This document shows, in pieces, positions 1 through 64,000 of a stretch of 64,000 bases of DNA. The stretch lies in contig NC_020453.1 of NCBI RefSeq assembly GCF_000344805.1, forward strand, positions 8,040,001 to 8,104,000, given 5' to 3'. The position numbers were made by a program, and so were the translations under genes. Below the pieces are notes generated by a model. The model made no database searches, was not told the origin of the DNA, and saw nothing but the letters and a program-made list of their open reading frames with translations. This stretch comes from Bradyrhizobium oligotrophicum S58 (GTDB lineage Bacteria > Pseudomonadota > Alphaproteobacteria > Rhizobiales > Xanthobacteraceae). Positions within the stretch are counted from its first letter, which is position 1. Each line of letters begins with the position of its first letter.

Positions 1-1
1 C

Positions 2-337
2 CTGCTCCGCTTCGGCTGCATCGCCGGCGCCCTGCTCGGTCAGGCTTCGCCCGCCGAATACCAGGCGCTGGATGATTACGGCCGCGCGCTCGGCGAAGCC
101 TTTCAGATCGCCGACGACCTGCTCGACGTCGAGGGCGATGCCGCTACGCTCGGCAAGCCGGCCGGCGCCGACGCCGAGCTCGGCAAGACCACCTTCGTCA
201 CCCAGCTCGGCATCGAGGGCGCCAAGCAGCGCGTTCGCGACCTGCTGGCTCGCGGTGACGCGGCGCTGTCGATCTTCGGCGCCAAGGGCGACGTGCTGCG
301 CGCGGCCGCTCATTTCGTCGCCGAACGCAAGAGCTGA
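2..337 (+). CDS. Polyprenyl (farnesyl/geranylgeranyl) diphosphate synthase, C-terminal part
   Basis: This is the 3' end of a gene that starts before the window. The visible ~111 residues contain FQIADDLLD, the second aspartate-rich motif (DDxxD) of trans-prenyl diphosphate synthases, which binds Mg-pyrophosphate. It is followed by the usual LGKPAGAD and GKTTFV stretch near the family C-terminus. The enzyme condenses isopentenyl diphosphate with an allylic diphosphate in the cytoplasm. Chain length cannot be judged because the first Asp-rich motif is outside the window; farnesyl diphosphate synthase (IspA type) is the likeliest. The stop is TGA, and the next gene begins 9 bases later, so the two are probably co-transcribed. 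Confidence 0.85.
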   Translation: MLRFGCIAGALLGQASPAEYQALDDYGRALGEAFQIADDLLDVEGDAATLGKPAGADAELGKTTFVTQLGIEGAKQRVRDLLARGDAALSIFGAKGDVLRAAAHFVAERKS

Positions 338-346
338 GGCGAGGCA

Positions 347-1042
347 TTGGCCGGAGTCCATCCCGACGATCCGGACCTCGCCCGCTTCACGCGGCTGCCG
401 GCTCCACTGCGCGTCGTCTATGCGCGTCCGCGCACCTTCGTCGCGCTCGGCATCGCGATCGCAGCGTTCTTCCTGCTGCCGTCAGCACTGCGGCTGATCA
501 CACGGCTGCTGCTGAGCTGGGACATCTTCACCGCGATCTACCTCGTCCTGGTCGCGCTGATGATGCTCAGATGCGAGCAGCATCATCACATTCGCCGCGA
601 CGCCATCAAGCAGGACGACGGCCGCTTCGTCATCCTGCTGGTCACCGCACTCGGCGCCTTCGCCAGCATCGCCGCGATCGTGCTCGAGCTCGGCGCCTCC
701 AAACGCGACGCCCCCGCGCTGACGCTGTCGCTGCTCACGGTCTCGCTATCCTGGGCCGCGGTGCACACCACCTTCGCCCTGCACTACGCCCATGACTACT
801 ACCGCGGCGCCAAGCCCGGCGGCCTGCAATTCCCGAGCGGCGACAAGGACGAGCACGCCGACTATTGGGACTTCGTCTACTTCTCCTTCATCATCGGCAT
901 GACCGCCCAGGTCTCCGATGTCGGCATCACCGACAAGGTCATCCGCCGTACTGCGACCGTGCACGGCATCATCTCGTTCGTCTACAACACCGCGCTGGTC
1001 GCGTTGATGGTCAACATCGCCGCCAGCGCGATCTCGTCCTGA
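347..1042 (+). CDS. DUF1345 family integral membrane protein
   Basis: A 231-residue protein with a TTG start placed just after an AGGCGAGG-like ribosome site and only 9 bases after the prenyl synthase. After a short cytoplasmic N-terminus (HPDDPDLARFTRLPAPLR) there are several hydrophobic segments (about residues 27-45, 55-75, 95-115, 125-140, 180-200 and 208-228). The stretch DYWDFVYFSFIIGMTAQVSDV is typical of the DUF1345 family, whose function is unknown. Its stop abuts the stop of the convergent caspase-like gene with no spacer. Family assignment is from remembered motif patterns. Confidence 0.8.
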   Translation: MAGVHPDDPDLARFTRLPAPLRVVYARPRTFVALGIAIAAFFLLPSALRLITRLLLSWDIFTAIYLVLVALMMLRCEQHHHIRRDAIKQDDGRFVILLVTALGAFASIAAIVLELGASKRDAPALTLSLLTVSLSWAAVHTTFALHYAHDYYRGAKPGGLQFPSGDKDEHADYWDFVYFSFIIGMTAQVSDVGITDKVIRRTATVHGIISFVYNTALVALMVNIAASAISS

Positions 1043-2947
1043 TCAGTTGCACACCTCGACGCTGGCGTTGTTGGCCGGGCCGCCGCCGCCGCGATAGTCG
1101 AGGTGGCAGCCGGGCCGGACCGCGCGGCAGAGATAGGCGTCGCAATAGATCTGGCCCGAGGACCGCGCCGGCCGAGCTGCCTGCGCCTGCGGCTTGGCGA
1201 TACCAGGGGCCATTCCGATGCCGGCACCGATGCCGCCGCCACCGACCCCCACACCGACGCCGACGCTGGGAGCGGGCAATGGCAGCCCCGGCTCGGCGGA
1301 GCGTGAACGACGGCGCGACGGCACGTCCTCGTCGTCGCGGCCGTCGCGCTTCGCGACCGGCTTCTTCTCGCGACGCTTCTCGCAGTCATTGTCGTCATTG
1401 AGGAACGAGCCCTCCGCGCAGACGATACGGGTGCAGCGGTCGCCATCCGATTTATAGCCGTGCTGGCAGACCAGCGGGCAGACGCGGGCCTGCTTGAGCT
1501 TGATCGCCTCCAGCGCATCGGCCGATGCAGCCTGGGTGTCGAGCCTGGTGCCTGCATAACGGTTGAACTGCGACAGCGAGCGGCGCGAGGCCGAACCCCA
1601 ATCGCCATCGGCGTCCTCGGTGAGGCAGCCGACGCGGCGCAGCTCGAGCTGCACCGACTTGGCGAGATCGGCGGGCTGCGATGCCGGCGTCAGCGAAGCG
1701 ACCTGCGGCCCCTTCTCGGGCGCGACCGGCTGCGCAGCAGGCGAGGTCGCCGCGCGCGGATTGTCAGCCGCCGCGAGCTGCTGCTCCGCGCGCTTCTTCT
1801 CCGCATCGGCGGCCTGCTGCTGCGCCAGCTGGGTGGCCTTCTCGGCCGCGATCCGCGCCTGCTCGGCCGCCCTGGCCTCGGCCTCCGCCTTGGCGAGGGT
1901 GTCCTTGCGCGCGCCCAAGGCTGCGAGCCGCGCCCGTTCGGCCTCGGTGGTGCGCGCCTTCTCGACCGCGGCAGCGCGGTTCTCCTCCGCGGTGAGCTTC
2001 TCGAGCTGGAGCTTGGCCAAGCTCGCATAGAAGCCATCGGGGTATTGAGCGAGGAACGCGTTCAACGCGCCCTTGTTGCCGACTTGCATGGCGAGCTCGT
2101 AGTCACGCCGCGTGTCGGCCTGCGGGTTCGCAACCGGGGCCGGAGCCACCGGCATCTGCGTGACCACGCGCGGCACGCCCGGCACCAGCGGCACGTCCTC
2201 TCCGCCGAGCGAGCCGTAGACGAACGGCTCCTGGCGGTTGGCCGTGGACTTCAGCACCTCGTCGCGCACGAAGCCGAACGCCTTGCGGACGTCGAGGCCG
2301 GGCGTCGCGATGTGCCGTGACAGCGCCAGGGTGAACGGCGAGTTCTTGCCGTCGCCATCCTGCGCGGTCGAGCCGGCCTTGGCGGAATAGGCGATCAGCG
2401 TGTTGGGGCTGGTCGGCTCGACCTTGGCGAGGCCGCGGCCGAGGCTGCGGGTCGCCACCGTGCGCTGCATGTTGCGGGTGAACGGATTGTCGCGGCAGGC
2501 ATCGAGAATGACGAGCCGCAGCTTCTTCGCCGGCTCGACGGCAACCAGGATGCGGTCGAGCGACAGCGTCTCGTCGTAGACGTCGGTGTCACGCTCGAGC
2601 CGGGCATCGATCGGGATCAGGTAGTTCGAGCCCTCGACCTCCATGCCGTGGCCGGCGTAGTAGACCACCGCGATGTCGGCATCGCGGGCGGCATCGGCGA
2701 AATCGCGCAAGGCCCGCCTTGTCTCCCGGGCGGTGAGATCGCGCCTGTAATCCACGACGTCGAAGCCTGCGCTCTTGAAGGTCGCCGTCATCACCGCGCC
2801 GTCATTGGCGGGGTTCGTCAGCTGCGGCACGTTCTGATAGGCGGAATTGCCGATGACGAGCGCAACCCGCTTCTCTGCGAGCGCCGGATGGCCGGCCAGC
2901 AGCAGGGCTGCCGCCAGGAGAAAACCGCCCAATCGAACTGACCACAT
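1043..2947 (-). CDS. Secreted caspase-like (metacaspase, C14) protein with C-terminal peptidoglycan-binding-like region
   Basis: 634 residues from the ATG at 2947. That start is preferred because it begins directly with a signal peptide (residues 1-24, cut after ALA). The caspase-like domain covers about residues 25-240. The catalytic pair is visible: His100 in YYAGHG and Cys151 in LDACRDNPF. A long Ala/Glu/Lys-rich coiled region follows (about 330-440), then a PG_binding_1-like segment (LAKSVQLELRRVGCLTEDADG), a cysteine-rich part, and a Gly/Val-rich tail. Such proteins are Arg/Lys-specific peptidases of the periplasm or envelope, with unknown substrates. The gene is divergent from the NTF2-fold gene, and a perfect palindrome lies between them. 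Confidence 0.88.
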   Translation of the reverse strand: MWSVRLGGFLLAAALLLAGHPALAEKRVALVIGNSAYQNVPQLTNPANDGAVMTATFKSAGFDVVDYRRDLTARETRRALRDFADAARDADIAVVYYAGHGMEVEGSNYLIPIDARLERDTDVYDETLSLDRILVAVEPAKKLRLVILDACRDNPFTRNMQRTVATRSLGRGLAKVEPTSPNTLIAYSAKAGSTAQDGDGKNSPFTLALSRHIATPGLDVRKAFGFVRDEVLKSTANRQEPFVYGSLGGEDVPLVPGVPRVVTQMPVAPAPVANPQADTRRDYELAMQVGNKGALNAFLAQYPDGFYASLAKLQLEKLTAEENRAAAVEKARTTEAERARLAALGARKDTLAKAEAEARAAEQARIAAEKATQLAQQQAADAEKKRAEQQLAAADNPRAATSPAAQPVAPEKGPQVASLTPASQPADLAKSVQLELRRVGCLTEDADGDWGSASRRSLSQFNRYAGTRLDTQAASADALEAIKLKQARVCPLVCQHGYKSDGDRCTRIVCAEGSFLNDDNDCEKRREKKPVAKRDGRDDEDVPSRRRSRSAEPGLPLPAPSVGVGVGVGGGGIGAGIGMAPGIAKPQAQAARPARSSGQIYCDAYLCRAVRPGCHLDYRGGGGPANNASVEVCN

Positions 2948-3013
2948 CGTACCTACCCCATAGCCCTGGGAAACATGCCCGCTCTGCCTATCAGATTGCG
3001 GGCCATTCGGCTT

Positions 3014-3027
3014 GTGATCGGGATCAC
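3014..3027. promoter_or_regulatory. Palindrome GTGATC-GG-GATCAC, candidate CRP/FNR-family site
   Basis: A perfect 6-2-6 inverted repeat in the divergent intergenic region between the caspase-like gene (start 2947) and the NTF2-fold gene (start 3169). The core TGA-N6-TCA matches the general CRP/FNR/FixK pattern, but the outer bases are G and C instead of the T and A expected for FixK. Binding is inferred, not shown. Confidence 0.35.
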
Positions 3028-3168
3028 GCAGGGTTATTCCGGAACATCCCGCTTCGGCCGCCATATTTCTGTCGACGGAGCATCGGCCGCAGTTCATGGC
3101 TTGCCAAGCTCGGTTTTGCATCGAAAATGCGATCCTTGTTTGTCCGCGGTTCCCCTAAGGAGTTGGCC

Positions 3169-3543
3169 ATGAGCGCAGACCGTTCCACCGTCGAGGCCGT
3201 CGTGCAGGGCTATTTCGACGCGCTCTACGAGGGCGACGCCGACAAGCTCGGCGCCGTGTTCCACCCCACCGCCGACCTGCGCTGGGTCGAGAACGGCGAG
3301 CTCAAGATCCTGACCGTGCCGGACTGGCTGGCCTGGGTGCGCAAGCGCCCGTCCGCGAAGGGCGAAGGCAAGCCGCGCGAGGACTTCATCGTCACCATCG
3401 ACCGTTCGGACGACAAGACCGCCTTCATCAAGGTGCGCTGCCAGCTGCCGCCGCGCTATTTCACCGATTATCTCGTGGCCATGAAGCTGAACGACGGCTG
3501 GCAGATCGTCTCCAAATCCTACCGCTACGACCTCAGGGATTGA
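3169..3543 (+). CDS. Nuclear transport factor 2-fold (putative lumazine-binding/SnoaL-like) protein
   Basis: 124 residues. The ATG at 3169 is chosen because AAGGAG lies 7 bases upstream; a longer reading from 3127 would bury this site. The pattern STVEAVVQGYFDALYEGDADKLGAVFHPTA, then a central acidic/aromatic strand region, ending in YLVAMKLNDGWQIVSKSY, is that of small NTF2-like cone-shaped proteins. These bind or convert small ligands, and the ligand cannot be read from sequence. It is followed 30 bases later by the Na+/H+ antiporter, so the pair may be one transcript. Confidence 0.8.
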   Translation: MSADRSTVEAVVQGYFDALYEGDADKLGAVFHPTADLRWVENGELKILTVPDWLAWVRKRPSAKGEGKPREDFIVTIDRSDDKTAFIKVRCQLPPRYFTDYLVAMKLNDGWQIVSKSYRYDLRD

Positions 3544-3573
3544 GCCCGGCGCAGCGACGCCCGGCCCGCACCA

Positions 3574-5181
3574 ATGGAAGCTCACTTTCAGATATTCCTG
3601 ATCCTGCTGGCCGTACTGGCAGGAACCGCCCTGATCGCGCGGCGCGCCAACATCGCGCCGGCGATCCTGTTGATGCTCGCCGGCATCGGGCTCGCCTTCG
3701 TGCCGGGCATGCCGGCCTTCGCGCTGCCACCGGAGCTGGTCCTGCTGGTGGTGCTGCCGCCGCTGATCTATTCGTCGAGCGTCGCGATGAGCTGGCGCGA
3801 ATTCAAGCGCAACCTGCGTCCGATCGTGCTGCTCGCGGTCGGCTGCGTGATCTTCACCGCCTCCATGGTGGCCACTGCGACCCACACCCTTCTCGGCCTG
3901 CCCTGGAGCCTCGGCTTCCTGCTCGGCGCCATCGTGGCGCCGCCCGACGTGGTGGCGCCGCTCGCCATCGCCCGCCGCCTGCATCTGCCGCGCCGGGTGA
4001 TGGTGATCCTCGAAGGCGAGGGCCTCGCCAATGATGCGACGGCCCTGATCCTCTACCGTTTTGCGGTGGCTGCGATCATGACCGGCACTTTTTCCTTCCC
4101 CGTGGCCGCCGGCGAGTTCGCCGCGATCGTGGTCGGCGAGATCGCCTTCGGCATCGGTGTCGGCTGGCTGATGCTGCGCGCGCGCCATTATTCGCGCGAT
4201 CCGCAGGTCGAGATCACGCTGTCCCTGCTGACGCCCTATCTGGCCTATTGGATCCCCGAGCATGTCGGCGGCTCCGGCGTGATCGCGACGGTCGCCTGTG
4301 GCCTCTATATGAGCTGGAACGGACCGTTGTGGATCTCGTCGGCGACCCGCCTGCAGGGTGTCTTCTTCTGGGACCTCGTGGTCTACCTGATCGAGGGCAT
4401 GCTGTTCCTGCTGACCGGCTTCCAGATGCGGCTGATCTACGAGAAGTCGAAGGCGTTCCCGCTCGACGAAATCATGATCGCCACCGCGCTGGTGGTCGCG
4501 ATCGTCGTGATCGCACGCTTCGCCTGGACGTTTCCGGCGACCATCCTGCCGCGCGTCCTGAGCCCCTCGCTGCGCGCCCGCGATCCGCTGCCGCCGTGGC
4601 AGCAGACCTTCATCATCGGCTTCACCGGCGTGCGCGGCACAGTCTCGCTCGCGACCGCGCTGGCGCTGCCGCTGACGTTGTCGAGCGGCGAGCCGTTTCC
4701 CTATCGCGACGAGATCCTGTTCGTCGCCTTTGGCGTGATCTTCTTCACCCTGATCGGGCTCGGCCTGACCTTGCCGCCGGTGGTGCGCTGGCTCGGCGTC
4801 GGGCAGGAGGGCCGCGCCGAGCATGTGCACGAGCATGAGCAGGAGATCGCCGCGCGCCGCGAGACGCTCGACCGGGCGCTGCAGTCGCTGGAGACGATGA
4901 CCAATGACCGCGAGCTGTCCGACGAGGTGGTGCGGCTGCTGCGGGCCCGGCACGAGGTGCGCGCCAACCAGCTGCCGGAGTCGCTCAACCCCGACGACTA
5001 CGACGCCTCCGCGCTCGGCATCGAGCTGACCCGCGAACTGATCGGCGTGGAACGCAAGACCATCCACGTCATGCTTCGCGACGGCAAGATCACCGACGAA
5101 ACCCGCCGCCGCATCGAGCGCGACCTCGACCTGGAGGAAGCGAGCCTTGCCAACCGGGAATATGGCCACGTGCCGCTGTAG
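3574..5181 (+). CDS. CPA1-family Na+/H+ antiporter
   Basis: 535 residues. The first ~400 form about 12 hydrophobic segments, starting at residue 5 without a signal peptide. The stretch GAIVAPPDVVAPLAIARRL followed by ILEGEGLANDATALILYRFAVAA carries the Asp/Asn-rich ion-exchange motifs of bacterial NhaP/CPA1 exchangers. GFTGVRGTVSLATALALPL is a second conserved family motif. The last ~130 residues (from about 405) are charged and helical, a cytoplasmic tail with EHVHEHEQEIAARRETLDRALQSLE. It exchanges Na+ (or K+) for protons at the inner membrane. The downstream side is a long repeat-filled intergenic region. Confidence 0.92.
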   Translation: MEAHFQIFLILLAVLAGTALIARRANIAPAILLMLAGIGLAFVPGMPAFALPPELVLLVVLPPLIYSSSVAMSWREFKRNLRPIVLLAVGCVIFTASMVATATHTLLGLPWSLGFLLGAIVAPPDVVAPLAIARRLHLPRRVMVILEGEGLANDATALILYRFAVAAIMTGTFSFPVAAGEFAAIVVGEIAFGIGVGWLMLRARHYSRDPQVEITLSLLTPYLAYWIPEHVGGSGVIATVACGLYMSWNGPLWISSATRLQGVFFWDLVVYLIEGMLFLLTGFQMRLIYEKSKAFPLDEIMIATALVVAIVVIARFAWTFPATILPRVLSPSLRARDPLPPWQQTFIIGFTGVRGTVSLATALALPLTLSSGEPFPYRDEILFVAFGVIFFTLIGLGLTLPPVVRWLGVGQEGRAEHVHEHEQEIAARRETLDRALQSLETMTNDRELSDEVVRLLRARHEVRANQLPESLNPDDYDASALGIELTRELIGVERKTIHVMLRDGKITDETRRRIERDLDLEEASLANREYGHVPL

Positions 5182-5222
5182 GCGCGGAGTTGCGGGGCGC
5201 GCCCGCGCATCATGCACACCAT

Positions 5223-5291
5223 CATTGCGAGCGCAGCGAAGCAATCCAGAGTCCTTGCGCAGCCCTGGATTGCTTCGCTTCGCTCGCAATG
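5223..5291. repeat. Dispersed palindrome, family A (ATTGCGAG...CTCGCAAT)
   Basis: Left arm 5223-5249 and right arm 5265-5291 are near-perfect reverse complements (about 27 bases each) around a 15-base centre. A related copy lies at 20210-20285. Both sit between genes, so the element behaves like a rhizobial REP/RIME-type intergenic palindrome that can fold into a long hairpin in RNA. Confidence 0.85.
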
Positions 5292-5347
5292 ACGGAGGAT
5301 AGGACACGTATTTCTCTCCGCTGTCATCTCCCGCCATCATCTCTGCG

Positions 5348-5445
5348 TCATCGCCCGCGCAGGCGGGCGATGCAGTATTCCAGAGGCGGCACGGCTCATC
5401 ACGACTGCCGCGGCGTACTGGATCACCCGCCTGCGCGGGTGATGA
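5348..5445. repeat. Dispersed palindrome, family B (TCATCGCCCGCGCAGGCGGGCGAT type)
   Basis: Outer arms read GCCCGCGCAGGCGGGCGATG and CACCCGCCTGCGCGGGTGATG, with inner GCAGTATTCCAGAGGC and GTACTGGATC. Similar copies are at about 18021-18110, 36603-36737 and 38417-38500, all intergenic. No coding function is seen. Confidence 0.75.
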
Positions 5446-5525
5446 CATCGAGAATGACGATCGCGTGCGGTCACATCATGGATATCAGACATGGGTTCGC
5501 ACCCTCGCGGCCTGTTCTGCCCGAG

Positions 5526-6060
5526 TTATGAGTTTCTTCTCGCCCTCTCCAATCGGAGGGCGCAGGGAAGGCCGGGCCCCGACTGAGGCCCGTGGCCCGC
5601 CTGCGAAAAAAATGCAGGCGGCAGGAACCACAGGTACAGCCGGAACGACCCGGCCTTCCCCGCGCGATGGTTTTAACGGCTGCTTCGCACTCTCCCCGGG
5701 GACCGGGCTTTCTTGCCCCCGTCACCAGCGGATCATCACCGCCGGCTTGGCATCAGCATCGGGATGTCGGGACCATGCGACTTGACCGTCCGCGCCATGA
5801 CGTTCGTCCGCAAGCTCTTGGAGCTCACTGCGCCACGTCGCGTCCACCACATCCCGCCTCCACGTTCGTGACGACCGCGAAGCGCCCCTCTCAGCGAGGC
5901 GGGACGTGCGGAAAGATCGTTCTGATTTGCCCGACGGCACAAGCGATTTCTTTTTTACAGAAGGACTGGACAGGCCAAATCAGCTTGAGATCGCTCGACA
6001 AATTAGCCGCTGGGCGCGGATAGATTTAGCGCGCACAACGTCGAGGGCAATGCCGCCGCT
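5526..6060 (-). repeat. About 0.5-kb dispersed Bradyrhizobium-type repeat, degenerate copy
   Basis: Read on the minus strand, this stretch contains in order: a run around CTGTAAAAAAGAAATCGC, then CCCGCCTCGCTGAGAGGGGC, TCACGAACGTGGAGGCGGGAT, GCAAGAAAGCCCGGTCCCCG, TAAAACCATCGCGCGGGGAA, a palindromic GCCTGCATTTTTTTCGCAGGC, and finally CCGGCCTTCCCTGCGCCCTC. I recognise this order from multi-copy intergenic sequences in Bradyrhizobium genomes; that is memory, not a search. Short open frames in it are poorly conserved and not called. The 5182-6092 gap holds no other gene that I can support. Confidence 0.6.
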
Positions 6061-6092
6061 CATTTCGCCCGTCTTACGTCAAGCCAACCGCC

Positions 6093-6605
6093 TCACCGCT
6101 CGATCATCCAGCGCGTGACCGCCTGGTGGTAGTTCATCGGGCCGGGGACGGTCTTGTAGGTCTTCAGATAGCGGAAGCCGGCCTTCTGCAGTGCGCGGTT
6201 GGGGGCGATGTTGTAGGCGTTCGGCTCGCAGAACAGCTGCTTGAGCTGCAGCCGCTCGAAATACAAGTCGACGCTGCGGCGGACACATTCAGCGCCGAGG
6301 CCGCGGCCGCGCAGCTCCGGCTCGGTGACGTGCAGATGCATGTGGGCGCGATTGCCGAACACGATGCGGTCGCAGCTGGAGAAGCCGATCGGCCGGCCGT
6401 CGAGCCGCCAGATCACCAAGAGCGCAGCGCGCTCGGCCAGCGGCGTCGCGTACAGCGTCTTGAACAGGTTGCTCCAGACCGGCCTGGTCGGCATCCGCGT
6501 CGGATCGATGCCGATCACATCGAGCTGCTCGATGCTCGACGAATAGAAGTAGTCGATGACCAGCGCGGTCTCGGCGAGTTCCATTTCACGGATATCGAGA
6601 GTCAT
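6093..6605 (-). CDS. GNAT-family N-acetyltransferase
   Basis: 170 residues from the ATG at 6605, which has GAGGA about 8 bases upstream. The stretch HMHLHVTEPELRGRGLGAECVRRSVDL contains the acetyl-CoA pyrophosphate-binding motif A (RGRGLG). It is followed by LKQLFCEPNAYNIAPNRALQKAGFRYL, the motif B region (N..A.....AGF). Proteins of this fold transfer acetyl groups from acetyl-CoA to amines; the substrate here is unknown. The gene stands alone between two repeat-filled spacers. Confidence 0.85.
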   Translation of the reverse strand: MTLDIREMELAETALVIDYFYSSSIEQLDVIGIDPTRMPTRPVWSNLFKTLYATPLAERAALLVIWRLDGRPIGFSSCDRIVFGNRAHMHLHVTEPELRGRGLGAECVRRSVDLYFERLQLKQLFCEPNAYNIAPNRALQKAGFRYLKTYKTVPGPMNYHQAVTRWMIER

Positions 6606-6819
6606 CGAGGCGTCCTCTTCAGCAGGCCTCAAGGTGCTGATCATGCGGGCAGCAGTGGGGCGCGGCGGCGGATCGTGCCGGTCACGGCGGCGGAGTACGG
6701 GGCGGCAGCGGCGCTGCGGGAAAATCTCAGAATGAGGCGCGCGGGACAAGCAGCCGCGGGTTGTGAGGATGGGGCTGTCTCACCCGCAACAGGGTGAGTT
6801 GTGACGACGGATGTTGCGG

Positions 6820-7052
6820 CCCTCTTACCTTTCCCCGCTCTTTGCGGGGAGAGGTCGGATTGCACAGCAATCCGGGTGAGGGGCATGGCACAGACGGGGC
6901 CAGATCATCGATCCGCCGGACGGGCACGACTACTGGGCTCGGATCTGGAATGTCGCAGATGTATTTGTTCAGTCCGTTGCAGAGAGCCTGCACCGCCCGT
7001 GCGGCTGCCCCTCACCCCGACCCTCTCCCCGTAAGAACGGGAAGAGCGAGCG
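6820..7052. repeat. Dispersed repeat, family D (CCCTCACCC / TCTCCCCG)
   Basis: The spacer between the acetyltransferase and ispG contains CCCCGCTCTTTGCGGGGAGAG, CAATCCGGGTGAGGGGC and later CCCCTCACCCCGACCCTCTC with CCCCGTAAGAACGGG. These blocks form inverted pairs across the spacer. The same blocks in the same order occur at 9541-9722. Together they flank the ispG-transporter pair. No gene is seen in 6606-7157. Confidence 0.75.
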
Positions 7053-7157
7053 CACCGTCGATGCGGTGGCAGGTGGGATACGATCCACTGCGCAGGCGAA
7101 AGACTGCGAACGCAGCAGCTTCCAAGATGGCGCGCCGCTGCCTGAGAGGCGCGCGCC

Positions 7158-8471
<1,314 letters not shown>

Positions 8472-8484
8472 GGGCGCTCGGATA

Positions 8485-9438
8485 TCAGGTTTTGGTGACA
8501 TTCAGCAATGGATCAGTCGCGGCCAAGACCGCGCGGTTCGGGCGGTTGACGAGAAAAAGCCCAATGATCACAAGCACGGCAGCCAGGCCGAAGGCGAGCG
8601 TCAGGGCGTCATGCAGGATGAAATAGCTCGCCACCACCCCGAATAAAGGGGTGATGAAGGTAAATGCCGACAATTTGCTGGCCGAATAGGCCTTGATCAG
8701 CGCGAACCAGATCGTGAACGTGGTCCCGACCACCCAGATCGACTGGTAGGCGAGCAGCCCGATGACGAACGGACTGGGAACCTGGGTCAGCCGCTCGCCG
8801 GCGATCAGGGCCGCCGCCGCCATGATCGGAACCGAGACCGCCACCTGGTACCCCAAGGCCCGCTCCGGCGCGATGAAGCGCAGGCGACTGCCCTTGATGA
8901 ACACGGTGGTGACGCCCCACAGCAGGCCACCACCGACCACCAGGAGATCTCCGAGCAGGACGCGCCCGTCGACATTGGCCTGCGGAATGCCGATCGCCAG
9001 CGCCACGCCGGTGAAGCTCATCGCCAGCCCGCCCCATTGCGCCGGGCCGAGCCGCTCACCGAGAAAGCGAAACGAGCCGAGCGCGACGAAGAACGGCGCG
9101 GTGTACAGGAATACGACCGCCCGCGACGCCGAGGTCAGCAGCAGACCCTGATAGATCAGCACGAATTCCAGGCCGAACAGCACGCCCGCCACCAGCCCGA
9201 GCATCAGCGTGCCGTCGCGCTCGAACATCCTGACGCCGCGAACCCGAGCGAAGACCAGCAGCACCGGCAGCGCGCCGAGCGAGCGGAACGTCGCCTGCAG
9301 CAGCGGCGGAATTTCCGGCAGCGCCAGTTTGATCGCGATCTGGTTGAAGGCCCAGGACAGGCAGAGCACGAGGGTCACGGCGATGGCGCCCGGGCCGAGC
9401 GGCCGGGTCGCGGCGGACAGGACAGGATTTGCGGACAC
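8485..9438 (-). CDS. EamA/DMT-superfamily transporter
   Basis: 317 residues with about ten hydrophobic helices arranged as two EamA repeats (about residues 18-145 and 165-300). Family features include [21 protein letters not shown] in the first repeat and [16 protein letters not shown] at the start of the second. DMT proteins export or import metabolites such as amino acids; the substrate is not predictable. The stop codon lies 14 bases before the chosen ispG start, so the two are likely one transcript. An unrelated spacer of repeats lies upstream of its start. Confidence 0.9.
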
Positions 9439-9540
9439 GAGGACGTTGGCTCCCGGAAGTCGTTTCTTTTGACCGCAACGGGTGCGGTCGGCGTTGTCTT
9501 GGTCTGCATCATGAGGCGATCAGTGGGCCGGCAGCGGCGG

Positions 9541-9722
9541 TGCACCTCGCCCCGCTCTTGTCCGCCGTAGCTCGAAGAGCGAAGGCGGATGCGGGGAGAG
9601 GCCGGATTGCATCGCCAGATGCAATCCGGGTGAGGGGATACAGGTCTCACCGCGACCACTTCCCGTGCGGCTGCCCCTCACCCCAAACCCTCTCCCCGTA
9701 AGAACGGGGAGAGGGAGCGCAC
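9541..9722. repeat. Dispersed repeat, family D, second copy
   Basis: Contains CCCCGCTCTTGTCC, GCGGGGAGAGGCCGGATTGC, CAATCCGGGTGAGGGGATAC and CCCCTCACCCCAAACCCTCT with CCGTAAGAACGGGGAGAGGG. Same block order as 6820-7052. It fills the 9439-9792 spacer, where I see no gene. Confidence 0.75.
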
Positions 9723-9792
9723 CGTCATTGCGGCGAGATCTCGAATACGATGGTCAGTCACACGTGTACACCTTGCGGCGCAGTGACCAAAC

Positions 9793-10284
9793 TCATGCCG
9801 CCTTCTGGCAGTGTGCGCAGGTGCCGGTGATCTCGACCACCGAAAGCTTCGGCGTGAACCCCGATGCCGCGGCGGCGACCTTGAGGCTCTCGGCAATCGG
9901 TGCGGCCGGAACCTCGCCGACCGCGCCGCACCGCTCGCAGATCAGGAACGCCACCAGCGCCGTCTGCTCGTGGTCGTGGGCGCAGGCGAGGAAGGCGTTG
10001 CGGCTCTCGATGCGGTGCACTAGGCCGTTGGCCATCAGGAACTCGAGCGCGCGATATACCGTGATCGGTGCCGGCCGCGGTGCCACCCTGGCCAGTTCTT
10101 CGATGATCTCATAGGCCCCCAGCGGCCGGTGGCTGGACAGCAGCGCCTGCAGCACCTGGCGACGCAACGGCGTGAATTTCTGGCCGCGCTGGGCGCAGAC
10201 CCGCTCGGCATGGTCGAGGGCATCGGCCGCGCAGCGGCCATGATCATGGTCCGGCGCCGGAAAGGTGGGTTTTGCAAGTGTCAT
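9793..10284 (-). CDS. zur: Fur-family transcriptional repressor, Zur-like
   Basis: 163 residues from the ATG at 10284 (a TTG three codons earlier is an alternative). The N-terminal winged helix includes KFTPLRRQVLQALLSSHRPLGAYEIIEEL and the recognition region PAPITVYRALEFLMANGLVHRIES. The C-terminal metal domain has two CxxC pairs, CERC (116/119) and CAHC (156/159), which hold the structural zinc. The pattern fits Zur (zinc uptake regulator) better than Fur or PerR, including the His-rich start PDHDHGRC. No zinc transporter gene is adjacent, so the subtype assignment rests on sequence only. Confidence 0.85.
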   Translation of the reverse strand: MTLAKPTFPAPDHDHGRCAADALDHAERVCAQRGQKFTPLRRQVLQALLSSHRPLGAYEIIEELARVAPRPAPITVYRALEFLMANGLVHRIESRNAFLACAHDHEQTALVAFLICERCGAVGEVPAAPIAESLKVAAAASGFTPKLSVVEITGTCAHCQKAA

Positions 10285-10384
10285 TGCCGACAATCTAGCA
10301 TTTTAGGCCGAAAGCGCCAAAGGCCGCGGCTGAGCCATGCGTTCAAGGGGGAGCGGGTCCGCACTCCAGCACCATCCAAAATTC

Positions 10385-10398
10385 ATAAGCTTGCTTAT
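10385..10398. promoter_or_regulatory. Palindrome ATAAGC-TT-GCTTAT upstream of marR, probable MarR operator
   Basis: A perfect 6-2-6 inverted repeat 62 bases before the marR start, in an AT-rich stretch of otherwise GC-rich DNA. Many MarR proteins bind such AT-rich palindromes to repress their own efflux operon. Autoregulation is inferred from position. Confidence 0.55.
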
Positions 10399-10459
10399 TA
10401 TATCGGAGGCTCATTAGAGCCAAAGCTTAGTTCCCTCCGCTCCGAATCGAGATCAGCCC

Positions 10460-10939
10460 ATGACCCGCACGTCGGTGGACGTGAACTTCCTGTTTACGCT
10501 CGGCGAGCTGCAGCGCCTGATGCGCGCCTATGCCGACAAGGAGGCCGCGCGCTTCGGGATGACCCGCGCGCAATGGGCCGTGCTGGCCAAGGTCGAGCGC
10601 AATGAGGGGATGAAGCAGTCGGAGCTGGCCGAGCAGCTGGACATGCAGCCGATCACGCTCACGCGGCTGGTCGACAAGCTCGCCGAAGCCGGGCTGATCG
10701 AGCGCCGCGGCGACGACACCGACCGCCGCGTCAACCGGCTCTATCTGAAGAAGGCCGCCCGCCCGCTGCTCGCCAAGCTAGGCGTGCTCAAGGCCGAGCT
10801 GACCGAGACCGCCCTCCAAGGCCTCAGCCCTGAAGATGCCGAACGGCTGACGTCCCATCTCGAAGCCATCAAAGAAAACGTGAGAAACGCCCTGCAGTCG
10901 CTGTGCGACGAGCAGCGAAAGGAGCCACGCTATGGCTGA
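10460..10939 (+). CDS. MarR-family transcriptional regulator
   Basis: 159 residues. The winged helix-turn-helix is clear: MTRAQWAVLAKVERNEGMKQSELAEQLDMQPITLTRLVDKLAEAGLIERRGDDTDRRVNRLYL, with the DxRxxR wing motif (DDTDRRVNRL). MarR proteins repress transport operons until a small phenolic or other ligand binds. The stop overlaps the emrA-like start by 8 bases, so it is the first gene of a marR-emrA-emrB operon. A palindrome at 10385-10398 is the probable operator. Confidence 0.93.
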   Translation: MTRTSVDVNFLFTLGELQRLMRAYADKEAARFGMTRAQWAVLAKVERNEGMKQSELAEQLDMQPITLTRLVDKLAEAGLIERRGDDTDRRVNRLYLKKAARPLLAKLGVLKAELTETALQGLSPEDAERLTSHLEAIKENVRNALQSLCDEQRKEPRYG

Positions 10940-12089
10940 GCCCGCCCTGAAGATCGCCCCCGAACAGAAAGCCAGCCCGGATGCGGCGCCGCCTGTGGCC
11001 GCCGACGCGAAGCCGGCGCGCCCGGGCTTGCTGCGCCGCTATCGCCGCACGCTGCTGCTGGTCGTGCTGCCGGTCATCGCCGCGATCGGCGGCATCGCCC
11101 TCTATCTCAACGGCGGCCGCTACGTGACGACGGACGATGCCTATGTCGGGGCGCAGAAGGTTCTGATCACCCCCGACATCTCCGGCAAGATCGTCAAGAT
11201 CGTCGTGAAGGAAGGCCAGCAGGTTCAGAAGGGCGACGAGCTGTTCGAGATCGATCCCGTGCCCTATCGCCTCGCGGTCGACCAGGCCAAGGCGGCGCTG
11301 GAGCAGGCGCGCACGAACTACGACAACCTGACCGCCAACATCAAGATCTACGGCCAGATGCTCGACCTCGCCAATCAGGGCATCGACCTGAAGCAGAAGG
11401 ACGTCGAGCGCAAGCAGACCTTGGCCAAGAACAATTTCGGCTCGCAGCTCGACCTCGACAACGCCGCCAACGCCCTGGTGACCGCGAGCGCGCAGGCGCA
11501 GTTCATCAAGCAGCAGCTGTCGAACGCCAAGACGCAGCTGCTCGGCAATCCCGAGCTGCCGCTGGAGCAGTTCCCGCCTTACATCCAGGCCAAGGCCAAG
11601 CTCGACGACACCCAGCGCGACCTCGACCACACCACGTTGCGCGCGCCGATGCCGGGCATCGCCACCCAAGTGGACCAGATCCAGCTCGGCCGCTTCGTCA
11701 CCGCAGGCACGCCGGTGTTCTCGGTGATCGACATCGCCAATCCCTGGGTCGACGCCAATCCGAAGGAGAGCGACTTCACCTATGTCGCGGTCGGCCAGCC
11801 GGTCGAGCTCGATGTCGACGCATTCCCGAACCACCGTTTCAAGGGCACGGTCGGCTCGTTGTCGCCGGGCACCGGCGCGCAGTTCGCGATCCTGCCGCCG
11901 CAGAATGCGAGCGGCAATTTCATCAAGGTCGTGCAGCGCGTGCCGGTCCGGATCCATTTCGACAGCAACGACAAATATGTCGCCCGGCTGAAGGCGGGCA
12001 TGAGCGTCAACGTCGCCATCGACACCGGCCATCAGCGCACCCTCGCCGGCCTGCTCGGCGCGGCGCATGCGGCCGACAAGGAGGAGTAG
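10932..12089 (+). CDS. emrA: HlyD/EmrA-family periplasmic adaptor (membrane fusion) protein
   Basis: 385 residues: a short cytoplasmic tail, one membrane anchor at about 40-59, then a lipoyl-like half motif (ITPDISGKIVKIVVKEGQQVQKGDELFEID). A coiled coil covers about 110-210 and the second lipoyl/barrel part begins at LRAPMPGIATQVDQIQLGRFV. EmrA-type adaptors link an inner-membrane MFS pump to an outer-membrane channel. It starts inside the end of marR and is followed after 6 bases by the pump gene, so the three are co-transcribed. The gene name is by family analogy with E. coli EmrA. Confidence 0.93.
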   Translation: MAEPALKIAPEQKASPDAAPPVAADAKPARPGLLRRYRRTLLLVVLPVIAAIGGIALYLNGGRYVTTDDAYVGAQKVLITPDISGKIVKIVVKEGQQVQKGDELFEIDPVPYRLAVDQAKAALEQARTNYDNLTANIKIYGQMLDLANQGIDLKQKDVERKQTLAKNNFGSQLDLDNAANALVTASAQAQFIKQQLSNAKTQLLGNPELPLEQFPPYIQAKAKLDDTQRDLDHTTLRAPMPGIATQVDQIQLGRFVTAGTPVFSVIDIANPWVDANPKESDFTYVAVGQPVELDVDAFPNHRFKGTVGSLSPGTGAQFAILPPQNASGNFIKVVQRVPVRIHFDSNDKYVARLKAGMSVNVAIDTGHQRTLAGLLGAAHAADKEE

Positions 12090-12095
12090 CGCGCG

Positions 12096-13643
12096 ATGAC
12101 CGCGTCTTCCGCCGTTCCCGGACTTCGGCGCAACATGGTGACGATCTGCGCCATGACGGCGACGGTCATGCAGGCGCTCGACACCACCATCGCCAACGTC
12201 GCCTTGCCGTATATGCAGGGCACGCTGTCGGCGTCGCAGGACCAGATCAACTGGGTGCTGACATCCTACATCGTCGCGGCGGCGATCATGACGGCGCCGG
12301 TGGGCTGGATCGCCAACCGCTTCGGCCGCAAGCGCACCTTCATCGTCTGCTCCGCAGGTTTCACCATCGCTTCGGTAATGTGCGGGCTGGCGCAGGACAT
12401 CACCCAGATGGTGCTGTTCCGCCTGCTGCAGGGCGTGTTCGGCGCCGCGCTGGTACCGCTGTCGCAGGCCGTGATGCTCGATTCCTACGCGCTGCACGAG
12501 CGCGCCAAGGCGATGGCGATCTGGGGCATGGGCGTGATGCTCGGCCCGATCATGGGGCCCTCGCTCGGGGCCTGGCTGACCGAGACCTATTCCTGGCACT
12601 GGGTGTTCTTCGTCAACCTGCCGTTCGGCGCCGTCACCGTGCTTGGGCTGATCGCGTTCATGGAGGAGACCAAGCCGAATGCGGAGCTGACCTTCGACTG
12701 GTTCGGCTTTCTCGCGCTCGCGATCGGCATCGGTTCGCTGCAGATCGCGCTCGACCGCGGCGAGGACCAAGGCTGGCTCGAGAGCTACGAGATCATCATC
12801 GAGTTCATCGTCGCCGGCGTCGGCTTCTACTACTTCCTGGCGCATTCGCTGACGACGAAGCGGCCGTTCATCCAGTTCGCGCTGTTCAGGGACCGCAACT
12901 TCGTCGGCGGCTGCGTGTTCATGACGGTCATGGGACTGGTGCTGTTTTCGACGATGGCGCTGTCGTCGCCCTATCTGCAGAACGTCATCGGCTATCCCAT
13001 CATCACCGCCGGCGTGCTGCTGGCGACGCGCGGCTGCGGCACCTTCGTCGCGATGATGCTGGTCGGGCGTCTCTTGCGCTATATCGAGGCGCGCACGTTG
13101 ATCGTCGTCGGGCTGGGGCTGACCGCGCTGTCGCTGTTCCAGATGACCGCGTGGACCGACCAGACCGGCGTGCCCGAGATCATCGCCATCAGCATCATGC
13201 AGGGTTTTGGCTTCGGCCTGGTGTTCGTGCCGCTGTCGACGGTGGCGTTCCTGACCTTGCCGGGCGAGCTCCGCACCGACGGAACCTCGATGCTGACCCT
13301 GGTGCGAAATGTCGCCAGCTCGATCGGCATTTCGATCGCGATCGCGCAGCTCACCGAGGCAACCCGGCGCAACCACGCCATCCTGGTCGAGCACATCAAC
13401 CCGTTCAATCACGCGCTCCAGATGCCCAATGTCGCGGGCATGTTGAACCTGTCCACCGACGCGGGACGCGCGATGGCCGACGCGATGGTCATGGTGCAGG
13501 CCCAGATCCTCGCCTTCTCGCACGACTATCAACTCGTGATGACGTTCATCCTGGTGTCGATCCCGCTCGCGGTCATGATCGGCTCGACGCGGTCAGCATT
13601 GCGTGCGCAGTCTGCACCGACAGATCATGCCGTGATGGAGTGA
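12096..13643 (+). CDS. emrB: DHA2-family MFS drug efflux pump, EmrB/QacA type
   Basis: 515 residues with about 14 hydrophobic helices. Motif D1/A/C-like sequences include LDTTIANVALPYMQG in helix 1, GWIANRFGRKRTFI (motif A) in loop 2-3, and LGPIMGPSLGAWLTETYSWHWVFF (motif C, antiporter). This is the proton-driven pump that works with the EmrA-like adaptor to expel amphipathic drugs or plant phenolics. No outer-membrane TolC gene is nearby, so a shared TolC is presumed. Confidence 0.94.
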   Translation: MTASSAVPGLRRNMVTICAMTATVMQALDTTIANVALPYMQGTLSASQDQINWVLTSYIVAAAIMTAPVGWIANRFGRKRTFIVCSAGFTIASVMCGLAQDITQMVLFRLLQGVFGAALVPLSQAVMLDSYALHERAKAMAIWGMGVMLGPIMGPSLGAWLTETYSWHWVFFVNLPFGAVTVLGLIAFMEETKPNAELTFDWFGFLALAIGIGSLQIALDRGEDQGWLESYEIIIEFIVAGVGFYYFLAHSLTTKRPFIQFALFRDRNFVGGCVFMTVMGLVLFSTMALSSPYLQNVIGYPIITAGVLLATRGCGTFVAMMLVGRLLRYIEARTLIVVGLGLTALSLFQMTAWTDQTGVPEIIAISIMQGFGFGLVFVPLSTVAFLTLPGELRTDGTSMLTLVRNVASSIGISIAIAQLTEATRRNHAILVEHINPFNHALQMPNVAGMLNLSTDAGRAMADAMVMVQAQILAFSHDYQLVMTFILVSIPLAVMIGSTRSALRAQSAPTDHAVME

Positions 13644-13947
13644 TCGTTCCCTGCGATGGAAAAAGCGTGCGCTGTTCCGACGCAATGGGGCCGGGGATAG
13701 CAAAAAGGTGACCACGACGTGATGGATTTGTAACTTCAATCCGGCGCGTTTCCGGCTATCTTGTCATCACCCCACTCGGTTCTCTGCGTATGAGTTGCGC
13801 GCAGAGACTGCACTTCATGAGCGCCCCACTCGTGATGTGCCGGGCGGGGGCGGTGGCTCCTCCAGCGCCGCCCCCAGCCCCCGGGGGATCTTTTCCCCGC
13901 GCACGCGTTGGACCTGTCCTCACCACCAACTGCCTTCCGGGTGAATG

Positions 13948-13974
13948 ACCGCTCCATCGCTATGAGCGGTTTTG
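13948..13974 (+). terminator. Possible rho-independent terminator
   Basis: ACCGCTC and GAGCGGT form a 7-bp stem with a 9-base loop followed by TTTTG on the plus strand. It lies about 305 bases after emrB, which is far for that gene, so the assignment to the efflux operon is uncertain. The 13644-13990 stretch shows no gene. Confidence 0.4.
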
Positions 13975-13992
13975 TTGCTCGACCGTTTCAAC

Positions 13993-14210
13993 ATCCAGCC
14001 TGCCCCCAGTGACATCACGCGGTATGGGTCCCGGGTCGGCGCCAGCCGACGCTGCGCATCGGCCGGCTTGCCCGGGACGACAGTCGTTGTTTGTCGCGTC
14101 AGCTCGGTTTGTCGCGCCAGCTTGGCTCTTGCGCCCAGCCCCATCCTCCGCTGTCGTCCCGGCGAACGCCGGGACCCATACCGCGTGATGTCACTTGGGG
14201 CAGGCTGGTT
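13993..14210. repeat. Long inverted repeat, family C (GTATGGGTCCCGG / CCGGGACCCATAC)
   Basis: Left arm (CAGCCTGCCCCCAGTGACAT then CACGCGGTATGGGTCCCGG) and right arm (CCGGGACCCATACCGCGTG then ATGTCACTTGGGGCAGGCTG) are almost exact reverse complements of ~40 bases. They are separated by ~135 bases containing further GGGACGACAG-type blocks. Related shorter copies are at 28765-28932, 33445-33630 and 38188-38345. Confidence 0.85.
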
Positions 14211-14226
14211 ATTGATCCCCGTCGAC

Positions 14227-15933
14227 CTACGATGACGGAGCCGAGACCGGCAGCGGCTCGATCTTGGCGGCGCCGCTCGCGCCCTTCGTCGGCGCGCTCG
14301 GCAGGATCACGCCCGCCAGTGCCTGCACCGGATCGTCGCCGGGCTTGAAGCCGGACTGCACCAGGATCTCGTCGATCAAGGGCTTCAGCGCATGCACGCG
14401 CAGCAGCTCGCCGGCGAGACCTTCGCCGAAGCCGACATTGCCACCGGCACCACCGCCATTGCCGCCGAAGGCGCCGCCGGTGTGCAGGATGCGGACGTCC
14501 TTCAGATTGGCGATCGGCTTCACCATCTCGCCCAGCGCCGCCGGCATGGTCGCGATGCGCTGCTTGGCGAGCTCGAAATCGATCACGTTGCTGCCGAGCT
14601 TGTTCTGGGCCTCGTTCTTCATCAGGATCACGGCCGCTTCCGCCTCGCCGATCTGGCGCACGCCGACGGCCTTGATCTTGTTGGCCTCGGCCTCCGCTTC
14701 GGCGAGCGTCTTGGCCGCCTCGCCGCGATCGACCGCGGCACGCTTCTCGGCCTCAGCGGCGACGGTAATGCCGGTCGAGCGCTGCTCGGCCTCTTTGCGC
14801 GCGGCCATGACCGCGGTCTGACGTTCTCGATCGGCGATCTCGATCGCGCGCGCCGTCGTCACCTTTTCCTCCGCAGACACCGCCAGCGCCTCGGCCTGCT
14901 TGGCCACCGCGCGCGCCTCCGAGGTTTCCTTGCTCTTGCTCGCGATCTGGATGTCGTTGTCCTGGGTGGCGATCTGGATCTCGCGGTCGGCGTCGGTCTT
15001 GCGGCGGTTGATGGCGAGATTGGATTCGATCGCGGCGGTCTCGCGCACCTTCAGCGCCTCCGCCTCGCGCTGGGCGATTCTCTGCTGCGCCTCGATGCGC
15101 GCGTTCTCCTCGGTCTGCCACGCCGTCTGGGTTGCGCTCGCCACCTCGGCGCGGGTGCTCGCCGTCTTGTTGGCGATGTCGCGCTCCTGGCTGAGCTCGG
15201 CCTCCTTCTTGGTGCGCTCGATCTGCAAGGTGAGCTGGCGCGCCTCGAGATCCTTCTGCGCGATCGCCACTTCATTGTCGCGCACGATCGCGTTGCGGTC
15301 GCGGCGCCGCGTCTCGGTCACGGTTTTCAACAGGGTCAGGCCTTCGGCGTCGAAGAAGTTCTCGGCATTAAAGAAGGAGATGTCGGTCTGGTCGAGCTTC
15401 GTCAGCGACACCGATTCGAGCTCCAGACCATTCGACTGCACATCGGCCTCGACCGCGGCCTGGACGTGCTTGACGAAATCTGAGCGCTTCTCCTGCAGCT
15501 CCAGGAGCTCCATCGTCGCCGAGACCGAGCGAAGGCCGTCGACGAACTTGGCCTCGACCTGGTCGCGCAGCAGTTCGGCATTGTTGGTGACGGCGCCGAG
15601 GGTTTGCGCGGCGAGCGCGATCGAATCGACGTCGGGCTTCACGCGGACATAGAACTCGGCGTCGATGTCGACGCGCATGCGATCCTTGGTGATCAGCGAG
15701 TCCTTCTTGGAGCGCTCGACCCGCAGCCGCAGCGTCTTCAGGTTCACGCGCGCAACCGAGTGGAAGATCGGCAACACGACGGCGCCGCCGTCGAGCACGA
15801 CCTTCTTGCCACCGAGGCCGGTGCGCACGAAGGCCTCGTCGCGGGTGGAGCGGTGATAGAGAACGGCAAAGACGGTGCCGAGAACGATCAGCAGCACGAC
15901 GCCGATCGACGCAGGCAGAACCAGATCAAACAT
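14227..15933 (-). CDS. Flotillin-family (SPFH) membrane protein, YqiK-like
   Basis: 568 residues. One N-terminal membrane anchor (about 7-26) is followed by an SPFH/PHB domain (about 30-200, e.g. RMRVDIDAEFYVRVKPD). A very long Ala/Glu/Lys-rich coiled coil comes next (about 215-450), then a Gly-rich patch (GGAFGGNGGGAGGNVGFGEG) and a C-terminal tail. This matches flotillins of the E. coli YqiK / Bacillus FloT kind, which oligomerise at the inner membrane and organise membrane microdomains. It is the last gene of the operon with the YqiJ-like gene (36-base gap) and the PspA-type fusion gene. Confidence 0.92.
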   Translation of the reverse strand: MFDLVLPASIGVVLLIVLGTVFAVLYHRSTRDEAFVRTGLGGKKVVLDGGAVVLPIFHSVARVNLKTLRLRVERSKKDSLITKDRMRVDIDAEFYVRVKPDVDSIALAAQTLGAVTNNAELLRDQVEAKFVDGLRSVSATMELLELQEKRSDFVKHVQAAVEADVQSNGLELESVSLTKLDQTDISFFNAENFFDAEGLTLLKTVTETRRRDRNAIVRDNEVAIAQKDLEARQLTLQIERTKKEAELSQERDIANKTASTRAEVASATQTAWQTEENARIEAQQRIAQREAEALKVRETAAIESNLAINRRKTDADREIQIATQDNDIQIASKSKETSEARAVAKQAEALAVSAEEKVTTARAIEIADRERQTAVMAARKEAEQRSTGITVAAEAEKRAAVDRGEAAKTLAEAEAEANKIKAVGVRQIGEAEAAVILMKNEAQNKLGSNVIDFELAKQRIATMPAALGEMVKPIANLKDVRILHTGGAFGGNGGGAGGNVGFGEGLAGELLRVHALKPLIDEILVQSGFKPGDDPVQALAGVILPSAPTKGASGAAKIEPLPVSAPSS

Positions 15934-15969
15934 GGGGATTACTTTCGGGTTGAGGAAAGTGTCGTGGAG

Positions 15970-16620
15970 CTAAAGCGTCTTGACATTCGTAAGCTCGTCG
16001 GTTGCGGCGATCGCGATGAAGCGGCCGTCCTTGCGGTCGACGAGCAGAACCGATGCACCCACCGGCAGCGGCGGCGAGCCCGGCGCGGCCGAGGCCGTCA
16101 CCGAATGCCAGTTGCCGTGGATGTCCTTGACGCGGACACGGCCGGGCAGCCCGTCATCGAGCGGACCAACGGCGACCTCGCCGGTGCGGCCGACGAGATC
16201 GGACAGACCAACCGCATAGCTCTCGTCCTGCGGGACCAGCCGCGCCGCATAGCGCGTCGAGCTGCGCAGCAGCGGCACGGTGACAACGGCGGCGAGCACG
16301 CCCGCGGCCGTCGGCGGCAGTGCCACCGCCAGCAGTCGCGCGGCATCCTGGATCAGAAAGCCCGAGATCGAGAAGATGCCGAGCGCAAGCAGGATGCAGA
16401 TCATCAGCGGCACGCCGCCGACATTGATCCAGGACAGCACGTGACTGATGGAGCTTCCGCTGCCGTCGTGACCGAGATCGACGCTCTGGCCAAGCAGCTC
16501 ACTGATCGACAGGCCGATCAGCATCGAGCCGATTTCGACGCCGCCGACCAGCACGATCATCACAGCGGCGATCGCGAACGGCCGCACCTCGGGTTGCATG
16601 AAATGGTCGACGATGGTCAT
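15970..16620 (-). CDS. YqiJ-like membrane protein with C-terminal OB (NfeD-like) domain
   Basis: 216 residues: hydrophobic segments at about 15-38, 65-85 and 95-120, then a soluble C-terminal domain of about 80 residues. That domain has the beta-rich pattern LVGRTGEVAVGPLDDGLPGRVRVKDIHGNWHSV...PVGASVLLVD, as in NfeD/OB-fold partners of flotillins. Such proteins are encoded next to SPFH proteins and are thought to anchor or regulate them. It sits 22 bases after the PspA-type fusion gene and 36 bases before the flotillin gene. Confidence 0.87.
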   Translation of the reverse strand: MTIVDHFMQPEVRPFAIAAVMIVLVGGVEIGSMLIGLSISELLGQSVDLGHDGSGSSISHVLSWINVGGVPLMICILLALGIFSISGFLIQDAARLLAVALPPTAAGVLAAVVTVPLLRSSTRYAARLVPQDESYAVGLSDLVGRTGEVAVGPLDDGLPGRVRVKDIHGNWHSVTASAAPGSPPLPVGASVLLVDRKDGRFIAIAATDELTNVKTL

Positions 16621-16642
16621 GGGACGACGCGCCCCTGCCCGC

Positions 16643-17812
16643 TCAGTTCTGCGACTTCAGGCGCGCCAATCGCTCGGCGATGTCCTTGTCGCGCTGCAGC
16701 TTCGACAATTCGTCGATATCCGGCGACGGCGTGATGCCCTCGGGCACACCGGTCGCGCGGGCAATGACGCGAGAGGCGCGCGCCGCCTTGGCGAGACCGG
16801 TGTCCCCGGCCCGGCGCGCCGTGGCTGTCGGCTGATGGGTGAGGGCTTCGCTGCGTTCGAGTTCGGCAAGACGTATCTGCGCATCCTGCAGGCTCGACAG
16901 GATCGCGCGCAGGGTCGTCAGGACGGCGTCGATCCGCTCGGCATTCTCGTCGATCGCCCGCGACAGCACCTCGAACTGCGCTTCGAGATCCATCTGCCGG
17001 GCGATGCCGGCCCTGGCGAGATCGTCGCGGCTCTCGATGATCGCAACGCGGATCTGCTCGGCCAGCACCGACGTCTCGCGCTCGATCTCGGCGCGTCGCG
17101 CGTTCAGCCGATATTCCTCGGCCCGCGCTAATGACAGGCCGTCGCGCGCCTCGCGCTCGGCCTGCTCGATCTCGCGGATCGCCTGTTTGACCAGCGCGAC
17201 CCGGTTGTTGTCTTCGGCCTTCTCGATCGCCCCATAGGCGATGCCGGCGATGAGGCGCCCGGCGCGTGACAGGAGCGTGTCGGGGGCCGGCGCGTGTTCG
17301 GCGAGCATGACGTGGTCCTTTCCTGGGCTGATGGCTGGGTGTGAGTTCGAGGTGACGCCGAAGCGGACTTCGATGTCACCATTGTCGGCGCGCACAAGTT
17401 GCGCCGGCGTCGCGTGCGTCCATCCCGCGGCATAGCCGGTGACCGCGAACGGAATCGTGAAACGGCCAAGCGCGGTGCCGAGCGACAGCGTGCCCGCGTC
17501 CCTGACATTCACCAGGCGGTCGTCGAGCGGCAGTCGCGGGGTCGGCGCGGCGCGATAGGCAGCGCGGTCGCGCAGGCCGAGCGTGACCAGACGCGACGGC
17601 AGCCGGGTGGCTTTGCGGATCGGGTCATAGGCATGGCCGTGCAGCGCGACGAGGTTGGCGCCAATGCCTTTGGCGGCGGCGATCTCGTCGAGCATGTCCA
17701 TCATCCGGGCATAGTCCGCGAAGGTCGCCTCGATCGCGTCCCTGGCCTCAGGGGTGAGGACGAGACGGTAGCGAATAGCCTGATCGTAGACAGTTCCGGC
17801 CATGGGGAACAT
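16643..17812 (-). CDS. PspA/IM30-family protein with a TnpB(OrfB)-like N-terminal domain
   Basis: 389 residues from the ATG at 17812, which has GGAAAG 9 bases upstream; an ATG at 17803 is an alternative. From about residue 170 to the end it looks like a whole PspA. LLSRAGRLIAGIAYGAIEKAED corresponds to the PspA start, long coiled coils follow, and LSKLQRDKDIAERLARLK matches the PspA C-terminal helix. The first ~155 residues are not PspA. YRLVLTPEARDAIEATFADYA, then ALHGHAYDPIRKATRLPSRLV, PLDDRLVNV, LSLGTALGRFTIPF and AQLVRADNGDIEVRFGV follow the order of the N-terminal helical and beta-barrel region of TnpB/OrfB transposon nucleases. No RuvC Asp/Glu motifs or zinc ribbon remain. PspA proteins protect damaged inner membranes. 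First gene of the operon with the YqiJ-like and flotillin genes. The PspA call is solid; the TnpB relation is my pattern reading. Confidence 0.75.
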   Translation of the reverse strand: MFPMAGTVYDQAIRYRLVLTPEARDAIEATFADYARMMDMLDEIAAAKGIGANLVALHGHAYDPIRKATRLPSRLVTLGLRDRAAYRAAPTPRLPLDDRLVNVRDAGTLSLGTALGRFTIPFAVTGYAAGWTHATPAQLVRADNGDIEVRFGVTSNSHPAISPGKDHVMLAEHAPAPDTLLSRAGRLIAGIAYGAIEKAEDNNRVALVKQAIREIEQAEREARDGLSLARAEEYRLNARRAEIERETSVLAEQIRVAIIESRDDLARAGIARQMDLEAQFEVLSRAIDENAERIDAVLTTLRAILSSLQDAQIRLAELERSEALTHQPTATARRAGDTGLAKAARASRVIARATGVPEGITPSPDIDELSKLQRDKDIAERLARLKSQN

Positions 17813-17813
17813 G

Positions 17814-17834
17814 AAAGCACGCTTTCCGTGCTTT
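17814..17834 (-). promoter_or_regulatory. Hairpin at the ribosome binding site of the PspA-type gene
   Basis: AAAGCACG and CGTGCTTT form a perfect 8-bp stem with a 5-base loop, ending one base before the start codon at 17812. On the mRNA the GGAAAG ribosome site overlaps the loop. The structure could control translation. A second imperfect inverted repeat (GCTCTC / GAGAGC) lies just upstream at about 17840-17863. Confidence 0.5.
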
Positions 17835-18020
17835 AGCAAGCTCTCCCTTGGTCCGAGAGAGCCATCCCCTGCCACGTCCACACCGAACGCCATGCACATG
17901 CGGATATGTCGCGCCGACCCCGCCGGGCGTTTTGAGGGCGAGCGAACAATCTCTGGTGATCGTTAAGACGGGTCGGTCGGAGCGCGACCGAACGCGTCCC
18001 AGTCGCCAGCGCTGTCATGC

Positions 18021-18110
18021 TGTGCGAAGGCGGAGCATTCAGTACTCCGCGGCAGACGATATTGAGCCGAGATGTCACGGCGTACTGGACCACCCGGTCA
18101 AGCCGAGCGA
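18021..18110. repeat. Dispersed palindrome, family B, diverged copy
   Basis: Contains GGAGCATTCAGTACTCCG and GGCGTACTGGACCACCCGG, the inner blocks shared with 5348-5445 and 38417-38500. It fills most of the spacer between the start of the PspA-type gene and the end of the kinase-like gene; no gene is seen in 17835-18166. Confidence 0.6.
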
Positions 18111-18166
18111 TGACAGCGGGGGCTTCCATGTCCAGATCGATGCGACCGGGATTGGGAAACGGTCGT

Positions 18167-19231
18167 CTAATCCAACAACTCGCGGCAGCCGAGATCATCG
18201 AACGCGAGGAAGATGCGCTCGAGATTATTCCACCAGATCACCGGCGGGATCTGGATCGCCCATTGCCAGACCGGCTGGGCGACGTGCAAGAGCACGGCGA
18301 GACGATAGTCCTGATCCAGCGCCGCCCGGTCGTAGCCGGCAACGCCATGCGCAACCAACGTCTGATGATAGCCGTCGAGCAGCGGTCGCTCGATCCGCGC
18401 GCGCCGCTCGGGATAGAGATGCAGCGCGATCATATAAGCGAGGTCGTTGGCCGGCACGCCGATCCGCCACTGGTCGAAATCGAACGCGCGGACGTCGTCG
18501 CTGTCGGCGGCCTTCGGCACCAGAAAATTCCAGACATGCGCGTCGCCATGCGCGATGCTGAGGTTTCGCCGCGAAAGATAACGCTCCGAGAGCCGCGGCG
18601 TCGCCGCCATCAGGCGCTCATAGACGGCGCGCCGGTCCGCGCTCAGGCGGTCTCCCAATTGGTCGGCGAAGCGCTGATAGTGGCCGGCAAAGGTCAGGCT
18701 GCGCCCAGCCCTCTCGTCTGCCGTCGCGAAGCTGCCGATGGACACGCCAAGCCGCGGATCATCCCACCACGCCGCATGCAGCCGCGCCAGCGCCCGCACG
18801 ATCGCCTCGGCCTGCGGCAGCGCCGGCGGCAGCGGCCATTGCGTCGCCGTCTGGTGCGTGTCGGTGAGATCCTCGAGCAGCAAGTGCCAGGTGAACGCCG
18901 CTTCGTCCCACGCGCCGCCGTAAGAGGCGGGCACCAGGCCCTTCGGCATGAGGCCCGCCAGCTCGCGATAGAAGCTGACCTCGTGGCGGCCGCCCCGCCA
19001 CAGCGTCTTGGCGAAGGCCGGCATGGCGAGCTTCAGGATCAGCGTCCTCGGTGCATTCGGCGCCGCGCCATCATAAGTCAAGCCGAGGCGGATGATGCGC
19101 GAGATCAGCATCGGGCGGTCGCTGATCACGCTGACCTCCGCCACCGCGCCTTTGTCGAGCACGCCCGCCTCGCGCATCGTGGCCGTCAACGCGGCAGGCT
19201 CGGCAGCAGGCGGCAAGTCGGTGGAGGTCAT
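18167..19231 (-). CDS. Aminoglycoside phosphotransferase (APH)-fold kinase family protein
   Basis: 354 residues. LSIAHGDAHVWNFLV is the Brenner catalytic loop (HGD....N) and AFDFDQWRIGVPANDLAYMIAL is the metal-binding D-F-D segment of APH/choline-kinase-like enzymes. The N-lobe contains LILKLAMPA, with the ATP lysine, and FYRELAGLMPKGLVPASY. Such enzymes phosphorylate hydroxyl groups of small molecules; many in alphaproteobacteria are of unknown substrate and are not resistance genes. The gene stands 60 bases after the dioxygenase gene on the same strand, so a metabolic link to the aromatic genes is possible but unproven. Confidence 0.85.
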   Translation of the reverse strand: MTSTDLPPAAEPAALTATMREAGVLDKGAVAEVSVISDRPMLISRIIRLGLTYDGAAPNAPRTLILKLAMPAFAKTLWRGGRHEVSFYRELAGLMPKGLVPASYGGAWDEAAFTWHLLLEDLTDTHQTATQWPLPPALPQAEAIVRALARLHAAWWDDPRLGVSIGSFATADERAGRSLTFAGHYQRFADQLGDRLSADRRAVYERLMAATPRLSERYLSRRNLSIAHGDAHVWNFLVPKAADSDDVRAFDFDQWRIGVPANDLAYMIALHLYPERRARIERPLLDGYHQTLVAHGVAGYDRAALDQDYRLAVLLHVAQPVWQWAIQIPPVIWWNNLERIFLAFDDLGCRELLD

Positions 19232-19291
19232 GCGGGCGCCGTCCCTTCAGGGTTGCAGCCTGATCCACACTAGCATGGATATTGCGAACCG

Positions 19292-20185
19292 CTACTTGAT
19301 CGGTGCGCGCGGCAGCACGGTGTCGCCGGCTTCCATCCGGTAGACATGTTCGAGCGAGTACCAGGGCGCGCGGACGTCCGCCTCTGTCGGATGCGGTTCG
19401 TCGTGGCGGATGAAATTGCCGAGCAGCGCTTGCGTCACGCCGAACTGCACGTCGCTGTCGATGTGCGGGTCGTTGGGATCGTAGACCTGCGAGATCAGCA
19501 CCTTGAAGCCCGGCTTGACGATCAGCGCATGCAGATGCGCCGGGCGATAGGGATGACGTCCCTGCGCTTTCAGAAGCCGGCCAACGCCCCCATCCGTTGG
19601 AATCGGATAGCCAACCATCATGACGGAGCGAAACCAGAAGCGACCGTCGGCATCGGTCGTGAGCTTGCCGCGCAGGTTCATGTCGGCCTGCTCGGGGTCC
19701 TGATTCTCGTAGTAGCCGACCGGTGAAGCATGCCAGACGTCGACCTCTGCGTCGGCGACCGGCGCTCCCCGCGGATCGACCACCCGCCCGTGCACGAACA
19801 GCGCCGGGCCTGATGTCGCCGAACGCACGATCGAGCCGCCATTCTCGGTGCGCGGCGAGTTCAACCGCCAGAACGGGCCGAGCAGCGACTGCGCCGTCTC
19901 GGTGTTGCCGCCGTCGCCATTGTTGAGCAGGCAGACCAGCGGCGAGACGCCGAGCGAGCCGGCCATCAGCACCACCTCGTTGTGGGTGTCGTTGGTGCGC
20001 TGCCCCAACTCGGCGATGATGGCCGCGGCTTCACGGAATTCGGCTTCGGTGAGGCGAACATCGCGCACGAAGCCATGCAGGTGCCTGACCAGCGAGACCA
20101 TGATCTCGCGCAGCCGCGGGTTGGTCGTCTGCTCCATCACTGCCAGCACGGCCGGCGTGACGTCCTGTTCGCGGGAGATGGTCAT
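19292..20185 (-). CDS. Intradiol ring-cleavage dioxygenase (hydroxyquinol/catechol 1,2-dioxygenase type)
   Basis: 297 residues from the ATG at 20185 (GAGGG about 9 bases upstream). The four iron ligands can be placed: Tyr in SPVGYYEN (158/159), Tyr193 in MVGYPIP, and His217 and His219 in RPAHLHALI. The N-terminal helical linker domain of catechol-type enzymes is present, and TAQSLLGPFWRLNSP opens the catalytic domain. These non-haem Fe(III) enzymes split the ring of catechol or hydroxyquinol between the two hydroxyl groups. The start GPFWRLNSPRTENG leans to the hydroxyquinol group. It lies next to a 3-oxoadipyl-CoA-type thiolase, the last step of the same funnel. Confidence 0.9.
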   Translation of the reverse strand: MTISREQDVTPAVLAVMEQTTNPRLREIMVSLVRHLHGFVRDVRLTEAEFREAAAIIAELGQRTNDTHNEVVLMAGSLGVSPLVCLLNNGDGGNTETAQSLLGPFWRLNSPRTENGGSIVRSATSGPALFVHGRVVDPRGAPVADAEVDVWHASPVGYYENQDPEQADMNLRGKLTTDADGRFWFRSVMMVGYPIPTDGGVGRLLKAQGRHPYRPAHLHALIVKPGFKVLISQVYDPNDPHIDSDVQFGVTQALLGNFIRHDEPHPTEADVRAPWYSLEHVYRMEAGDTVLPRAPIK

Positions 20186-20209
20186 GGCGCGATCCCTCGT
20201 CATCTCCGT

Positions 20210-20285
20210 CATTGCGAGGAGCGAAGCGACGAAGCAATCCAGGGCCACGCGTGCGACTCTGGATTGCTTCGCTTCGCTCGCAATG
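20210..20285. repeat. Dispersed palindrome, family A, second copy
   Basis: Left arm CATTGCGAGGAGCGAAGCGA continuing CGAAGCAATCCAG; right arm CTGGATTGCTTCGCTTCGCT continuing CGCAATG. The right arm is identical to that at 5265-5291. It lies between the thiolase and dioxygenase genes. Confidence 0.85.
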
Positions 20286-20297
20286 ACGGCGCAGTCG

Positions 20298-21506
20298 TCA
20301 GTTGATCATCTCGACCGCCAGGGCGACGCCCTGGCCGACGCCGACGCACATGGTGGCGAGCGCGCGTTTTCCCCCGCGCACTTCGAGCCCGTGCACGGCG
20401 GTCATCGCGAGACGCGCGCCGCTCATGCCGAGGGGATGGCCGAGCGCGATCGCGCCGCCATGCGGGTTGACGAAATCGGCATCGTCGGCGACGCCGAGCT
20501 GGCGCAGGCAGGCGATGCCTTGAGACGCGAACGCCTCGTTGAGCTCGATCAGATCGAAATCGGTGATCTTCAGGCCGAGCCGCTCCATCAGCTTGCGCGT
20601 CGCCGGCACCGGGCCGATGCCCATGATGCGCGGAGGCACGCCGGCCGAGGCGAGGCCGAGAATGCGCGCGCGCGGCGTGAGGCCGTGCTTCTTCACGGCC
20701 GCTTCCGAGGCGAGGATCATGGCAGCCGCGCCGTCATTGACGCCCGACGCGTTGCCGGCCGTGACGGTGCCGGGATTGCGCACGATCGGCTTGAGCTTGG
20801 CGAGACCTTCCAGCGTGGTCTCGGGGCGCGGATGCTCGTCCTTGTCGACGGTCACAGGTCCGGCCTTGCCGCCGGGCACCGACACCGGCGTGATCTCGGC
20901 GGCAAAATAGCCCGACGCGATCGCGCGTCCCGCGCGCTCCTGGGAGCGGATCGCGAACGCGTCCTGGTCGGCACGCGACACCTGGAATTCCTCGGCGACG
21001 TTCTCGCCGGTCTCCGGCATCGAATCGACGCCGTATTGCTGCTTCATCAGCGGATTGATGAAGCGCCAGCCGATCGTGGTGTCGAAGATCTCGGCCGAGC
21101 GCGAGAATGCCTCGGTCGCCTTGCCCTGCACGAACGGCGCCCGTGTCATCGATTCGACGCCGCCGGCGATCGCGAGAGCGACCTCGCCGGCGCGAATGGC
21201 GCGGCCCGCGGCGCCGACCGCGTCGAGCCCGGAGGCGCAGAGGCGGTTGAGCGTCTGGCCCGGAATGGAATCGGGCAGGCCCGCGAGCAGCAGCGCCATG
21301 CGCGCGACGTTGCGGTTGTCTTCGCCGGCCTGGTTGGCGCAGCCGAAGAACACCTCATCCACGGCAGCCCAGTCGAGATTCGGATGCTTCGCCTTCAGCG
21401 CCTTGAGCGGCGTCGCGGCGAGATCGTCGGTGCGCACTTTTGCCAGCGCGCCGCCGAAGCGGCCGATCGGCGTCCGCACCGCATCACAAATGTAGACGTC
21501 TCGCAT
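20298..21506 (-). CDS. pcaF: Acetyl-CoA acyltransferase, 3-oxoadipyl-CoA thiolase type
   Basis: 402 residues, the usual length. The acyl-accepting Cys90 is in LNRLCASGLDAV. The second motif is NPHGGAIALGHPLGMSGARL and the C-terminal active-site cysteine is in ATMCVGVGQG. The start MRDVYICDAVRTPIGRFGGALA is that of PcaF/PaaJ thiolases, which cleave 3-oxoadipyl-CoA to succinyl-CoA and acetyl-CoA at the end of the beta-ketoadipate pathway. It is upstream of the intradiol dioxygenase gene, separated by a palindromic repeat. A general acetyl-CoA acetyltransferase cannot be excluded. Confidence 0.88.
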   Translation of the reverse strand: MRDVYICDAVRTPIGRFGGALAKVRTDDLAATPLKALKAKHPNLDWAAVDEVFFGCANQAGEDNRNVARMALLLAGLPDSIPGQTLNRLCASGLDAVGAAGRAIRAGEVALAIAGGVESMTRAPFVQGKATEAFSRSAEIFDTTIGWRFINPLMKQQYGVDSMPETGENVAEEFQVSRADQDAFAIRSQERAGRAIASGYFAAEITPVSVPGGKAGPVTVDKDEHPRPETTLEGLAKLKPIVRNPGTVTAGNASGVNDGAAAMILASEAAVKKHGLTPRARILGLASAGVPPRIMGIGPVPATRKLMERLGLKITDFDLIELNEAFASQGIACLRQLGVADDADFVNPHGGAIALGHPLGMSGARLAMTAVHGLEVRGGKRALATMCVGVGQGVALAVEMIN

Positions 21507-21644
21507 CGCTCTCTCCCGGATCTCACTGTTTCTGGTCAGAATTGACGGCGGTTTTAGGAGTGCGCCGGGGGGAGGTCAAATGACGGGCGCGCGGGGAGGT
21601 ATGCGTGGCAAAGGCGGATGCGCGCGATCTCGGCGCGGCCGGTG

Positions 21645-21778
21645 CGCCCCCTCCCCCGCTTGCGGGGGAGGGTCGGGGTGGGGGCAGCCCCAAGCGAGAT
21701 CTTTCGAGCGGAGAGAATTCCCCCACCCGCATCGCATCTCCGATGCGATGCGACCTCCCCCGCACGCGGGGGAGGTGC
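21645..21778. repeat. Dispersed repeat, family E (CCTCCCCCGC / GCGGGGGAGG)
   Basis: Blocks CCCTCCCCCGCTTGCGGGGG, AGGGTCGGGGTGGGGGC, GAATTCCCCCACCCGC and GACCTCCCCCGCACGCGGGG occur in order, with inverted pairs. The same order is found at 26327-26431. Confidence 0.8.
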
Positions 21779-21829
21779 AAAAGCTGCCACCATCCCAGCG
21801 TTGAAGACGGGAGCAGCCTCCGGTCTCTC

Positions 21830-21945
21830 CGTCATTCCGGGGCGACGCGCGAAGCGCGGCGAGCCCGGAATCCATCGGGCTGCATGACCTGCTGCACGAT
21901 GGATTCCGGGTTCGTGCTGCGCACGCCCCGGAATGACGGGAGGAT
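21830..21945. repeat. Dispersed inverted repeat, family F (GTCATTCCGGGGC / GCCCCGGAATGAC)
   Basis: Outer arms CGTCATTCCGGGGCGACGCG and CGCACGCCCCGGAATGACGG, inner arms CCGGAATCCATCGGGC and GATGGATTCCGGGTTCG. Copies are at 24802-24841 and 35073-35152. Together with family E it fills the 21507-22059 spacer; I see no gene there. Confidence 0.8.
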
Positions 21946-22059
21946 AGAGCTGCGATCATTTCCGGCACTCCCCTCGGGGGAAAATTGCCATCGTGGAAAA
22001 CCGGGACATCGCCTGCAAAGCGGTAGGACCGTCCGGGCAAATTGGCTAGTTTCCGCGCC

Positions 22060-24792
22060 ATGACGATCCAGCAACCCATCACCGCCCCGGTTCCGCCCGA
22101 CGCCACGCCTGCCGAGGCGCCGGCCAAGCTCACGCCGATGATGGAGCAGTACCTGGACATCAAGGCGGCCCATCCGGGGTTGATGCTGTTCTACCGGATG
22201 GGCGACTTCTACGAGCTGTTCTTCGAGGACGCGGAAGTGGCCTCTAAGGCGCTCGGCATCGTACTGACCAAGCGCGGCAAGCACCAGGGCGCGGATATTC
22301 CGATGTGCGGCGTGCCGGTGGAGCGCTCCGAGGATTATCTGCACCGGCTGATCGCGCAGGGCATCCGCGTCGCCGTGTGCGAGCAGATGGAGGATCCGGC
22401 CGCGGCGCGGGCGCGTGGCAACAAGAGCGTGGTCAGGCGCGGCGTGGTGCGCGTGGTGACGCCGGGCACGATCACCGAGGACAATCTGCTCGATGCGCGC
22501 GCCAACAACTATCTGCTGGCGATTGCGCGCAGCCGCGGCTCGTCCGGCGGCGACCGGCTCGGGCTCGCCTGGATCGACATCTCGACGTCCGACTTCATCG
22601 TCACGGAATGCGCGTTCGCCGAACTCACGGCGACGCTCGCCCGCATCAACCCGAACGAGGTCATCGTCTCCGACGCGCTGTATTCGGACATAGCGTTCGA
22701 GCCGGTGCTGCGCGAGCTCGCCGCCGTGACGCCGCTGACCCGCGACGTATTCGACGGCGCCACCGCCGAGCGCAGGTTGTGCGACTACTTCGCCGTTGCC
22801 ACCATGGACGGGCTGGCCGTGCTGTCGCGGCTCGAAGCAACGGCAGCAGCGGCCTGCGTCACCTACGTCGAGCGCACGCAAGTCGGCCAGCGCCCGCCGC
22901 TGGCGCCGCCGGCGCGCGAGGCGACCGGCAGCACGATGGCGATCGATCCGGCGACGCGCGCCAATCTCGAGCTGACGCGGACGCTGGCCGGCGAGCGGCG
23001 TGGCTCGCTGCTCGACGCCATCGACTGCACCGTGACCTCGGCCGGCTCGCGGCTGCTGGCGCAGCGGCTCGCGGCACCGTTGACGGAGCCGGGGCAGATC
23101 GGGCGAAGGCTCGATGCGGTCAACACGTTCGTCGCCGATGGCGCCGCCCGCGAGGACATCCGCTCCATCCTGCGCGGCGCGCCCGACATGACCCGGGCGA
23201 TGGCGCGGCTCTCGGTCGGCCGCGGCGGCCCGCGCGATCTCGCCGCGTTGCGCGACGGCATCCTCGCCGCCGACCAGGCGATGGCGCGGCTATCGGCGCT
23301 CGACCAGCCGCCGCAGGAGGTCGCGTCTGTCACGGCCGCGCTGGCCAAGCCCGCGCGGACGCTGGCCGACGAATTCGCCCGCGCGCTCGACGAGCAGCTG
23401 CCGCTGATCAAGCGCGACGGCGGCTTCGTCCGATCAGGCTATGATGCGACACTCGACGAAACGCGCAATCTGCGCGACGCGTCGCGCCTCGTCGTCGCCT
23501 CGATGCAGGCGCGCTATGCCGACCAGACCGGCGTCAAGGCGCTGAAAATCCGGCACAACAATGTGCTCGGCTATTTCGTCGAGGTCACCGCGCAGCACGG
23601 CGACAAGCTGATGTCGGCGCCTTTGAACGCGACCTTCATCCATCGCCAGACGCTCGCGGGCCAGGTGCGCTTCACCACGTCGGAGCTCGGCGAGATCGAG
23701 GCCAAGATCGCCAACGCCGGCGAGCGCGCGCTCAATCTCGAGCTGGAGATCTTCGATCGTCTCTGTGGGCAGGCGCTGGCGATCGGCGACGATCTGCGCG
23801 CCGCAGCGCACGGCTTTGCGATGCTCGATGTCGCCACTGCGCTGGCCAAGCTCGCGGTCGACGACAACTATGTGAGGCCCGAGGTCGACGGCTCGCTCGG
23901 CTTCGCCATCGAGGGCGGCCGTCATCCGGTGGTGGAGCAGGCGCTCAAGCGCGAGGGCCAGCCGTTCATTGCCAATTCCTGCGATCTGTCGCCGACGCCG
24001 GGACATAAGAGCGGACAGCTGTGGCTGCTCACCGGCCCGAACATGGCGGGTAAATCGACCTTCCTGCGCCAGAACGCGCTCATCGCCCTGCTGGCCCAGA
24101 TCGGCTCTTTCGTGCCGGCGAGCCGCGCTCGCATCGGCATCGTCGACCGGCTGTTCTCACGCGTCGGCGCCGCCGATGATCTCGCGCGCGGACGTTCGAC
24201 CTTCATGGTCGAGATGGTCGAGACCGCGGCGATCCTCAACCAAGCCGGCGAGCGCGCGCTGGTGATCCTGGACGAGATCGGCAGGGGCACCGCGACCTTC
24301 GATGGATTGTCGATCGCCTGGGCGGCGATCGAGCATCTGCATGAGAGCAACCGCTGCCGCACGCTGTTTGCGACGCACTATCACGAACTGACGGCGCTCG
24401 CCGCCAAGCTGCCGCGGCTGTTCAACGCCACGGTACGGGTCAAGGAATGGCAGGGCGACGTGGTGTTCCTGCACGAGGTGCTGCCGGGCTCGGCCGACCG
24501 CTCCTACGGCATCCAGGTGGCGAAGCTCGCAGGCTTGCCGCCGGCGGTGATCAGCCGCGCCAAATCGGTGCTGGCCAAGCTGGAAGCGCAGGACCGCGGC
24601 CAGAGCGCCCGTGCCCTGGTCGACGACCTGCCGCTGTTCGCGGTACCGTCGCGCGCGGCCGCCGAGCCGGCGATGTCGAAGGAAGCGGAAGAGCTGATCG
24701 CCGCGGTGACGGCGCTGCATCCCGACGAGATGACCCCGCGGGAGGCGATGGACGCGCTGTATGCGCTGAAAGCGAAGCTCCTGAAGACCTAA
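22060..24792 (+). CDS. mutS: DNA mismatch repair protein MutS
   Basis: 910 residues from the ATG at 22060; a frame extension to 22042 lacks a better start. The mismatch-recognition Phe-X-Glu motif is in [17 protein letters not shown]. The clamp and lever domains follow, then the ATPase with Walker [10 protein letters not shown] (about residue 660), [13 protein letters not shown], the Walker B region [17 protein letters not shown], and the FATHYHELT switch. MutS binds mispaired bases and recruits MutL. The C-terminal region ends in [22 protein letters not shown]. glnD, often the next gene in related bacteria, lies 5.4 kb downstream here after a block of opposite-strand genes. Confidence 0.98.
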
Positions 24793-24801
24793 TGACCCGG
24801 C

Positions 24802-24841
24802 GTCATTCCGGGCGCGCGTCAGCGCGAGCCCGGAATGACGC
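24802..24841. repeat. Short inverted repeat, family F, just after mutS
   Basis: CGTCATTCCGGGCGCGCG and GCGCGAGCCCGGAATGACG pair as an almost perfect hairpin 10 bases after the mutS stop. There is no T-run, so it may stabilise the 3' end of the mutS or the convergent hydrolase mRNA and not act as a classic terminator. Confidence 0.7.
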
Positions 24842-24878
24842 CGGCGTTGGAGACCGGCCTTAGCCGCCGGTCAGAGCC

Positions 24879-25391
24879 TCAGTCGTTCGAGCCGACCGGG
24901 TGGCCGTCCTCGGACGCCACCTTGACGGCGCCGAGTTTCGGCAGCTCGACGGACTTCGGCCAGAAATAGCCGACCAGACGGGTCTTCGGCTCGAACTGCT
25001 CGCGAACCGCATCGCTCTCGTTGCCGCCCAGCGTCAACACCTGCGACCGCGTCTCGCCCATGTAGAAGCCGACATGACCGAGCCCGGAGTTCGGCTTGCC
25101 CCGCGTATAGACCGCGATCGCGCCGAGCGCGGGCTTTTCGAGCTTCACGAAATTCTTGTTGGTGCGGAAGGACTGCGACGAGGGGCTGCGCGTGCCGGGA
25201 ACGCCGCTCTGCTCGAGCTTGGCATTGGTCCAGATCGCGCACCAGGGATCGCCCTCCGAGCCGCAATGCGCCTGATCGATGAACTTCTTGATGCCGCGGT
25301 TGTTGCCGGTCTCGTGAAAGCCGAGATCCTTCAATCCGTTCGCGAGCCATTTTGGCTGCCCATTGGTCGTCGTCCCATTTGCGGTCGGCAT
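24879..25391 (-). CDS. TIGR02594-type NlpC/P60-like (CHAP-like) hydrolase
   Basis: 170 residues. The ATG at 25391 has a perfect AGGAGG 7 bases upstream, which rejects a longer reading from 25427 and the overlapping Arg-rich frame 24871-25458. GDPWCAIWTNAKLEQSG places the catalytic Cys51 and GLGHVGFYMGE the His106, as in papain-like peptidoglycan amidases of this family. GAIAVYTRG before the His is also typical. There is no signal peptide, so export would need a holin-like or other route, as in phage lysins. Neighbours do not suggest a prophage. Confidence 0.82.
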   Translation of the reverse strand: MPTANGTTTNGQPKWLANGLKDLGFHETGNNRGIKKFIDQAHCGSEGDPWCAIWTNAKLEQSGVPGTRSPSSQSFRTNKNFVKLEKPALGAIAVYTRGKPNSGLGHVGFYMGETRSQVLTLGGNESDAVREQFEPKTRLVGYFWPKSVELPKLGAVKVASEDGHPVGSND

Positions 25392-25505
25392 ATCGCACCT
25401 CCTGTTGCAGTTCGACCGTTGACCCACCTTTCAGTTGCATTGTCTTTGCGGTAAGCACGGAGGTTCAAGGCGACGCGAATGCAACCGGAGCTCATGAGGT
25501 CGAAG

Positions 25506-26300
25506 TCAGGCCGTCCGGCGCCGCCGCCCGAGCCACCACAGGCCGAGATTCCAGCCGACGCAGGTCGTAAGTGCCCCGCTGAGACCCACGGCGGCGCCGA
25601 GGTGCAGGCTGCCGAGATGCAGCACGACGACGGCGAGCGAGAAGCCGATCAGGCCATAGGCGCCGTTGGCCAGCACGGCGGCGGTCGCGGGACCGCCGAT
25701 GCGCGGCTGCAGGATCAGCATCATCGAGGTGAAGACGATCGGGAACAGCGCCAGCATGCCGGAGACGCTGGGGCCGGCCCAGCCTGAGACCGACGTGACG
25801 GTCGCGACGAGCGTTGCGACCAGCGAGGCGCGTAAGGGAACGTCGTACCAGCGTCGGGTGATCAGCGGCATCCTGGCGTGGCGATAGCGCCGCAATAGCG
25901 GCAGGCAGATCGCGAAGGTCACGACATTGGCGGCGACGCCCATCAGCAACGTCCACTGCACGGTCTTGATCAGTGCGGCGAGACCGAGCCACACGGCCAC
26001 TGCGGTGGCGCTCGCGACCAGCACGCTGTGGCGCTGCGCCAGCACGGCATAGGCAAGGCTGAGGAAGATCGTGGCGGCATTGATCGGCAGGCTGGTCAGC
26101 GCGCCCTGCGCGATGAAGGCCGCGTCGTGGTCGAGCGCGAGGAAGACGTAGGTCGGCCCCGCCGAGATCGGCAGGGTCGCGACCAGGGCGCCGATCACCG
26201 GCCCGGTGCGCTCGGCGATCATCGACGCCGACACCACGAAGGCAGCGGCGATCGCCATGCGCAAGCCGAGCAGCAGCAGGAAGGAGGGATCGAGGGACAT
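25506..26300 (-). CDS. Integral membrane protein of unknown function
   Basis: 264 residues with eight or nine hydrophobic segments covering nearly the whole length. It ends in a basic tail WLGRRRRTA. Recurrent features are IGALVATLPISAGPTYVFLALDHD and a second similar stretch SVSGMLALFPIVFTSMMLILQPRIGG, which suggests an internal repeat of two halves. I do not recognise a named family with certainty. It follows the OsmC gene on the same strand after a family E repeat. Confidence 0.75.
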   Translation of the reverse strand: MSLDPSFLLLLGLRMAIAAAFVVSASMIAERTGPVIGALVATLPISAGPTYVFLALDHDAAFIAQGALTSLPINAATIFLSLAYAVLAQRHSVLVASATAVAVWLGLAALIKTVQWTLLMGVAANVVTFAICLPLLRRYRHARMPLITRRWYDVPLRASLVATLVATVTSVSGWAGPSVSGMLALFPIVFTSMMLILQPRIGGPATAAVLANGAYGLIGFSLAVVVLHLGSLHLGAAVGLSGALTTCVGWNLGLWWLGRRRRTA

Positions 26301-26326
26301 CAACTCACGCGGCAGCGGCAGTGGTC

Positions 26327-26431
26327 TCCCTCCCCCACCTGCGAGGGGAGGGCCGGGGTGGGGGCGCGGCTCGGGTGGTGCGCGTCGTGCGGAGAGAAGT
26401 TCCCCACCCGCCTCGCAAGCGGGGGAGGCGC
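26327..26431. repeat. Dispersed repeat, family E, second copy
   Basis: CTCCCTCCCCCACCTGCGAG, GGGAGGGCCGGGGTGGGGGC, GAAGTTCCCCACCCGC and AAGCGGGGGAGGCG in the same order as at 21645-21778. It separates the membrane protein and OsmC genes. Confidence 0.75.
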
Positions 26432-26481
26432 AGACCGAGCAAGCCTCAACAGCTCGTCGTCAACAGTAGCAGCGGGTGCAG

Positions 26482-26991
26482 CTAGACCCGCTTCAAACTC
26501 ACCGACACCTTCGGGCCGTTCTTGATGGTCTGATAGACCACGCAATAGCGCTCGGTGAGCTTGAGCAGGAGATCGAGCTTGTCCTGTGGGGCGTCGGTGT
26601 CGACCTCGAAGCGCAGCCGGATTTCCTGGAAGCCGACCGGGGCCTCCTTGTCGACGCCGAGCGTGCCGCGGAAATCGAGATCGCCTTCGGCGAGCACGCG
26701 CCCGCTCTTCAGCGGGACCTCGACCGCGGTGGCGACCGACTTCAAGGTAACGCCGGCGCAGGCGACCAGCGCCTCCAGCAGCATGTCGCCGGAGCACAGC
26801 TCCAGCCCGGAGCCGCCGGTGGCGGGATGCAGGCCGGCCACCGCCAGCGCGCGGCCGGTTTCGAGCTTGCAGGTCAGGCCTTCGCCGCCGACCTCACCCT
26901 TCGCCTTCAGCGTGATGACCGCGGCGGAAGGGTCGGCCTTGTAGCGTTCCTTGATCGGCGCCTGCATGGCGCGCAGCTCGGCAGCATCCAT
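26482..26991 (-). CDS. OsmC/Ohr-family protein
   Basis: 169 residues. The two cysteines of the family are found in LLEALVACAGVTLKSVA and LTERYCVVYQTIKNGP. Many OsmC proteins use such a pair to reduce organic hydroperoxides. The central strands FRGTLGVDKEAPVGFQEIRLRFEVDTDAP fit the family dimer fold. The first ~30 residues (MDAAELRAMQAPIKERYKADP) are an N-terminal helix seen in a subgroup of OsmC proteins. It lies downstream of the sulfonate-type importer genes on the same strand; sulfur and thiol-peroxide links are plausible but only inferred. Confidence 0.88.
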   Translation of the reverse strand: MDAAELRAMQAPIKERYKADPSAAVITLKAKGEVGGEGLTCKLETGRALAVAGLHPATGGSGLELCSGDMLLEALVACAGVTLKSVATAVEVPLKSGRVLAEGDLDFRGTLGVDKEAPVGFQEIRLRFEVDTDAPQDKLDLLLKLTERYCVVYQTIKNGPKVSVSLKRV

Positions 26992-27048
26992 CGTCGTTCT
27001 CTCCCGGATTTCATTTCAGACGAGATGTACCGGGCCGCACCGCCGCTG

Positions 27049-27834
27049 TCACCACCACAGCCCGCCGCCGGCGTCACGCCTGCCCTGCATGTCGGGCACC
27101 GTCCGATCGAGCGAACGGTCGAGCGCGGTCAGCACGTGGCGCTTGAACTGGTCGAACAGCGGCGCGTTGCGGTCGCGGGGGCGCGACAGGTTGATGGTGA
27201 TCTCCTCGAACAGCCGGCCGGGATGCGGCCGCATCACCAGCACGCGGTCGGCCAGCACCACGGCCTCTTCGACATCGTGGGTCACCAGCACCAGCGTCGG
27301 ACGCGTGTCGGCCCAGAGGTCGAGCAGGTGATCCTGCAGGTCCTTGCGGGTGAAGGCGTCGAGCGCCGAGAACGGCTCGTCGAGCAAGAGCACCTCTGGC
27401 TGCGCCACCAGGGCGCGGGCGATCGCGACGCGCTGCGCCTGGCCGCCGGACAATTCGCGTGGCCAGACCTTGGCCTTCTCGGTGAGGCCGACCCGTTCGA
27501 GCGCACGCGCAACGCGCTCGCGGCGCTCGGCCGCCGGCAGCTCGGACAGGCCGAAGCCGATATTGTCGGCGACGGTGAGCCACGGCAGCAGCCGCGGCTC
27601 CTGGAAGATGATGCCGACCTTGGGATGCGGCGCCGCAATCGCCTCGCCATCAAGCGTGACGGTGCCGGCGCTGGTGCGATCGAGCCCGGCGATGGCGCGC
27701 AGAAGCGTCGACTTGCCGCAGCCGGAGCCGCCGATGATGGCGATGATCTCGCCGAGCTGGATCTCGGCCGAGAACCTCTCCAGCGCGTGGACGCCGTTGG
27801 GATAGACCTTGGTGACGGATGCGAGCTGCAGCAT
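27049..27834 (-). CDS. ABC transporter ATP-binding protein, SsuB/TauB/NrtD type
   Basis: 261 residues from the ATG at 27834, which overlaps the permease stop as TGATG. A longer in-frame reading to 28764 only shadows the permease gene. Walker A GGSGCGKST, Q-loop IFQEPRLLPWLTV, signature LSGGQAQRVAIARAL, Walker B VLLLDEPFSALD and the H-loop LVTHDVEEAV are all intact. EPRLLPW is typical of importers for nitrate, sulfonate and taurine. It forms an importer with the permease 27834-28679 and the binding protein 28998-29972. Confidence 0.93.
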   Translation of the reverse strand: MLQLASVTKVYPNGVHALERFSAEIQLGEIIAIIGGSGCGKSTLLRAIAGLDRTSAGTVTLDGEAIAAPHPKVGIIFQEPRLLPWLTVADNIGFGLSELPAAERRERVARALERVGLTEKAKVWPRELSGGQAQRVAIARALVAQPEVLLLDEPFSALDAFTRKDLQDHLLDLWADTRPTLVLVTHDVEEAVVLADRVLVMRPHPGRLFEEITINLSRPRDRNAPLFDQFKRHVLTALDRSLDRTVPDMQGRRDAGGGLWW

Positions 27835-28679
27835 CACGCCGCTCCGCCCTGGCGCGCAAAACTGTCCTGCCAGCGCAATAGCGGCGCGGTCGATAGCTCC
27901 AAGAGCCAGTCGGTCGCCTTGCCGATAGTGGCGAAGATCACGATCGCAGCCACGATCTGCGCCGGCTTGCCGAGCTGCTGGCCGTCGATCAAGAGGTAGC
28001 CGAGGCCTTCCGAGGCGCCCATGAACTCGGCGGCGACGACGAACATCCACCCCAAGCCGAGGCCGACGCGCAGCGCCACGACATAGGCCGGCAGCACCGC
28101 GGGCAGGAGGATGCGGCGGATCATGGCCGGTCCGGACAGACGGAAGATGCGGCCAACCTCGACGATCTTGCGGTCGACCGACAGGATCGCGCCGGTCACG
28201 CCGAGATAGACCGGGAAGAACACGCCGACCGCGATCAGCGCCACCTTCGAGGTCTCGAAGATGCCGAGCCACAGGATGAACAGCGGCACCCAGGCGATCG
28301 ACGGGATCGCGCGCAGCGCCTGCACGGTGGGGTCGATCAGCCGGCGCGCGAGACCCCAATAGCCACAGATGCCGCCGAGGACCGTGCCGGCCACGACGCC
28401 GAGGCCGAAGCCGACACCGACGCGGATCAGGGTCGTGGTGATGTGACGGGCGAGCTCGCCGGAGCGGGCGAGTTCGGCGATGGTGGTGAAGACCTTTGAG
28501 GGCGGCGGCACCAAGCGACCGTTCGACCACCCGGCCCAGACCAAGAACTCCCAGGCCAGCGCCAGGGACAGCGGCAGCAGCAGCCCGAGCAGCGGCCGCG
28601 CCAGGCGCGTGGACCACGGCGTGCGAGCGGTCTGGGGGGCGGCGACGGTGGGCGCCTGCAGTTCGGCGGTCATGGTCAT
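27834..28679 (-). CDS. ABC transporter permease, SsuC/TauC type
   Basis: 281 residues with about six membrane segments. The EAA loop (VGRIFRLSGPAMIRRILLPAVLPAYVVALRVGLGLGW) contacts the ATPase. The stretch RAIPSIAWVPLFILWLGIFETSKVALI is the hallmark of the nitrate/sulfonate/taurine permease family. An ATG at 28673 is an alternative start. It overlaps the ATPase gene by one base. Confidence 0.93.
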   Translation of the reverse strand: MTMTAELQAPTVAAPQTARTPWSTRLARPLLGLLLPLSLALAWEFLVWAGWSNGRLVPPPSKVFTTIAELARSGELARHITTTLIRVGVGFGLGVVAGTVLGGICGYWGLARRLIDPTVQALRAIPSIAWVPLFILWLGIFETSKVALIAVGVFFPVYLGVTGAILSVDRKIVEVGRIFRLSGPAMIRRILLPAVLPAYVVALRVGLGLGWMFVVAAEFMGASEGLGYLLIDGQQLGKPAQIVAAIVIFATIGKATDWLLELSTAPLLRWQDSFARQGGAA

Positions 28680-28764
28680 AGTGAGAACGGGTCAGGGGTG
28701 GGAATGCAAGGCGTGTTGGATGCCGATGTTGGCGCGCGTCGAGGGGATCCAAAAGCGCCGCCAC

Positions 28765-28932
28765 AATCTCGGTGTCGTCCCGGCCTCCGCGCCGGGACCC
28801 ATACGCCGCGGCCGTTGTGGTGAGGGCGAGATGCCGCTCCAGCGTGCCTCAAAACACCTTCACGGCGTATGGGTCCCGGATCGGCGCTCGACAACGCTAC
28901 CGCGTTGTCGAGCTTGTCCGGGACGACACCGG
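28765..28932. repeat. Dispersed inverted repeat, family C, inside the importer operon
   Basis: Arms GTGTCGTCCCGGCCTCCGCG, CCGGGACCCATACGCCG and CGGCGTATGGGTCCCGG, GTCCGGGACGACACC. It occupies the 318-base gap between the substrate-binding protein and permease genes of one operon. A hairpin there could uncouple abundant binding protein from the membrane part. No gene is seen in 28680-28997. Confidence 0.8.
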
Positions 28933-28997
28933 TGTTTTATCGCGCCAGCGGTTCGTATCGCGCTCAATTTGCGGGCAGGCACGAGCGTGGGCTTACG

Positions 28998-29972
28998 TCA
29001 ATTCGTCGGCAGCGGCACCTGGTCGTCGATCAGGGCGTCCAGCGTCGCCTTCACATCGACCTTCGCGTCGACGACGCCGGCCTGCTGCAATGCCAGGCCA
29101 GCAGCCAAGATCGACTCGCGCTGGGGTGCGCCGATGCGGCTGTGGGTCAGCTCGGTGCGCTCCTTGAGCTGCTTGTCGACGACGGTCTCGGGCAACTTGG
29201 TCACGGAGATGAAGGTCTTCTTCAGCTCGTCGTAATTGGCCAGCGCATCCTTGCGCGCGACCTCGTAGGTGGCGAGCACGCGGCGGACGATGTCGGGATT
29301 GTCCTTCAGGAACTGCTCACGGACGTTCAGGATGCCCCAGGTGTTGGCGTCGGCCTTGCGGTAGAACAGCCTGGCGCCCTCCTCGATCTCGGCCTGTGCC
29401 ATCATCGGATCGAGCCCGGCCCAGGCATCGACATCGCCGCGGATCAGCGCCGCCTTGCCGTCGGCATGCTGCAGCAACACCGGCGTGATGTCCTTGTCGG
29501 TCAGGCCGGCCGACAGCAGCGCGCGCACCAGGAAGATGTGCGGATCGGTGCCGCGGGTGACCGCGACGCGCTTGCCCTTGAGGTCGGCGACCGAGGCGAT
29601 CTTGGAGTCCTTGGCCGTGACCAGCGCGGTCCATTCAGGCCGCGAATAGACGTAGATCGACTTGATCGGATTGCCGTTGATCCTGGCGACCAGCGCAGCA
29701 GAGCCTGCGGTCGAACCGAAATCGAGCGAGCCGGCATTGAGGAATTCGAGCGCCTTGTTGGAGCCGGCCGACTGGACCCAGACGATGCTGATGCCGTCCT
29801 TGGCGAACTCCTTCTCCAACAGCCCCTTCTGTTTCAGCACCAGCGACACCGGATTGTAGGTCGCCCAGTCCAAGCGGATCTCCTTCACGGGCTCGGCCGC
29901 GCGTGCAGCGCCGCATCCCAGTAGAACCACGGCCGCAACCGCAGCAAATCCGCGCCTCGTCAATCCACCCAT
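28998..29972 (-). CDS. ABC transporter substrate-binding protein, SsuA/nitrate-sulfonate-taurine type
   Basis: About 324 residues from the ATG at 29972 (GGAGGG with 6-base spacing); ATGs at 29978 and 29999 are possible. A twin-arginine-like RR begins the signal peptide (LTRRGFAAVAAVVLLGCGAARA), and cleavage after ARA is likely. The mature part EIRLDWATYNPVSLVLKQKG, then LDFGSTAGSAALVARING and KRVAVTRGTDPHIFLVRALLSAGL, fit periplasmic binding proteins for aliphatic sulfonates and similar anions. The exact ligand is not predictable. It precedes the permease and ATPase genes on the same strand. Confidence 0.9.
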   Translation of the reverse strand: MGGLTRRGFAAVAAVVLLGCGAARAAEPVKEIRLDWATYNPVSLVLKQKGLLEKEFAKDGISIVWVQSAGSNKALEFLNAGSLDFGSTAGSAALVARINGNPIKSIYVYSRPEWTALVTAKDSKIASVADLKGKRVAVTRGTDPHIFLVRALLSAGLTDKDITPVLLQHADGKAALIRGDVDAWAGLDPMMAQAEIEEGARLFYRKADANTWGILNVREQFLKDNPDIVRRVLATYEVARKDALANYDELKKTFISVTKLPETVVDKQLKERTELTHSRIGAPQRESILAAGLALQQAGVVDAKVDVKATLDALIDDQVPLPTN

Positions 29973-30167
29973 CGCCATCCCTCCAGCTTCGAGAAACATT
30001 GCTGTTGTTTCAAGGAGTTATGCCAGGGGTGCGCGAGAATTGCTTTTCCTTTCGACGGCATCGTTCAGAACGATCATCATGCCGTGACCACCGATGGCAG
30101 CATGGATCGATTGTTGCATTGGAAGTTTCGTGACAGCACAGGCCTTGTTCGATATCCGGTTGCAGCC

Positions 30168-32963
30168 ATGGACAGCGTCGCCCCGAATTCCCACCCTGAT
30201 AGCCTTTCCGATTTCGACAGCACCGGCATCGCGGCTGCGGTCGACGCGCTGGCCGCGCAGCATTCCGGCCGCGAGGACATGTTCCGCGCCGCCGTGGTGC
30301 AATTCCTCAAGGCCGAGCTGGTCAAGGCGCGCGCCGCAGCGCAAGCACAGCTGCTGAAGGACCGCCACGGGCGGCGCTGTGCCGAGCAGCTCTGCTTCGT
30401 GCAGGACGAGATCATCCGTATTCTCTATGCCGCCGCCACCCAGCACCTCTATCGCTCGCAGGTGCCGAGCGGCGCCGAGCGCATGGCGGTGGTGGCCACC
30501 GGCGGCTATGGCCGGGGCCTGATGGCGCCGGAGTCGGACATCGACCTGCTGTTCATCCTGCCCTACAAGCAGACGGCCTGGGGCGAGCAGGTCGCCGAAG
30601 CCATCCTGTATTCGCTGTGGGACATGGGGCTGAAGGTCGGCCACGCCACCCGCTCGGTCGATGAATCGATCCGGCAAGCGCGCGGCGACATGACGATCCG
30701 CACCGCGATCCTGGAGACGCGTTATCTCGCCGGCGACCGGCCGCTCTATGACGAGCTGGTGCAGCGCTTCGACACCGAGGTCGTCCAGGGTACCGCGGCG
30801 GAGTTCGTCGCCGCAAAGCTCGCCGAGCGCGAGGAGCGGCATCGCCGCGGCGGCCAATCGCGCTACCTGGTCGAGCCCAACGTCAAGGACGGCAAGGGGG
30901 CCTTGCGCGACCTGCACACGCTGTTCTGGATCGCCAAATACGTCTATCGCGTGCGCGAGACCGCCGAGTTGGTCGAGCGCGGCGTGTTCGACGCGCATGA
31001 GTACCGCACCTTCCGGCGTTGCGCCGATTTCCTGTGGTCGGTGCGCTGCAACCTGCACTTCGTCAGCGGCCGGCCCGAGGAGCGGCTGTCGTTCGATTTG
31101 CAGCGCGAGATCGCGGTCCGGCTCGGCTACACCAGCCATCCCGGCATGCAGGATGTCGAGCGCTTCATGAAGCACTACTTCCTGGTCGCAAAGGAGGTCG
31201 GCAACCTCACTGCGATCCTGTGCGCCAAGCTGGAGGACCAGCAGGCCAAGGCGGCGCCGGTGCTGAGCCGGATGATCTCGCGCCTGACCACCGGCTCGAC
31301 CTGGCGGCGCGTGCCGGAGAGCGACGACTTCATCGTCGACAACAACCGCATCAATCTCGCCGCGCCCGACGTCTTCAAGCACGATCCGGTCAACCTGATC
31401 CGCATCTTCCGGCTGGCCCAGAAGAACAACCTCGCCTTCCATCCGGATGCAATGCGCGCAGTCACGCGCTCGCTGAACCTGATCAATACCGAGCTGCGCG
31501 ACAATCCCGAGGCCAACCGGCTGTTCATGGAGATCCTGACCTCCAACGACGCCGAGGTCGTGCTGCGGCGGATGAACGAGACCGGCGTGCTCGGGCATTT
31601 CATTCGCGCCTTCGGCCGCATCGTCTCGATGATGCAGTTCAACATGTATCATCACTACACGGTCGACGAGCACCTGATTCGCTGCATCGGCTTCCTGCAG
31701 GAGATCGAGCGCGGCGGCATCGACGAGTTCACGCTGGCCTCGGACCTGATGCGCAAGATCCGACCCGAGCACCGCGCCGTCATCTACATCACCGTGCTGC
31801 TGCACGACGTCGCCAAGGGCCGGCCCGAGGATCATTCGATCGCGGGCGCCAAGGTGGCGCGGCGGCTGTGCCCGCGGCTCGGCTTCAACAATGCCGACAC
31901 CGAGCTGATCGCCTGGCTGATCGAAGAACATCTGACGATGTCCACGGTGGCGCAATCGCGCGACCTGTCCGATCGCCGGACGATCGAGAAGTTCGCCGCC
32001 GTGGTGCAGTCGGTCGAACAGATGAAGCTCCTGACGATCCTGACCACCGCCGACATTCGCGGGGTCGGGCCCGGCGTCTGGAACGGCTGGAAGGCGCAGC
32101 TCTTGCGCACGCTGTATTACGAGACCGAGCCGGTGCTGACCGGAGGGTTCTCCGAGGTCAACCGCGCCAAGCGCATCACCGCGGCGCAGGCCGAATTCCG
32201 CAACGCCTTCACCGACTGGCCGGAGGACGAGCTCACCACCTATATCGGTCGGCACTATCCGGCCTACTGGCTCAAGGTCGAGCTGCCGCGCAAGATCCGC
32301 CACGCCCGCTTCGTGCGATCGAGCGAGGATGCCGGCCACAAGCTCGCGATCAATGTCGGGTTCGATCCGGCGCGCGGCGTCACCGAGCTGACGATCTTCG
32401 CGATGGACCATCCCTGGCTGCTGTCGATCATCGCCGGCGCCTGCGCCTCGGCCGGCGCCAACATCGTCGACGCCCAGATCTACACCACCACCGACGGCCG
32501 CGCGCTCGACACCATCGCGATCTCCCGCGAATATGAGCGTGACGAGGACGAAGGCCGCCGCGCAACCCGGATCGGCGAGACCATCGAGCAGGTGCTGGAA
32601 GGCAAGCTGCGGCTGCCCGACGCCGTGGCGCGGCGGACCACGCGCGGCAAGCAGCACAAGGCGTTCTCGGTCGAGCCGGAAGTGACGATCAACAATCAAT
32701 GGTCGGAGCTCTACACCGTGATCGAGGTCTCCGGCCTCGACCGCCCCGGCCTGCTGTATGAGCTGACGACGGCGATCTCGAAGTTGAACCTCAACATCGC
32801 GTCCGCCCATGTCGCCACCTTCGGCGAACGCGCCCGTGACGTGTTCTACGTCACCGACCTGCTGGGCGCGCAGATCAACGCGCCTACGCGGCAGGCCGCG
32901 ATCAAGAGCGCGCTGCTGCATCTGCTGGCGAGCGACGACTCGGCGGCGCAGCCGGCGGCATGA
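30168..32963 (+). CDS. glnD: [Protein-PII] uridylyltransferase / uridylyl-removing enzyme
   Basis: 931 residues from the ATG at 30168, the usual length. Domains in order: nucleotidyltransferase with GGYGRGLMAPESDIDLLFIL (about 110-128), the PII-UTase helical part, the HD hydrolase with YITVLLHDVAKGRPEDHS (about 545), and two C-terminal ACT domains (about 730 and 850; LYTVIEVSGLDRPGLLYELT). GlnD adds UMP to PII (GlnB/GlnK) under nitrogen limitation and removes it when glutamine binds the ACT domains. It is the main nitrogen sensor upstream of NtrBC and of glutamine synthetase adenylylation. It is divergent from the sulfonate-type importer. Confidence 0.98.
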   Translation: MDSVAPNSHPDSLSDFDSTGIAAAVDALAAQHSGREDMFRAAVVQFLKAELVKARAAAQAQLLKDRHGRRCAEQLCFVQDEIIRILYAAATQHLYRSQVPSGAERMAVVATGGYGRGLMAPESDIDLLFILPYKQTAWGEQVAEAILYSLWDMGLKVGHATRSVDESIRQARGDMTIRTAILETRYLAGDRPLYDELVQRFDTEVVQGTAAEFVAAKLAEREERHRRGGQSRYLVEPNVKDGKGALRDLHTLFWIAKYVYRVRETAELVERGVFDAHEYRTFRRCADFLWSVRCNLHFVSGRPEERLSFDLQREIAVRLGYTSHPGMQDVERFMKHYFLVAKEVGNLTAILCAKLEDQQAKAAPVLSRMISRLTTGSTWRRVPESDDFIVDNNRINLAAPDVFKHDPVNLIRIFRLAQKNNLAFHPDAMRAVTRSLNLINTELRDNPEANRLFMEILTSNDAEVVLRRMNETGVLGHFIRAFGRIVSMMQFNMYHHYTVDEHLIRCIGFLQEIERGGIDEFTLASDLMRKIRPEHRAVIYITVLLHDVAKGRPEDHSIAGAKVARRLCPRLGFNNADTELIAWLIEEHLTMSTVAQSRDLSDRRTIEKFAAVVQSVEQMKLLTILTTADIRGVGPGVWNGWKAQLLRTLYYETEPVLTGGFSEVNRAKRITAAQAEFRNAFTDWPEDELTTYIGRHYPAYWLKVELPRKIRHARFVRSSEDAGHKLAINVGFDPARGVTELTIFAMDHPWLLSIIAGACASAGANIVDAQIYTTTDGRALDTIAISREYERDEDEGRRATRIGETIEQVLEGKLRLPDAVARRTTRGKQHKAFSVEPEVTINNQWSELYTVIEVSGLDRPGLLYELTTAISKLNLNIASAHVATFGERARDVFYVTDLLGAQINAPTRQAAIKSALLHLLASDDSAAQPAA

Positions 32964-33055
32964 GCGAACGCCGTGCGGCATTCGGCCGCTCGGGGCAGAT
33001 TTGATCGAGGGACCAGCACCACCGCCGGTCCCGGCAGGCTTGGGGGAGCCGAACC

Positions 33056-33421
33056 ATGGCATTGATTGCAAACATCGTCGTCGGACTAATCGGCCTGCTG
33101 CACGTCTACATTCTCGTGCTCGAGATGTTTCTCTGGACCAAGCCGGCTGGCTTGAGGGCCTTCAACAACACCCCGGAGCGGGCGGAGGCGACCAAGGTGC
33201 TCGGCGCCAATCAGGGCCTCTATAACGGCTTCCTCGCCGCCGGCCTGTTCTGGGGCCTGGCGCACCCGGCGCCGGCGTTCGCTTTCCAGATCAAGATCTT
33301 CTTCCTGCTCTGCGTGCTGGTCGCCGGGCTCTACGGCGCCACCACCGCGAGCCGCAAGATCCTGTTCATCCAGAGCGTGCCGGCCACGATCGGCTTGATT
33401 CTGGTCTGGCTCGCGGGCTGA
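33056..33421 (+). CDS. DUF1304 family membrane protein
   Basis: 121 residues with four hydrophobic helices. HVYILVLEMFLWTKPAGLRAF and LGANQGLYNGFLAAGLFWGL are the conserved parts of DUF1304, a family of small four-helix membrane proteins of unknown function. It has GGGGGAG-like purines about 10 bases before the ATG and stands alone 92 bases after glnD. Confidence 0.88.
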   Translation: MALIANIVVGLIGLLHVYILVLEMFLWTKPAGLRAFNNTPERAEATKVLGANQGLYNGFLAAGLFWGLAHPAPAFAFQIKIFFLLCVLVAGLYGATTASRKILFIQSVPATIGLILVWLAG

Positions 33422-33444
33422 GCCGGGCTGCACCGCCACCACAG

Positions 33445-33630
33445 CTGTCGTCCCGGGCTAGCACGGCGGCGCAGAGCGCCGGCATGCGCTGACGCGGGAC
33501 CCATAGTCCCAGGCGAAGCTTGGGGCAGGATCGCCACTCCGAGTCCTCGCCACACGACGGCCTGCGGCTATGGATCCCGGGTCTGCGCCCTGTCGTCGCT
33601 ACGCGACGTCAGGGCTTGGCCGGGACGACA
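33445..33630. repeat. Dispersed inverted repeat, family C, diverged copy
   Basis: GTCGTCCCGGGCTAGC, GCGGGACCCATAGTCCCAGG, ATGGATCCCGGGTCTGCGCC and TGGCCGGGACGACACC pair as outer and inner arms. It fills most of 33422-33750, where no gene is seen. Confidence 0.75.
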
Positions 33631-33754
33631 CCTGGCTTAGGGAAACAGCCTGGCTCGCACGGCTTGAATTCACGATCAGAGAGCTCGCATCCTGGGCCCC
33701 GTGCCGAGCGGAACTGCCGCACCCCTGCCCGCTCGCCTTGCGTCCGCCAAGCCG

Positions 33755-33792
33755 TTCCTCCACACTGCCGGCAGCGATGGCGCCCTTTGGGC
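33755..33792 (+). promoter_or_regulatory. Conserved leader block upstream of first Liv-type binding protein
   Basis: TTCCTCCACACT followed by GCAGCGATGGCG and, after a gap, GCATAACAATCAGGAGGAAC is shared, with a few changes, with 35258-35310 before the second paralogue. The two copies keep similar order and distance to the start codon. It may hold a common promoter or RNA element. Confidence 0.5.
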
Positions 33793-33831
33793 AGACCAGC
33801 CGCATAACAATCAGGAGGAACGATAGACCCC

Positions 33832-35058
33832 ATGAGACAGGGAATTTTCCGTCTTGCAGGGGCGGCCGCTTTGGCCGTCACCCTCTCCGTGACCTCGGCT
33901 TCAGCCCAGAAGAAGTACGATCCCGGTGCCTCGGATACCGAGATCAAGATCGGCCAGACCGTGCCGTTCTCGGGTCCCGCCTCGGCTTACGCCTCGATCG
34001 GCAAGACGCAGGCCGCCTATTTCAACATGATCAACGAGCAGGGCGGCATCAACGGCCGCAAGATCAAGCTGGTCCAGTATGACGACGCCTATTCGCCGCC
34101 AAAGGCCGTCGAGCAGGTGCGCAAGCTGGTCGAGGACGACGAGGTGCTGCTGACCTTCCAGATCATCGGCACGCCATCCAACGCCGCCGTGCAGAAATAC
34201 CTCAATACCAAGAAGGTGCCGCAGTTGTTCGCCGCGACCGGCGCGACCAAGTTCACCGACCCGAAGAACTTCCCCTGGACGATGGGATACAATCCCAACT
34301 ACTTCACCGAGGGCCGCATCTACGGCCAGTACATTCTGAAGGAGCATCCCAACGCCAAGATCGGCGTGCTCTATCAGAACGACGATCTCGGCAAGGACTA
34401 CCTGAACGGCATCAAGGCCGGCCTGGGCGACAAGGCGTCAACCATGATCGTCGCCGAAGCATCCTACGAAGTCTCCGATCCCACCATCGACTCACAGCTT
34501 CTCAAGCTGAAGGCGGCCGGCGCCGACCTTCTGTTCTCCGCATCGACGCCGAAGCAGGCCGCGCAGGCGATCAAGAAGCTGCACGAGCTCGATTGGAAGC
34601 CGGTGCACATCGTCGACATCAATGCGACGTCGGTGGGCGCGGTGCTTCAGCCGGCCGGCCTGGACGCGTCCAAGGGCGTGATCTCGGTCAATTACGGCAA
34701 GGACCCGCTCGATCCGCAGTGGAAGGACGACCCGGGCATGAAGCGCTATTTCGACTTCATGGCCAAGTACTATCCGGACGGCGACAAGAATTCCAACTTC
34801 AACGTCTATGGCTACGGCAACGCACAGCTCCTGGTGACGGTGCTGCAGATGTGCGGCGACAACCTGACGCGTGAGAACGTCATGAAGCAGGCGGCGTCGC
34901 TCAAGGACGTCGTCGGCGACCTGTCGCTGCCGGGCATGAAGATCAATACCTCGCCGACCGACTACCGCGTCAACAAGCAGTTGCAGATGATGCGATTCAA
35001 CGGCGAGCGCTGGGAGCTGTTCGGCCCGATCCTGGAGGACAAGGGCGCGGCGGGTTAG
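33832..35058 (+). CDS. Liv-type (branched-chain amino acid/amide family) ABC substrate-binding protein, copy 1
   Basis: 408 residues with a signal peptide (about 1-24, cut near SASA-QKKYD). The type I periplasmic binding fold is shown by EIKIGQTVPFSGPASAYASIGK, FNMINEQGGINGRKIKLVQYDD and KIGVLYQNDDLGKDYLNG. Such proteins bind amino acids, urea, or aromatic acids and deliver them to a LivHMGF-type importer. No permease or ATPase gene is next to it, so it is an orphan binding protein. The next gene is a close paralogue of the same length. A good terminator follows at 35169-35196. Confidence 0.93.
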   Translation: MRQGIFRLAGAAALAVTLSVTSASAQKKYDPGASDTEIKIGQTVPFSGPASAYASIGKTQAAYFNMINEQGGINGRKIKLVQYDDAYSPPKAVEQVRKLVEDDEVLLTFQIIGTPSNAAVQKYLNTKKVPQLFAATGATKFTDPKNFPWTMGYNPNYFTEGRIYGQYILKEHPNAKIGVLYQNDDLGKDYLNGIKAGLGDKASTMIVAEASYEVSDPTIDSQLLKLKAAGADLLFSASTPKQAAQAIKKLHELDWKPVHIVDINATSVGAVLQPAGLDASKGVISVNYGKDPLDPQWKDDPGMKRYFDFMAKYYPDGDKNSNFNVYGYGNAQLLVTVLQMCGDNLTRENVMKQAASLKDVVGDLSLPGMKINTSPTDYRVNKQLQMMRFNGERWELFGPILEDKGAAG

Positions 35059-35072
35059 TTCACGCTCACTGT

Positions 35073-35152
35073 CGTTCCGGGGCGCCGCGCAACGACGAAC
35101 CCGGAACCTCGAGGTTCCGGGTTCGCGCTGCGCGCGCCGCGGAATGACGTGA
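35073..35152. repeat. Dispersed inverted repeat, family F, third copy
   Basis: GTCGTTCCGGGGCGCCGCGC and GCGCGCGCCGCGGAATGACG form outer arms; GAACCCGGAACCTCGAGGTT is an inner self-complementary block. It lies 14 bases after the first binding-protein gene. Confidence 0.75.
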
Positions 35153-35168
35153 TCAACATCGAAGGTAC

Positions 35169-35196
35169 GGGGCTGCGCGAAGGCGCGGCCCCGTTT
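35169..35196 (+). terminator. Rho-independent terminator of the first binding-protein gene
   Basis: GGGGCTGCGC and GCGCGGCCCC form a 10-bp stem (one G.U) with a GAAG tetraloop, followed by GTTTT. It is 110 bases after the stop codon, which indicates that the two paralogues are transcribed separately. Confidence 0.75.
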
Positions 35197-35257
35197 TGCG
35201 TTGCGGCACGAATTGCGCTCTCTCGCCGCTCCTTGAAACGTTGCCTTGTCGACTTGC

Positions 35258-35310
35258 TTCCTCCACACTCGCGTGCAGCGATGGCGACATAACAACCAAG
35301 AAGAACCATC
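35258..35310 (+). promoter_or_regulatory. Conserved leader block upstream of second Liv-type binding protein
   Basis: TTCCTCCACACT, GTGCAGCGATGGCG and ACATAACAACCAAGAAGAAC align with 33755-33809 upstream of copy 1. It is the only part of the spacer that is shared, so either the duplicated unit included the promoter or the element is under selection. Confidence 0.5.
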
Positions 35311-35338
35311 GACAAACATCACCGGAGGGAGGACTCGC

Positions 35339-36574
35339 ATGAGAACGTCACTGTTCGGTCTCGGTGCAATGGCGCTCGCTGCGTCGCTTGCCATTGCTCT
35401 GCCTGCGTCATCGGCCGACGCCCAGAAGAAATACGACACCGGCGCAACCGATACCGAGATCAAGATCGGCCAGACCGTGCCGTTCTCCGGTCCGGCTTCC
35501 GCCTATGCCGGGATCGGCAAGACCCAGGCCGCCTATCTGAAGATGATCAACGAGAAGGGTGGCATCAACGGCCGAAAGCTCAACCTCATCCAGTATGACG
35601 ATGCCTATTCGCCGCCCAAGGCGGTCGAGCAGGTGCGCAAGCTGGTGGAAAGCGACGAGGTGCTGTTCACCTTCCAGATCATCGGCACGCCCTCCAACGC
35701 CGCCGTGCAGAAGTACCTCAACGGCAAGAAGGTGCCGCAGCTGCTGGCATCGACGGGCGCCTCGCGCTTCACCGACCCGCAGAATTTTCCATGGACCATC
35801 GCCTACAATCCGAACTACCAGTCGGAGGGGCGCATTTACGCGAAATACATTCTCGCCAACCACCCCAACGCCAAGATCGGCATCCTCTACCAGAACGACG
35901 ATCTCGGCCGCGACTACATCGCCGGCCTGAAGAGTGGCCTCGGCGCCAAGGCCGACACGATGATCGTCTCGGAGGCGTCCTACGAACTGTCCGATCCGAC
36001 CGTCGACTCGCAGATCGTCAAGCTGAAATCATCCGGCGCCGACCTGCTCTACAACGCCTCGACACCGAAATTCGCGGCGCAGGCGATCAAGAAGCTCGCC
36101 GACCTCGGCTGGAAACCGGTGCACATCCTCGACATCAATGCGAGCCCGGTGTCGGCGACGCTGAAGCCTGCCGGACTCGACATCTCCAAGGACATCATCA
36201 GCACCAATTACGGCAAGGACCCGGCCGATCCGCAATGGAAGGACGATGCCGGCGTGAAGGCGTATTTCGAGTTCATGGACAAATATTACCCGGAGGGCGA
36301 CAAGCTCAACACGGTCAACACCTATGGCTATTCGACCGCGGAGCTGCTGGTGCAGATCCTGCGCCAATGCAGCGACGACCTGACGCGTGAGAACGTCATG
36401 CGGCAGGCCGCCAGCATCAAGGGCTACGTGCCGAGCCTGGCGCTACCCGGCCTGTCGATCACGACGTCGCCGACCGACTTTCGCGTCAACAAGCAGATGC
36501 AGATGATGAAGTTCAACGGCGAGCGCTGGGAGCTGTTCGGCCCGATCATCGAGGATACGGGGGCGGCGGGGTAA
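35339..36574 (+). CDS. Liv-type ABC substrate-binding protein, copy 2 (tandem paralogue)
   Basis: 411 residues; the ATG at 35339 has GGAGGGAGG upstream. The signal peptide runs to about residue 28 (ADA-QKKYD). The mature protein is very close to copy 1, e.g. EIKIGQTVPFSGPASAYAGI and YDDAYSPPKAVEQVRKLVE. Differences cluster where the ligand cleft is expected (QLLASTGASRF against QLFAATGATKF; DINASPVSATLKPAGLDISK against DINATSVGAVLQPAGLDASK). This suggests different ligand preference after duplication. No transporter genes are adjacent. Confidence 0.93.
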   Translation: MRTSLFGLGAMALAASLAIALPASSADAQKKYDTGATDTEIKIGQTVPFSGPASAYAGIGKTQAAYLKMINEKGGINGRKLNLIQYDDAYSPPKAVEQVRKLVESDEVLFTFQIIGTPSNAAVQKYLNGKKVPQLLASTGASRFTDPQNFPWTIAYNPNYQSEGRIYAKYILANHPNAKIGILYQNDDLGRDYIAGLKSGLGAKADTMIVSEASYELSDPTVDSQIVKLKSSGADLLYNASTPKFAAQAIKKLADLGWKPVHILDINASPVSATLKPAGLDISKDIISTNYGKDPADPQWKDDAGVKAYFEFMDKYYPEGDKLNTVNTYGYSTAELLVQILRQCSDDLTRENVMRQAASIKGYVPSLALPGLSITTSPTDFRVNKQMQMMKFNGERWELFGPIIEDTGAAG

Positions 36575-36602
36575 GCCCGCGCTGCTTCCGCATCCACAAC
36601 TG

Positions 36603-36737
36603 TCATGCCCCGCGCAGGCGGGCATCCAGTACGCGGCGGCCTCTCCGCTGATCACAACTGCCTCTGGAATACTGGGTCACCCGCTGGAGCCTGTCATCGG
36701 GCGGCGCGTCCGCGCCGACCCGGTGGCGGGTGACGAC
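36603..36737. repeat. Dispersed palindrome, family B, extended copy
   Basis: TCATGCCCCGCGCAGGCGGG, CATCCAGTACGCGGCGGCCT and TGGAATACTGGGTCACCCGC, then GGTGGCGGGTGACGAC. It shares the first two blocks almost exactly with 38417-38500. Confidence 0.75.
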
Positions 36738-36761
36738 ACCGTTTGTTCAGGCGAAGACCGG

Positions 36762-37367
36762 CTATTCGCCCATCTCCCTCTGCTTCGCGACCCGGTCGAT
36801 CAAGCCCCACTGCAACGCCTCGTCCGCCGTCATGAAGTGATCGCGATCCAGCGTGCGCTCGACGTCCTCATAGCTGCGCCCGCAATGCTCGGCATAGAGC
36901 CGGATCATGCGGCGCTTGGTCTGTTCCATCTCTCTGGCGTGGATCATGATATCCGACGCCTGGCCCTGAAAACCACCCAGCGGCTGATGCACGTGAAGGC
37001 TGGCATTGGGCAGCGCCGTACGTTCGCCCGGCTCCCCCGCCATGAGAAGAAACGACCCCATGGAGCGCGCCGTTCCCATGCAGAGCGTGTGCACCGGCGC
37101 CTTGACGTATTGCATCGTATCGTACATCGCGAGGCCGCTCGTCACCACGCCGCCGGGCGAATTGATGTAGAGATGGATCGGCCGCTTGGGATTCTCCGCC
37201 TCGAGAAACAAGAGTTGCGCGCAAACCAGGGCGGACACGGTGTCGTTGACCTCGCCGTTGAGGAACACGATCCGCTCGCGCAGCAGCCGCGAATAGATGT
37301 CGAACGATCGCTCTCCCCGGCTTGATTGCTCGATGACCATAGGGACGAGTTGCATCGTGTCGCGCAT
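36762..37367 (-). CDS. clpP: ATP-dependent Clp protease proteolytic subunit (ClpP paralogue)
   Basis: 201 residues from the ATG at 37367 (GGGAG 8 bases upstream). The serine-protease triad is intact: Ser102 in [11 protein letters not shown], His127 in LHVHQPLGG and Asp176 in LDRDHFMT. The handle region [20 protein letters not shown] is present. ClpP forms a tetradecameric chamber fed by ClpX or ClpA. No clpX or tig gene is nearby, so this is likely an accessory ClpP next to a main clpP-clpX locus elsewhere. The change of the usual QAAS to TARS before the Ser marks it as a divergent paralogue. Confidence 0.93.
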
Positions 37368-37408
37368 GCGCGAGCTCCCGTTCACTGCGTGGATGAGGAG
37401 GTGAAGCG

Positions 37409-37768
37409 TCAGGCCGCGCGCAAATAACTGCGCGTGTTGCTGTTCGCCGCCGGCGGCGTCAGCCGCATCAGCTTCGGTGCAGGCGGGCCGTGGATGATTT
37501 TGAGCCGCGTTCCGCCGTCAGCATTGGGGCTGAGCTGGAAGGTCACGATGCTTTCGAGATAGGGCGGCTCGTCATCGCGCATCCGGTAGCGAACTTCTTC
37601 GCCCGGCGTGGACGAGAGCGGGGCGGGATCGGCGAGATCGCCGGATGGCAGCCATGTGTCGCGCAGCGCGGGGCTGCTGATCGCACGCCAGACCTTCTCC
37701 GGCGGCGCATCGAGCTCGTAGTCGAGCACCAGTTCGTCGCCCTGCTGATCCGTCTCGACATCGCTCAT
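37409..37768 (-). CDS. SRPBCC/AHSA1 (ATPase activator Hsp90 homologue 1-like) domain protein
   Basis: 119 residues from the ATG at 37768, overlapping the stop of the arsR-like gene by 4 bases. [28 protein letters not shown] is the standard opening of START/AHSA1-like ligand-binding folds. [25 protein letters not shown] forms later strands. It is shorter than the usual ~150 residues and the C-terminal helix is reduced. The arsR-SRPBCC pair is common in bacteria, with unknown ligand. Confidence 0.85.
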
Positions 37769-38079
37769 TGGTCCATGTCCTTCAGAAGGATTTTCAGCGC
37801 ATCGATGCGTGACGGCCAATAGGCCCGGTACTTCGCCAGCCAGCGCGCGATCAGCGCCAGGCCGTCCGGATCGACCTCGTAGTTGACGAAGCGGCCCTGC
37901 CGCTCTTCCCGCACCAGTCCCGCGTTGCGCAGCACCGAAAGATGCTGCGACATCGCCGGCTGGCTGATCGTCAGCCCCTCGCGCAGCGCGCTGGCATTCA
38001 TGCGGCCGGCGGCGAGCTTCTCGAAGATCGCGTAGCGCGTCGGATCGGCCAGCGCCTTGAAGATGTCACTCTCGATCAT
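37765..38079 (-). CDS. ArsR/SmtB-family transcriptional regulator
   Basis: 104 residues from the ATG at 38079. The winged helix reads IFKALADPTRYAIFEKLAAGRMNASALREGLTISQPAMSQHLSVLRNAGLVREERQGRFVNYEVD. No metal-binding CVC motif is present in the recognition helix, so it probably does not sense arsenic or zinc. The C-terminal RWLAKYRAYWPSRIDALKILLKDM matches the subgroup paired with SRPBCC proteins. A perfect 12-bp inverted repeat immediately upstream is the probable operator. Confidence 0.92.
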   Translation of the reverse strand: MIESDIFKALADPTRYAIFEKLAAGRMNASALREGLTISQPAMSQHLSVLRNAGLVREERQGRFVNYEVDPDGLALIARWLAKYRAYWPSRIDALKILLKDMDQ

Positions 38080-38080
38080 G

Positions 38081-38110
38081 GCAACACATAAGCATAAACT
38101 TATGTGTTGC
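38081..38110. promoter_or_regulatory. Perfect 12-bp inverted repeat, probable ArsR operator
   Basis: GCAACACATAAG (38081-38092) and CTTATGTGTTGC (38099-38110) are exact reverse complements with the spacer CATAAA. The repeat ends one base before the arsR-type start codon, so bound protein would block transcription or initiation. The AT-rich pattern resembles ArsR-family sites. Confidence 0.75.
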
Positions 38111-38187
38111 ACAAGCTGAGAGTGCGAGGGACGCTACGCTCGGAGCTACCCTCGATGTATCGGTGCAGCCCGGATATCGCTCCGTCA

Positions 38188-38345
38188 CCGGTGTCGTCCC
38201 TGCGAACGCAGGGACCCATAACCCCGGGAGGCGTTTGGGGCACGACAGGTTCAACGTGCGACCTGCCACCAGAGGGATCACGCGGTATGAGTCCCGGGTC
38301 GGCGCCCGCTGACGCGTTGCGTCACCGGGCTTGCCCGGGACGACA
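38188..38345. repeat. Dispersed inverted repeat, family C, fourth copy
   Basis: GGTGTCGTCCCTGCGAACGC, GGGACCCATAACCCCGGG, CACGCGGTATGAGTCCCGGG and GCTTGCCCGGGACGACAGC pair across the element. Together with the next repeat it fills the 38111-38538 spacer, which carries no gene that I can support. Confidence 0.8.
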
Positions 38346-38416
38346 GCTTTGATGATCGCCAGCTTCACGGAGGCGGCGGCCGCGGGATGGGCATGCGCTG
38401 CCACCTCACGTATCCA

Positions 38417-38500
38417 TGTCATGCCCCGCGCAGGCGGGGCATCCAGTACGCCGCAGCCTCTCGGTCAATCACAAGTCCCTCGGAGTACTGGGTCACGACA
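38417..38500. repeat. Dispersed palindrome, family B
   Basis: GTCATGCCCCGCGCAGGCGG, GGCATCCAGTACGCCGC and GGAGTACTGGGTCACGAC. The same blocks are at 36603-36737. Confidence 0.75.
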
Positions 38501-38538
38501 CCTGTTGTTGCGGAGACGGCTCGTCACGGGCAGGACTA

Positions 38539-38964
38539 TCATTCCGGCACCTCGCCGAAATTCTTGCCCACCGGCAGCACCGCGTGGCGGATCAACCGCG
38601 AATCCTCCACCGCGGCCTGCCGGTGCTTCACCGCCTCGCGATAGACGGGATCCCTAATCATCTCGACGAACGCCTGCACGGACGGATACTCGGCGATGAA
38701 GCAATGGTCCCAGCGCTCCTGCTGCGGGCCGATCAGCATCAGCTCGAAGCGGCCCTGCCAGACGATGCGGCCGCCGAGGCGTTCGAACACCGGGCCGCTC
38801 TCGCGGCCATAGGCGGCGTAGGCTTCCGCGCCACTCACCTGGCGTCCGTCGGGATAAGTGGCTTCCTGGCGCAGCCGCACCAGGTTCAGCATGTGGATCG
38901 GACCCGGCCGATCGTTCTCGCGGAATAGCGCGAACACCTCCTTGGTGGGATCGATATGGCCCAT
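38539..38964 (-). CDS. DUF1330 domain protein
   Basis: 141 residues. PIHMLNLVRLRQEATYPDGRQVSGAEAYAAYGRESGPVFERLGGRIVWQGRFELMLIGP, then WDHCFIAEYPSVQAFVEMIRDPVYREAVKHRQAAVEDSRLI, follow the DUF1330 pattern. This is a dimeric alpha/beta ferredoxin-like fold of unknown function related to monooxygenase-like ABM folds. It stands alone, divergent from the PBP1A gene. Confidence 0.87.
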   Translation of the reverse strand: MGHIDPTKEVFALFRENDRPGPIHMLNLVRLRQEATYPDGRQVSGAEAYAAYGRESGPVFERLGGRIVWQGRFELMLIGPQQERWDHCFIAEYPSVQAFVEMIRDPVYREAVKHRQAAVEDSRLIRHAVLPVGKNFGEVPE

Positions 38965-39042
38965 GATCTCCCTCGCCTGATTGTTGTTTACCTCTGCTTA
39001 ACCATAACGCCGCGTTGACGCCGCGAAACTCCTAATCGGGCG

Positions 39043-39058
39043 TTAAGCTCTTCCTAAC
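39043..39058 (+). promoter_or_regulatory. Near-consensus CtrA box TTAA-N7-CTAAC
   Basis: TTAA, GCTCTTC, CTAAC differs by one base from the alphaproteobacterial CtrA consensus TTAA-N7-TTAAC. It lies 61 bases before the PBP1A start in a spacer unusually rich in TTAA words. CtrA control of a cell-wall gene would be sensible; binding is inferred. Confidence 0.35.
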
Positions 39059-39118
39059 TGCCCCTTAAACTCCGAACATTAACGTAGGCGGACGGCAGGT
39101 CGCGGGCTCGGGTTGCGT

Positions 39119-41317
39119 ATGGCGCGGGGACGGAAACAGAGCGGCGGACGCAAGGAGCCGCGATTCGGCCTTGCGGCAGCGATGGCCGATCTGCGCCTCG
39201 ATGCGAAGGACCGGATTCCGGCCGGCGAGGACGCGCCGAAAAAGTCCGCAGCCAAGCGCAAGCCGGTCGAGCCGGATGATGACGACGACGTGCCGGAGCG
39301 CGAGCCGAAGCCACGCGCGCCGAAGCCGAAGCCTGCCCGCGGCAAGTCGCGCTGGGGCCTCTCGGTCGGCCGCATGGTCTACTGGGCGGTCGTTTGCGGC
39401 CTGTGGGGTGTCATCGCGCTGGTCGGCGTGGTGATCTGGGCCGGCGCGCATCTGCCGCCGATCCAATCGCTGGAGATCCCGAAGCGGCCGCCGACGATCG
39501 AGATCACAGGCTTCGACGGCAGCATCCTGGCGCAGCGCGGCGAGATGGCCGGCGCCAATATCGCGCTGAAGGATCTGCCGCCCTATCTGCCGAAGGCCTT
39601 CATCGCCATCGAGGACCGCCGCTTCTACCAGCATTTCGGCATCGATCCGATCGGCATCGCCCGCGCCCTCGTCGCCAACGTCCTGCATCGCGGCGTGTCG
39701 CAGGGCGGCTCGACCCTGACGCAGCAGCTCGCCAAGAACCTGTTCCTGACCCAGGAGCGCACGCTCGCGCGCAAGCTGCAGGAGGCGGAGCTGGCGCTAT
39801 GGCTGGAGCGCAAATATTCCAAGCGCGAGATCCTCGAACTCTATCTGAACCGCGTCTATTTCGGTTCCGGCGCCTATGGCGTCGAGGCCGCGGCCCAGCG
39901 CTATTTCGGCAAGTCGGCGCGGCAGGTCACGGTCGGCGAGGCCGCGATGCTCGCGGGCCTCGTCAAGTCGCCGTCGCGGCTGGCGCCGAACCGCAACCCG
40001 GAAGGCGCCGCCAAGCGCGCCCAGACCGTGCTCGCGGCGATGGCCGACGCCAAGTTCATCACCGAAGCCCAGGCGCAGGCGCAGATCGCGCATCCGAGCG
40101 TGGCGGTGAAGCCGGCCGGCGCCGGCACCGTCAACTACGTCGCCGACTGGATCGGCGAGGTGCTCGACGACCTCGTCGGCCAGGTCGAGGAGTCGATCGT
40201 GGTCGAGACCACGATCGATCCGAAGCTGCAGAGTGTGGCGGAGGCCGCCATCATCGATGAGCTCGCCGCCAAGAGCGTGAAATTCAACGTCAGCCAGGGC
40301 GCGCTGGTGGCCATGACGCCCGATGGCGCCGTGCGCGCCATGGTCGGCGGCCGCAACTACGCGGACAGCCAGTTCAACCGCGCCGTGACCGCCAAGCGCC
40401 AGCCCGGCTCGGCCTTCAAGCCGTTCGTCTACCTCACCGCGATCGAGCAGGGCCTGACGCCGGAGACGGTGCGGCAGGACGCGCCGCTCGATCTCAAGGG
40501 CTGGAAGCCGGAAAACTACACCCGCGAGTATTTCGGCCCGGTGACGCTGACCCAGGCGCTGGCGATGTCGCTGAACACCGTCGCGGTGCGCGTCGGCCTC
40601 GAGGTCGGGCCGAAGAACGTGGTGCGCACTGCGCACCGCCTGGGCATCGCCTCCAGGCTCGATCCCAACCCGTCGATCGCGCTCGGCACCTCCGAGGTGT
40701 CGATGATCGAGCTGGTCGGCGCCTATGCGCCCTTCTCCAATGGCGGCCTCAGCGTCTCGCCGCACGTGGTGACGCGGATCAAGACGCTCGACGGCAAGCT
40801 GCTCTACATGCGCCAGGCCGAGCAGCCGGCGCAGGTGATCGAGCCGCGCAACGCGGCGATGATGAACCAGATGATGCAGGAGACGCTGGTCTCGGGCACC
40901 GCCAAGAAGGCCGAGATTCCGGGCTGGGTCGCCGCCGGCAAGACCGGCACCAGCCAGGATTTCCGCGACGCCTGGTTCATCGGCTACACCGCGCATCTGG
41001 TCACCGGCGTCTGGCTCGGCAATGACGACAACTCGCCGACCAAGAAGGCGACCGGCGGCGGCCTCCCGGTCGAGGTCTGGACCCGCTTCATGCGCGCAGC
41101 ACATCAGGGCGTGCCGGTTGCATCGCTGCCGAACGCGCAGGGCGCAGGGCTGGTCCCGACCTTGGCGCAGATCGCCTCGCAGATCACGGCGCCCTCAGCG
41201 CCAGCCCCTGCCGCGAGCGCGCGTTCCGCTCAGCCGAGCCGCAGCAATGCGCGGCCGGAAGCCGCCGCAGGCCTCGACGGCTGGCTGGTGGACCGGTTGT
41301 TCGGTGGACAACGCTGA
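39119..41317 (+). CDS. Penicillin-binding protein 1A (bifunctional class A PBP)
   Basis: 732 residues from the ATG at 39119; a TTG two codons earlier is the alternative. A charged Lys/Pro/Asp-rich cytoplasmic tail (1-80) precedes one membrane helix (about 87-110). The GT51 transglycosylase has FIAIEDRRFYQHFGIDPIGIARA (catalytic Glu), QGGSTLTQQLAKNLFL, and RKYSKREILELYLN. The transpeptidase has SxxK in RQPGSAFKPF (about residue 430), SLN in LAMSLNTVAV, and KTGTS (about 607). It polymerises and cross-links peptidoglycan in the periplasm. The C-terminus is Pro/Ala/Ser-rich. The gene is convergent with the GGDEF/EAL gene. Confidence 0.95.
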   Translation: MARGRKQSGGRKEPRFGLAAAMADLRLDAKDRIPAGEDAPKKSAAKRKPVEPDDDDDVPEREPKPRAPKPKPARGKSRWGLSVGRMVYWAVVCGLWGVIALVGVVIWAGAHLPPIQSLEIPKRPPTIEITGFDGSILAQRGEMAGANIALKDLPPYLPKAFIAIEDRRFYQHFGIDPIGIARALVANVLHRGVSQGGSTLTQQLAKNLFLTQERTLARKLQEAELALWLERKYSKREILELYLNRVYFGSGAYGVEAAAQRYFGKSARQVTVGEAAMLAGLVKSPSRLAPNRNPEGAAKRAQTVLAAMADAKFITEAQAQAQIAHPSVAVKPAGAGTVNYVADWIGEVLDDLVGQVEESIVVETTIDPKLQSVAEAAIIDELAAKSVKFNVSQGALVAMTPDGAVRAMVGGRNYADSQFNRAVTAKRQPGSAFKPFVYLTAIEQGLTPETVRQDAPLDLKGWKPENYTREYFGPVTLTQALAMSLNTVAVRVGLEVGPKNVVRTAHRLGIASRLDPNPSIALGTSEVSMIELVGAYAPFSNGGLSVSPHVVTRIKTLDGKLLYMRQAEQPAQVIEPRNAAMMNQMMQETLVSGTAKKAEIPGWVAAGKTGTSQDFRDAWFIGYTAHLVTGVWLGNDDNSPTKKATGGGLPVEVWTRFMRAAHQGVPVASLPNAQGAGLVPTLAQIASQITAPSAPAPAASARSAQPSRSNARPEAAAGLDGWLVDRLFGGQR

Positions 41318-41360
41318 GGTGAGATCGGCCGCGTGATCGCGGCCGACAATTTGCGGCTGA

Positions 41361-44015
41361 TCAGCCGGCTGCTACGGCCGAGGGACGCGGCTTGCGCTCG
41401 GCCTCGGTCGAGCCGGCCTGCGCCAGCGCCCGTCCGACCTGCCGCAGCATCAGGCTCGCGCGGTGCGCGCTGTAATCCAGCAGCCAGCGGCTGAAGGCGC
41501 TGGCGGCCATCGGACGCGCGAACAGGAAACCCTGCATCGCATCGCAGCCCAGCTCGGCGAGCAGGCGCCGCTGCGGCTCGGTCTCGACGCCCTCGGCGAC
41601 GACGGCGACGTCGAGGCTCTGGCCGACCCTGACCACCGCGGTCACGATCGCGCGGGTGCCGTTGTCGTTCTCGAAATCGCGCATGAAGCTGCGGTCGATC
41701 TTGAGCTCGTCGATCGGCAGCTGCGCCAGCCGGCTGAGGCTGGAATAGCCGGTGCCGAAATCATCCAGCGACAGGCCGACGCCCATGTTGCGCAGCTCGT
41801 TCATGGTCGCGATCACGGTGGCGCGCTCATTGAGGATCACGCCTTCGGTGATCTCCAGCATCAGCATCTTCGCCGGAAGATCGTTGGCCGCCAGGATCTG
41901 CGCCACCATCGCCGCCAGATTGACGTTCTGGAAGTTGATCGGCGACAGGTTCACCGAGATGCAGGGGATGTCGAGACGGGCGCGCCGCCACGACGCCATC
42001 TGCTGACAGGCCAGCTTGATCGACCACACGCCGATCTGCTCGATCAGGCCGCACTCCTCCGCGAGCGGAATGAATTTCGACGGCGAGACCTCGCCCAGCA
42101 CCGGATCATGCCAGCGCGCCAGCGCCTCGACGCCATGGATGGCGCCGTCCCGGGTGCGGATCTGCGGCTGATAATGCAGGGTCAGGGCCTCGCTGGCGAT
42201 CGCCTCGCGCAGCGCGGTCGAATGCATCAGCCGTTCTTCGGCGAGCTTGTCGATGTCGGCGCTGAAGAAGCGGTAGGTCGCGCGGCCGCCGCGCTTGGCC
42301 TTGTACATCGCCGCATCGGCCTGCTTGATCAGGGTCTCGATGTCCTTGGCGTTGTCGGGATAGAGGCTGAGCCCCATGCTCGCCGACATCGGCACCTGCC
42401 GCTTGCCGATCGTCAGCGGCATGGCGAGGGCCGCGGTGATCCGCGCCGCGGCCAGCGAGGCCTCGAGCGGATCGCGATTCTGCAGTACGATCACGAACTC
42501 GTCGCCGCCGAGACGGCCCAGCATGTCGCCGTTACGGATTTGCGCGCGCAGGCGATTGGCGAAGCCGACCAGGAACTCGTCGCCGGCGGCATGGCCCAAC
42601 GTGTCGTTGACGTCCTTGAAATTGTCGGCATCGAGGAAGGCCACGGCGACATGGCCGCCCGCCGGACAGGCCTTGATGGCCTCGGCGATCAGCGACGGAA
42701 TGCGGGCGCGATTGGGCAGGCCCGTCAGCATGTCGTGATAGGCGACCTGCGAGATCGTCGACCTGACCTCCTGGCGCTCGATCGCGAGCGCGCCGAGCTG
42801 GATGCAGGCGGCGACGATCTGCTCGTGCCACGGGCTCGGGCCGCGGCATTCGCGGAAGTAGAAGGCAAAGGTGCCGATGACGCGGCCATCCTTGCCCTTG
42901 ATCGGGGACGACCAGCAGGCGCGAAGACCGGCGCCCAGCGGCCCGGCCTTGTAGGGCTGCCAGCGCGGATCATTGTCGATGTCCTGCGACAGCACCGGCT
43001 CGCACAGATAGGCCGCGGTGCCGCAGGAGCCGACATCCGGCCCGATCGCGACGCCGTCCAGGCTTGCGGAATAGGCCGGCGGCAGGCTGGGTCCGCCAAG
43101 CGGATGAATCAGCCCGTCGGAATCGACGTGGAGGACCGAGCAGACCACGTCGGGCGCGAGCTCCTCGACCCGGCGGCACAGCTGGTCGGCGATCGTCGTG
43201 ATCGACAGGTCGGAGGCCAGCGACGACATGATCAGCTGCTGCAGCGAGCGCAGCTGCTTGGTCTCCCTGATGTCGGTCAGCAGGCCGAACAGGTACTTCA
43301 CCTTGCCGCGCCTGGTGCGGTGTGCCTTGACATAGGCCGTGGTCCAGAGCTCGTGGCCGTCCTTGTCGTAGACAAGCACGTCCTCCTCGATGCCGCGGTC
43401 GTCGTCGGCGCATTGCCGCAGCCGGTCGACGGTGGCGGGATCAGTGCACGGGCCGATCAGCAGCTCTTCGGCCCGGCGCCCGATCGACTGTTCGGGCGTG
43501 TAGCCGAACAGGTTGGCGAAGGCCGCGTTGGTATAGAGGATGGTGAGGTCGCGATCGGTGACGATGACGGCCCGGTTGGTCCGGTCCGCCACCGAGGTCA
43601 GCAGCGCGTTGCGCTCCCGCAGCTCGATCTCGGAGGTGACGTTGCGGACCATGACGAGCCAATGGCGGGGCTGGTCATCGGACGACAGGTCGGAGGCGGA
43701 CAGACGCACCCAGTCGCGGGAGCCGTCGTCGTGCTTCAGCGTCAATTCGCGCACGACGGTGGCGCCGGGCCCGGCCGCATCACTCCGTTCGACGCTGCGC
43801 GCCTGTTCGAGGATATCATCGGGCAGGCCCAGACTGGCCAGGTCGACGCCGATCAGGACCGCGGGATCTTTGCGGAAGAGGCGGGCAGCTTCCGCATTGG
43901 CGTGATGGACATGACCGTTCTCATTGAGAATGAGGACAGCTTCGCTGGCACGGTCGAGCGCGGCCGAGAGCAGGTGAGCAGATTCGACCGGTTGGAACTC
44001 GCTTGCACGCATCAT
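41361..44015 (-). CDS. DosP-like PAS-PAS-GAF-GGDEF-EAL cyclic-di-GMP enzyme
   Basis: About 884 residues from the ATG at 44015; frame openings to 44165 exist, and the start is uncertain. Domains in order: PAS1 (AVLILNENGHVHHANAEAARLF), PAS2 (NRAVIVTDRDLTILYTNAAFANLFGY), GAF (about 310-440), GGDEF (RLGGDEF, about 500) and EAL (GVEALARWHDP, about 630, with SLDDFGTGYSS). The order and linkers are those of E. coli DosP. The PAS1 helix that carries the haem His77 in DosP (LRPAHPEYIRH) reads LGLPDDILEQARSV here, with no His, so haem binding by that route is unlikely. GGDEF and EAL motifs are intact, so both synthesis and hydrolysis of c-di-GMP are possible. Confidence 0.9.
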   Translation of the reverse strand: MMRASEFQPVESAHLLSAALDRASEAVLILNENGHVHHANAEAARLFRKDPAVLIGVDLASLGLPDDILEQARSVERSDAAGPGATVVRELTLKHDDGSRDWVRLSASDLSSDDQPRHWLVMVRNVTSEIELRERNALLTSVADRTNRAVIVTDRDLTILYTNAAFANLFGYTPEQSIGRRAEELLIGPCTDPATVDRLRQCADDDRGIEEDVLVYDKDGHELWTTAYVKAHRTRRGKVKYLFGLLTDIRETKQLRSLQQLIMSSLASDLSITTIADQLCRRVEELAPDVVCSVLHVDSDGLIHPLGGPSLPPAYSASLDGVAIGPDVGSCGTAAYLCEPVLSQDIDNDPRWQPYKAGPLGAGLRACWSSPIKGKDGRVIGTFAFYFRECRGPSPWHEQIVAACIQLGALAIERQEVRSTISQVAYHDMLTGLPNRARIPSLIAEAIKACPAGGHVAVAFLDADNFKDVNDTLGHAAGDEFLVGFANRLRAQIRNGDMLGRLGGDEFVIVLQNRDPLEASLAAARITAALAMPLTIGKRQVPMSASMGLSLYPDNAKDIETLIKQADAAMYKAKRGGRATYRFFSADIDKLAEERLMHSTALREAIASEALTLHYQPQIRTRDGAIHGVEALARWHDPVLGEVSPSKFIPLAEECGLIEQIGVWSIKLACQQMASWRRARLDIPCISVNLSPINFQNVNLAAMVAQILAANDLPAKMLMLEITEGVILNERATVIATMNELRNMGVGLSLDDFGTGYSSLSRLAQLPIDELKIDRSFMRDFENDNGTRAIVTAVVRVGQSLDVAVVAEGVETEPQRRLLAELGCDAMQGFLFARPMAASAFSRWLLDYSAHRASLMLRQVGRALAQAGSTEAERKPRPSAVAAG

Positions 44016-44260
44016 TCGATTTGAGCCGCGCTGCACGTTCCGAGCGAAACGATCTGCGCTTTGGTTGCAGCAACGACCCGGAGCTTGGGGGGCCGTCACC
44101 TCGGGGGCTGGTTGCGGTAAATCTGACGAGGGTGGCGTTACGGCCACGTTAAAGCGACGCCGCATTGGCCGATATCTTCCGGTTGCATGCAGGAAGGCTT
44201 AAGAATTCGATAGCCCTTGTCGCCGTTCTGACATCACCGATCGCAGTTGGAACCGGATGC

Positions 44261-44292
44261 AAAAATGGCCCGGACCAGAGGGCCGGGCCATT
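44261..44292 (-). terminator. Rho-independent terminator of the YgjP-like gene
   Basis: AATGGCCCGG and CCGGGCCATT are exact reverse complements with a 9-base loop, followed on the minus strand by TTTTT. It lies 38 bases after the stop of the minus-strand metallopeptidase gene. Confidence 0.85.
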
Positions 44293-44329
44293 GCGAATGG
44301 GATCGCCGATCTCTCGATCGCCGGATGCG

Positions 44330-45085
44330 TCAATCGTCGATGCCGTAGCGATGCAGGTCGTTGCCGCAGGTGTCGAGCCACTTCTTGGCGCGTTCGACCG
44401 ACGAGCAGACCTTGCCGCACACCTTCCAGAACCGCGGCGAGTGATTCATCTCGATGAGATGCGCGACCTCGTGCGCCGCGAGGTAGTCGAGCACGAACGG
44501 CGGCGCGAGGATCAGCCGCCACGAAAACGACAGCGAGCCGGCGGACGTGCACGAGCCCCAGCGGCTGGACTGGTCGCGGATCGACAGCCGCTTCACCTTG
44601 ACACCGAGCTGGTCGGCATAGGCGTCGGCCGCCTTCTGCAGGTCGCGGCGCGCCTCGCGCTTGAGGAAGTCGAGCACGCGGCGCTCGATATGCTCCAGCC
44701 CACCGGCCACGCAGAGGATCTTCTCACCGCTGTCGCGCGTCTCGCTCCACACCGTGCCGCGTTCGCCGGCGCGATGCACGATCTTGTGCGGCACGCCACG
44801 CAGCGGCACCAAAGTGCCCGGCAGGAACGGCGCCGCCTTCGGCAAACGGCCGAGACGCGCGGCGATCCAGGCGCCATGACGTTGTGCAAAGCCCTTGGCT
44901 TCAATGATCGTGCCGCGCGGAGGCATCGTCAGGATCGCTTCGCGATCCGACGGATGAATTCTCAGGGTATAACGTCGCGCACGACGGTGACGACGCAATC
45001 TAATCGAGTAGATTTGCGAGCCGTGCTTGACGAGAAGACGCGAAGGTTCGGCGGGCCGCCGATAGAGTAGCGCGCGAGTGGCCAT
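44330..45085 (-). CDS. YgjP-like (DUF45) M48-type zinc metallopeptidase
   Basis: 251 residues from the ATG at 45085. The zinc site is in DYLAAHEVAHLIEMNHSPRFW (HExxH plus the third His). It is preceded by SIRDQSSRWGSCTSAGSLSFSWRLILAP, the conserved DUF45 SRWGSC block. The N-terminal half is beta-rich (YSIRLRRHRRARRYTLRIHPSDREAILTMP). The family is widespread and lacks a signal peptide; its substrates are unknown. It ends with a clear terminator, so it is a single-gene unit. Confidence 0.92.
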   Translation of the reverse strand: MATRALLYRRPAEPSRLLVKHGSQIYSIRLRRHRRARRYTLRIHPSDREAILTMPPRGTIIEAKGFAQRHGAWIAARLGRLPKAAPFLPGTLVPLRGVPHKIVHRAGERGTVWSETRDSGEKILCVAGGLEHIERRVLDFLKREARRDLQKAADAYADQLGVKVKRLSIRDQSSRWGSCTSAGSLSFSWRLILAPPFVLDYLAAHEVAHLIEMNHSPRFWKVCGKVCSSVERAKKWLDTCGNDLHRYGIDD

Positions 45086-45175
45086 TTCTGTCAGTCCGGG
45101 AGGGAAGAACTCGCCCGGATTCTGCCATATCCACCGCCAGGGAAAGCGCTCGGCGCAAAAACAAATCATTTGCCC

Positions 45176-45200
45176 AACATACAGCGGTCGGGACGGTTCC
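45176..45200 (-). promoter_or_regulatory. Candidate EcfG-type promoter GGAAC-N16-TGTT
   Basis: On the minus strand GGAAC (45200-45196), then 16 bases, then TGTT. Rhizobial general-stress promoters (sigma EcfG) follow GGAAC-N16/17-CGTT, so one base differs. It lies about 90 bases before the YgjP-like start. The 45086-45377 spacer holds nothing else that I can name. Confidence 0.3.
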
Positions 45201-45377
45201 GTACCCTACCGGTTGGGGCTCTCGCGCCCTCGAAAAGATGAACTCAGATTCAAAAGCATCGCTCAAAGAGCGACGCCACATTCACTGCTTGAGTCACTCC
45301 TGAATTCCGGTTTCTACCGTCGCTTCAAAGAGTTAACGCGCAACCGGATTCGGATGCGCGGAGAGTGTCGTTGTCGA

Positions 45378-46706
45378 TCATTCGGCCGCAATGGCGAGCA
45401 GCGACTTCGGATCCGCTGCCGAGAGCATGAAATCGCAAATGCGTGGCACGATCTCCGACTTGAATCGCGATCCGTTGAACACGCCGTAATGACCGACGCC
45501 CGGTTGCACGTAGTGAACGCGGCGATGATCGGGGATCGATGAGCAGAGTCCATGTGTCGCTTCGGTTTGACCGAGACCGGAGATGTCGTCCTTCTCGCCT
45601 TCGACCGTCATCAACGCGACGCGCGTGACCTTCGACGGATCGACCAAGGTGCCGCGATGGGTCATCTCGCCCTTCGGCAGCGCGTGCCTGATGAACACCG
45701 TTTCCACCGTCTGCAAATAATATTCCGCAGCCAGGTCCATGACGGCGAGATACTCGTCGTAGAAGTCGCGGTGCTTGTCGACCTGATCGCCGTCGCCCTT
45801 CACGAGGTTGGCGAACAGCGCCTTGTGGGCGTCGACGTGGCGGTCGAGGTTCATGCTGATGAACCCGTTCAGCTGCAGGAAGCCCGGATAGACGTCGCGC
45901 ATGACGCCGGGATGCGGGAACGGCACCTTGGTGATGACGTGGTTGCGGAACCAGTCGATGCCGCGCTCCTGGGCGAGATTGTTCACGCCGGTCGGATTGC
46001 GCCGCGTATCGATCGGGCCGCCCATCAGGGTCATCGAGATCGGTGCGAACGGGTCGCGCTCGGCCTCCATCACCGACACCGCCGCCAGCACCGGCACCGC
46101 CGGTTGGCAGACCGCCATCACATGCATGTTGGTGCCGAGGAAGCGCAGCATCTCGATGACATAGTCGATGTAGTCGTCGAGATCGAAGCGGCCTTCGGCC
46201 AGCGGCACCATCCGGGCATCGGCCCAATCGGTAATATAGACCTCGTGGGTCGGCAGGAACGCTTCCACCGTGCCGCGCAACAGCGTCGCGTAATGGCCGG
46301 ACATCGGCGCCACGATCAGCAGCCGCGGCTGCGGGCTGCGCAGCGGCCGCGTCAGCTTGCGATCGAAATACAGCAGCCGAGCGAACGGCTTTTCCCAGAT
46401 CGAGCGGACCTCGACCGGGGTCCTGACGCCGTTGACCTCGGTCTCGTCGAGCCCCCATTCGGGCTTGCCGTAGCGGCGCGTGGTGCGCTCGAACAGCTCG
46501 CAGGCCGCCGCGATCGACTTGCCCATCTCGGTATGGGTCCAAGGATTGAGCGGGTTTTGAAACAGGATCTTGGTGGCATCGGTGACGGCCCGCGCAGGAT
46601 TGAGCGAGGCGTGCGCCATCTCGTACATCCAGTACATCGGTGTCGTCAGGACGGGACTGCCTTCCGACGCCAGGGGCGGTGCACCGCCAAACTCACCTAT
46701 CGGCAT
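45378..46706 (-). CDS. phaZ: Intracellular polyhydroxyalkanoate (PHB) depolymerase
   Basis: 442 residues. PhaZ of the PhaZa1 type degrades stored poly-3-hydroxybutyrate granules in the cytoplasm. The catalytic cysteine is in HVMAVCQPAVPVLAAVS (about residue 197), where lipases have Ser. The Asp and His of the triad fit EGEKDDISGLGQT and QPGVGHYGVFNGSRF. The N-terminus MYWMYEMAHASLNPAR is typical. There is no signal peptide. A CTGC-N3-GCAG site (46723-46733) sits 17 bases before the start. Confidence 0.95.
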   Translation of the reverse strand: MPIGEFGGAPPLASEGSPVLTTPMYWMYEMAHASLNPARAVTDATKILFQNPLNPWTHTEMGKSIAAACELFERTTRRYGKPEWGLDETEVNGVRTPVEVRSIWEKPFARLLYFDRKLTRPLRSPQPRLLIVAPMSGHYATLLRGTVEAFLPTHEVYITDWADARMVPLAEGRFDLDDYIDYVIEMLRFLGTNMHVMAVCQPAVPVLAAVSVMEAERDPFAPISMTLMGGPIDTRRNPTGVNNLAQERGIDWFRNHVITKVPFPHPGVMRDVYPGFLQLNGFISMNLDRHVDAHKALFANLVKGDGDQVDKHRDFYDEYLAVMDLAAEYYLQTVETVFIRHALPKGEMTHRGTLVDPSKVTRVALMTVEGEKDDISGLGQTEATHGLCSSIPDHRRVHYVQPGVGHYGVFNGSRFKSEIVPRICDFMLSAADPKSLLAIAAE

Positions 46707-46722
46707 TCTTGTTCAACCCTCT

Positions 46723-46733
46723 CTGCAACGCAG
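46723..46733. promoter_or_regulatory. CTGC-AAC-GCAG, candidate PhaR operator
   Basis: Matches the CTGC-N3/4-GCAG pattern reported for the PHB-granule repressor PhaR in Rhodobacter, and lies right before phaZ. The 46707-46830 spacer holds no gene. Regulation by PhaR is inferred. Confidence 0.5.
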
Positions 46734-46830
46734 CATACTGCCGAATGCGTAATTAAGCGTCAATGCGGTGTTGTACGTGTCAACGCCGCAAAGGTGCCAA
46801 ATGAGCCCGGAAATCCACGGGAAAACGCGA

Positions 46831-47643
46831 TTATTCACCCGATGACAGCAGCGAGCCGGCGCGGCGTGCGCTGCGCAACAGGGCAATGAATGCTGCAAAC
46901 GACGCCAGCAGCAGGGCGGCATTGAGCCCGAACGCCGTCAGCATCAGGTCAGCCCGGAAGGTGCCGTCGATCAGCAGGGCGCGCATGCCCTCGAATACGT
47001 AGGTCGGCGGCAGCGACCATGCGACCAGCTGCAGCCAGTGCGGCAGCACCTGCACGGGATAGTACACGCAGGCGAGCGGCATCAGCGCGAACATCAGGGT
47101 CCAGACGATGCTCTCGGCGCCGAGCCCGTTGCGCAGCACGAGCCCGGACACGAAGATGCCGACCGCCCAGGAGGTGAAGATCAGGTTGCAGAAGAACGCC
47201 ACCAGCGGCAGGCCGAGGCTGTAGAAGTTGAAATCGAAGAACCAGACCGCGATCAAGGTCATCGGAATGATACCGATGGCGAGCCGGATCAGGCTCATCG
47301 TCATCAGCGCCAGCAGGAACTCCAGCGGCGTCAGCGGGCTCATCATCAGGTTGCCGATGTTGCGCGCCCACATCTCCTCCAGGAAGGAGATCGAGAAGCC
47401 GAGCTGGCCGCGGAACAGGATGTCCCACAGGATGACCGCGCCGATCAGGGTGCCGCCGGCCCGGGCGAAGAAGCCGGCATTCGAGGCGATGTAGGTCTGC
47501 AGGAAGCCCCAGGTGATGATCTGCAGGGTCGGCCAGTACATCAGTTCCAGCAGTCGCGGCCACGACGACAGCAGGAGGTACCAGTAGCGCAGGATCATCG
47601 CGCCGATCCGGTGCGGCGCGATGCTCAAGGACAGGTCGTTCAT
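46831..47643 (-). CDS. ABC-2 type exporter permease
   Basis: 270 residues with six hydrophobic segments. The order matches ABC-2 membrane subunits: a short cytoplasmic start, RYWYLLLSSWPRLLELMYWPTLQIITWGF, then a central pair, and FALMPLACVYYPVQVLPHWLQLVAWSLPPTYVFEGMR, the conserved ABC-2 C-terminal part. It is translated with the ATPase gene (4-base overlap). Substrate is unknown; such exporters move polysaccharide, lipid or drugs. Confidence 0.9.
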   Translation of the reverse strand: MNDLSLSIAPHRIGAMILRYWYLLLSSWPRLLELMYWPTLQIITWGFLQTYIASNAGFFARAGGTLIGAVILWDILFRGQLGFSISFLEEMWARNIGNLMMSPLTPLEFLLALMTMSLIRLAIGIIPMTLIAVWFFDFNFYSLGLPLVAFFCNLIFTSWAVGIFVSGLVLRNGLGAESIVWTLMFALMPLACVYYPVQVLPHWLQLVAWSLPPTYVFEGMRALLIDGTFRADLMLTAFGLNAALLLASFAAFIALLRSARRAGSLLSSGE

Positions 47644-48431
47644 TGCGCCGCCTCCCGGTCACGGCCGCGGGCGACGTCGAGAAACACCTCCTCGAGCGTC
47701 GAGCGATTGTAGCGCGCCATGATCTGGGCCGGGCTGTCGTCGTCCTCGATGCGCCCGCGCTTCATGATGATGACGCGATCGCACAGCCGCTCGACCTCCA
47801 GCATGTTGTGCGAGGCCAGCAGGATGGTGGCGCCACGGCGCTGGCAATAGCGCTCGAGATGGCCGCGCACCCAGTCGGCCGTATCAGGATCGAGCGAGGC
47901 CGTTGGCTCGTCCAGCAGCAGCAGCTCGGGATCGTTGATCAGCGCCTTGGCCAGGGCCACGCGGGTCTTCTGCCCGGCAGACAGCTTGCCATTGGCGCGA
48001 TCGATGAAATCGGTGAGATCGAGCTGAGCGGCGAGCTCGGCAATCCGCTCCTTGAGATGCTCGACCGCGTAGAGCCGGCCGAAGATGGTGAGGTTCTGCC
48101 GCACGGTGAGCCGCATCGGCATGTCGACATAGGGGCTCTCGAAATTCATCCGCCCCAGCACGGCAGCAGCCTCGTCCGGCATCCTGTGGCCGAGCACCTC
48201 GACCTCGCCCGACGTCGGCTGCACCAGCCCCATGATCATCGCGATCGTCGTCGTCTTGCCGGCGCCGTTGCCGCCGAGCAGTCCCGTGATGCTGCCACGG
48301 CGGATCGCGAACGAAACGCCGTCGACGGCCGTCGTCGTCTTGTAGACCTTGGTCAGCCGCGACACGCTGATCGCGGGCGAGCCCGGAGGAGAAGCCGACG
48401 ATGGCGTCGGCGCTGCGTCATATTGCGTCAT
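47640..48431 (-). CDS. ABC-2 type exporter ATP-binding protein
   Basis: 263 residues. Walker A GGNGAGKTT, Q-loop NFESPYVDMPMRLTVRQNL, signature LSAGQKTRVALAKAL, Walker B LLLLDEPTASLD and H-loop LLASHNMLEVE are intact. The C-terminal STLEEVFLDVARGRD is usual for ATPases of ABC-2 exporters. It is divergent from regS, with 98 bases between the starts, so the two could share a control region. Confidence 0.93.
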   Translation of the reverse strand: MTQYDAAPTPSSASPPGSPAISVSRLTKVYKTTTAVDGVSFAIRRGSITGLLGGNGAGKTTTIAMIMGLVQPTSGEVEVLGHRMPDEAAAVLGRMNFESPYVDMPMRLTVRQNLTIFGRLYAVEHLKERIAELAAQLDLTDFIDRANGKLSAGQKTRVALAKALINDPELLLLDEPTASLDPDTADWVRGHLERYCQRRGATILLASHNMLEVERLCDRVIIMKRGRIEDDDSPAQIMARYNRSTLEEVFLDVARGRDREAAQ

Positions 48432-48529
48432 GGCGAGAGTTCATTGAGGCATTGTGCCGCAAACCGCAACAGGCCACCAACGGCCGGCCCGATTTGTCGC
48501 CGCGCCTGCCCGGCATTAAGTTCCGATCC

Positions 48530-49864
48530 ATGACCGACGCCCTGACCATCGATACGCCCGACATCGACTACCGCCATCCGCGCCAGCGCGTCCGGCTCGA
48601 CACCATCCTGCGGCTGCGCTGGCTGGCGGCGCTGGGTCAATTGAGCGCGATCTTCATCGTCGTGCAGGGGCTGGAGTTCGACCTGCCGGTGGTGCCCTGT
48701 CTCGCCGTGATCAGCGTGTCGGCGCTGCTCAATCTCGGCCTGCAGATCGCCTTCAACCCGATGCAGCTGCTGGAGCCGGCCCATGCCGGCGGCCTCCTCG
48801 CGCTCAACATCATCGAGCTGACGATCCTGCTCTATCTCACCGGCGGGCTGGAGAACCCGTTCTCCTACATGTTCCTGGCGCCGGTGCTGATCGCGGCGAC
48901 CGCCCTGCCCGTGCGCCTCACGATCACCCTCGGCCTGCTCGCCGTCGCCTGCGCCACCGCACTGTTCTTCATGCATCTGCCGCTGCCGTGGGAGGGCGAG
49001 GAGCCGCTGATCTTCCCGCCGATCTACCTGTTCGGCGTCTGGCTCTCGATCGCGCTGGCGATCGGCGTTACCAGCCTGTACGCGTTCCAGGTCACGGAGG
49101 AAGCGCGCAAGCTGTCGGACGCACTCGCGGCCACCGAGCTGGTGCTGGCGCGCGAGCAGCACCTCACCCAGCTGGATGGCCTCGCCGCCGCAGCCGCGCA
49201 TGAGCTGGGCACGCCGCTCGCGACCATCGTACTGATCTCGCGCGAATTGGAGCGCGCGCTGCAGGACAACGGCCAAGTGACGTCGGACATCAAGACCCTG
49301 CGCGAGCAGGCGCAGCGGTGCCGCGACATTCTCGGCAAGATCACGCAGCTGTCATCCACCGGCTCGATGTTCGACCGCATGAAGCTGTCGACGCTGATCG
49401 AGGAGACGGTCGCCCCGCACCGCGATTTCGGCGTCGACATCAAGGTGCGCGTCGCAGTGACCGCCGCGAAGGAGCCGGTCGGCACCCGCAATCCGGCGAT
49501 CCTCTACGGCGTCGGCAACATCCTGGAGAATGCCGTCGACTTCGCGCGCAATGCCGTCGAGGTGAACGCCTGGTGGAACAACGACACGGTCGAACTCGTG
49601 GTCTCCGACGACGGTCCGGGCTTCGCGCCCGACATTCTCAAGCGGATCGGCGAGCCCTATCTGTCGCGCCGGCGCAGCACCGAGGACAACCAGGGTGGCG
49701 GCCTCGGGCTCGGCGTGTTCATTGCCCGCACCCTGCTGGAGCGCACCGGCGCCAAGGTGTCGTTTTCCAACCGCACCTTTCCCGACCATGGCGCCGTGGT
49801 CCAGATCGCCTGGCCCCGGCGGCGTTTCGAGGCCAGCGAGGACGGCGACGCCACGGAACCCTGA
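48530..49864 (+). CDS. regS: Redox-responsive sensor histidine kinase RegS (RegB/PrrB/ActS type)
   Basis: 444 residues from the ATG at 48530. Six membrane helices cover about 30-185. GGLENPFSYMFLAPVLIAATALP carries the GGxxNPF ubiquinone-sensing motif of RegB. The phosphorylated His224 is in AAAHELGTPLATIVL. The redox-active cysteine Cys264 is in QRCRDILGKI, next to the position of Cys265 in Rhodobacter RegB. The ATPase has NILENAVDFA, DDGPGFA, and GGGLGLGVFIA. It signals low oxygen or a reduced quinone pool to RegR, encoded just downstream. Confidence 0.97.
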   Translation: MTDALTIDTPDIDYRHPRQRVRLDTILRLRWLAALGQLSAIFIVVQGLEFDLPVVPCLAVISVSALLNLGLQIAFNPMQLLEPAHAGGLLALNIIELTILLYLTGGLENPFSYMFLAPVLIAATALPVRLTITLGLLAVACATALFFMHLPLPWEGEEPLIFPPIYLFGVWLSIALAIGVTSLYAFQVTEEARKLSDALAATELVLAREQHLTQLDGLAAAAAHELGTPLATIVLISRELERALQDNGQVTSDIKTLREQAQRCRDILGKITQLSSTGSMFDRMKLSTLIEETVAPHRDFGVDIKVRVAVTAAKEPVGTRNPAILYGVGNILENAVDFARNAVEVNAWWNNDTVELVVSDDGPGFAPDILKRIGEPYLSRRRSTEDNQGGGLGLGVFIARTLLERTGAKVSFSNRTFPDHGAVVQIAWPRRRFEASEDGDATEP

Positions 49865-49966
49865 TCGGCGGAAAGCCGCCGCTGGTATACGAAGCCGGCC
49901 CGCGCGGCGTCACGCCGCAGACTGCGGCAAACCCGCGACCTTGGCAGGCCGCCAAGCGAGGGCCAT

Positions 49967-50578
49967 ATGTCTCCTATGACAGATCGTCTCGCAACACCGA
50001 GCCTTCTTCTCGAGGATATGCCTGTGGGCGCCATCGCCGAACTGACGAACCACCCGGACCGCTCTCTTCTGATCGTGGAGGACGACAAGCCGTTCCTGGA
50101 GCGGCTGTCGCGCGCCATGGAGACCCGCGGCTTCACCGTGACCTCCTGCGAGAGCGTGGCCGAAGGCATCTCGCAGATCGGCAAGTCGGCCCCGGCCTTT
50201 GCCGTGGTCGACCTCCGGCTCGGCGACGGCAACGGCCTGGACGTGGTGTCGGCGCTGAAGCGCAAGCGCCCTGAGGCGCGCGCCATCGTGCTAACCGGCT
50301 ACGGCAACATCGCCACTGCCGTCACGGCCGTGAAGATGGGCGCCGTCGACTATCTGGCGAAGCCCGCGGATGCCGACGACGTCGTCGCCGCCCTGCTGTC
50401 GACGGTCAGCGACAAGTCCGAGCTGCCGCAGAACCCGATGTCGGCCGACCGCGTGCGCTGGGAGCACATCCAGCGCATCTACGAGATGTGCAACCGCAAC
50501 GTCTCGGAAACGGCGCGCCGGCTCAACATGCACCGCCGCACCCTGCAGCGCATCCTCGCCAAGCGCGCGCCGAAGTAA
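49967..50578 (+). CDS. regR: Response regulator RegR (RegA/PrrA/ActR type)
   Basis: 203 residues from the ATG at 49967 (GAGGG 6 bases upstream). ATGs at 49976 and 50018 would give forms nearer the usual ~185 residues. The receiver starts at SLLIVEDDKPFLERLSRAM, the phospho-Asp is in AFAVVDLRLGDG and the switch Lys in DYLAKPADADD. The C-terminal Fis-type helix-turn-helix NVSETARRLNMHRRTLQRILAKRAP is nearly invariant in the RegA family. In Bradyrhizobium RegR activates fixR-nifA and other low-oxygen genes. It follows regS by about 100 bases. Confidence 0.97.
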   Translation: MSPMTDRLATPSLLLEDMPVGAIAELTNHPDRSLLIVEDDKPFLERLSRAMETRGFTVTSCESVAEGISQIGKSAPAFAVVDLRLGDGNGLDVVSALKRKRPEARAIVLTGYGNIATAVTAVKMGAVDYLAKPADADDVVAALLSTVSDKSELPQNPMSADRVRWEHIQRIYEMCNRNVSETARRLNMHRRTLQRILAKRAPK

Positions 50579-50612
50579 GGCCCTCTCGCCCGCACCTCGG
50601 TACGCCAGTCCG

Positions 50613-50978
50613 TCAATGCGACTTCACGAACGCCTGCAGCGCATGGAACACCGTGCGCCGCTGGTTGCGGCTGCACCAGTTGCGCATCCAGCTGTCCATC
50701 TCGGTGAGATCGAGCTTGATCTGCATGCCCTCGTCGCCGCGCGCGGCGTTGACGGCCGAGACGTAGCCCATCATCCATTGCTGATATTTCGATATCGCAT
50801 TGACGTACGGACCGTCGGGATTGCCGATCGCCTTGTAGGTGCCGGGCGGCTGCTCCTCGGCGGCGGCGATGAAGCGCTCGCAGGAATCGGCGCCGACGCC
50901 CAGGACGTAGAACGCCATCTCTTCAGCGCGGACCGCGGTCGCGAAGAGCAGTGTCACCACCAAGACCACCCGTCGCAT
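50613..50978 (-). CDS. Small secreted protein of unknown function
   Basis: 121 residues from the ATG at 50978. A signal peptide (about 1-18, cut after VRA) leads to a ~100-residue mature protein with two cysteines (DSCERF and WCSRNQ), likely a disulfide. YQQWMMGYVSAVNAAR and DLTEMDSWMRNWCSRNQRRTVFHALQAFV are motifs of a common family of small alphaproteobacterial exported proteins, annotated as hypothetical. It is convergent with regR. Confidence 0.75.
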   Translation of the reverse strand: MRRVVLVVTLLFATAVRAEEMAFYVLGVGADSCERFIAAAEEQPPGTYKAIGNPDGPYVNAISKYQQWMMGYVSAVNAARGDEGMQIKLDLTEMDSWMRNWCSRNQRRTVFHALQAFVKSH

Positions 50979-51233
50979 CTGTCGTCCCTGTCCGCACCCC
51001 TGGGCTGGATACTGCTCAAGCCTTAACGATGTTCCGATATGTTGCGCCGAAGGCGGGGCAATTGTCGGGCAAAGGCAAGAAAATGGGCCCAACGGCCGGA
51101 CGCCCCGGAAGTTGTCGCGCGAGGGCAACAGTCATGGACCGCGCGCCGGGCTGTTTTGAGGCGCGGGCGTTTGAGCCGGCCAAGCCGCACGCACTGCCTA
51201 GCACGGCACGCGGCTACGACAGCGCCGGTCCCG

Positions 51234-51530
51234 TCAGCTGTCCCCGGTCAACCGGGTGAAGTCCGCCAGAACGGCGGCGATCAGCTCTCGGTGCCTGGTA
51301 TCCTGGTCCGACAGGCTCGCTGCGTAGAGATTGAGCAAGTAGCGCGCCTTTGCAGCCGCTTCCGGCCAAGACGCAGCTGCATTCGCGAGCAGATGCTGCT
51401 CGAGAGCGGCCTGCCGCTCGCGCAGCTCCCGCGCATGATTTTCGGCCTCTGCCAGCGCGCGGCGAAGATCCACCGCCTTCTGCTCGCTCATGCCGCGGCG
51501 CCTGTCGAGATCGAGCGGTTCGTCAGTCAT
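51234..51530 (-). CDS. Small helical hypothetical protein
   Basis: 98 residues from the ATG at 51530. The acidic/basic helical stretch AVDLRRALAEAENHARELRERQAALEQHLLANAA is a likely coiled coil. YLLNLYAASLSDQDTRHRELIAAVLADFTRLTGD is the second half. No named family is recognised. It overlaps the gene at 51523-51792 by 8 bases and is probably co-transcribed and co-translated with it. Confidence 0.7.
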   Translation of the reverse strand: MTDEPLDLDRRRGMSEQKAVDLRRALAEAENHARELRERQAALEQHLLANAAASWPEAAAKARYLLNLYAASLSDQDTRHRELIAAVLADFTRLTGDS

Positions 51531-51792
51531 CCGATGCACTCGCGTCGACGCGCTGCGCGTCCGCAAGGTCGACCGAGCTGATCGACACCATCTCCACGGC
51601 GGCCCCGTGCGAACCCAAGACGGGCACGATGATCATCGTCGCAACCCTGCGATAGGCAGCGAAGGACAATCCCTCGATGGTCTCCTCATCAGTGACCACC
51701 TCATAAGTACCTTCGGGCAAGAGGTTCTCGATGCTCCTGATGCGAAACGGATGTTTGAAGGTGACGAATTCGCGCCGTGAGCGAGTGCTCAT
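51523..51792 (-). CDS. Small rhizobial-type conserved protein, FTFKHPFRI..LLPEGTYEVVTDEE family
   Basis: 89 residues from the ATG at 51792. EFVTFKHPFRIRSIENLLPEGTYEVVTDEETIEGLSFAAYRRVATMIIVP and VEMVSISSVDLADAQRVD fit a small beta-rich protein that I remember as very common in Bradyrhizobium, of unknown function. It is the first gene of a two-gene unit. Confidence 0.8.
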   Translation of the reverse strand: MSTRSRREFVTFKHPFRIRSIENLLPEGTYEVVTDEETIEGLSFAAYRRVATMIIVPVLGSHGAAVEMVSISSVDLADAQRVDASASDD

Positions 51793-52054
51793 ATACGCCT
51801 GCCTTTCGGACGAACTCCGCCGAACTAATCGCGAATGATTGCCGATCATGCGCCTTGCGGCCGCCAATAGCCAACGCTTTCTCATCGCAGGAAATAATGA
51901 GCGTCTGGCCCGTGCCCGACGGGGTCGCCGCACTTTGGTGCTCGCTATTGCACGAGCCAGGGTGTACAAATGCGGATCATCGCCATTCCGACGGCATTCA
52001 CCGGTGACTGAGGGTTACGAGCGCTCCCGCCGCAAAACACGCGAGGAGTGACCT

Positions 52055-52153
52055 ATGCCGCAGCTTCGTCTGAGCGAGTGGATCGTTCCACCCATCGTTG
52101 TTCCGCTCCTGCTGTTCCTGATCGTGCTCGCAGCTGCCGCACTCCATTCGTAG
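52055..52153 (+). CDS. 32-residue single-pass membrane protein
   Basis: ATG at 52055 with GAGGAG 7 bases upstream and a TAG stop at 52151. The peptide begins MPQLRLSEWIVPPIVVP and continues with one hydrophobic helix (about 10-30) ending in LHS. It has the shape of small membrane proteins of the stress or regulatory type. Support is the strong ribosome site and the clean helix; conservation would settle it. Confidence 0.55.
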   Translation: MPQLRLSEWIVPPIVVPLLLFLIVLAAAALHS

Positions 52154-52309
52154 AGCAGACCACCACGACGCCCCTGTTGGCAGAGGGTGGACGACAGCGA
52201 CCCCGCCGACTGCCCTCGCGGGCAGGGCTGACGCGCGCTTCGCAGACTGTCTGCGGTGTCTTCGTTCGCCGAATTGAACCAGCCTGAAACATCAGCCAAG
52301 GAGACCGAC

Positions 52310-52447
52310 ATGGCCAAAGGTCAGCAAAAAGGCAATCGCGAAACCAAGAAACCCAAGAAGGAGAAGCCCAAGAGCATCGCCACAGCGCCGAGCCAAAAAG
52401 CCGGAGCATGGCAGCCGGATTTTTCCGCCGACAAGAAGAAGCGGTAG
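52310..52447 (+). CDS. Small lysine-rich protein (45 residues)
   Basis: ATG at 52310 with AAGGAG 7 bases upstream. MAKGQQKGNRETKKPKKEKP followed by APSQKAGAWQPDF and KKKR is a widely found, disordered, basic short protein in proteobacteria, of unknown role. Longer in-frame openings from 52256 lack a ribosome site. Confidence 0.8.
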   Translation: MAKGQQKGNRETKKPKKEKPKSIATAPSQKAGAWQPDFSADKKKR

Positions 52448-52916
52448 GACGTACGCCACGTCCTCATCGTTCTCGATGATCCTCGCCGCATGCAACCGCG
52501 CGACGCTGTTGCTGTCTGCGCCCATGCCGGTCAATCATGCCGGACTCGCTGATATTCACGCGCGGTGAACATCTTCCACGCGTCCGCCACCCCAGATGCC
52601 GACCTGAAAGGCGCCGCGCCGCGGACAATCCGCGCGCTGTCACCGCAGAACGTCGATCGCAGAAGCGATCGCCGGCTGGTCCGCGATCACGAAAGGGATC
52701 ACGCCGTGAGGCGCTGCCCGTCGTTTTCGCCTCATCGATCGTACGCAGCACGCAGCTGTTTGCCGCGGACAGCTCACGTCTCAGCATGACTGACGAAATC
52801 ATCGTCTTCCAGACGGCGCGTCCGACACCGCGACGTCCCGACCAGACACATCGTAACCGACCACAAAAGCAGCGGCACGCCGCGCCGGCGTGCGCGCCAC
52901 CCGTTGAGGACAATTC
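52448..52916. other. Intergenic stretch without a supported gene
   Basis: About 470 bases between the Lys-rich protein and manA. Open frames exist on both strands but lack ribosome sites and have compositions of frame shadows. A weak SCVLRTIDEAK-like stretch on the minus strand could be the remnant of a small conserved gene. Confidence 0.4.
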
Positions 52917-53849
52917 ATGACCATTGAACAGACGCGGGTACGGGCAGTGCGCAAGCCCTGGGGTGCCACCGATCTCCAGCCGTGGAGCGACATCAGCGGC
53001 GCCGTCGACGCCGTGGGCGAGCTGTGGTTCGAACGCACCGCCGAGCACGGCCCCGCACCTGCTCTGTTGATCAAGCTGCTATTCACCAGCGCGCCGCTGT
53101 CGATCCAGGTTCACCCGGACGACACCTTCGCGCGTGCCATGGGATTGCCGAACGGCAAGAGTGAGGCGTGGTACATCATCTCGGCGAAGCCGGGCGCACA
53201 AATCGGGATTGGCTTGACGCACCGGGTCACGCCCCAGCAATTGCGAACATCGATCACCGACGGCTCGATCGTCGAACTGGTCCAATGGCGTTCGGTTGCG
53301 AGCGGCGACGTCATCTTCGTTCCGGCCGGCACCATCCACGCGATCAGCGCCGGGCTGGTGCTGGCCGAAATCCAGCAGCGCAGCGATACGACGTTCCGTC
53401 TGTTCGACTATGACAGAGCGCGTGACCTGGATATCGACAGCGGCATCGCCGTTGCCCATGCGTGGCCGCTGCGACCTCAGGCCAATCCGATCCGCCTCTC
53501 GGATGAGAGGGTCGCGCTGATCGCCAGCCGGCACTTCGTCCTCGAACGCATCGACCTGCAGCCGGCGTCGAGTTGGGCGTTGTTGGCGGAGCCGGAGACT
53601 TGGATTCTCGTGATCGGCGGTCATGCGGCGATCGGGCTTTCCCTGGTCTCGCTCGGACAGGCCCTCTTCGTCGGTGGCGGTCGTAACAGCATCGAGGTCG
53701 GAAGCGATGGGCTGACCGTCCTGGTTGCGTATCCGGCAGCCCGCCCGGTTGCAGCACTGCTGCAGCGCCTCGGGGGCCGCTCCGTCGACATCATCGAACC
53801 AGCGCTGCCCGATGCCGCGGCATCCGCTCTTTCGGAGGCACAGACATGA
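52917..53849 (+). CDS. manA: Class I mannose-6-phosphate isomerase
   Basis: 310 residues. The zinc ligands of type I PMI are present: Gln64 and His66 in LSIQVHPDD, Glu83 in GKSEAWYII and His141 in PAGTIHAISAG. It interconverts fructose-6-phosphate and mannose-6-phosphate in the cytoplasm, feeding GDP-mannose. It begins after GAGGACAATTC. The stop overlaps the start of the following glycosyltransferase gene by 4 bases (ATGA), so the two are translationally coupled. This links the cluster to mannose metabolism. Confidence 0.92.
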   Translation: MTIEQTRVRAVRKPWGATDLQPWSDISGAVDAVGELWFERTAEHGPAPALLIKLLFTSAPLSIQVHPDDTFARAMGLPNGKSEAWYIISAKPGAQIGIGLTHRVTPQQLRTSITDGSIVELVQWRSVASGDVIFVPAGTIHAISAGLVLAEIQQRSDTTFRLFDYDRARDLDIDSGIAVAHAWPLRPQANPIRLSDERVALIASRHFVLERIDLQPASSWALLAEPETWILVIGGHAAIGLSLVSLGQALFVGGGRNSIEVGSDGLTVLVAYPAARPVAALLQRLGGRSVDIIEPALPDAAASALSEAQT

Positions 53850-56137
53850 CGCCATCCCGCAGGATTGCGCTGATCGGTAATTCGTTGCCTCGCCGCTGCG
53901 GCATCGCGACATTCACGACCGACCTGCACCGCGCGATCTCGAATTCAGGACAACATCCGCAGGCCAGCATCGTAGCGATGACCGACCGTAATCAGGCCCA
54001 TGACTATCCCGCCTCGGTCGTCCTGCAGGTCGAGGACGACAATCTCCAGGACTATGCGCGCGTCGCAACCGCCCTCAACGCCGGTCGCTTCGATGTCGTC
54101 TGCCTGCAGCACGAATTCGGGATCTTCGGCGGCGACGCAGGCGCCTACATCCTGGAATTGTTGACCCGCCTGAGCATGCCGGTCGTCACGACGCTGCATA
54201 CGGTGCTGGCGAAGCCCAGCGCGATCCAGCGCATGGTGACCGAGCACGTCGCGGAGGCGTCTGCGAAAGTCGTCGTGATGGCCGAGAAGGGGCGCGAGCT
54301 GCTCCATGGCGTCTATCGCGTGCCACAGGACAAGATCGAGGTCATTGCCCACGGCATCCCCGACTTTCCCCTGGTCGCGTCGGACGCGGCGAAGGCAAGG
54401 CTGGGGTTCAGCGGCCGCTCGGTCATTCTGACATTCGGCCTGCTGTCCCCCAGCAAAGGCATCGAGGTCATGATCGATGCCGTCCCTGCGATCCTGAAGC
54501 GGCGGCCGGACGCGGTCTATGTCGTGCTCGGCGCGACGCATCCGAATCTGGTCCGCAACGAAGGCGAAGCCTATCGCGAGAAGCTGATGGCGCGCGTGCG
54601 CGAGCTCGGCGTCGAGAACCACGTCGTGTTCCTCGACCAGTTCGTCGATCAGGCCACGCTGCTCGAATTCATCTCGATGTGCGACGTCTACGTCACGCCC
54701 TATCTCAACGAAGCGCAGATGACGTCGGGGACGCTCGCCTACAGCTTCGGGCTCGGCAAACCGGTCGTCTCGACCCCGTATTGGCATGCGCGCGAGCTGC
54801 TGGCCGAGGGACGCGGCGTGCTCGTCCCCTTTGGCGATGCGGCGCGGATCGGTACTGAGATCGCGGACTTGCTGACCGACGACCGGCGTCGGCAGGCAAT
54901 GTGCGAGCGGGCCTACGCCGCCAGCCGGCCCATGACCTGGCAGCGCACCGCCGAGCGTTACATGACGATATTCGAGCACGCGCGGCAGGGGCACCGGCTC
55001 AAGCTGATCGCGCAGACCGCGCCCGCCGTGATCGCGCCGCTCTGTCCGGCCCCGCCGCCTCCCGACATGCGATTGGAGCATTTTCTGTCGATGTGCGACG
55101 ACACCGGCCTGTTTCAGCACGCCGTCCATTCGGTGCCCGATCGCGCGCACGGCTATTGCGTGGATGACAATGCCCGCGCTCTGCTGTTGGCTTGCGCTCT
55201 CAACGGAGCGGGCGAGACGTCCATGCCGGACGGGCTGACCGCGCGCTTTGCCGCCTTCGTACAGCACGCCTGGAATCCCGACACGGGGCGATTTCGCAAC
55301 TTCATGGGCTTCAACCGCACATGGCTCGAACCCAGCGGCTCGGAGGACAGCCATGGCCGGACCTTGTGGGCGCTGGGCGAATGCACGCGCAGCGACGCCA
55401 GCCCTTCGCGGCGCCGCTGGGCGCGGGCCCTGTTCGCGCAGGCCTTGCCCGCCGCGGCAGGCTTTCGTTCCCCGCGCGCTTCGGCCTTCACGCTGCTCGG
55501 GCTCGACGGCTACTGCATGGCGGCGCCCGATGATCACCGCGCGCAGGATGTCCGCCGCGCTCTTGCCGGACAGCTGCTGTCCATCCTGGCATCGGTCGAA
55601 ACGCCGGACTGGCCGTGGTTCGAGGACGGCCTCGCCTACGACAATGCGCGGCTGCCGCAGGCCTTGATCGTCACAGGCCTGGCAACGCAAACACCCGTCC
55701 ACATCGACGCCGGGCTGAGATCCCTGCGCTGGCTGATGACACAGCAGACTGCACCGGCGGGCCATTTCCGTCCCGTCGGCACCGGCGGCTTCGGTGAGTT
55801 GCGGAAACCTCCCCACGCCTTCGATCAACAGCCATTGGAGGCTGCTGCGACCATTGCGGCCTGCCTGGCCGCTGACCGCGCCGACAAAGATGCCGGATGG
55901 AAGACAGCGGCAACGGGCGCGTTCTCGTGGTTTCTCGGCAACAACGACCTGTCGGTCGCACTTGCCGATCCCGAGACCGGCTGTTGCCGCGACGGATTGC
56001 ATTTCGATCGCGCCAACGAGAATTGCGGGGGCGAGTCGGTCGTGTCGTATCTGCTGGCGCTGGCCGAGATCCGTCAATTGGCACGCGCTGACGTCAACCC
56101 GCCCCATCCCGTGGCGCTTCGCGCCGTCGTCGCCTGA
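53846..56137 (+). CDS. GT4 glycosyltransferase fused to a C-terminal alpha-helical glycosidase-like domain
   Basis: 763 residues. The N-terminal GT-B part (about 1-385) has RRCGIATFTTDLHRAI, LQHEFGIFGGDAGAYI, and the donor-site run GLLSPSKGIEVMIDAVPAIL. It ends in AQMTSGTLAYSFGLGKPVVSTPYWHARELL, typical of GT4 retaining transferases. The C-terminal part (about 405-760) is all-alpha with repeated acidic motifs: RAHGYCVDDNARALLLACAL, GSEDSHGRTLWALGE, WPWFEDGLAYDNARLPQALI and NCGGESVVSYLLALAE. This looks like an (alpha/alpha)6 barrel with possible catalytic acids. It lies between manA and a GH130 gene, so a mannoside product is likely. The exact donor is unknown. Confidence 0.82.
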   Translation: MTPSRRIALIGNSLPRRCGIATFTTDLHRAISNSGQHPQASIVAMTDRNQAHDYPASVVLQVEDDNLQDYARVATALNAGRFDVVCLQHEFGIFGGDAGAYILELLTRLSMPVVTTLHTVLAKPSAIQRMVTEHVAEASAKVVVMAEKGRELLHGVYRVPQDKIEVIAHGIPDFPLVASDAAKARLGFSGRSVILTFGLLSPSKGIEVMIDAVPAILKRRPDAVYVVLGATHPNLVRNEGEAYREKLMARVRELGVENHVVFLDQFVDQATLLEFISMCDVYVTPYLNEAQMTSGTLAYSFGLGKPVVSTPYWHARELLAEGRGVLVPFGDAARIGTEIADLLTDDRRRQAMCERAYAASRPMTWQRTAERYMTIFEHARQGHRLKLIAQTAPAVIAPLCPAPPPPDMRLEHFLSMCDDTGLFQHAVHSVPDRAHGYCVDDNARALLLACALNGAGETSMPDGLTARFAAFVQHAWNPDTGRFRNFMGFNRTWLEPSGSEDSHGRTLWALGECTRSDASPSRRRWARALFAQALPAAAGFRSPRASAFTLLGLDGYCMAAPDDHRAQDVRRALAGQLLSILASVETPDWPWFEDGLAYDNARLPQALIVTGLATQTPVHIDAGLRSLRWLMTQQTAPAGHFRPVGTGGFGELRKPPHAFDQQPLEAAATIAACLAADRADKDAGWKTAATGAFSWFLGNNDLSVALADPETGCCRDGLHFDRANENCGGESVVSYLLALAEIRQLARADVNPPHPVALRAVVA

Positions 56138-56172
56138 CTCAGCATTCACCGCGCCAAACAAGGGGCACCTCG

Positions 56173-57465
56173 TTGCACGTCACCTTTCTCAATCGGCAAG
56201 CGCTTTATCTACGCCCGGACCCCGCCCGCGTAATCGTACGCCCGTTCAAGCCGGCGACCGAACCGCGCGACCTCAACCCGACCGACAAGACGCGCGCCAA
56301 CCACATCGTCGAACGTGTTCTCCGGCTGGATAAGGCGGCGGCAGCAAAGCAGCTCGCGGACGTGCTGGAGAATTTCGAGGGCCGGCATCGCAATCTGCTG
56401 GAGGCATTCGAACACCGTGCCAACGACATGGAAGACGCCCTCGTGGCGCACTGCACATTCTCCGTCGTGCAGCGCCAGCTCATCGGCGCCTATTTCATGC
56501 ATGAGTATTCCTTTGAAGCGTCTGCCCTGTTCAATCCCAGCATCGTCCCGCATCCTGATCAGTCGGGGACGCCGACGGGCGGCGTGCGCTTCATTCTCAG
56601 CCTCCGTGCCGTCGGCGAAGGACATATCTCGTCGCTGACGTTTCGTGCCGGCACCGTGGCGGCCGACGGCAGCATCGCCATCGAGCCGACCGCCCGGTTG
56701 GCATCGACACCGCGGCTCAGGACCCGGACGCCCGGACCGATCGGTGACGAAGTCGAGGTCGACTTCAATCCCGGCCAGGACATCAGCGAGCGCGTGATCT
56801 TTCCGGTGACGGAGTCGCAGTCGAACGGCATCGAGGACGCGCGCTTCGTCGCGTTCAGTGACGGCGCGCGGACGACCTATTACGCGACCTATACCGCCTA
56901 CAAGGGCACGGCGATCCGCTCGGAGCTGATCGAGACCAGCGACTTCCTGTCGTTTCGGATGTCGCCGCTGCAGGGCTCAGCCGCGCGCAACAAGGGCATG
57001 GCGCTGTTCCCGCGCCGGATCGACGGCAGGTTCGCCATGATCGCACGCCAGGACAACGAGAACCTCCATCTCGTCTACTCGGACGATCTCTACAGATGGG
57101 ACGGTGGGCAGGCGATCATGAAGCCGCAATTCCCCTGGGAGTTCGTCCAGATCGGCAATTGCGGGTCTCCGATCGAACTGGACGAAGGCTGGCTGCTGCT
57201 CACGCACGGCGTCGGCCCGGTCCGGAAATATTCGATCGGCGCCGTTCTGCTCGACAAGCAAAATCCCGCCAAGGTGCTGGCGCGGTCGAGCGAGCCGCTG
57301 CTGCAGCCGGAGCCGGCCGAGCGCGAGGGATATGTTCCGAACGTGGTCTATACCTGCGGAGCGATGCGGCACAACGAGCAGCTCATTCTGCCGTACGCGG
57401 TGTCGGACAGCTTTTCCAACTTTGCGACGATGAAGATCTCGGCGCTGCTGCAGGCCATGTCTTGA
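56173..57465 (+). CDS. GH130-family beta-mannoside phosphorylase/hydrolase
   Basis: 430 residues with a TTG start. NPTDKTRANHIVERVLRL is the start of one GH130 branch. The five-bladed propeller shows ASALFNPSIVPHPD, SNGIEDARFVAFSDG (the family ED.R motif with the catalytic Asp region), ARNKGMALFPRRIDGRFAMIARQDNEN, and GNCGSPIELDEGWLLLTHGVG. GH130 enzymes phosphorolyse or hydrolyse beta-mannosidic bonds (1,2 or 1,4), giving mannose-1-phosphate in the phosphorylase types. It lies 35 bases after the GT4 fusion gene. With ManA this gives a full route in and out of a mannoside. Confidence 0.88.
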   Translation: MHVTFLNRQALYLRPDPARVIVRPFKPATEPRDLNPTDKTRANHIVERVLRLDKAAAAKQLADVLENFEGRHRNLLEAFEHRANDMEDALVAHCTFSVVQRQLIGAYFMHEYSFEASALFNPSIVPHPDQSGTPTGGVRFILSLRAVGEGHISSLTFRAGTVAADGSIAIEPTARLASTPRLRTRTPGPIGDEVEVDFNPGQDISERVIFPVTESQSNGIEDARFVAFSDGARTTYYATYTAYKGTAIRSELIETSDFLSFRMSPLQGSAARNKGMALFPRRIDGRFAMIARQDNENLHLVYSDDLYRWDGGQAIMKPQFPWEFVQIGNCGSPIELDEGWLLLTHGVGPVRKYSIGAVLLDKQNPAKVLARSSEPLLQPEPAEREGYVPNVVYTCGAMRHNEQLILPYAVSDSFSNFATMKISALLQAMS

Positions 57466-57512
57466 CGCTCAAACCGCCCACGCCCGTTCAAAAAAAGCCC
57501 GGAGGACAGCAA

Positions 57513-57755
57513 ATGGCTCGCGAGACGATCTATTTCGTTCAGGCGTTCAGCGCCGGACGGGGAGGACGACCGAAGGCGGAGACTCCGATCGCCTGCAAGA
57601 CGGAAGCAAGCGCGCTCCGTACCGCGGAACGGCTGGCGCCGAGCAAAGCGGGCGTCATGGCCTTCTCATCCTCGGGTGATCCCGACATGGGTGACTACGA
57701 CGACGAGCCGACCATCTTCTTCCGTCACGGCGAACTGCCATCGGCGTTCGATTGA
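57513..57755 (+). CDS. Small conserved hypothetical protein (80 residues)
   Basis: ATG at 57513 with GGAGG 7 bases upstream. MARETIYFVQAFSAGRGGRPKAETPIACKTEASALRTAERLAPSKAGVMAFSSSGDPDMGDYDDEP and a final FFRHGELP is a small alpha/beta protein that I remember as common in Bradyrhizobium; no function is known. It follows the GH130 gene by 47 bases. Confidence 0.82.
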   Translation: MARETIYFVQAFSAGRGGRPKAETPIACKTEASALRTAERLAPSKAGVMAFSSSGDPDMGDYDDEPTIFFRHGELPSAFD

Positions 57756-58105
57756 GATCGGCCGTTTCGTCGTTGCCGGCGGCTGCCGCAATGCAATGCC
57801 CCGTGGACGAGCCGTGCGCTATCAGGCGTCGACCGGCGCCATGGCCGGCCCGACGAGACCGCTGCAACTTATTCAACGGGGCTTGGAGCAAACAGACTTG
57901 CAATCCTTTGTGGCGTAGCCAAGTTGAGTGTGGGGCAGTTCGACCGTTCGGCGCCATTGACGTGGGGCGACCGCTCGATACGGACGATAACACCGGCGCG
58001 GCCTGCTGCAATGCGCGTCACGGGTTGGATCGCCATCATCGTCCAACACGTATCCATGGTCCCGCAGGGGTGGCGTGCATCTCGACAACCTGATCGGTCC
58101 ATCAC
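57756..58105. other. Intergenic stretch without a supported gene
   Basis: About 350 bases. No frame with a ribosome site, no palindrome of the repeat families and no terminator with a T-run was seen. Confidence 0.5.
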
Positions 58106-58366
58106 ATGATTGAATTTCCAAACCACAGCCGTTCCTATGACCGGACGCGGCGTGCCGTGCGGTTCTGGGGATATGACAGCGCGATGGAAGCATCGTTCTT
58201 CATCGACGAAGGTGCGCTGAGGCGCATTCAACCCGATGCGCCCCCGGATGAATCCGGCTTTCTGACCGCGTTCGATTCCAACCGCGATCGCATCTGCGCC
58301 GCCGCTGCCAGGCTCTATGTCCGCGGCAGCAGAGGCTCCTACGATCTCGTCGCGGCCAATTTCTGA
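58106..58366 (+). CDS. DUF1488 family protein
   Basis: 86 residues. SYDRTRRAVRFWGYDSAMEASFFIDEGALRRIQPDA and FDSNRDRICAAAARLYVRGSRGSYDLVAANF follow the DUF1488 pattern. This is a small family of unknown function found in rhizobia and relatives. The start is ATG at 58106. It is probably monocistronic. Confidence 0.85.
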   Translation: MIEFPNHSRSYDRTRRAVRFWGYDSAMEASFFIDEGALRRIQPDAPPDESGFLTAFDSNRDRICAAAARLYVRGSRGSYDLVAANF

Positions 58367-58540
58367 CGTCGACTTTTTCTGACATCGGCGCAAGCGGATT
58401 GGTGCTGCGGATCGGCACGCGCCGTCCGGCATCTCTCACGCCGAAAGCCGTGACGCCGCGCAGCTTCCGTCTTTCACTTGCGCCGTGAAAATTTGCGCGG
58501 TGAAAATCCCGATCTGCCGAACCGCACTGAAGATCGTCGA

Positions 58541-59020
58541 TCAGTCGGCATGACCTTGCGGGTCGATCAGCCGGTTCATCCGCTGGGCCGCCGCGAGGGC
58601 GAAGCGGACCGTCATCAGCTTCCGCGTCGGCGCCGGCAGTTTGTGCTCGGGCGCCTCGCAATGCAGGTGGGCACCATAGGCGTCGGCGACAATCAGGCCG
58701 GTGCCTTGCGGAAACAGCTCACATGGCAGATCCCGTGTGAAGGCGAAGAACAGCCGGTCGCAATGGGCGCGATAATCCTCCCATTTGTGATCGGCGCGCA
58801 GATCCTCCAGCGACGATTTGATCTCCACGATCCAGATCTCGCCACGCTCGCTCAGCGCCACCAGATCGGCACGGCGTCCCGACGGCAGCGGCAACTCGCT
58901 GATGGTGGCGAAGCCGAGGGAACGCAGTAGCCGCGACGTGCCGCGCGCGATCGCCAGCGCCGTCTCCGACTGGCGGCGGTCGACCGGAACGAGGCTGATC
59001 CTGGCGGCTGACGAGTCCAT
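58541..59020 (-). CDS. mmcB: MmcB-family DNA repair protein (PD-(D/E)XK nuclease fold)
   Basis: 159 residues from the ATG at 59020; ATG 59032 is possible. The nuclease core is LPSGRRADLVALSERGEIWIVEIKSSLEDLRADHKWEDYRAHCDRLFFAF, with Asp, then E-x-K in VEIKSS. MmcB acts with ImuB in Caulobacter damage-induced mutagenesis. LLRSLGFATISELPLPSGRR is also family-typical. It is divergent from the first GH13 gene. Confidence 0.92.
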   Translation of the reverse strand: MDSSAARISLVPVDRRQSETALAIARGTSRLLRSLGFATISELPLPSGRRADLVALSERGEIWIVEIKSSLEDLRADHKWEDYRAHCDRLFFAFTRDLPCELFPQGTGLIVADAYGAHLHCEAPEHKLPAPTRKLMTVRFALAAAQRMNRLIDPQGHAD

Positions 59021-59143
59021 GGGGCGCAGCATAGCCGATTCCGGCGCCATCCCAAGCCCGTGGTTTTAGCGGAACCGGAACCCGGGCGGCGCTGCCCGCT
59101 TATCAAGCGGCCGCTAAACAGGCGGCGCAGCGGGGCGCCGTCG

Positions 59144-60871
59144 ATGATCGATGATCTCTGGTACAAGAATGCCGTGTTTTACTGCCTGTCGGTCGGCACC
59201 TACATGGATGCCGATGGTGATGGCATCGGCGACTTCAAGGGACTGACACGTCGCCTGGATTATCTGCACGGGCTCGGCATCACCGCAATCTGGCTGATGC
59301 CGTTCCAGCCCTCGCCGCAGCGCGACGACGGCTACGACGTCGCCGACTACTATGGCGTCGATCCGCGCTACGGCACGCTCGGCGATTTCGTGCAGTTCAC
59401 GCATGGCTGCAAGCAGCGCGGCATCCGCGTCATCATCGATCTCGTCGTCAACCACACCTCCGACCAGCATCCATGGTTCGTCGAGGCACGCAGCGCGAAG
59501 ACCTCGCGCACTCGCGACTGGTATGTGTGGTCGGACAAGAAGCCGGCAAACGCCAACACCGGCATGGTGTTTCCCGGGGTGCAGAAGTCGACATGGACGC
59601 GCGACAAGGAGTCCGGCGCCTGGTACTTTCACCGCTTCTACGATTTCCAGCCCGATCTCAACACCTCCAATCCCGAGGTGCAGGCCGAGCTCCTCAAGAT
59701 CATGGGCTTCTGGATCCAGCTCGGCGTATCCGGCTTCCGCATGGACGCCGTGCCGTTCGTGATCGCGACCAAGGGCGCTGATGTCAAGAAGCCCGTCGAG
59801 CAGTACGACATGCTTCGGACCTTCCGCGAATTCCTGCAATGGCGCCAGGGCGAGGCGATCATCCTGGCCGAGGCCAACGTGCGGCCCGAGACCGACATGG
59901 AGTATTTCGGCGCCGACGGCGACCGCATGCACATGATGTTCAACTTCCACGTCAACCAGCACCTGTTCTACGCGCTCGCCGCCGCCGACACCCGGCCGCT
60001 CGCCAAGGCGTTGGTCGAGACCAAACCACGCCCGGCCTCCGCGCAATGGGGCCTGTTTCTGCGCAATCACGACGAGCTCGATCTGGGCCGGCTGACGAAG
60101 CAGCAGCGTGAGGCCGTGTTCAAGGCGTTCGGGCCCGACAAGAGCATGCAGCTCTACGATCGCGGCATCCGGCGGCGGCTGGCGCCGATGCTGGGCGGCG
60201 ACCGGCGCCGCATCGAGCTCGCCTACAGCCTGATGTTCACGCTGCCCGGCACGCCCGTGATCCGCTATGGCGACGAGCTCGCGATGGGCGACGATCTCTC
60301 CCTGCCCGAACGCAACTGCGCGCGCACGCCGATGCAATGGTCGACCGAACCGCAGGGCGGCTTCACCAAGTGCGAGACAGCCGTCTCGCCGGTGATCGAC
60401 CATGGTCCCTATGGCTACGAGCACGTCAACGCCGCCAAGCAGCGGCGTGATCCGAACGCGATGCTGAACTGGACCGAGCGCATCATCCGCATGCGCAAGG
60501 AGGTGCCGGAAGTCGGCTGGGGCGATTTCGAGGTGATCTCCACCAAGGATCCCGCCGTCCTGATCATGCGCTACGACTGGCGCAACAACTCGGTGCTGTT
60601 CGTGCACAATCTCGACGAGAAGCCGCGCGAGATATCGTTCGACGCTGGCCTGCCCGACGACGGCGGCAAGCTGCTGATCAACCTGCTGTCCGAGGATCAC
60701 AGCCACGCCGACGACCGCGGCCGTCACACCCTGGTGCTCGAGCCCTACGACTACCGCTGGTACCGCGTCGGCGGGCTGGACTATCTGCTCAGGCGGAGCG
60801 ACATCGAGACGAAGAGCCCGGCGAAGCGGGCGCGGAAGGCGAAGCGGGTACGGAGGTCACGCGGGCGGTAG
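59144..60871 (+). CDS. GH13 alpha-amylase family enzyme (trehalose synthase/maltosyl-like subgroup)
   Basis: 575 residues from the ATG at 59144. GH13 regions: DLVVNHTSDQH (about 99-109), nucleophile Asp201 in GFRMDAVPF, acid/base Glu243 in IILAEANV, and transition-state Asp310 in LRNHDEL. The start MIDDLWYKNAVFYCLSVGTYMDADGDGIGDF and LPERNCARTPMQWS are like the trehalose synthase (TreS) and GH13_16 groups. Here there is no fused maltokinase, and the C-terminus ends in a Lys/Arg-rich tail. Activity could be maltose-trehalose isomerisation or alpha-glucosidase. It is convergent with the next GH13 gene. Confidence 0.88.
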   Translation: MIDDLWYKNAVFYCLSVGTYMDADGDGIGDFKGLTRRLDYLHGLGITAIWLMPFQPSPQRDDGYDVADYYGVDPRYGTLGDFVQFTHGCKQRGIRVIIDLVVNHTSDQHPWFVEARSAKTSRTRDWYVWSDKKPANANTGMVFPGVQKSTWTRDKESGAWYFHRFYDFQPDLNTSNPEVQAELLKIMGFWIQLGVSGFRMDAVPFVIATKGADVKKPVEQYDMLRTFREFLQWRQGEAIILAEANVRPETDMEYFGADGDRMHMMFNFHVNQHLFYALAAADTRPLAKALVETKPRPASAQWGLFLRNHDELDLGRLTKQQREAVFKAFGPDKSMQLYDRGIRRRLAPMLGGDRRRIELAYSLMFTLPGTPVIRYGDELAMGDDLSLPERNCARTPMQWSTEPQGGFTKCETAVSPVIDHGPYGYEHVNAAKQRRDPNAMLNWTERIIRMRKEVPEVGWGDFEVISTKDPAVLIMRYDWRNNSVLFVHNLDEKPREISFDAGLPDDGGKLLINLLSEDHSHADDRGRHTLVLEPYDYRWYRVGGLDYLLRRSDIETKSPAKRARKAKRVRRSRGR

Positions 60872-60949
60872 CGCCACCACGCAGCTGATGAGTTGACCAA
60901 CCGGCCTCCTCACATTCAATGTCGTCCCGGGCAGGCACCACGCCGCTAG

Positions 60950-62548
60950 CTACATCACCCGCCCGATCACCACGCCCTCATTGCCGCGCAGGTCCAGCGT
61001 GCCGGCGACGCGCTCACCATCGCGGTCGAGCCAGGTCGAGAGCAGGATCTCGCCATCGAGGCCGCTTCCTCCGGTCGCGATCGACACCGGCTGGTCGCCG
61101 AGATTGAGCGCGATGGTGAGCATCTCACCGTCGCCCTCGCGCCGATAGAGCAGGAGATCGCCCTGCGCCGCGACCGGCCGGTAGCTGCCGGTGACCAGCA
61201 CCCGGTGCGCTTTCCGCAGGCGAATGAGCGCGCGGGTGAGATTGAGGATCGAGCGCCGATCGGCGGTGAGGTTGACGACGTTCTCATGGGTGAAGTCGTC
61301 GGCCAGCGGCAGCCATGGCGTGGCCTGGGTGAAGCCGGCCTGCGGCAGTGCGCTCCACTGCATCGGCGTGCGGCAGCCGTCGCGGCCGACGCCGACGCCC
61401 GGCACGTTCTTCTCGAAGGGATCGCGCACCTGCTCGGGCGAAATGGCGACCTGATGCATGCCGATCTCGTCGCCATAATACAGCGTCGGCGTGCCGCGCA
61501 GTGTCAGCAGCAGCATCGCAGCCACCCGCGCCTGCTCCGCCCCGACGCGGCTCGCCAACCGCGGCCGATCGTGGTTGCCGAGCACCCAGTTGGGCCACGC
61601 GCCGTGCGGCAGCGCGGCTTCGTAGTCGGCGATGATCTTCTCGATGTCGCGGGCATGCCAGGGCGCCGACAGCAGCGCGAAGTTGAACGGCAGATGCGCG
61701 CCGCCGAGGTCCTTGCCGTAATAGGCTATGAGCCGCTCGAGCGGCAGATAGATCTCGCCGATCAGGACGCGGTCGTCGAACTCGTCCATCACCGCGCGCA
61801 TCGCCGTGATGACCTCATGGACCTCGGGCTGGTCGGCGGAGTAGCGCGAGATGATCTGTTCATGCGGCGGCCGGCCGCCGTGATAGTCCGGGTTCGCCGG
61901 ATTGTCGCGAAATTCGGCATCCTTGATCAGGTGCCAGATCACGTCGACGCGGAAGCCGTCGACGCCCTTGCGCAGCCAGAACCGCATCACGTTGTGGATC
62001 GCCGCGCGCACCTGCGGATTGCGCCAGTTCAGGTCCGGCTGCTGCGCCAGGAAGGCGTGGTAGTAATACTGCCCGGTCGCGGCATCGAACTGCCATGCGC
62101 TGCCGCCGAATTCCGACAGCCAGTTGTTGGGCGGCCCGCCGTCAGCAGCCGGATCGCGCCAGATGTACCAGTCGCGGCGCGGATCGTCGCGCGCACGCCG
62201 CGCCTCTTGAAACCACGGATGCTGATCAGAGGTGTGGTTGGGCACGAGGTCGAGGATGACCTTGAGCCCGCCATCATGGGCTGCCTTCACCAGCGCGTCG
62301 AAATCCGCCATCGTGCCGAACAGCGGATCGATGCCGGTGTAGTCGGCGATGTCGTAGCCGAAATCGGCCATCGGCGATGTGAAGATCGGTGACAGCCAGA
62401 TCGCATCGACGCCGAGCGTCAACAGATATGGCAGGCGGTGGATGATGCCGGTGAGATCGCCGACCCCGTCGCCATCGCTGTCCTGGAACGAGCGCGGATA
62501 GATCTGGTAGAAAATTCCCTCGCGCCACCAGGCGCCCCGCTCCGTCAT
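60950..62548 (-). CDS. GH13 alpha-glucosidase (oligo-1,6-glucosidase/sucrose-type subgroup)
   Basis: 532 residues from the ATG at 62548. The catalytic set is complete: Asp202 in GFRVDVIWH, Glu265 in VLIGEIYLP and Asp327 in LGNHDRPR. DLVPNHTSDQHPWFQEARRARDDPRRDWYIW is the alpha-glucosidase loop. The enzyme releases glucose from the non-reducing end of short alpha-glucans or disaccharides in the cytoplasm; there is no signal peptide. It lies 78 bases from the end of the convergent GH13 gene, and both may handle trehalose/maltose during osmotic stress. Confidence 0.92.
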   Translation of the reverse strand: MTERGAWWREGIFYQIYPRSFQDSDGDGVGDLTGIIHRLPYLLTLGVDAIWLSPIFTSPMADFGYDIADYTGIDPLFGTMADFDALVKAAHDGGLKVILDLVPNHTSDQHPWFQEARRARDDPRRDWYIWRDPAADGGPPNNWLSEFGGSAWQFDAATGQYYYHAFLAQQPDLNWRNPQVRAAIHNVMRFWLRKGVDGFRVDVIWHLIKDAEFRDNPANPDYHGGRPPHEQIISRYSADQPEVHEVITAMRAVMDEFDDRVLIGEIYLPLERLIAYYGKDLGGAHLPFNFALLSAPWHARDIEKIIADYEAALPHGAWPNWVLGNHDRPRLASRVGAEQARVAAMLLLTLRGTPTLYYGDEIGMHQVAISPEQVRDPFEKNVPGVGVGRDGCRTPMQWSALPQAGFTQATPWLPLADDFTHENVVNLTADRRSILNLTRALIRLRKAHRVLVTGSYRPVAAQGDLLLYRREGDGEMLTIALNLGDQPVSIATGGSGLDGEILLSTWLDRDGERVAGTLDLRGNEGVVIGRVM

Positions 62549-62703
62549 CTCGACAACTTTCCTGCTCGCGACCGTGCGGCCCAACGCAGGAACCGGCGGC
62601 AGGTTCACGGCGCCCTGGCAGGGTCATCCCGGAGGAGGCTTCAAGCCCGGGGAGATGCGATGTTTTCCCTTGGCGCACTGCGAAAAATCGGCATGCTGGC
62701 GCC

Positions 62704-63372
62704 ATGACCGAGCAGAACCAGACCAAGGCGAAGGCCGGCGCGATGATCGTGCCCGTCACGCCGTTCGAGCAGAACTGCACCATCCTGTGGTGCGAGGCCA
62801 CCCGCAAGGCGATCGTGATCGATCCCGGCGGCGACGTGCCGAACATCCAGGCGGCGATCGCGCAAGCCAACGTCACCGTCGAGAAGATCTGGCTGACGCA
62901 CGGCCACATCGATCACGTCGGCGGGGCGGCCGAGCTGCGCGATGCGCTGAAGGTGCCGATCGAAGGCCCACATGTCGCCGACAAGTTCCTGCTCGACAAT
63001 GTGGTGGCGAGCGGCGCGCGCTTCGGCATCACAGGCGTACGGGATTTCGCGCCGGATCGCTGGCTCGAGGAGGGCGACCGGGTCGAGATCGGCGAGCTCG
63101 CCTTTGACATTTTCCATTGCCCCGGGCATTCGCCGGGCAGCGTCGTGTTCTTCAATAAGGAGATGCGCTTCGCCCATGTCGGCGACGTGCTGTTCAACGG
63201 CTCGGTCGGCCGCACCGACCTTCCGGGCGGCAGTCATGAGACGCTGATCCGGTCGATCAAGGACAAGCTGCTGCCGCTCGGCGACGACATCGGCTTCATC
63301 TGCGGCCATGGTGCCGGATCGAGCTTCGGCCAGGAGCGGATGACGAACCCGTTCCTGACCGGCGAGGCCTGA
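62704..63372 (+). CDS. Metallo-beta-lactamase-fold hydrolase, glyoxalase II-like
   Basis: 222 residues. The metal motif is LTHGHIDHVGGAAEL (HxHxDH, about residue 66), with later ligands in FHCPGHSPGSVVFF, HVGDVLFNGSVGRTDLPGG and FICGHGAGSSFGQE. MIVPVTPFEQNCTILWCEATRKAIVIDPGGD is the usual start of this group of small hydroxyacylglutathione hydrolase-like proteins. It hydrolyses thioesters or similar; the substrate is unknown. It is divergent from the GH13 glucosidase. Confidence 0.93.
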   Translation: MTEQNQTKAKAGAMIVPVTPFEQNCTILWCEATRKAIVIDPGGDVPNIQAAIAQANVTVEKIWLTHGHIDHVGGAAELRDALKVPIEGPHVADKFLLDNVVASGARFGITGVRDFAPDRWLEEGDRVEIGELAFDIFHCPGHSPGSVVFFNKEMRFAHVGDVLFNGSVGRTDLPGGSHETLIRSIKDKLLPLGDDIGFICGHGAGSSFGQERMTNPFLTGEA

Positions 63373-63420
63373 TCGCGCGTCCCTCGCGAGCGAGCTCTGA
63401 ACGGCTGCGGTTGCGGGCGT

Positions 63421-64000
63421 CTACTTCAGACCGGCGGCTTGCAGGGCGCGGTCGATCACGGCGGCGACGTCGATCGTCCGGCGCCGCGGCCTGGCGGTCG
63501 CGCCATTGCCGTTGATCGAGGCTTCGACGGTCGCCGACTCCAGCCGTTTCGGCTCCGGGGCCTTGGAGACGGCCACAAGCTTGGACTCCGGCTTCGGGTC
63601 AGGCCTGGGCTTGGCCGCTTTCCGCGACTCGGATGCCGGCGACTCCTGCGCGACCTTTGGCTGCGGGATCGCGGCGGATGCCGGTCCCGAGAGCAACATG
63701 CCGGTCGGCGATACTCTGGGCTCGACCACTTTGATCTCGGCTGGCTTGACGTCGACCGGCTCCGCAGCCGGCGACGGCGCGTCCGCGGCGCGTCGCAAGA
63801 TCTTGGTCAAGGCCGGCACCGCCGAGATCGGCGACACCTGCGGGATCAGCTTCGTGCTCGGCGATGTCGTGGCCGCCTTGAGCGGACGAATCCAATCAGT
63901 GACGCCGAAGAATTTCGCGATGTGATAGGATGAGGAAATGCCGGCCTCTAGCAGGAACGGCCCCGCCTTGCCGTAGCGCTTGTCGTTGGCCGCGATCCCG
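63421..64000 (-). CDS. C-terminal part of an unrecognised protein, gene continues beyond the window
   Basis: 193 codons are visible. The frame remains open past 63837 to the edge. The first visible part, GIAANDKRYGKAGPFLLEAG then SSSYHIAKFFGVTDWIRPL, looks like the end of a folded domain. After it comes a Pro/Ala/Glu/Lys-rich linker, then RPRRRTIDVAAVIDRALQAAGLK at the end, a short amphipathic tail. I do not recognise the family. A GTG at 63837 as start is rejected because the upstream codons continue coding-like. Confidence 0.6.
   Translation of the reverse strand, partial: GIAANDKRYGKAGPFLLEAGISSSYHIAKFFGVTDWIRPLKAATTSPSTKLIPQVSPISAVPALTKILRRAADAPSPAAEPVDVKPAEIKVVEPRVSPTGMLLSGPASAAIPQPKVAQESPASESRKAAKPRPDPKPESKLVAVSKAPEPKRLESATVEASINGNGATARPRRRTIDVAAVIDRALQAAGLK

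Follow-up and report, generated by a model that had tools for sequence, protein, structure and literature searches.

The locus described here lies in a stretch of 64,000 nucleotides from Bradyrhizobium oligotrophicum S58 (contig NC_020453.1, positions 8,040,001 to 8,104,000), referred to as the window, and all coordinates below are positions in it. It raises the question of what the N-terminal part of a transposon protein, TnpB, is doing on a phage shock protein. An open reading frame at 16643-17812 had originally been predicted to encode such a fusion. The frame is confirmed, on the minus strand from 17812 to 16643 (389 amino acids), but its start probably lies elsewhere: the frame is open from 17899, and comparison with relatives favours the ATG at 17803 (MAGTVYD...) over 17812 as the likely start.

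A protein search with the fusion gave 582 relatives at E-values up to 1e-3, and among the best 120 of these, most of the ones named by source are PspA/IM30 or phage shock protein A proteins of Bradyrhizobium. Gene copies were compared in a set of 96, made up of the window's gene and 95 from other loci, with 92 distinct sequences (L085 = L107, L083 = L069, L086 = L068, and L087 = L080), many of them from near-identical species. The 96 copies are not independent, and include 30 distinct internal-start contexts and 34 distinct palindromes.

Composition of the fusion protein

The gene and its two parts are located as follows.

16643..17803, minus strand: TnpB REC-lobe/PspA fusion gene, with the likely start at 17803 by comparison with relatives
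17348..17782, minus strand: TnpB-derived WED and REC lobe, residues ~11-155, from profile-profile alignment, searches, and model
16643..17275, minus strand: PspA/IM30 (ESCRT-III-like) domain, residues 180-389, from Pfam, NCBIfam, Foldseek, and model

The coiled-coil alpha-helical domain of the PspA/IM30 family is present in the fusion. The Pfam model PspA_IM30 matches residues 180-312 with an E-value of 4e-6, at 27.0 bits and thus below the Pfam gathering cut-off of 33.9, and the NCBIfam PspA model matches residues 182-388 (E = 5e-5), far under its equivalog cut-off. The best Foldseek matches of the whole predicted model are Vipp1 and PspA structures. The alpha0-like sequence LLSRAGRLIAGIAY is also present; it is internal in the long form of the protein and free only in a predicted short form.

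Judged from sequence comparisons, the first ~155 residues almost certainly descend from the WED and REC lobe of TnpB, which precedes RuvC. With hhalign, 14 fusion N-termini were aligned to nine TnpBs with a probability of 99.0 and a score of 123.2 over 144 columns, and the match spans from the TnpB start to just before RuvC-I. The controls, 30 column-shuffled TnpB alignments and a reversed one, scored at most 20.9 and 15.0, respectively. Since most of the nine TnpBs had been picked through earlier lobe matches, a blind scan of 398 genomes with a profile of 12 lobes is the cleaner test. Of its 11 matches, nine are fusions, one is an entire TnpB (L122, E = 3e-10) in which RuvC and zinc-ribbon motifs are present, and one is a chance ORF (L123). 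The hmmsearch program also leads from the fusion N-terminus to TnpB, and the TnpB set used here matches solved Cas12f and TnpB structures.

With the N-terminus of a Bosea relative as the tblastn query against 72,556 plasmids, 27 records were found, of which 11 are PspA fusions; the 16 others consist of 12 annotated as TnpB or transposase (best E = 8e-4), a further TnpB without annotation, two short relatives that lack the nuclease, and an ORF that is unrelated. With the lobe of L068, 17 plasmid records were obtained (11 fusions, three TnpB/transposases, and three unrelated), and its best TnpB match is haloarchaeal, with 94% of the query covered at E = 0.03. The lobe of L112, the most divergent fusion, found 52 plasmid records, including the 11 fusions, five TnpB/transposases, and two others, as well as one short nuclease-less relative at 6e-6; 33 Pantoea dTMP-kinase matches at E-values of ~3-10 were put down to chance.

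Curated families gave no such result. No convincing Pfam, NCBIfam, or PHROG family was found for the fusion N-terminus (HTH_OrfB_IS605 reached only E = 0.23 over 21 residues), PADLOC had no useful match for the fusion protein, and a profile of 18 N-termini found no TnpB among PDB sequences, with one MarR match at E = 1.5. The only NCBIfam match below 1e-3 for the N-termini, to a B6 transporter model in six of the 18 members, at 9e-4 at best, was taken as chance. A protein search with the L112 lobe returned none of 549 candidates at E-values up to 10, and the 11 weak matches among phage records include none annotated as TnpB. That no curated family model recognises the lobe could be taken to mean that its similarity to TnpB arose by convergence or chance. 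This has next to no probability, as the match is colinear over the whole lobe from several queries, shuffled controls fall far below it, and the topology of the lobe model matches that of TnpB.

The TnpB match ends before RuvC-I and the remainder of the protein is PspA, so that the RuvC catalytic domain is absent from the fusion. No Pfam match to the zinc-ribbon (TNB) domain was found in the fusion protein, nor any PF07282 match in the genome. Because both RuvC and the zinc ribbon were tested for and are absent, the fusion protein is, on its sequence, a PspA with a TnpB-derived lobe and not a TnpB. In a FastTree phylogeny, 15 fusions group together with a support of 0.98. The tree was built on 176 columns with 16 TnpBs, those of 30 loci that passed a motif filter, and therefore no TnpB donor is named.

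The original prediction of a nuclease-less TnpB N-terminus fused to a C-terminal PspA/IM30 is confirmed by tblastn, by hhalign with its controls, and by the blind scan, and for residues 180-389 by Pfam, NCBIfam, and Foldseek; the loss of the RuvC motifs and the zinc ribbon, also predicted, agrees with a match that stops just before RuvC-I and is followed by PspA. The profile comparison that had been proposed succeeded with a TnpB profile (hhalign, 99.0) but not with the curated families. A missing profile match, a better match to another family, or a different fold had been named as contrary evidence, and none of them was found, the fold being compared as topology only. The homology and the gene anatomy of the fusion are regarded as solid.

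In an AlphaFold model based on 33 sequences, the block pLDDT is 84-95 over residues 11-150. The lobe begins with a strand (11-17), followed by helices (21-48, 54-68, 73-81, and 83-88) and six strands (93-153). The WED barrel of TnpB is seven-stranded, with a four-helix REC inserted between strands 1 and 2 (PMC10097598), and, compared as topology only, the modelled lobe appears to have the same WED/REC order of strands and helices. In ISDra2 TnpB, REC is longer (residues 13-116) than in the lobe, and WED is flanked by a helix of which the lobe model shows no counterpart (PMC10097598). When the whole model was searched with Foldseek and VIA-align, the top rows were PspA-type and other coiled coils that barely cover the lobe; the VIA-align rows shown cover residues 174-334.

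The WED/REC cleft of TnpB holds the TAM duplex through base-specific contacts, whereas WED and RuvC jointly hold the guide-RNA scaffold, and WED contacts stem 4 of the guide RNA (PMC10097598). By its domain content, the fusion therefore retains the part of TnpB that reads the DNA motif, and lacks the nuclease and with it one of the two domains on which the RNA sits. Net charge, computed on the last 165 residues before RuvC (TnpBs) or before the internal start (fusions), is -5 to +4 in the 15 fusions and at least +9 in 13 of the 16 TnpBs; the three below that value are a haloarchaeal TnpB (-6), the best-matching TnpB, from Rhodovastum (+1), and that of Alicyclobacillus (+5). The largely lost positive charge argues against strong binding of nucleic acid of any kind by the lobe. 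A position that is frequently Gln in TnpB (LSAQ/LPSQ) is Arg in most fusions (LPSR/LPAR) and Gln in the divergent L109-L112. For the lobe, dN/dS lies between 0.02 and 0.17 in nine pairs, as low as for PspA, the tenth pair being an identical sequence twice, and for the linker it reaches 0.58-0.79 in the three pairs with the window's gene. On these ratios, the lobe is under purifying selection, which makes it more than a chance feature.

By common descent with TnpB, the lobe might be expected to bind a guide-like RNA and to target the protein to nucleic acid as a nuclease-free relative of TldR. This is very improbable, since RuvC, which holds the guide RNA with WED in TnpB (PMC10097598), is absent, the bases after the lobe encode PspA, and an Rfam scan of 14100-18300 at E-values up to 1, which covers described families only, matched no RNA family. 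Among those families, the scan showed neither an omega/reRNA at the 3' end of the gene nor a guide RNA encoded nearby. Of the original idea of an RNA-binding transposon domain wired to a membrane-stress effector, the TnpB origin, the fusion to PspA, and the operon with membrane proteins remain; RNA binding is not supported, as the TAM-DNA cleft is kept, RuvC is gone, and the charge is low. Since the lobe derives from a reader of TAM DNA and its positive charge is largely gone, a guide-free DNA-binding switch is favoured over RNA binding.

The YqiJ-flotillin cassette and its palindrome

Two genes follow the fusion, and a palindrome precedes it.

15970..16620, minus strand: YqiJ-type membrane protein with an OB fold (Pfam YqiJ_N and YqiJ_OB)
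14227..15933, minus strand: SPFH/flotillin protein (Pfam Band_7 and Flot)
17814..17834, no strand assigned: perfect palindrome AAAGCAC-N7-GTGCTTT, a candidate operator, which ends 10 bases before the likely first start
17811..17839, minus strand: a possible promoter assigned by eye, TTGCTA-N17-TTTCAT, that encloses the palindrome

The yqiJ gene starts at most 150 bases after the fusion in all 97 loci of a set that holds the window's own gene twice (L088 and L108), and flotillin was matched in 92 of them, the other five being loci of ~3.4 kb. The operon context, which had been left as a point to check, is thus an operon of membrane proteins at the fusion loci. The cassette is also present on Rhizobium, Agrobacterium, Shinella, and Bosea plasmids with other neighbours, and no transposase was found among the scanned neighbours of the fusion. 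Upstream in the window, the next recognisable gene is APH/EcKL-like, with an intervening ORF of 121 amino acids without a Pfam match. No CesT/Tir gene is annotated next to the fusion in four plasmid loci; in the Bosea one, the upstream neighbour is a hypothetical protein of 127 amino acids. The fusion, its palindrome, yqiJ, and flotillin belong to a single cassette with a patchy distribution.

The exact palindrome of the window occurs once in the 8.26 Mb genome, at the fusion. Among the 96 genes, it is perfect in 74 and has one mismatch in 17, and in 95 its end lies 10-12 bases before the first start. As the best palindrome in the 110 bases before residue 14 was always taken, the weakest ones (L112) may be chance; no good palindrome was found near the start of L112, and the arms are altered, though still largely symmetric, in L109, L110, and L111. 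The CIRCE element of HrcA, which has AGCAC/GTGCT in common with the palindrome, was considered and set aside, its spacing being wider.

When Y/R is allowed at one position, the pattern is present in seven of 149 genomes of the family, once in each, and these are the same seven that have the fusion and YqiJ. In the genus (195 genomes), it is present in 113 of the 115 fusion carriers versus four of the 80 others, never more than once per genome, and 10 of the 195 show the reversed control pattern. Of the two carriers that lack the pattern, G1024 has a one-mismatch copy, and in G966 the fusion has decayed and most of PspA is gone together with the palindrome. One of the four sites in non-carriers is inside a Lon-like gene, and the other three are at one homologous intergenic place near a DUF3102-like gene, both labels being given by eye. 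The site is just upstream of the fusion in ten genomes compared by eye. Within the genome, the palindrome is linked to the fusion gene and to hardly any other site. Such a linkage would be seen for any palindrome that moves with the cassette, no matter which factor binds it.

It is possible that the palindrome is read by a host regulator, and that the lobe no longer binds nucleic acid but provides PspA with a protein-protein or assembly domain, in place of the CesT/Tir-like chaperone gene of related operons. The near-neutral charge fits such a role, the purifying selection fits any conserved role, and published PspA-YqiJ-flotillin operons have a separate CesT/Tir gene beside pspA (PMC11237479). 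A host regulator, however, would be expected to have further sites in the genome, yet the pattern occurs only once in each of the 113 carriers and at the control rate in non-carriers. This explanation is considered rather unlikely.

A consensus promoter scan of the window found none at the palindrome. L094, the relative from Agrobacterium, has a consensus promoter (TTGAAA-17-TATATT) that extends across the palindrome to six bases before the ATG, a placement that would fit a leaderless mRNA, while most B. japonicum-type relatives have, by eye, no good -35. Therefore, an operator inside a promoter is firm for L094 only.

The first start of the fusion is without a Shine-Dalgarno sequence: none of the 96 gene copies reaches -5.6 kcal/mol there, and the mean is -3.7. 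One alternative is that the palindrome forms a hairpin in the leader of the mRNA which, bound by the lobe or acting alone, controls translation from this start. In that case, the lobe would bind RNA, as originally suggested, although that of its own leader instead of a guide. When four leaders were folded as RNA (z between -1.5 and -2.5), the arms paired in three, and in the L093 leader another structure beats the palindrome hairpin. Most one-sided departures among the 34 palindromes keep a wobble pair in the sense RNA, with T-G at pair 5 (six) and pair 7 (two) and G-T at pair 3 (two), versus C-A, G-A, and C-T (one each) without wobble, but these counts cover related sequences and not events, and the T-G bias at pair 5 could reflect an extended -10 (TGCTTTA). 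Contact of WED with stem 4 of the guide RNA in TnpB would agree with a lobe-bound hairpin (PMC10097598), whereas the near-neutral charge of the lobe and the lack of an Rfam family do not. With the L094 promoter, the palindrome would not be transcribed at all. Control by a leader hairpin is therefore judged unlikely.

A probable internal translation start

A second start is predicted within the fusion gene.

17316..17321, minus strand: internal Shine-Dalgarno sequence AAAGGA, seven bases 5' of the internal ATG, -5.6 kcal/mol
16643..17308, minus strand: predicted free PspA of 221 amino acids, starting at Met169 and keeping alpha0, from the internal ATG and its Shine-Dalgarno sequence

An in-frame ATG with a Shine-Dalgarno sequence ahead of the PspA helix alpha0 is present in all 96 gene copies (92 distinct), where it is the nearest Met codon before alpha0, 5-11 codons upstream of it. 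The divergent L121, which is outside the 96, has the same arrangement, with GAGGAG before the ATG. At a normal Shine-Dalgarno distance, the anti-Shine-Dalgarno energy in the 96 genes is -5.6 to -12.2 kcal/mol with a median of -11.9, and that of the window is among the weakest class of the family. The other internal Met codons of the same genes have a mean of -2.4, with 5.1% of these 454 codons reaching at least the strength of -5.6 and 0.2% at least that of -8.5; for 2668 Met codons in long flanking ORFs, the corresponding values are 12.4% and 0.9%.

The internal Shine-Dalgarno sequence could be a relic, or a by-product of charged linker codons, with the long protein alone being made. GAG-rich glutamate codons themselves give AGGAGG in the B. 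japonicum type, and the strength found in the window is met in 5-12% of background Met codons. In the commonest type (65 genes), the codons over the Shine-Dalgarno sequence are almost without synonymous change, but several nearby codons are equally so (residues 150, 151, 154, and 155), and this invariance is not special. In contrast, the sequence is kept in all 96 copies (30 contexts) over differing linkers. The peptides encoded over it vary (EEEN, KKEAS, EEKT, GEHT, QKEQT, and KDHV), as does the register; therefore, it seems to be the DNA, not the peptide, that is kept. A relic or by-product is improbable, and the internal start is, on this pattern of conservation, very likely functional. A free PspA of 221 residues is probably also made. 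The original prediction did not include the internal start of translation, the palindrome, or the operon with YqiJ and flotillin.

A proposed stress switch and its comparison with known systems

As a whole, the locus is best explained as a PspA membrane-stress module that is regulated by an exapted TnpB REC lobe, with a probability of roughly one half. It suggests that a transposon part was turned into a membrane-stress switch. A regulator dedicated to the palindrome would most simply be found inside the cassette; the yqiJ and flotillin genes have no DNA-binding family match, and the lobe is the sole member with a DNA-reading ancestry. Therefore, self-repression is proposed. Autoregulation by the lobe through the palindrome, with binding as a presumed step, has a chance slightly below even. 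The more specific scheme, in which a guide-free, operator-binding TnpB lobe and an ESCRT-III-like sensor make a self-repressing switch in one protein, with the internal start releasing the effector, is offered more tentatively.

One possible order of events can be described as follows. The REC lobe would bind the palindrome as a dimer or oligomer, without guide RNA, and repress the operon. Under membrane stress, the PspA part would assemble on the membrane with YqiJ and flotillin, and the lobe would be pulled off the DNA. The operon would then be expressed, including free PspA from the internal start, which would act as the effector and may also mix into polymers of the fusion.

In the fusion, solely the DNA-motif-reading lobe of TnpB survives, under strong selection and joined to an ESCRT-III-like repair protein. 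If the lobe binds the palindrome, a TAM reader is able to function on its own as a DNA-binding domain, which would bear on the evolution of PAM reading in Cas12 and TnpB and on the building of small DNA readers. It would also suggest how stress is sensed by a PspA system whose cassette lacks a PspF-like partner.

Cas12 is considered to descend from TnpB. TnpB of IS200/IS605 and IS607 shares the WED and REC lobe with the fusion, with the motifs Y..(I/L)R....L and ST..GR in common; compared with TnpB, the fusion is without RuvC, the zinc ribbon, and a found guide RNA, has lost most of the charge, and has PspA attached. To our knowledge, the known exaptations of TnpB keep the RuvC part and the guide RNA. 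TldR retains an inactive RuvC fold, and the fusion is not a TldR because RuvC is absent from it. TldR proteins are TnpB-derived, RNA-guided transcription factors (PMC13418256). Both are exaptations of TnpB for regulation, which in the fusion is proposed; however, TldR is RNA-guided, whereas the fusion is without the whole RuvC region and its proposed recognition is guide-free. L102 and L103, from Thermobacillus and Paenibacillus plasmids, consist of the TnpB lobe alone (176 and 180 amino acids) and are likewise nuclease-less, but they have no PspA fusion and other neighbours, and are nearer to Bacillus TnpB in the tree.

In the PspA-YqiJ-flotillin operons described by Ravi et al. (2024), CesT/Tir is encoded by a gene of its own; the same study found PspA fusions to be rare, with fewer than 2% of PspA homologues being fusions or tandem repeats (PMC11237479). 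PspA, a YqiJ-type protein, and flotillin are common to these operons and the present one; the TnpB lobe on PspA sets the present one apart, and no match to TnpB or transposase was found in the main text of that paper. In the open-licence PMC literature, no paper was found that pairs TnpB with phage shock protein or flotillin, and none of the matches listed was a TnpB paper with IM30, Vipp1, or PspA; one candidate (PMC2806898) was rejected since 'pspa' in the matching text is the Pspac promoter.

Two proteins from one frame by an internal start, as predicted in the fusion, are also known for the Cas11 small subunits, which arise by internal translation of a larger cas gene (PMC11899642), although the proteins and their function are unrelated. 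PspA of E. coli is both a membrane effector and a regulator of its own operon (PMC6003685, PMC3128695). There it inhibits a separate AAA+ activator, PspF, whereas the fusion would carry the DNA reader within PspA. The fusion would combine in a single protein the tasks that E. coli divides between PspA and the activator PspF.

Genes beside the fusion and a second PspA gene

Upstream of the fusion, and on the same strand, the window encodes the following genes:
18167-21506, minus strand: APH/EcKL-type kinase, intradiol dioxygenase, and 3-oxoadipyl-CoA thiolase

A match to the APH/EcKL-type kinase was found in only 5 of the 97 fusion loci, among which the window's own gene is counted twice. Outside the fusion locus, the same genome carries a second, ordinary PspA-family gene (G000:C1:7153064-7153741; loci L001 and L164), which scored above the Pfam cut-off (E=1e-22). 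The sole YqiJ match of this genome lies at the window's fusion, and none is present at the second PspA gene.

Fusion decay and palindromes in fusion-free genomes

At locus L176 (G966:C26:53000-55500), the fusion gene is in decay: part of the TnpB-derived lobe and almost the entire PspA are gone, while yqiJ and flotillin are still present. The pattern of the candidate operator, AAAGCAC-N7-GTGCTTT, was absent from this genome when the whole of it was scanned. The same pattern occurs in three Bradyrhizobium genomes that are free of the fusion (around 1501 in L178, L179, and L180). These sites belong to one homologous intergenic region, flanked by an enoyl-CoA hydratase-like gene and a gene of 216-247 aa (labels assigned by eye), in which another palindrome, of the GCGAAAC-GTTTCGC type, lies next to the pattern.

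The fusion and lobe-like sequences elsewhere

A contig titled Frankia sp. RB7 (L026) contains the fusion with the same identity as in Bradyrhizobium contigs; this contig may be mislabelled or may come from a contaminated assembly. An unannotated stretch of an Ensifer adhaerens replicon (H127, NZ_CP118611.1:802462-802890) bears a weak likeness to the lobe of L112, the most divergent fusion (28% identity over 93% of the lobe length, E=0.8).

Unfused, nuclease-less TnpB-lobe proteins, both annotated as hypothetical, are encoded on plasmids of Thermobacillus (L102:1381-1911, plus strand, 176 aa) and Paenibacillus (L103:1492-2034, plus strand, 180 aa). The two form one tree group (support 0.98), which adjoins a Bacillus TnpB.
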